Origin: Methylobacterium sp.
GTDB taxonomy: Bacteria; Pseudomonadota; Alphaproteobacteria; Rhizobiales; Beijerinckiaceae
Assembly: GCA_021154065.1 (NCBI GenBank)
Contig: JAJKJG010000219.1
Location: forward strand, 1 to 6,042
DNA length: 6,042 bases
Direction of reading: 5' to 3'
Shown piece by piece: positions 1 to 6,042 of this stretch (the stretch's first letter is position 1; every line of letters starts with the position of its first letter). A program made the position numbers and the translations under genes. The notes below the pieces were generated by a model. The model saw only the letters and a list, made by a program, of their open reading frames with translations. It made no database searches and was not told where the DNA came from.

Positions 1-638
1 ATCCCGGCGATGGCGAGGATGTCCTCGACGAAGGCCCGCGCCGCCTGCGGCGCCTGGCCCTCGATCGCGGCGAGGAGGCCGGCATGCTCGCCGATGCCCT
101 GTCCGGCGGGCTCGGCGAGGCCTTCGAGGCGGCGACCGGACACGATGGCGCGCATGACCCGGCGCTTCGCCGCCGCGCCGACCGCGAGCGCCTCGAGGAG
201 CGTCTCGAGGAGGCCCATGTCGCCAAGCTTCACGGCGAGCGGAGGGGCGCCGAGGGCCGCGAGGCCCTCGAGCGCCAGCGCCACGACCTCGGCATCTGCC
301 GCGGCAGCGTCGCGGCGGCCGATCGACTCGATACCAGCATGCAGGAACTCGCCGGTCTCGCCGGTGCGCAGCCGGAACACCGGGCCGAGATAGCTATAGC
401 TCGCCGGCGCCGCGCCGACGCGGTCGAGATGCCAGCGGCAGACCGGGATGGTGTATTCGGGGCGAAGGCAGAGCTCGCGGCCGGCCGCGTCCTGCGTCAC
501 GAACATCCGGCGCCGGATATCCTCGCCGGAGAGGTCGATGAAGATGTCGGCGGGCTGCAGCACGGGCGGCTCGAGGCGCGCGTAACCCTCGCGCTCGAAG
601 AGCGCGATCAACGCGTCGTTCGCGGCGGCTGCGGTCAT
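1..638 (-). CDS. hisZ: ATP phosphoribosyltransferase regulatory subunit HisZ (partial, C-terminus off the left edge)
   Basis: HisZ is a catalytically inactive paralogue of histidyl-tRNA synthetase. It binds the short form of HisG and gives it activity and histidine feedback control in the first step of histidine biosynthesis, in the cytoplasm. The 212 visible residues match the class II synthetase-like core. An early segment reads EPPVLQPADIF, followed by the signature LCLRPEYTIPVCR at about residues 56-68, then SYLGPVFRLRTGETGEFLHAG (about 81-101) in the motif-2 region, and the helix-rich part that follows (KLGDMGLLETLL). Alphaproteobacterial HisZ is about 370-380 residues, so somewhat more than half is present. 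The ATG at 638 is preceded by a GGTGGAG ribosome site, rather close to the start. In many alphaproteobacteria hisZ sits between hisS and hisG. Here the gene directly upstream is not hisS, and hisG could lie beyond the left edge. The family call is firm; only the end is missing. Confidence 0.93.
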   Translation of the reverse strand, partial: MTAAAANDALIALFEREGYARLEPPVLQPADIFIDLSGEDIRRRMFVTQDAAGRELCLRPEYTIPVCRWHLDRVGAAPASYSYLGPVFRLRTGETGEFLHAGIESIGRRDAAAADAEVVALALEGLAALGAPPLAVKLGDMGLLETLLEALAVGAAAKRRVMRAIVSGRRLEGLAEPAGQGIGEHAGLLAAIEGQAPQAARAFVEDILAIAG

Positions 639-644
639 GCTCCA

Positions 645-658
645 CCCGGATGTCCGGG
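645..658. repeat. Inverted repeat in the hisZ leader
   Basis: CCCGGA-TG-TCCGGG is a perfect 6-base inverted repeat around a 2-base centre. It ends 6 bases before the hisZ start codon and overlaps the ribosome-binding region. It could be a protein-binding site or part of a small leader structure; a 2-base loop is too tight for all six pairs to form as a hairpin. No function can be assigned. Confidence 0.35.
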
Positions 659-745
659 CGTGTCTAACAACGCGCGTGGCGCAACGCGACGATTTTCCGG
701 CGAGACGGTGAATGCTTCCGGGGGCCGGGAGGCGGACGGCCAGCG

Positions 746-784
746 AAAACGGCGCCGCGGAGCCGGCCTTTCGACCGGCGCCGT
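746..784 (-). terminator. Intrinsic terminator of the Lys/Ala-rich protein gene
   Basis: Read on the minus strand, the structure begins 7 bases after the TGA at 792-794. A 9-base stem (CGGCGCCGT at 776-784 on plus, pairing with ACGGCGCCG at 749-757) encloses a smaller CCGG/CCGG hairpin and is followed by a short T run (complement of AAAA at 746-749). The stem is GC-rich and complete, but the T run is only four bases, so efficiency is uncertain. It separates the stress-type gene from hisZ, which implies that hisZ has its own promoter. Confidence 0.65.
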
Positions 785-791
785 GGGATTG

Positions 792-1208
792 TCAGTGGTC
801 GCGGCGCTGGTCCGGCGTGTCCTTGCGCTTCTTGCGGCCGTTGCCCGGAATTGCGGCATCCTCTCCGGCGCGCTTGCCCTGCCGGTCGTCGTTCTCGCCC
901 GTCATGGCCGAGGGCAGGATGCGGCGGGCCGCGCCGGCGACGACTTCGGCAACGGCGCCGGTCGCGGTCTGGCCGATATCCTTGGCGCCGGACGCGGCCT
1001 CAGCGCCGGCTCCGGCGACGGCTTTGTTGCCCGCCAGCACTCCGGCGACGGCGATCAGAGCGTCGGCGACGAGTTCGCGGGCCATCGGCGAGGTGACGAG
1101 CGAGGCGAGCATGTCGCCGGCGCTGCGCACCTCCTTCGGCACTTTCGTGCCGCCGATCTTCTTCGGCATCTTCGCCGACTTGCCCTTGGACGCCTTCTTC
1201 TTGGCCAT
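792..1208 (-). CDS. Conserved-looking Lys/Ala-rich small protein, function unknown
   Basis: A 138-residue protein not assigned to a characterised family. It has a strongly basic N-terminus (MAKKKASKGKSAKMPKKI, then TKVPKEVRSAG to residue 31), a mildly hydrophobic Ala/Gly-rich helical middle (about residues 33-98, including ADALIAVAGVLAG at 49-60) and a charged hydrophilic C-terminus (GRKKRKDTPDQRRDH). Short proteins with a similar PKKI.G.KVPKE.R opening are, from memory, common as hypothetical proteins in Hyphomicrobiales. No signal peptide is visible; the middle could be an amphipathic or membrane-associating helix. The frame stays open to an ATG at 1331, but the EcfG-type promoter at 1244-1268 lies inside that extension. 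Transcription would therefore begin near 1237, and the ATG at 1208 is the usable start. The ribosome site (CCAGGTG) is weak. The gene is monocistronic, closed by the terminator at 746-784. Confidence 0.8.
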   Translation of the reverse strand: MAKKKASKGKSAKMPKKIGGTKVPKEVRSAGDMLASLVTSPMARELVADALIAVAGVLAGNKAVAGAGAEAASGAKDIGQTATGAVAEVVAGAARRILPSAMTGENDDRQGKRAGEDAAIPGNGRKKRKDTPDQRRDH

Positions 1209-1243
1209 GGCTGCACCTGGTGGATTCGGGAGGACGAAGGGGA

Positions 1244-1268
1244 AACGGCGGCCGAGCTTGGCGGTTCC
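1244..1268 (-). promoter_or_regulatory. EcfG (general stress response) promoter, perfect match
   Basis: On the minus strand this reads GGAAC (1268-1264), a 16-base spacer, then CGTT (1247-1244). It matches the known alphaproteobacterial EcfG/SigT consensus GGAAC-N16/17-CGTT at all nine positions. It lies 35 bases from the ATG at 1208, which predicts a leader of about 30 bases. It therefore assigns the downstream gene to the general stress regulon and fixes the start codon. The motif and spacing are seen directly; regulation is inferred from the consensus. Confidence 0.8.
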
Positions 1269-1354
1269 GAGGCCGGCCATGAGCCGCACGAAACAGCCCG
1301 GAAACATCGTGGCGCTATTCGGCGCGCTCATCGGAGCGGCACCGAGGAATCGCC

Positions 1355-1612
1355 ATGCAATATCAGCCCCTGCGGCTCTCGCCGGGCCAAGGCCGCGGCT
1401 TTCCTGCTTTCAGCGCGCTCCACCGCGAGCCGGGAAGCGGCGGCCGCGGCGCCTGGACCGTCTCCCACCGTGGTCCGGAAGGCATCCTGCTCGAGCTCCG
1501 CTCCGGCGGCTCCCTCGAGCCGTCGCTGCGGCTTGACGCGGCTGCGGCGCGAAGGCTCGCGGGCGAGCTCCTGGCGCTCGCCGGAGCGATCGACGGCAGC
1601 GCGTCCGACTGA
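1355..1612 (+). CDS. Small uncharacterised protein (85 residues)
   Basis: Not assigned to a named family. The start is well supported: GAGGA sits 8 bases before the ATG at 1355. The N-terminal third (to about residue 33) is Gly/Pro/Arg-rich and probably flexible. Then come two probable beta strands (AWTVSHR and GILLELRS, about 33-50), followed by a short loop and an amphipathic helix (LDAAAARRLAGELLALAGAID, about 60-80). The strand-strand-helix layout with L.LD...AR.LA..LL.LA resembles small single-domain hypothetical proteins found in several bacterial groups. That is a shape comparison, not a family assignment. It is divergent from the EcfG-driven gene on its left and converges with the basic protein gene on its right, whose stop is 15 bases away. 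No promoter motif was recognised upstream. Codon use has high GC at third positions, like its neighbours. Confidence 0.72.
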   Translation: MQYQPLRLSPGQGRGFPAFSALHREPGSGGRGAWTVSHRGPEGILLELRSGGSLEPSLRLDAAAARRLAGELLALAGAIDGSASD

Positions 1613-1627
1613 GCCCTACGGCAAGAC

Positions 1628-2317
1628 CTAATCCTCAAGACCAGCGTCGGCGCCCTTCGAACGGGCAGCCCCGAGACCCTTGCCCGCACGGGCCGGACGC
1701 TTCGGCGGCTTCGCGCCGCCGCTGGAGGCGGTCGAGCGCACGCCGCTCTTCTTCGATTCCGGAATGCCGGAGATCAGCTCGCCTTTCGGCACCGCGACGA
1801 CATTGCCCGGCGCCGGCACGCGTTGGCGGACGCCGCCGGTGCGCTTGTCCATGGTGCGAGGCTCGATCGCTCCGGCGCCGTCGGCCTTGGCGGCGGGCGG
1901 CGTCGGCCGGCGTCTTGCGGTCGTCGGCACGCTGTCGGCGATCTCGGCGTTCGACTTCGCGCGCCGCAGGACCGTCTCGGGGCCCACCGGCAATGGCGCG
2001 ACCGCATCGGCGCGATGATGCCGCGACGGGCGGGCGCCCGCGACCTTGATCGCGGCATCGATCTTCTTCGAGATCGACATCACGCCGGTGCCCTTCTCGG
2101 CGCCGCGACGCTGATCGGCGAGGGCGCTGCGGGAGTTCGGGCGCGTCGGGATCGGGTCGTCGGCATGGCCGCCGGCCGCGGCGTGGTTGAACTCGATCTC
2201 GTTGACGAAATCCCGGCGGTGCCCCTCGCCCTGAATACGCTGCCGCTCGGCCTTCTTGGTGTGCTGCTTCAGCGCCTGCTTCTCGGCGCGACTGCGCTCT
2301 ATGCCGCGCGACGCCAT
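1628..2317 (-). CDS. Highly basic, probably disordered protein of unknown function
   Basis: A 229-residue protein rich in Arg, Lys, Ala, Pro and Gly, with no recognisable enzyme motif, signal peptide or membrane segment. The first 43 residues look like a charged helix (ERSRAEKQALKQHTKKAERQRI). A second short helix-like stretch is SISKKIDAAIKVAG at about 81-94. The rest, from about 95, is low-complexity and basic, ending SSGGAKPPKRPARAGKGLGAARSKGADAGLED. The ATG at 2317 was chosen over longer forms of the same frame because an excellent ribosome site (AGGAGG, 5 bases upstream) sits directly before it. Third-position GC is high in this frame, which supports real coding. The composition is compatible with nucleic-acid or polyanion binding, but this is inference from charge only. 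A one-mismatch EcfG-type promoter lies upstream. The gene converges with the 85-residue gene, leaving only 15 bases between stops. Confidence 0.72.
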   Translation of the reverse strand: MASRGIERSRAEKQALKQHTKKAERQRIQGEGHRRDFVNEIEFNHAAAGGHADDPIPTRPNSRSALADQRRGAEKGTGVMSISKKIDAAIKVAGARPSRHHRADAVAPLPVGPETVLRRAKSNAEIADSVPTTARRRPTPPAAKADGAGAIEPRTMDKRTGGVRQRVPAPGNVVAVPKGELISGIPESKKSGVRSTASSGGAKPPKRPARAGKGLGAARSKGADAGLED

Positions 2318-2358
2318 CCTTCCCTCCTCGAACGCTTGCCGATGATTCGTTTCGGACC

Positions 2359-2384
2359 AATGCGGCTCAGCCAAAGTCGGTTCC
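2359..2384 (-). promoter_or_regulatory. Possible EcfG-type promoter, one mismatch
   Basis: On the minus strand this reads GGAAC (2384-2380), a 17-base spacer, then CATT (2362-2359) instead of CGTT. The -35 element is perfect and the distance to the ATG at 2317 (about 40 bases) matches the other EcfG-type promoters here. The changed base is, however, in a well-conserved part of the -10. Treat it as a candidate. Confidence 0.35.
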
Positions 2385-2409
2385 GCGGGCCGGCCGGACG
2401 CGCAAACGC

Positions 2410-2436
2410 AAAAAACCCGCCGACGAGGTCGGCGGG
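2410..2436 (-). terminator. Strong intrinsic terminator of the exported Lys-rich protein gene
   Basis: A perfect 9-base stem (CCCGCCGAC at 2416-2424 with GTCGGCGGG at 2428-2436) and a 3-base loop are followed, on the minus strand, by six T residues (complement of AAAAAA at 2410-2415). It starts about 42 bases after the TAA at 2479-2481. It acts only for minus-strand transcription, because the T run is on that side. It isolates the exported-protein gene from the basic-protein gene downstream. Confidence 0.92.
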
Positions 2437-2478
2437 TGTTCGGCAGGCGAGGGGCGCGGGCGATCGGCCCGCGCGCCG

Positions 2479-2679
2479 TTACATCTTCTTCGACTTCTTC
2501 TTCATCGCCTTCTTTTTCGTCGGCTTCATGGGATCGGCCGTCATCGGCCCGCTGCCCGGTCCGCCGCGGGACACCGCCGGGCCGCCGGAGCTTTGGCCGG
2601 TCGACGACTGCTGGGCGAACGCTGGGGCGGCGGCGAGCAGCATCGCGGCCGAGGCAAGCAACAGGACTTTCTTCATCAT
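2479..2679 (-). CDS. Small exported protein with Lys-rich C-terminal tail, function unknown
   Basis: A 66-residue precursor. Residues 1-22 are a clear Sec signal peptide: MMKK, a hydrophobic core LLLASAAMLLAAA, and cleavage after AFA, before QQ. The mature part, about 44 residues, is a Ser/Gly/Pro-rich linker (about 23-47) followed by a Lys-rich tail from residue 52 (KPTKKKAMKKKSKKM). It has no cysteines and no enzyme motif, and is predicted to be a secreted or periplasmic basic peptide. Such a tail could bind lipopolysaccharide, peptidoglycan or DNA, which is inference from charge. AGGAG is 3 bases from the ATG at 2679 and 6 bases from the ATG at 2676. Either start is possible and the second has the better spacing; they differ by one Met. 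The gene is monocistronic, with a perfect EcfG-type promoter upstream and a strong terminator downstream. Confidence 0.82.
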   Translation of the reverse strand: MMKKVLLLASAAMLLAAAPAFAQQSSTGQSSGGPAVSRGGPGSGPMTADPMKPTKKKAMKKKSKKM

Positions 2680-2757
2680 GAACTCCTGGATGCGGGCAGT
2701 GCAGCGGCTTGCCCCTGGCTTCCTCCCGAGATTGCGCCCGGATGCTGCGTAGGCACG

Positions 2758-2783
2758 AACGTTTACGCCACAGCCGAGGTTCC
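2758..2783 (-). promoter_or_regulatory. EcfG (general stress response) promoter, perfect match
   Basis: On the minus strand this reads GGAAC (2783-2779), a 17-base spacer, then CGTT (2761-2758), a nine-of-nine match to the EcfG consensus. The expected transcript start near 2751 leaves a leader of about 70 bases before the exported-protein gene at 2679. It lies wholly in the intergenic region behind the stop of the 82-residue protein gene. Confidence 0.8.
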
Positions 2784-2794
2784 TTGGCCGCCGT

Positions 2795-2809
2795 TCTGCG
2801 CCGCGCAGA
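2795..2809. repeat. Inverted repeat just upstream of an EcfG-type promoter
   Basis: TCTGCGC-C-GCGCAGA has perfect 7-base arms around a single base. It sits 11 bases upstream of the -35 element (2779-2783) and 15 bases after the stop of the 82-residue gene. It may be a regulator-binding palindrome or a weak 3' hairpin of the gene upstream (5-base stem, 5-base loop, no T run). Nothing decides between these. Confidence 0.35.
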
Positions 2810-2824
2810 CAAGTCAGCGTGAGG

Positions 2825-3073
2825 CTAGGGCTTCTCGCGGATCGCCCGCCCGACCTCGAGCGAGGCGCTGCGGACCTCGGTGTCCGAGAGGCTGCCGGCG
2901 GTGCCGGCGTCGATCGCGTCCGCGATGGCCGGCAGGTCCGGGTCCTCGCCGAGCCCCTTGAGGAGATCGAGGATCCGCATCGCCTTGTCGGCGCTCTCCG
3001 GGCTCGCGCGGGCGATCTCCTCGGCGAGCGCAGCGATCGCCTCGATGATCGCCTGACCGTCCCGCGCCGGCAT
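2825..3073 (-). CDS. Small acidic helical protein, function unknown
   Basis: An 82-residue cytoplasmic-looking protein with no family that I recognise. It appears all-helical: QAIIEAIAALAEEIARA (about 7-23), SADKAMRILDLLKGLG (about 27-42), a short DPDLPAIADAIDAG segment, then a final helix TEVRSASLEVGRAIREK. It has no cysteines, signal peptide or membrane segment. The ATG at 3073 has an excellent ribosome site (GGAGGA, 6 bases away) and lies downstream of a perfect EcfG-type promoter. An in-frame ATG at 3109 falls at or before the predicted transcript start and is rejected. Its size and amphipathic helices would suit a small protein-protein interaction module, but that is a guess. It is divergent from the membrane protein gene on its right. 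Confidence 0.78.
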   Translation of the reverse strand: MPARDGQAIIEAIAALAEEIARASPESADKAMRILDLLKGLGEDPDLPAIADAIDAGTAGSLSDTEVRSASLEVGRAIREKP

Positions 3074-3088
3074 GAATGGTCCTCCGAA

Positions 3089-3106
3089 CCGCCGCCGATG
3101 CGGCGG
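3089..3106 (-). promoter_or_regulatory. Leader hairpin before the 82-residue protein gene
   Basis: CCGCCGC (3089-3095) and GCGGCGG (3100-3106) form a perfect 7-base GC-only stem with a 4-base loop. With transcription starting near 3110, the hairpin fills most of the 5' leader and stops 3 bases before the GGAGGA ribosome site (3080-3085). It could stabilise the 5' end or modulate translation. Hairpins of this kind also arise by chance in GC-rich DNA. Confidence 0.4.
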
Positions 3107-3117
3107 CACACCGCCTC

Positions 3118-3142
3118 AACGGCACCGGTGCGCGTGCGTTCC
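3118..3142 (-). promoter_or_regulatory. EcfG (general stress response) promoter, perfect match
   Basis: On the minus strand this reads GGAAC (3142-3138), a 16-base spacer, then CGTT (3121-3118). It is the third nine-of-nine EcfG consensus match in the window. It directs transcription toward the 82-residue protein gene starting at 3073, with a predicted leader of about 37 bases. Confidence 0.8.
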
Positions 3143-3189
3143 GGCCGGCACCACGCAAAAGCCGCCATCGCTGGCGAGGGTCGACGCCG

Positions 3190-3816
3190 ATGACCCTCGA
3201 CCCGGCCACAAACCCGAGCCCGCCGGCCCGTCCCCCGAGCCTCGCGCGCCGGGTCCTGACGCTGCCGCTCGTCGTGCTCGCGACGATCCTCGTCCTCGTC
3301 GACGACCTGTTCCGCTCGATCGTGAAGCCGGCGGCGGCCTGGCTTGCCGGGCTCAAGCCCTTCCGCCGCCTCGAGGCGCTCATCGCCGGCCTGCCGCCCT
3401 ATCCGACGCTCGCCCTGTTCCTGATCCCGATGGCGGTCATCTGGCCGATCAAGCTCTATGCGCTCTATCTCATCGGGCTCGGCCATGTCGGCCAGGGCAT
3501 GGCCGCCTTCGTCGTCGCCAAGGTCGTCGGCGTCGGGCTCGCCGAGCGGCTCTTCGCGATCAGCCGCGACAAGCTCCTCTCGATCGGCTGGTTCGCGAAG
3601 GCGTACTACGCCGTCATCCGCATCCGCGACCGCGTGCACCTCTACCTGAAGCGCACCGGCTGGTGGCCGGCGCTCGTCGCCTTCCTGGCGCGGGCCCGCG
3701 CCGGCTGGCGCACGCTCAGGGCTGCGACCGGCGCGCTCCTGCGCCGGCTCGCCCCGCGTTCCCTCGTCGCCGCGGTCCGGCGGCTGATCGAAAGCCGCCG
3801 CCCGTCGGCGTCGTGA
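3190..3816 (+). CDS. Uncharacterised multi-pass membrane protein
   Basis: A 208-residue inner-membrane protein. Visible hydrophobic segments are about residues 21-38 (RVLTLPLVVLATILVLVD), 73-97 (TLALFLIPMAVIWPIKLYALYLIGL) and 103-122 (GMAAFVVAKVVGVGLAERLF). The N-terminus is Pro-rich (PATNPSPPARPPS). The region after about residue 123 is strongly basic with alternating aromatic residues (RIRDRVHLYLKRTGWW, then ARARAGWRTLRAATGALLRRL) and probably lies in the cytoplasm against the membrane. Proteins with this LGHVGQG..AF..AK..G..LAERLF pattern are, from memory, widespread as transmembrane hypothetical proteins in Alphaproteobacteria; no function is known to me. The ATG at 3190 has GCGAGGG about 9 bases upstream. 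The same frame is open to 3076, but an early start would overlap the divergent gene's leader. The stop is 3 bases from the convergent hdeA-like stop. Confidence 0.82.
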   Translation: MTLDPATNPSPPARPPSLARRVLTLPLVVLATILVLVDDLFRSIVKPAAAWLAGLKPFRRLEALIAGLPPYPTLALFLIPMAVIWPIKLYALYLIGLGHVGQGMAAFVVAKVVGVGLAERLFAISRDKLLSIGWFAKAYYAVIRIRDRVHLYLKRTGWWPALVAFLARARAGWRTLRAATGALLRRLAPRSLVAAVRRLIESRRPSAS

Positions 3817-3819
3817 GGG

Positions 3820-4110
3820 CTATTCCTTCGACATGATCTTCTCGGCCGCGGTCAACAGGCTGATCGTCGGGTTCTGGGCGCAATAGGCGCCGAGCTTCTG
3901 CCCATCGGTCGCCATCTTGTCGAAATCGATCACCGCGTCGTCGTCCTCGCTGGTGTAATAGCCGCTCAGCCACATTAAGAGATTGCCGATCGTATCCTTC
4001 GGGCTCTTGACGAAGTCCTCGCATTTGATCGTCGCGACGTCGAGCTTCTGGGCCGAAGCGGGCGTGGCGCTCATGAACGCAAAAAGCACGAGGGCGAGGG
4101 CGGTGCGCAT
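3820..4110 (-). CDS. HdeA/HdeB-like periplasmic acid-stress chaperone family protein
   Basis: A 96-residue precursor. Residues 1-20 are a signal peptide (MRTALALVLFAFMSATPASA, cleaved before QKLD). The mature protein of about 76 residues carries the HdeA/HdeB pattern. CEDFV begins with the first cysteine (residue 30), then come NLLMWLSGYYTSEDDDAVIDFDKM and a second cysteine (residue 77) in LGAYCAQNP, ending in a short helix (TAAEKIM). The two cysteines are expected to form the family's disulphide. In enteric bacteria HdeA and HdeB prevent aggregation of periplasmic proteins at low pH. In Alphaproteobacteria the role of such homologues is less clear, so only the family is assigned. The ATG at 4110 is preceded by GGAG with a 7-base gap. 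An in-frame extension to 4263 lacks the signal-peptide position and overlaps the neighbouring gene, so it is rejected. No EcfG motif was found upstream. Confidence 0.85.
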   Translation of the reverse strand: MRTALALVLFAFMSATPASAQKLDVATIKCEDFVKSPKDTIGNLLMWLSGYYTSEDDDAVIDFDKMATDGQKLGAYCAQNPTISLLTAAEKIMSKE

Positions 4111-4190
4111 GTCAGGTCTCCGGTGGGATGCTCCCGGCCCATCGTAGACGCCGGCGGCGGACTTGGCCACGGCGGACGTCGGGCGGTGGC

Positions 4191-4209
4191 AGGCGCGGTT
4201 AACGCGCCT
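4191..4209. repeat. Inverted repeat between the cyclodeaminase-family gene and the hdeA-like gene
   Basis: AGGCGCG-GTTAA-CGCGCCT is a perfect 7-base stem with a 5-base loop, 38 bases after the stop of the minus-strand cyclodeaminase-family gene. It is placed like a terminator for that operon, but no T run follows on the minus strand, so it is not a standard intrinsic terminator. It may instead be a 3' stabilising hairpin or an operator upstream of the hdeA-like gene. Confidence 0.4.
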
Positions 4210-4247
4210 TGCGTTGAAGCGATCGCCAAGGCCGTTCGGCACCGTAC

Positions 4248-5234
4248 CTATTCCAATGCACATGCTAGGCCGACGCCGCGATCCCGTGCCAGCTCATAGG
4301 CGCGCGACGCGGCAGCGACGTCCTGAATGCCGGTCCCGGTGCTGTCGAAGATCGTGATTTCCTCAGACTCCCGGCACCCTGGCTTGTCGCCCGTCACGAG
4401 GGCGCCGAGCTCCGCATGGACGTCTGCGGCCGTCATCGCCCCGGCCGCAATGGCGTGGTGGAGATCCCCCATGAACGACGCCTGCTCGAGCACGTCGACC
4501 ACCACGGTGGCGTTCGCCATGAGCTCAGGCTTGAGCTCGCTCTTTGCCGGGCTGTCGGCCCCGATGGCGGCGACGAAGGTGCCCGGACGGACGTGTTCCT
4601 GGCCGAGGAAAGGCTCGCGCGCCGTCGTGCAGGTCACGATAGCGTCGCTGGCGCGGGTCGCCGCGCCGAGATCGTCGACGGCGTGAATCGCGATGCCTGT
4701 TTCAGCGCTCATGCGGCGGGCGAAGGCGCGCGCCGCCTCCGCATCGTCGTCCCAGGCGAAGGCGGTGCGAAGACTGAGGACATGCAGCAGCGCCGTGAGC
4801 TGGATGCGGCCCTGCTCGCCGCAGCCGCAGATCGTCGCTGTCGTCGCGTCCTTGCGGGCGAGGTAGCGGGCCGCGACCGCGGTCGCGGCGCCGGTGCGCT
4901 GAAGCGTGATCTCCGCCGAGTCGAGCAAAGCCAAGGCGCGCCCGTTGCTCGCGTCCGCGAGGTAGACCGCGCCCTGGATCGTCGGCAGCCCGTGGCGGGC
5001 TTTATTCGAGGGGAAGTTGCCGTTGATCTTCAGCGCCACGTAGCCGGCTCCGCGCGGCAGCGCGCCGGCCTTGATGTGGAAGGTGCCGTGCTGCACCGGG
5101 ATATCGGTCGGGACCGGCGATTGGCAGCCGCCCCGCGCGAGCAAGCGAAAGGCCTCCGCGACGGCTTCGACGTAGTCGTCGAAGCGCATCAGCGCCCGAA
5201 GATCGCTCCGGGACAGGACCAGAAGCTCGCTCAC
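4248..5234 (-). CDS. Ornithine cyclodeaminase / mu-crystallin family dehydrogenase
   Basis: A 328-residue cytoplasmic NAD(P)-dependent enzyme; family members are about 310-340 residues. The family includes ornithine cyclodeaminase, alanine dehydrogenase of archaeal type, ketimine reductases and siderophore-pathway enzymes, so the substrate is not known here. Visible family features are the N-terminal substrate domain with K55 (HIKAG) and K69 (VALKINGNFP), and EITLQRTGAATAVAARYLA, whose R113 corresponds to the conserved substrate-carboxylate Arg. The Rossmann fold has GCGEQG (137-142), and IGADSPAKSEL contains D227, at the position of the proposed catalytic Asp in Pseudomonas ornithine cyclodeaminase. 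The GTG at 5234 is chosen because the protein then begins SELLVLSRSDLRALM, as the family does, and starts 10 bases after the stop of the SOD-rhodanese gene. ATG starts at 5273 or 5294 would add an Arg/Pro-rich extension overlapping that gene. The ribosome site (GGCGGG) is poor, suggesting translational coupling. Confidence 0.9.
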   Translation of the reverse strand: MSELLVLSRSDLRALMRFDDYVEAVAEAFRLLARGGCQSPVPTDIPVQHGTFHIKAGALPRGAGYVALKINGNFPSNKARHGLPTIQGAVYLADASNGRALALLDSAEITLQRTGAATAVAARYLARKDATTATICGCGEQGRIQLTALLHVLSLRTAFAWDDDAEAARAFARRMSAETGIAIHAVDDLGAATRASDAIVTCTTAREPFLGQEHVRPGTFVAAIGADSPAKSELKPELMANATVVVDVLEQASFMGDLHHAIAAGAMTAADVHAELGALVTGDKPGCRESEEITIFDSTGTGIQDVAAASRAYELARDRGVGLACALE

Positions 5235-5244
5235 AGCCCGCCGC

Positions 5245-6042
5245 CTAGGTCTCGGCGGCGTCTCTCTGGCCATTCCCGGCCGTCGCGCCGGCAACGGGCA
5301 GCGCGGGGTCGAAGAGCCGCGTCGGGCCTTGGGCGGCTTTCCACCCGAAGTGGCCGCCGGCCATGTAGCGGGCGTCGAAACCGGCCTTGCGCAAGGTCGC
5401 GGCGGTCTCGCAGCCGATGTGGAATCCGTACACGCAGAAGGTGACGACGGGCGCGCTCTTCGAGAGCTCGCCGATCCATTCGTCGAGGCGCTCGGGGTCG
5501 CGCCAGACCGCTCCCTCCATGATCTCCTGCGCCCGGCTGCTGTAGTGCCGCGGACGCGTGTCGATGATCTGGACCGGGGTCCCGGAGGCGAGCATCGCCT
5601 TGACGTCCTCGACGGTCACCGCCGGCAGGTCGGCGAACTGCTTCTGCTCGAGCGGCCGCGGCGGCGCGACCTTCGCCGCGTCGTCGTATCTCGCCGTCAC
5701 GGCGCTCCAATCGATGTTGCGCATGAAGGCCGCGACGTAGGCGGTCGCGTTGGCGCCGAACTCCAGGTGATAGGCATGCTCGTACATGTCGAGCGCGAGG
5801 ATGGGGATCCCGCCCGCAATGGTCTGACTGTCATCCGATCCGGCATGGTTGACGAGGCGGTGATCGCGCGGCACGTAGCTGAGAAGCACCCATCCGGAGC
5901 CGCCGGCGAGACTCTGGGCCAGTGCCACGAACTCCCGGCGCCAGCGGTCGACGGAGCCGAAATCCCGCACTATCGCCGCCGCCATCGTCTCCGGGACGGC
6001 CCGGCCGTCGCCGCCGAGGCTTGCGAAGTAAAGCTCGTGCAG
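5245..6042 (-). CDS. Fe/Mn superoxide dismutase fused to a rhodanese domain (partial, N-terminus off the right edge)
   Basis: 265 residues are visible; the frame is open to the window edge, so the beginning is missing (probably some 60-80 residues). Residues 1-123 are the C-terminal part of an Fe/Mn superoxide dismutase. LHELYF carries the second metal-ligand His (visible residue 2), followed by GGSGWVLLSYV, then LALDMYEHAYHLEFG with the Asp and His ligands (D85, H89), and FMRNIDWSAVTARY. The usual DxWEHAY is DMYEHAY here (Trp to Tyr). After a linker (124-137), residues about 138-240 form a rhodanese domain: VQIIDTR, EGAVWRDPERLDEWIGEL, the active-site loop CVYGFHIG with catalytic Cys203, and GFDARYMAGGHFGW. 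The first His ligand is off the window. The expected role is superoxide removal coupled to sulphur transfer or thiol chemistry; the second part is inference. It is the first gene of an operon with the cyclodeaminase-family gene. Confidence 0.92.
   Translation of the reverse strand: MHELYFASLGGDGRAVPETMAAAIVRDFGSVDRWRREFVALAQSLAGGSGWVLLSYVPRDHRLVNHAGSDDSQTIAGGIPILALDMYEHAYHLEFGANATAYVAAFMRNIDWSAVTARYDDAAKVAPPRPLEQKQFADLPAVTVEDVKAMLASGTPVQIIDTRPRHYSSRAQEIMEGAVWRDPERLDEWIGELSKSAPVVTFCVYGFHIGCETAATLRKAGFDARYMAGGHFGWKAAQGPTRLFDPALPVAGATAGNGQRDAAET

Follow-up and report, generated by a model that had tools for sequence, protein, structure and literature searches.

Conserved EcfG-type promoter motifs precede three small genes of unassigned family in Methylobacterium sp.

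Introduction

The closest described systems to the locus presented here are the regulons of the general-stress sigma factor EcfG (ECF15). The consensus of its promoters in M. extorquens is given as GAAC-N16,17-C/GGTT in the available text of one article (PMC4814048), and the promoter of EcfG1 in Rhizobium etli as GGAAC-N16-CGTT in that of another (PMC3892343). According to the accessible part of a review, a function has been annotated for only 37% of the genes that make up the direct EcfG regulon in Sphingopyxis granuli (PMC8103513).

The locus belongs to Methylobacterium sp. and was analyzed as a single stretch of 6,042 nt, referred to below as the window. The original prediction took the EcfG consensus as established, and both published forms, as far as these sources give them, agree with the motif GGAAC-N16/17-CGTT followed here (PMC4814048, PMC3892343).

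Results

Three perfect motifs in the window

GGAAC-N16/17-CGTT was found exactly three times in the window, with spacers of 16 (P1), 17 (P2) and 16 (P3) nt, always on the minus strand (Table 1). None of the three sites lies inside any of the ten genes taken as real; as had been predicted, each is placed in sense orientation shortly before the start codon of a small minus-strand gene. Relaxed scans of the window yielded no extra minus-strand site. A single plus-strand match to the looser GAAC-N17-GGTT was observed at 2757-2781, overlapping P2, which is partly palindromic.

Table 1. Features of the window, with positions numbered from its first nucleotide
Feature	Position	Strand	Description
hisZ	3..638	minus	ATP phosphoribosyltransferase regulatory subunit; cut by window end
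g138	792..1208	minus	138 aa, basic, Lys/Ala-rich, pI 10.2; open frame; 55 homologues
P1	1244..1268	minus	EcfG-type promoter motif, GGAAC-N16-CGTT; motif end 35 bp upstream of g138
g230	1628..2320	minus	230 aa, basic; lacks its own EcfG motif within the window
Hairpin	2415..2437	minus	intrinsic-terminator-like, after g66; 10-bp stem, 3-nt loop, T run
g66	2479..2679	minus	66 aa; open frame; signal-like N-terminus ending AFAQQ
P2	2758..2783	minus	EcfG-type promoter motif, GGAAC-N17-CGTT; motif end 78 bp upstream of g66
g82	2825..3073	minus	82 aa, acidic, pI 4.4; open frame; 24 homologues; four predicted helices
P3	3118..3142	minus	EcfG-type promoter motif, GGAAC-N16-CGTT; motif end 44 bp upstream of g82
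HdeA-family gene	3820..4113	minus	97 aa; lacks its own motif within the window

The possibility that the three motifs are chance matches was weighed by two estimates. Dinucleotide shuffles of the window contained a mean of 0.06 matches (sd 0.25, largest 2) and three or more in 0 of 200, and the Poisson probability of at least three with this mean is 3e-5. The densities of perfect motifs in two related genomes, 92 in 4.5 Mb (G001) and 97 in 4.2 Mb (G002), correspond to 0.12-0.14 matches expected per 6 kb and to a probability of 3-4e-4. The figure put forward originally was about 0.1 chance matches. Since these probabilities ignore the number of windows and motifs examined when the prediction was made, conservation among relatives carries more weight as a test.

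The genome-wide counts of perfect matches exceeded those of a reversed-pattern control by a narrow margin in G002 (97/85), G042 (43/38) and G104 (44/35), and by a wider one in G001 (92/58), G160 (34/22), G077 (58/27), G199 (48/16) and G127 (35/5). A bare match thus tells little without position and conservation, and in favor of chance stand the 92 and 97 perfect matches of G001 and G002, which in G002 hardly outnumber the reversed pattern. In other genomes, however, the position of the motif is conserved upstream of each of the three families, most clearly at g138, where the upstream alignment described below speaks strongly against chance; the case of g82 rests on two relatives. Taken together with the crowding of three sites in 6 kb, this makes coincidence highly improbable.

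Retention of the motif upstream of homologues in related genomes

Disappearance of the motif from close relatives still carrying the genes had been proposed as the observation that would count against the prediction. When these relatives were compared, the motif was found to be kept in 25 of 30 g138 loci, in the best 4 of 30 g66 loci and in the best 2 of 12 g82 loci; distant homologues of the three genes lack it.

At g138, the form kept at about the position of P1 is GGAAC-N16/17-NGTT, the perfect CGTT being present in 5 of the 30 loci. Possession of the motif coincides exactly with having hisZ as the co-directional downstream neighbor (the same 25 loci), and the motif is missing from the other five, which match less well. 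When the upstream regions of the window and the 30 loci (31 in all) were aligned with MAFFT, without the motif being supplied, GGAAC and GGTT stood out as conserved blocks separated by a poorly conserved spacer. GGAAC-N16/17-NGTT occurred in 26 of these 31 regions and the [CG]GTT form in 24; for the latter, the controls gave 0/31 in antisense, 0/30 in the adjoining 130 bp further upstream and 0.055/31 after base shuffling. The motif distance of 38 bp at L022 is rough, its start codon being uncertain. No match was obtained when the genome contigs were searched with the single 138-aa sequence, and two loci were found with the g138 alignment as query. A conserved AAGCTTGACC-ATCAGGAG block after the g138 promoter was considered as a general stress leader and discarded, as exact copies occur once per genome (five genomes), at g138. 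A terminator between g138 and hisZ was likewise not supported, the hairpin there (z -1.6) showing no clear gain over shuffles and being absent from the terminator scan, and transcription may read through from g138 into hisZ.

At g66, the perfect motif lies 72-84 bp upstream of the homologue in the four best-matching loci, and the distance of P2 from the equivalent Met is 81 bp. Three of the loci (L055, L056 and L057) had already been found with the window sequence alone and were built into the g66 profile, so that only L058 is new. This profile matched 34 of 298 genomes, and most of the 30 loci were set aside as apparent signal-peptide or Lys-rich look-alikes, except about six (L055-L059 and L061, the last cut by a contig end). 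The motif was absent from L061 and L069 when these were rechecked. Nor does a likely homologue of g66 in G199, truncated where its contig ends, carry it. The terminator scan of the window returned two sites against 2.3 expected by shuffling, and the hairpin after g66 had a z of -4.3.

At g82, the perfect motif was present in the two best matches, 49 bp (G001) and 42 bp (G002) upstream of the gene, and absent from the ten more distant loci.

The motif as an EcfG signal in related genomes

Among 19 chosen related genomes, a PF22029 match was detected in 19 and NepR in 18. Of 19 nepR loci, 18 have the [CG]GTT motif upstream of nepR. These 18 come from the 18 genomes with NepR, one locus apiece, and the exception is the second nepR of G099. 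Therefore, the motif is an EcfG signal in the related genomes. Perfect motifs crowd at phyR-nepR (10 in 6.2 kb of G001 and 11 in 9.4 kb of G002), which is the densest motif cluster observed in these two genomes; in G002, this neighborhood (L004) was read directly and holds phyR, nepR and, beside the latter, an ECF sigma gene. In G077, nepR carries the motif, yet none was found before its three homologues of the window genes, and loss of the regulator was thus rejected as the reason for this absence.

The prediction that these promoters are read by EcfG is supported by the conservation in relatives, the motif before nepR and the published consensus. They might instead be read by a different ECF sigma factor, or by a paralogue of EcfG outside NepR control, that shares the -35 box and has a similar -10 box, giving a narrower stress response. 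Many genomes do contain several matches to the model of PhyR sigma-2, one that ECF sigma factors match as well (12 in G237), and the available text on M. extorquens reports six EcfG proteins, most apparently free of NepR control (PMC4814048). Nevertheless, the same text conveys the authors' suggestion that these proteins recognize similar promoters (PMC4814048), and the frequency of the motif before nepR also argues for EcfG, which leaves the alternative very unlikely.

Arrangement of the motif-gene pairs

The locus had been described as a compact general stress response locus. This part of the prediction is weaker: the motif-gene pairs do not form a conserved unit and are scattered in relatives. 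The genes g82 and g138 lie close together in G001 and 0.54 Mb apart in G002, where their motifs precede unlinked genes; g230 accompanies g82 in both genomes. In the flanks (up to about 1.5 kb) of three of the four motif-bearing g66 loci, no homologue of the 82-aa, 230-aa or 138-aa proteins was detected.

The cluster might be one functional stress module with products acting together, rather than three separately regulated neighbors. In its favor, HdeA, g82, g230, g138 and hisZ are collinear in L001, with the HdeA homologue directly before the promoter-g82 pair, and contigs, judged by their length, seem to be shared by g138 and g66 homologues (P0043/P0081, also with neighboring locus tags, and P0037/P0085) and by g82 and g138 homologues (P0012/P0072). 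On the other hand, the syntenic stretch of L001 showed no g66 match, a hairpin resembling a terminator lies between g66 and g230, and g82 and g138 are not linked in G002. The module is therefore considered unlikely, and the motif-gene pairs look separate from each other.

The three products

In agreement with the claim that the products have no known function, none of the three matched any Pfam or NCBIfam family at E <= 0.001. The literature search retrieved no title or abstract naming the three families; a microarray table of M. extorquens may list the genes under locus tags. The structure model of g138 was poor (pLDDT 53), with a helical centre predicted at low confidence, and its profile had no match in the PDB up to E 1. 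In g66, the signal-like N-terminus is followed by a conserved stretch, QQSxTGQSSGGPA, and the tail is Lys-rich. The name "YdeI (BOF family)", which one source gives to the 66-aa homologue P0082, was not adopted, as no Pfam or NCBIfam match supports it for the window protein. The model of g82 (mean pLDDT 74, pTM 0.44) had no match among PDB folds at E <= 0.001, the best being 4.7. Kinship of g82 to designed helical proteins (best profile E 2.8e-6) was rejected, as it looks like helix composition instead.

Discussion

These comparisons support the three sites as putative EcfG promoters, each serving one of the small genes. Promoters read by EcfG, driving the 138-, 66- and 82-aa genes under stress, are with high confidence the best explanation overall, and the genes are very probably stress-response genes of an already expected kind. 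For the Methylobacterium sp. of the window itself, we infer both the activity of the promoters and their reading by EcfG.

Under stress, phosphorylated PhyR would titrate the anti-sigma factor NepR and free EcfG, and RNA polymerase carrying this sigma factor would use the GGAAC-N16/17-CGTT sites as promoters. Short transcripts would begin just downstream of each site and encode a basic helical protein (138 aa), an apparently exported cationic protein (66 aa) and an acidic helical protein (82 aa). As a guess, the first might protect nucleic acid or membrane, the second might be a protective protein in the envelope, and the third a small helical partner protein.

A large share of the EcfG regulon lacks annotation, and these three small families are tied to it by promoter conservation, beyond a single motif match. 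The addition of three uncharacterized small families to a known, poorly annotated regulon is thus well supported. With the motif and hisZ beside it in 25 genomes, g138 lends itself to reporter and deletion studies in a laboratory strain possessing it.

Regarding the known systems, the EcfG (ECF15) regulon of M. extorquens AM1 has similar boxes, GAAC-N16,17-C/GGTT in the text available (PMC4814048); the GGTT form is found in most g138 relatives, whereas the window carries the CGTT form. The likeness to Rhizobium etli EcfG1 lies in GGAAC-N16-CGTT, compared by motif only, while organism and targets are different (PMC3892343, as far as available). The EcfG targets of Sphingomonas melonis Fr1 are alike in that, in the part of the source at hand, the motif is enriched within 100 bp of the start and many targets are hypothetical, and differ in the motif, GGAAC-N17-20-GTT, and the clade (PMC6599016). 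Finally, in the phyR-nepR neighborhoods L003 (G001) and L004 (G002), the latter having an ecfG-like gene next to nepR, the motif again stands upstream of nepR; in L003 it also precedes KGG, DUF1328, PRC-barrel, SDR and small unnamed genes. In the window, unlike these two neighborhoods, no regulator gene was found, and its genes are putative targets only.

Motif occurrence and gene arrangement

The three perfect EcfG-type motifs (GGAAC-N16/17-CGTT) of the original prediction, each on the minus strand before a small gene, were borne out, and a pattern scan of the whole window gave exactly these three sites (P1, P2, and P3). Shuffled windows contained 0.06 motifs on average, with at least three in 0 of 200 shuffles; at the density seen in two related genomes, 0.12–0.14 matches would be expected per window, with P(≥3) of about 3–4e-4. 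Taken alone, however, perfect matches are common in genomes, which counts against the EcfG reading. The genome-wide counts in related genomes, compared with the reversed pattern, were 92/58 (G001), 97/85 (G002), 43/38 (G042), 44/35 (G104), 58/27 (G077), 34/22 (G160), 48/16 (G199), and 35/5 (G127).

Features of the window in forward-strand numbering
Feature	Position	Strand	Remarks
hisZ	3-638	minus	
138-aa gene	792-1208	minus	
P1	1244-1268	minus	perfect motif
230-aa protein gene	1628-2320	minus	very basic (pI 11.1), without family
Terminator-like hairpin after 66-aa gene	2437-2415	minus	10-bp stem, T run, fold z -4.3
66-aa gene	2479-2679	minus	
P2	2758-2783	minus	perfect motif
82-aa gene	2825-3073	minus	
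P3	3118-3142	minus	perfect motif
HdeA/HdeB-family gene	3820-4113	minus	
Superoxide dismutase/rhodanese frame	5245-6042	minus	C-terminal Fe/Mn superoxide dismutase domain joined to rhodanese domain; cut by window end

The minus-strand series begins with the HdeA-family gene, continues with the 82-aa gene behind P3, the 66-aa gene behind P2, the 230-aa gene, and the 138-aa gene behind P1, and ends with hisZ. Interspersed on the plus strand are genes of 85 and 208 aa, the latter separating the HdeA/HdeB-family gene from the promoter/82-aa pair; in the related locus L001, the HdeA/HdeB homologue (77% identity) directly precedes that pair. The 230-aa gene has no separate EcfG motif in the window; G001 and G002 carry it alongside the 82-aa gene. 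Since the terminator scan of the window found no more sites than shuffles (2 vs. 2.3), weight rests on the stability of the hairpin after the 66-aa gene. Neither the gap from the 82-aa gene to P2 nor that separating the 138-aa gene from hisZ showed a clear terminator on scanning and folding. The proposed compact stress locus describes the lineage of the window, but is not a conserved unit.

The three products

As predicted, the small genes were unannotated, none of the products matching Pfam or NCBIfam at E ≤ 0.001. Protein searches found 55 (138-aa), 8 (66-aa), and 24 (82-aa) homologues, and the genes are therefore very probably real. The named sources were mainly Microvirga and Beijerinckiaceae MAGs, with one partial Geminicoccaceae entry, and the 66-aa product was identical over its full length (100%) to one Microvirga MAG protein. 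With a pI of 10.2, the 138-aa product is basic; its ends are rich in Lys, and its centre is helical and moderately hydrophobic according to a low-confidence model. The N-terminus of the 66-aa product is signal-like, and its mature form has a pI of 10.9. The 82-aa product, predicted to form four helices, is acidic (pI 4.4). It is a guess that these products protect nucleic acid, the membrane or the envelope.

Conservation of the probable promoters

In a sample of 298 genomes belonging to the same family as the Microvirga MAG G001, 138-aa matches occurred in 28, and 30 loci of the 32 matches listed were examined. The perfect CGTT motif lay upstream in 5/30, and GGAAC-N17-GGTT occupied the same place in most of the others. 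When the 130 bp before the start were compared (window gene plus 30 loci), the NGTT form with N16/17 was present in 26/31 and the [CG]GTT form in 24/31, against 0/31 for the latter on the antisense strand, 0/30 in the next 130 bp, and 0.055/31 in base shuffles. Spacing to the start was 30–35 bp, except for about 38 in L022 (start uncertain) and 17 in L024. A MAFFT alignment, to which the motif was not supplied, recovered conserved GGAAC and GGTT blocks with a variable spacer.

The 25 motif-bearing loci coincided exactly with those having a co-directional hisZ match downstream, within the roughly 1.5 kb of flank retrieved. The five loci L030–L034, which rank lowest among the 30 matches, lacked the motif and any hisZ match in that flank. 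G001 and G237 each hold one copy of either kind, which makes the motif-less one a paralogue in these genomes; in G001 (L033) its match is interrupted by a stop codon.

A block AAGCTTGACC-ATCAGGAG, located after the EcfG -10 box and before the 138-aa start, was strongly conserved in most of L007–L025 and in L027 (for example, G279:C22:250278-250295). Its exact copy occurred once per genome, at the 138-aa homologue, in the five genomes searched, and it might serve as a leader specific to this gene or as a small-RNA site.

Relatives of the 66-aa gene, recognized by QQSxTGQSSGG or similar after a signal-like N-terminus, were found with the window sequence in G104, G042, and G127, and by profile in G160. 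All four carried the perfect motif 72–84 bp upstream (81 in the window). No motif preceded a fifth match (G077) or the likely homologue of G199, cut by a contig end. Among unrelated low-scoring matches, L063 and L074 had the perfect motif some 41 and 52 bp upstream, respectively, and L084 had the [CG]GTT form 30 bp upstream. L063 and L074 encode exported-looking proteins with a common TGSITIAPEKRT stretch.

The 82-aa homologue was present in 12/298 genomes, with the perfect motif 49 bp (G001) and 42 bp (G002) upstream of the two best matches and absent before the other 10; the case for this promoter rests on two relatives, which is a point against it. In G002, the 82-aa (2.39 Mb) and 138-aa (2.93 Mb) genes are far apart, and both motifs were therefore retained without linkage.

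Motif and stress regulators

The regulators were surveyed in 19 selected related genomes, mostly picked for carrying one of the three genes. The PhyR sigma-2 model, which also matches ECF sigma factors, matched all 19, and the anti-sigma factor NepR was found in 18. The [CG]GTT motif lay upstream of nepR in 18/19 loci; every one of the 18 genomes has one such locus, and the exception is a second nepR of G099. In G002, the motif precedes nepR, which with an adjoining ECF sigma gene (labelled ecfG by position, its NCBIfam name being merely 'RNA polymerase sigma factor') runs opposite to phyR, a layout described as usual for Alphaproteobacteria in PMC4814048. Around the phyR-nepR core, G001 has 10 perfect motifs within 6.2 kb and G002 has 11 within 9.4 kb, those of G001 preceding KGG, DUF1328, PRC-barrel, SDR, and small unnamed genes. 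A further point against the EcfG reading is that G077 has the regulators, yet none of its three homologues is preceded by the motif.

When relatives that keep the genes were checked for the motif, it was retained at 25/30 138-aa loci, before four 66-aa relatives and in 2/12 82-aa cases, and was missing from the remaining 138-aa and 82-aa loci and from the 66-aa match of G077 and the likely one of G199. Overall, it is very probable that the three sites are genuine EcfG promoters and that the three families are targeted directly. The three families were not named in the titles and abstracts searched. EcfG targets are a kind of finding already known, and the GGTT form upstream of most 138-aa relatives is the form published for Methylobacterium extorquens, the consensus given in PMC4814048 being GAAC-N16,17-C/GGTT.
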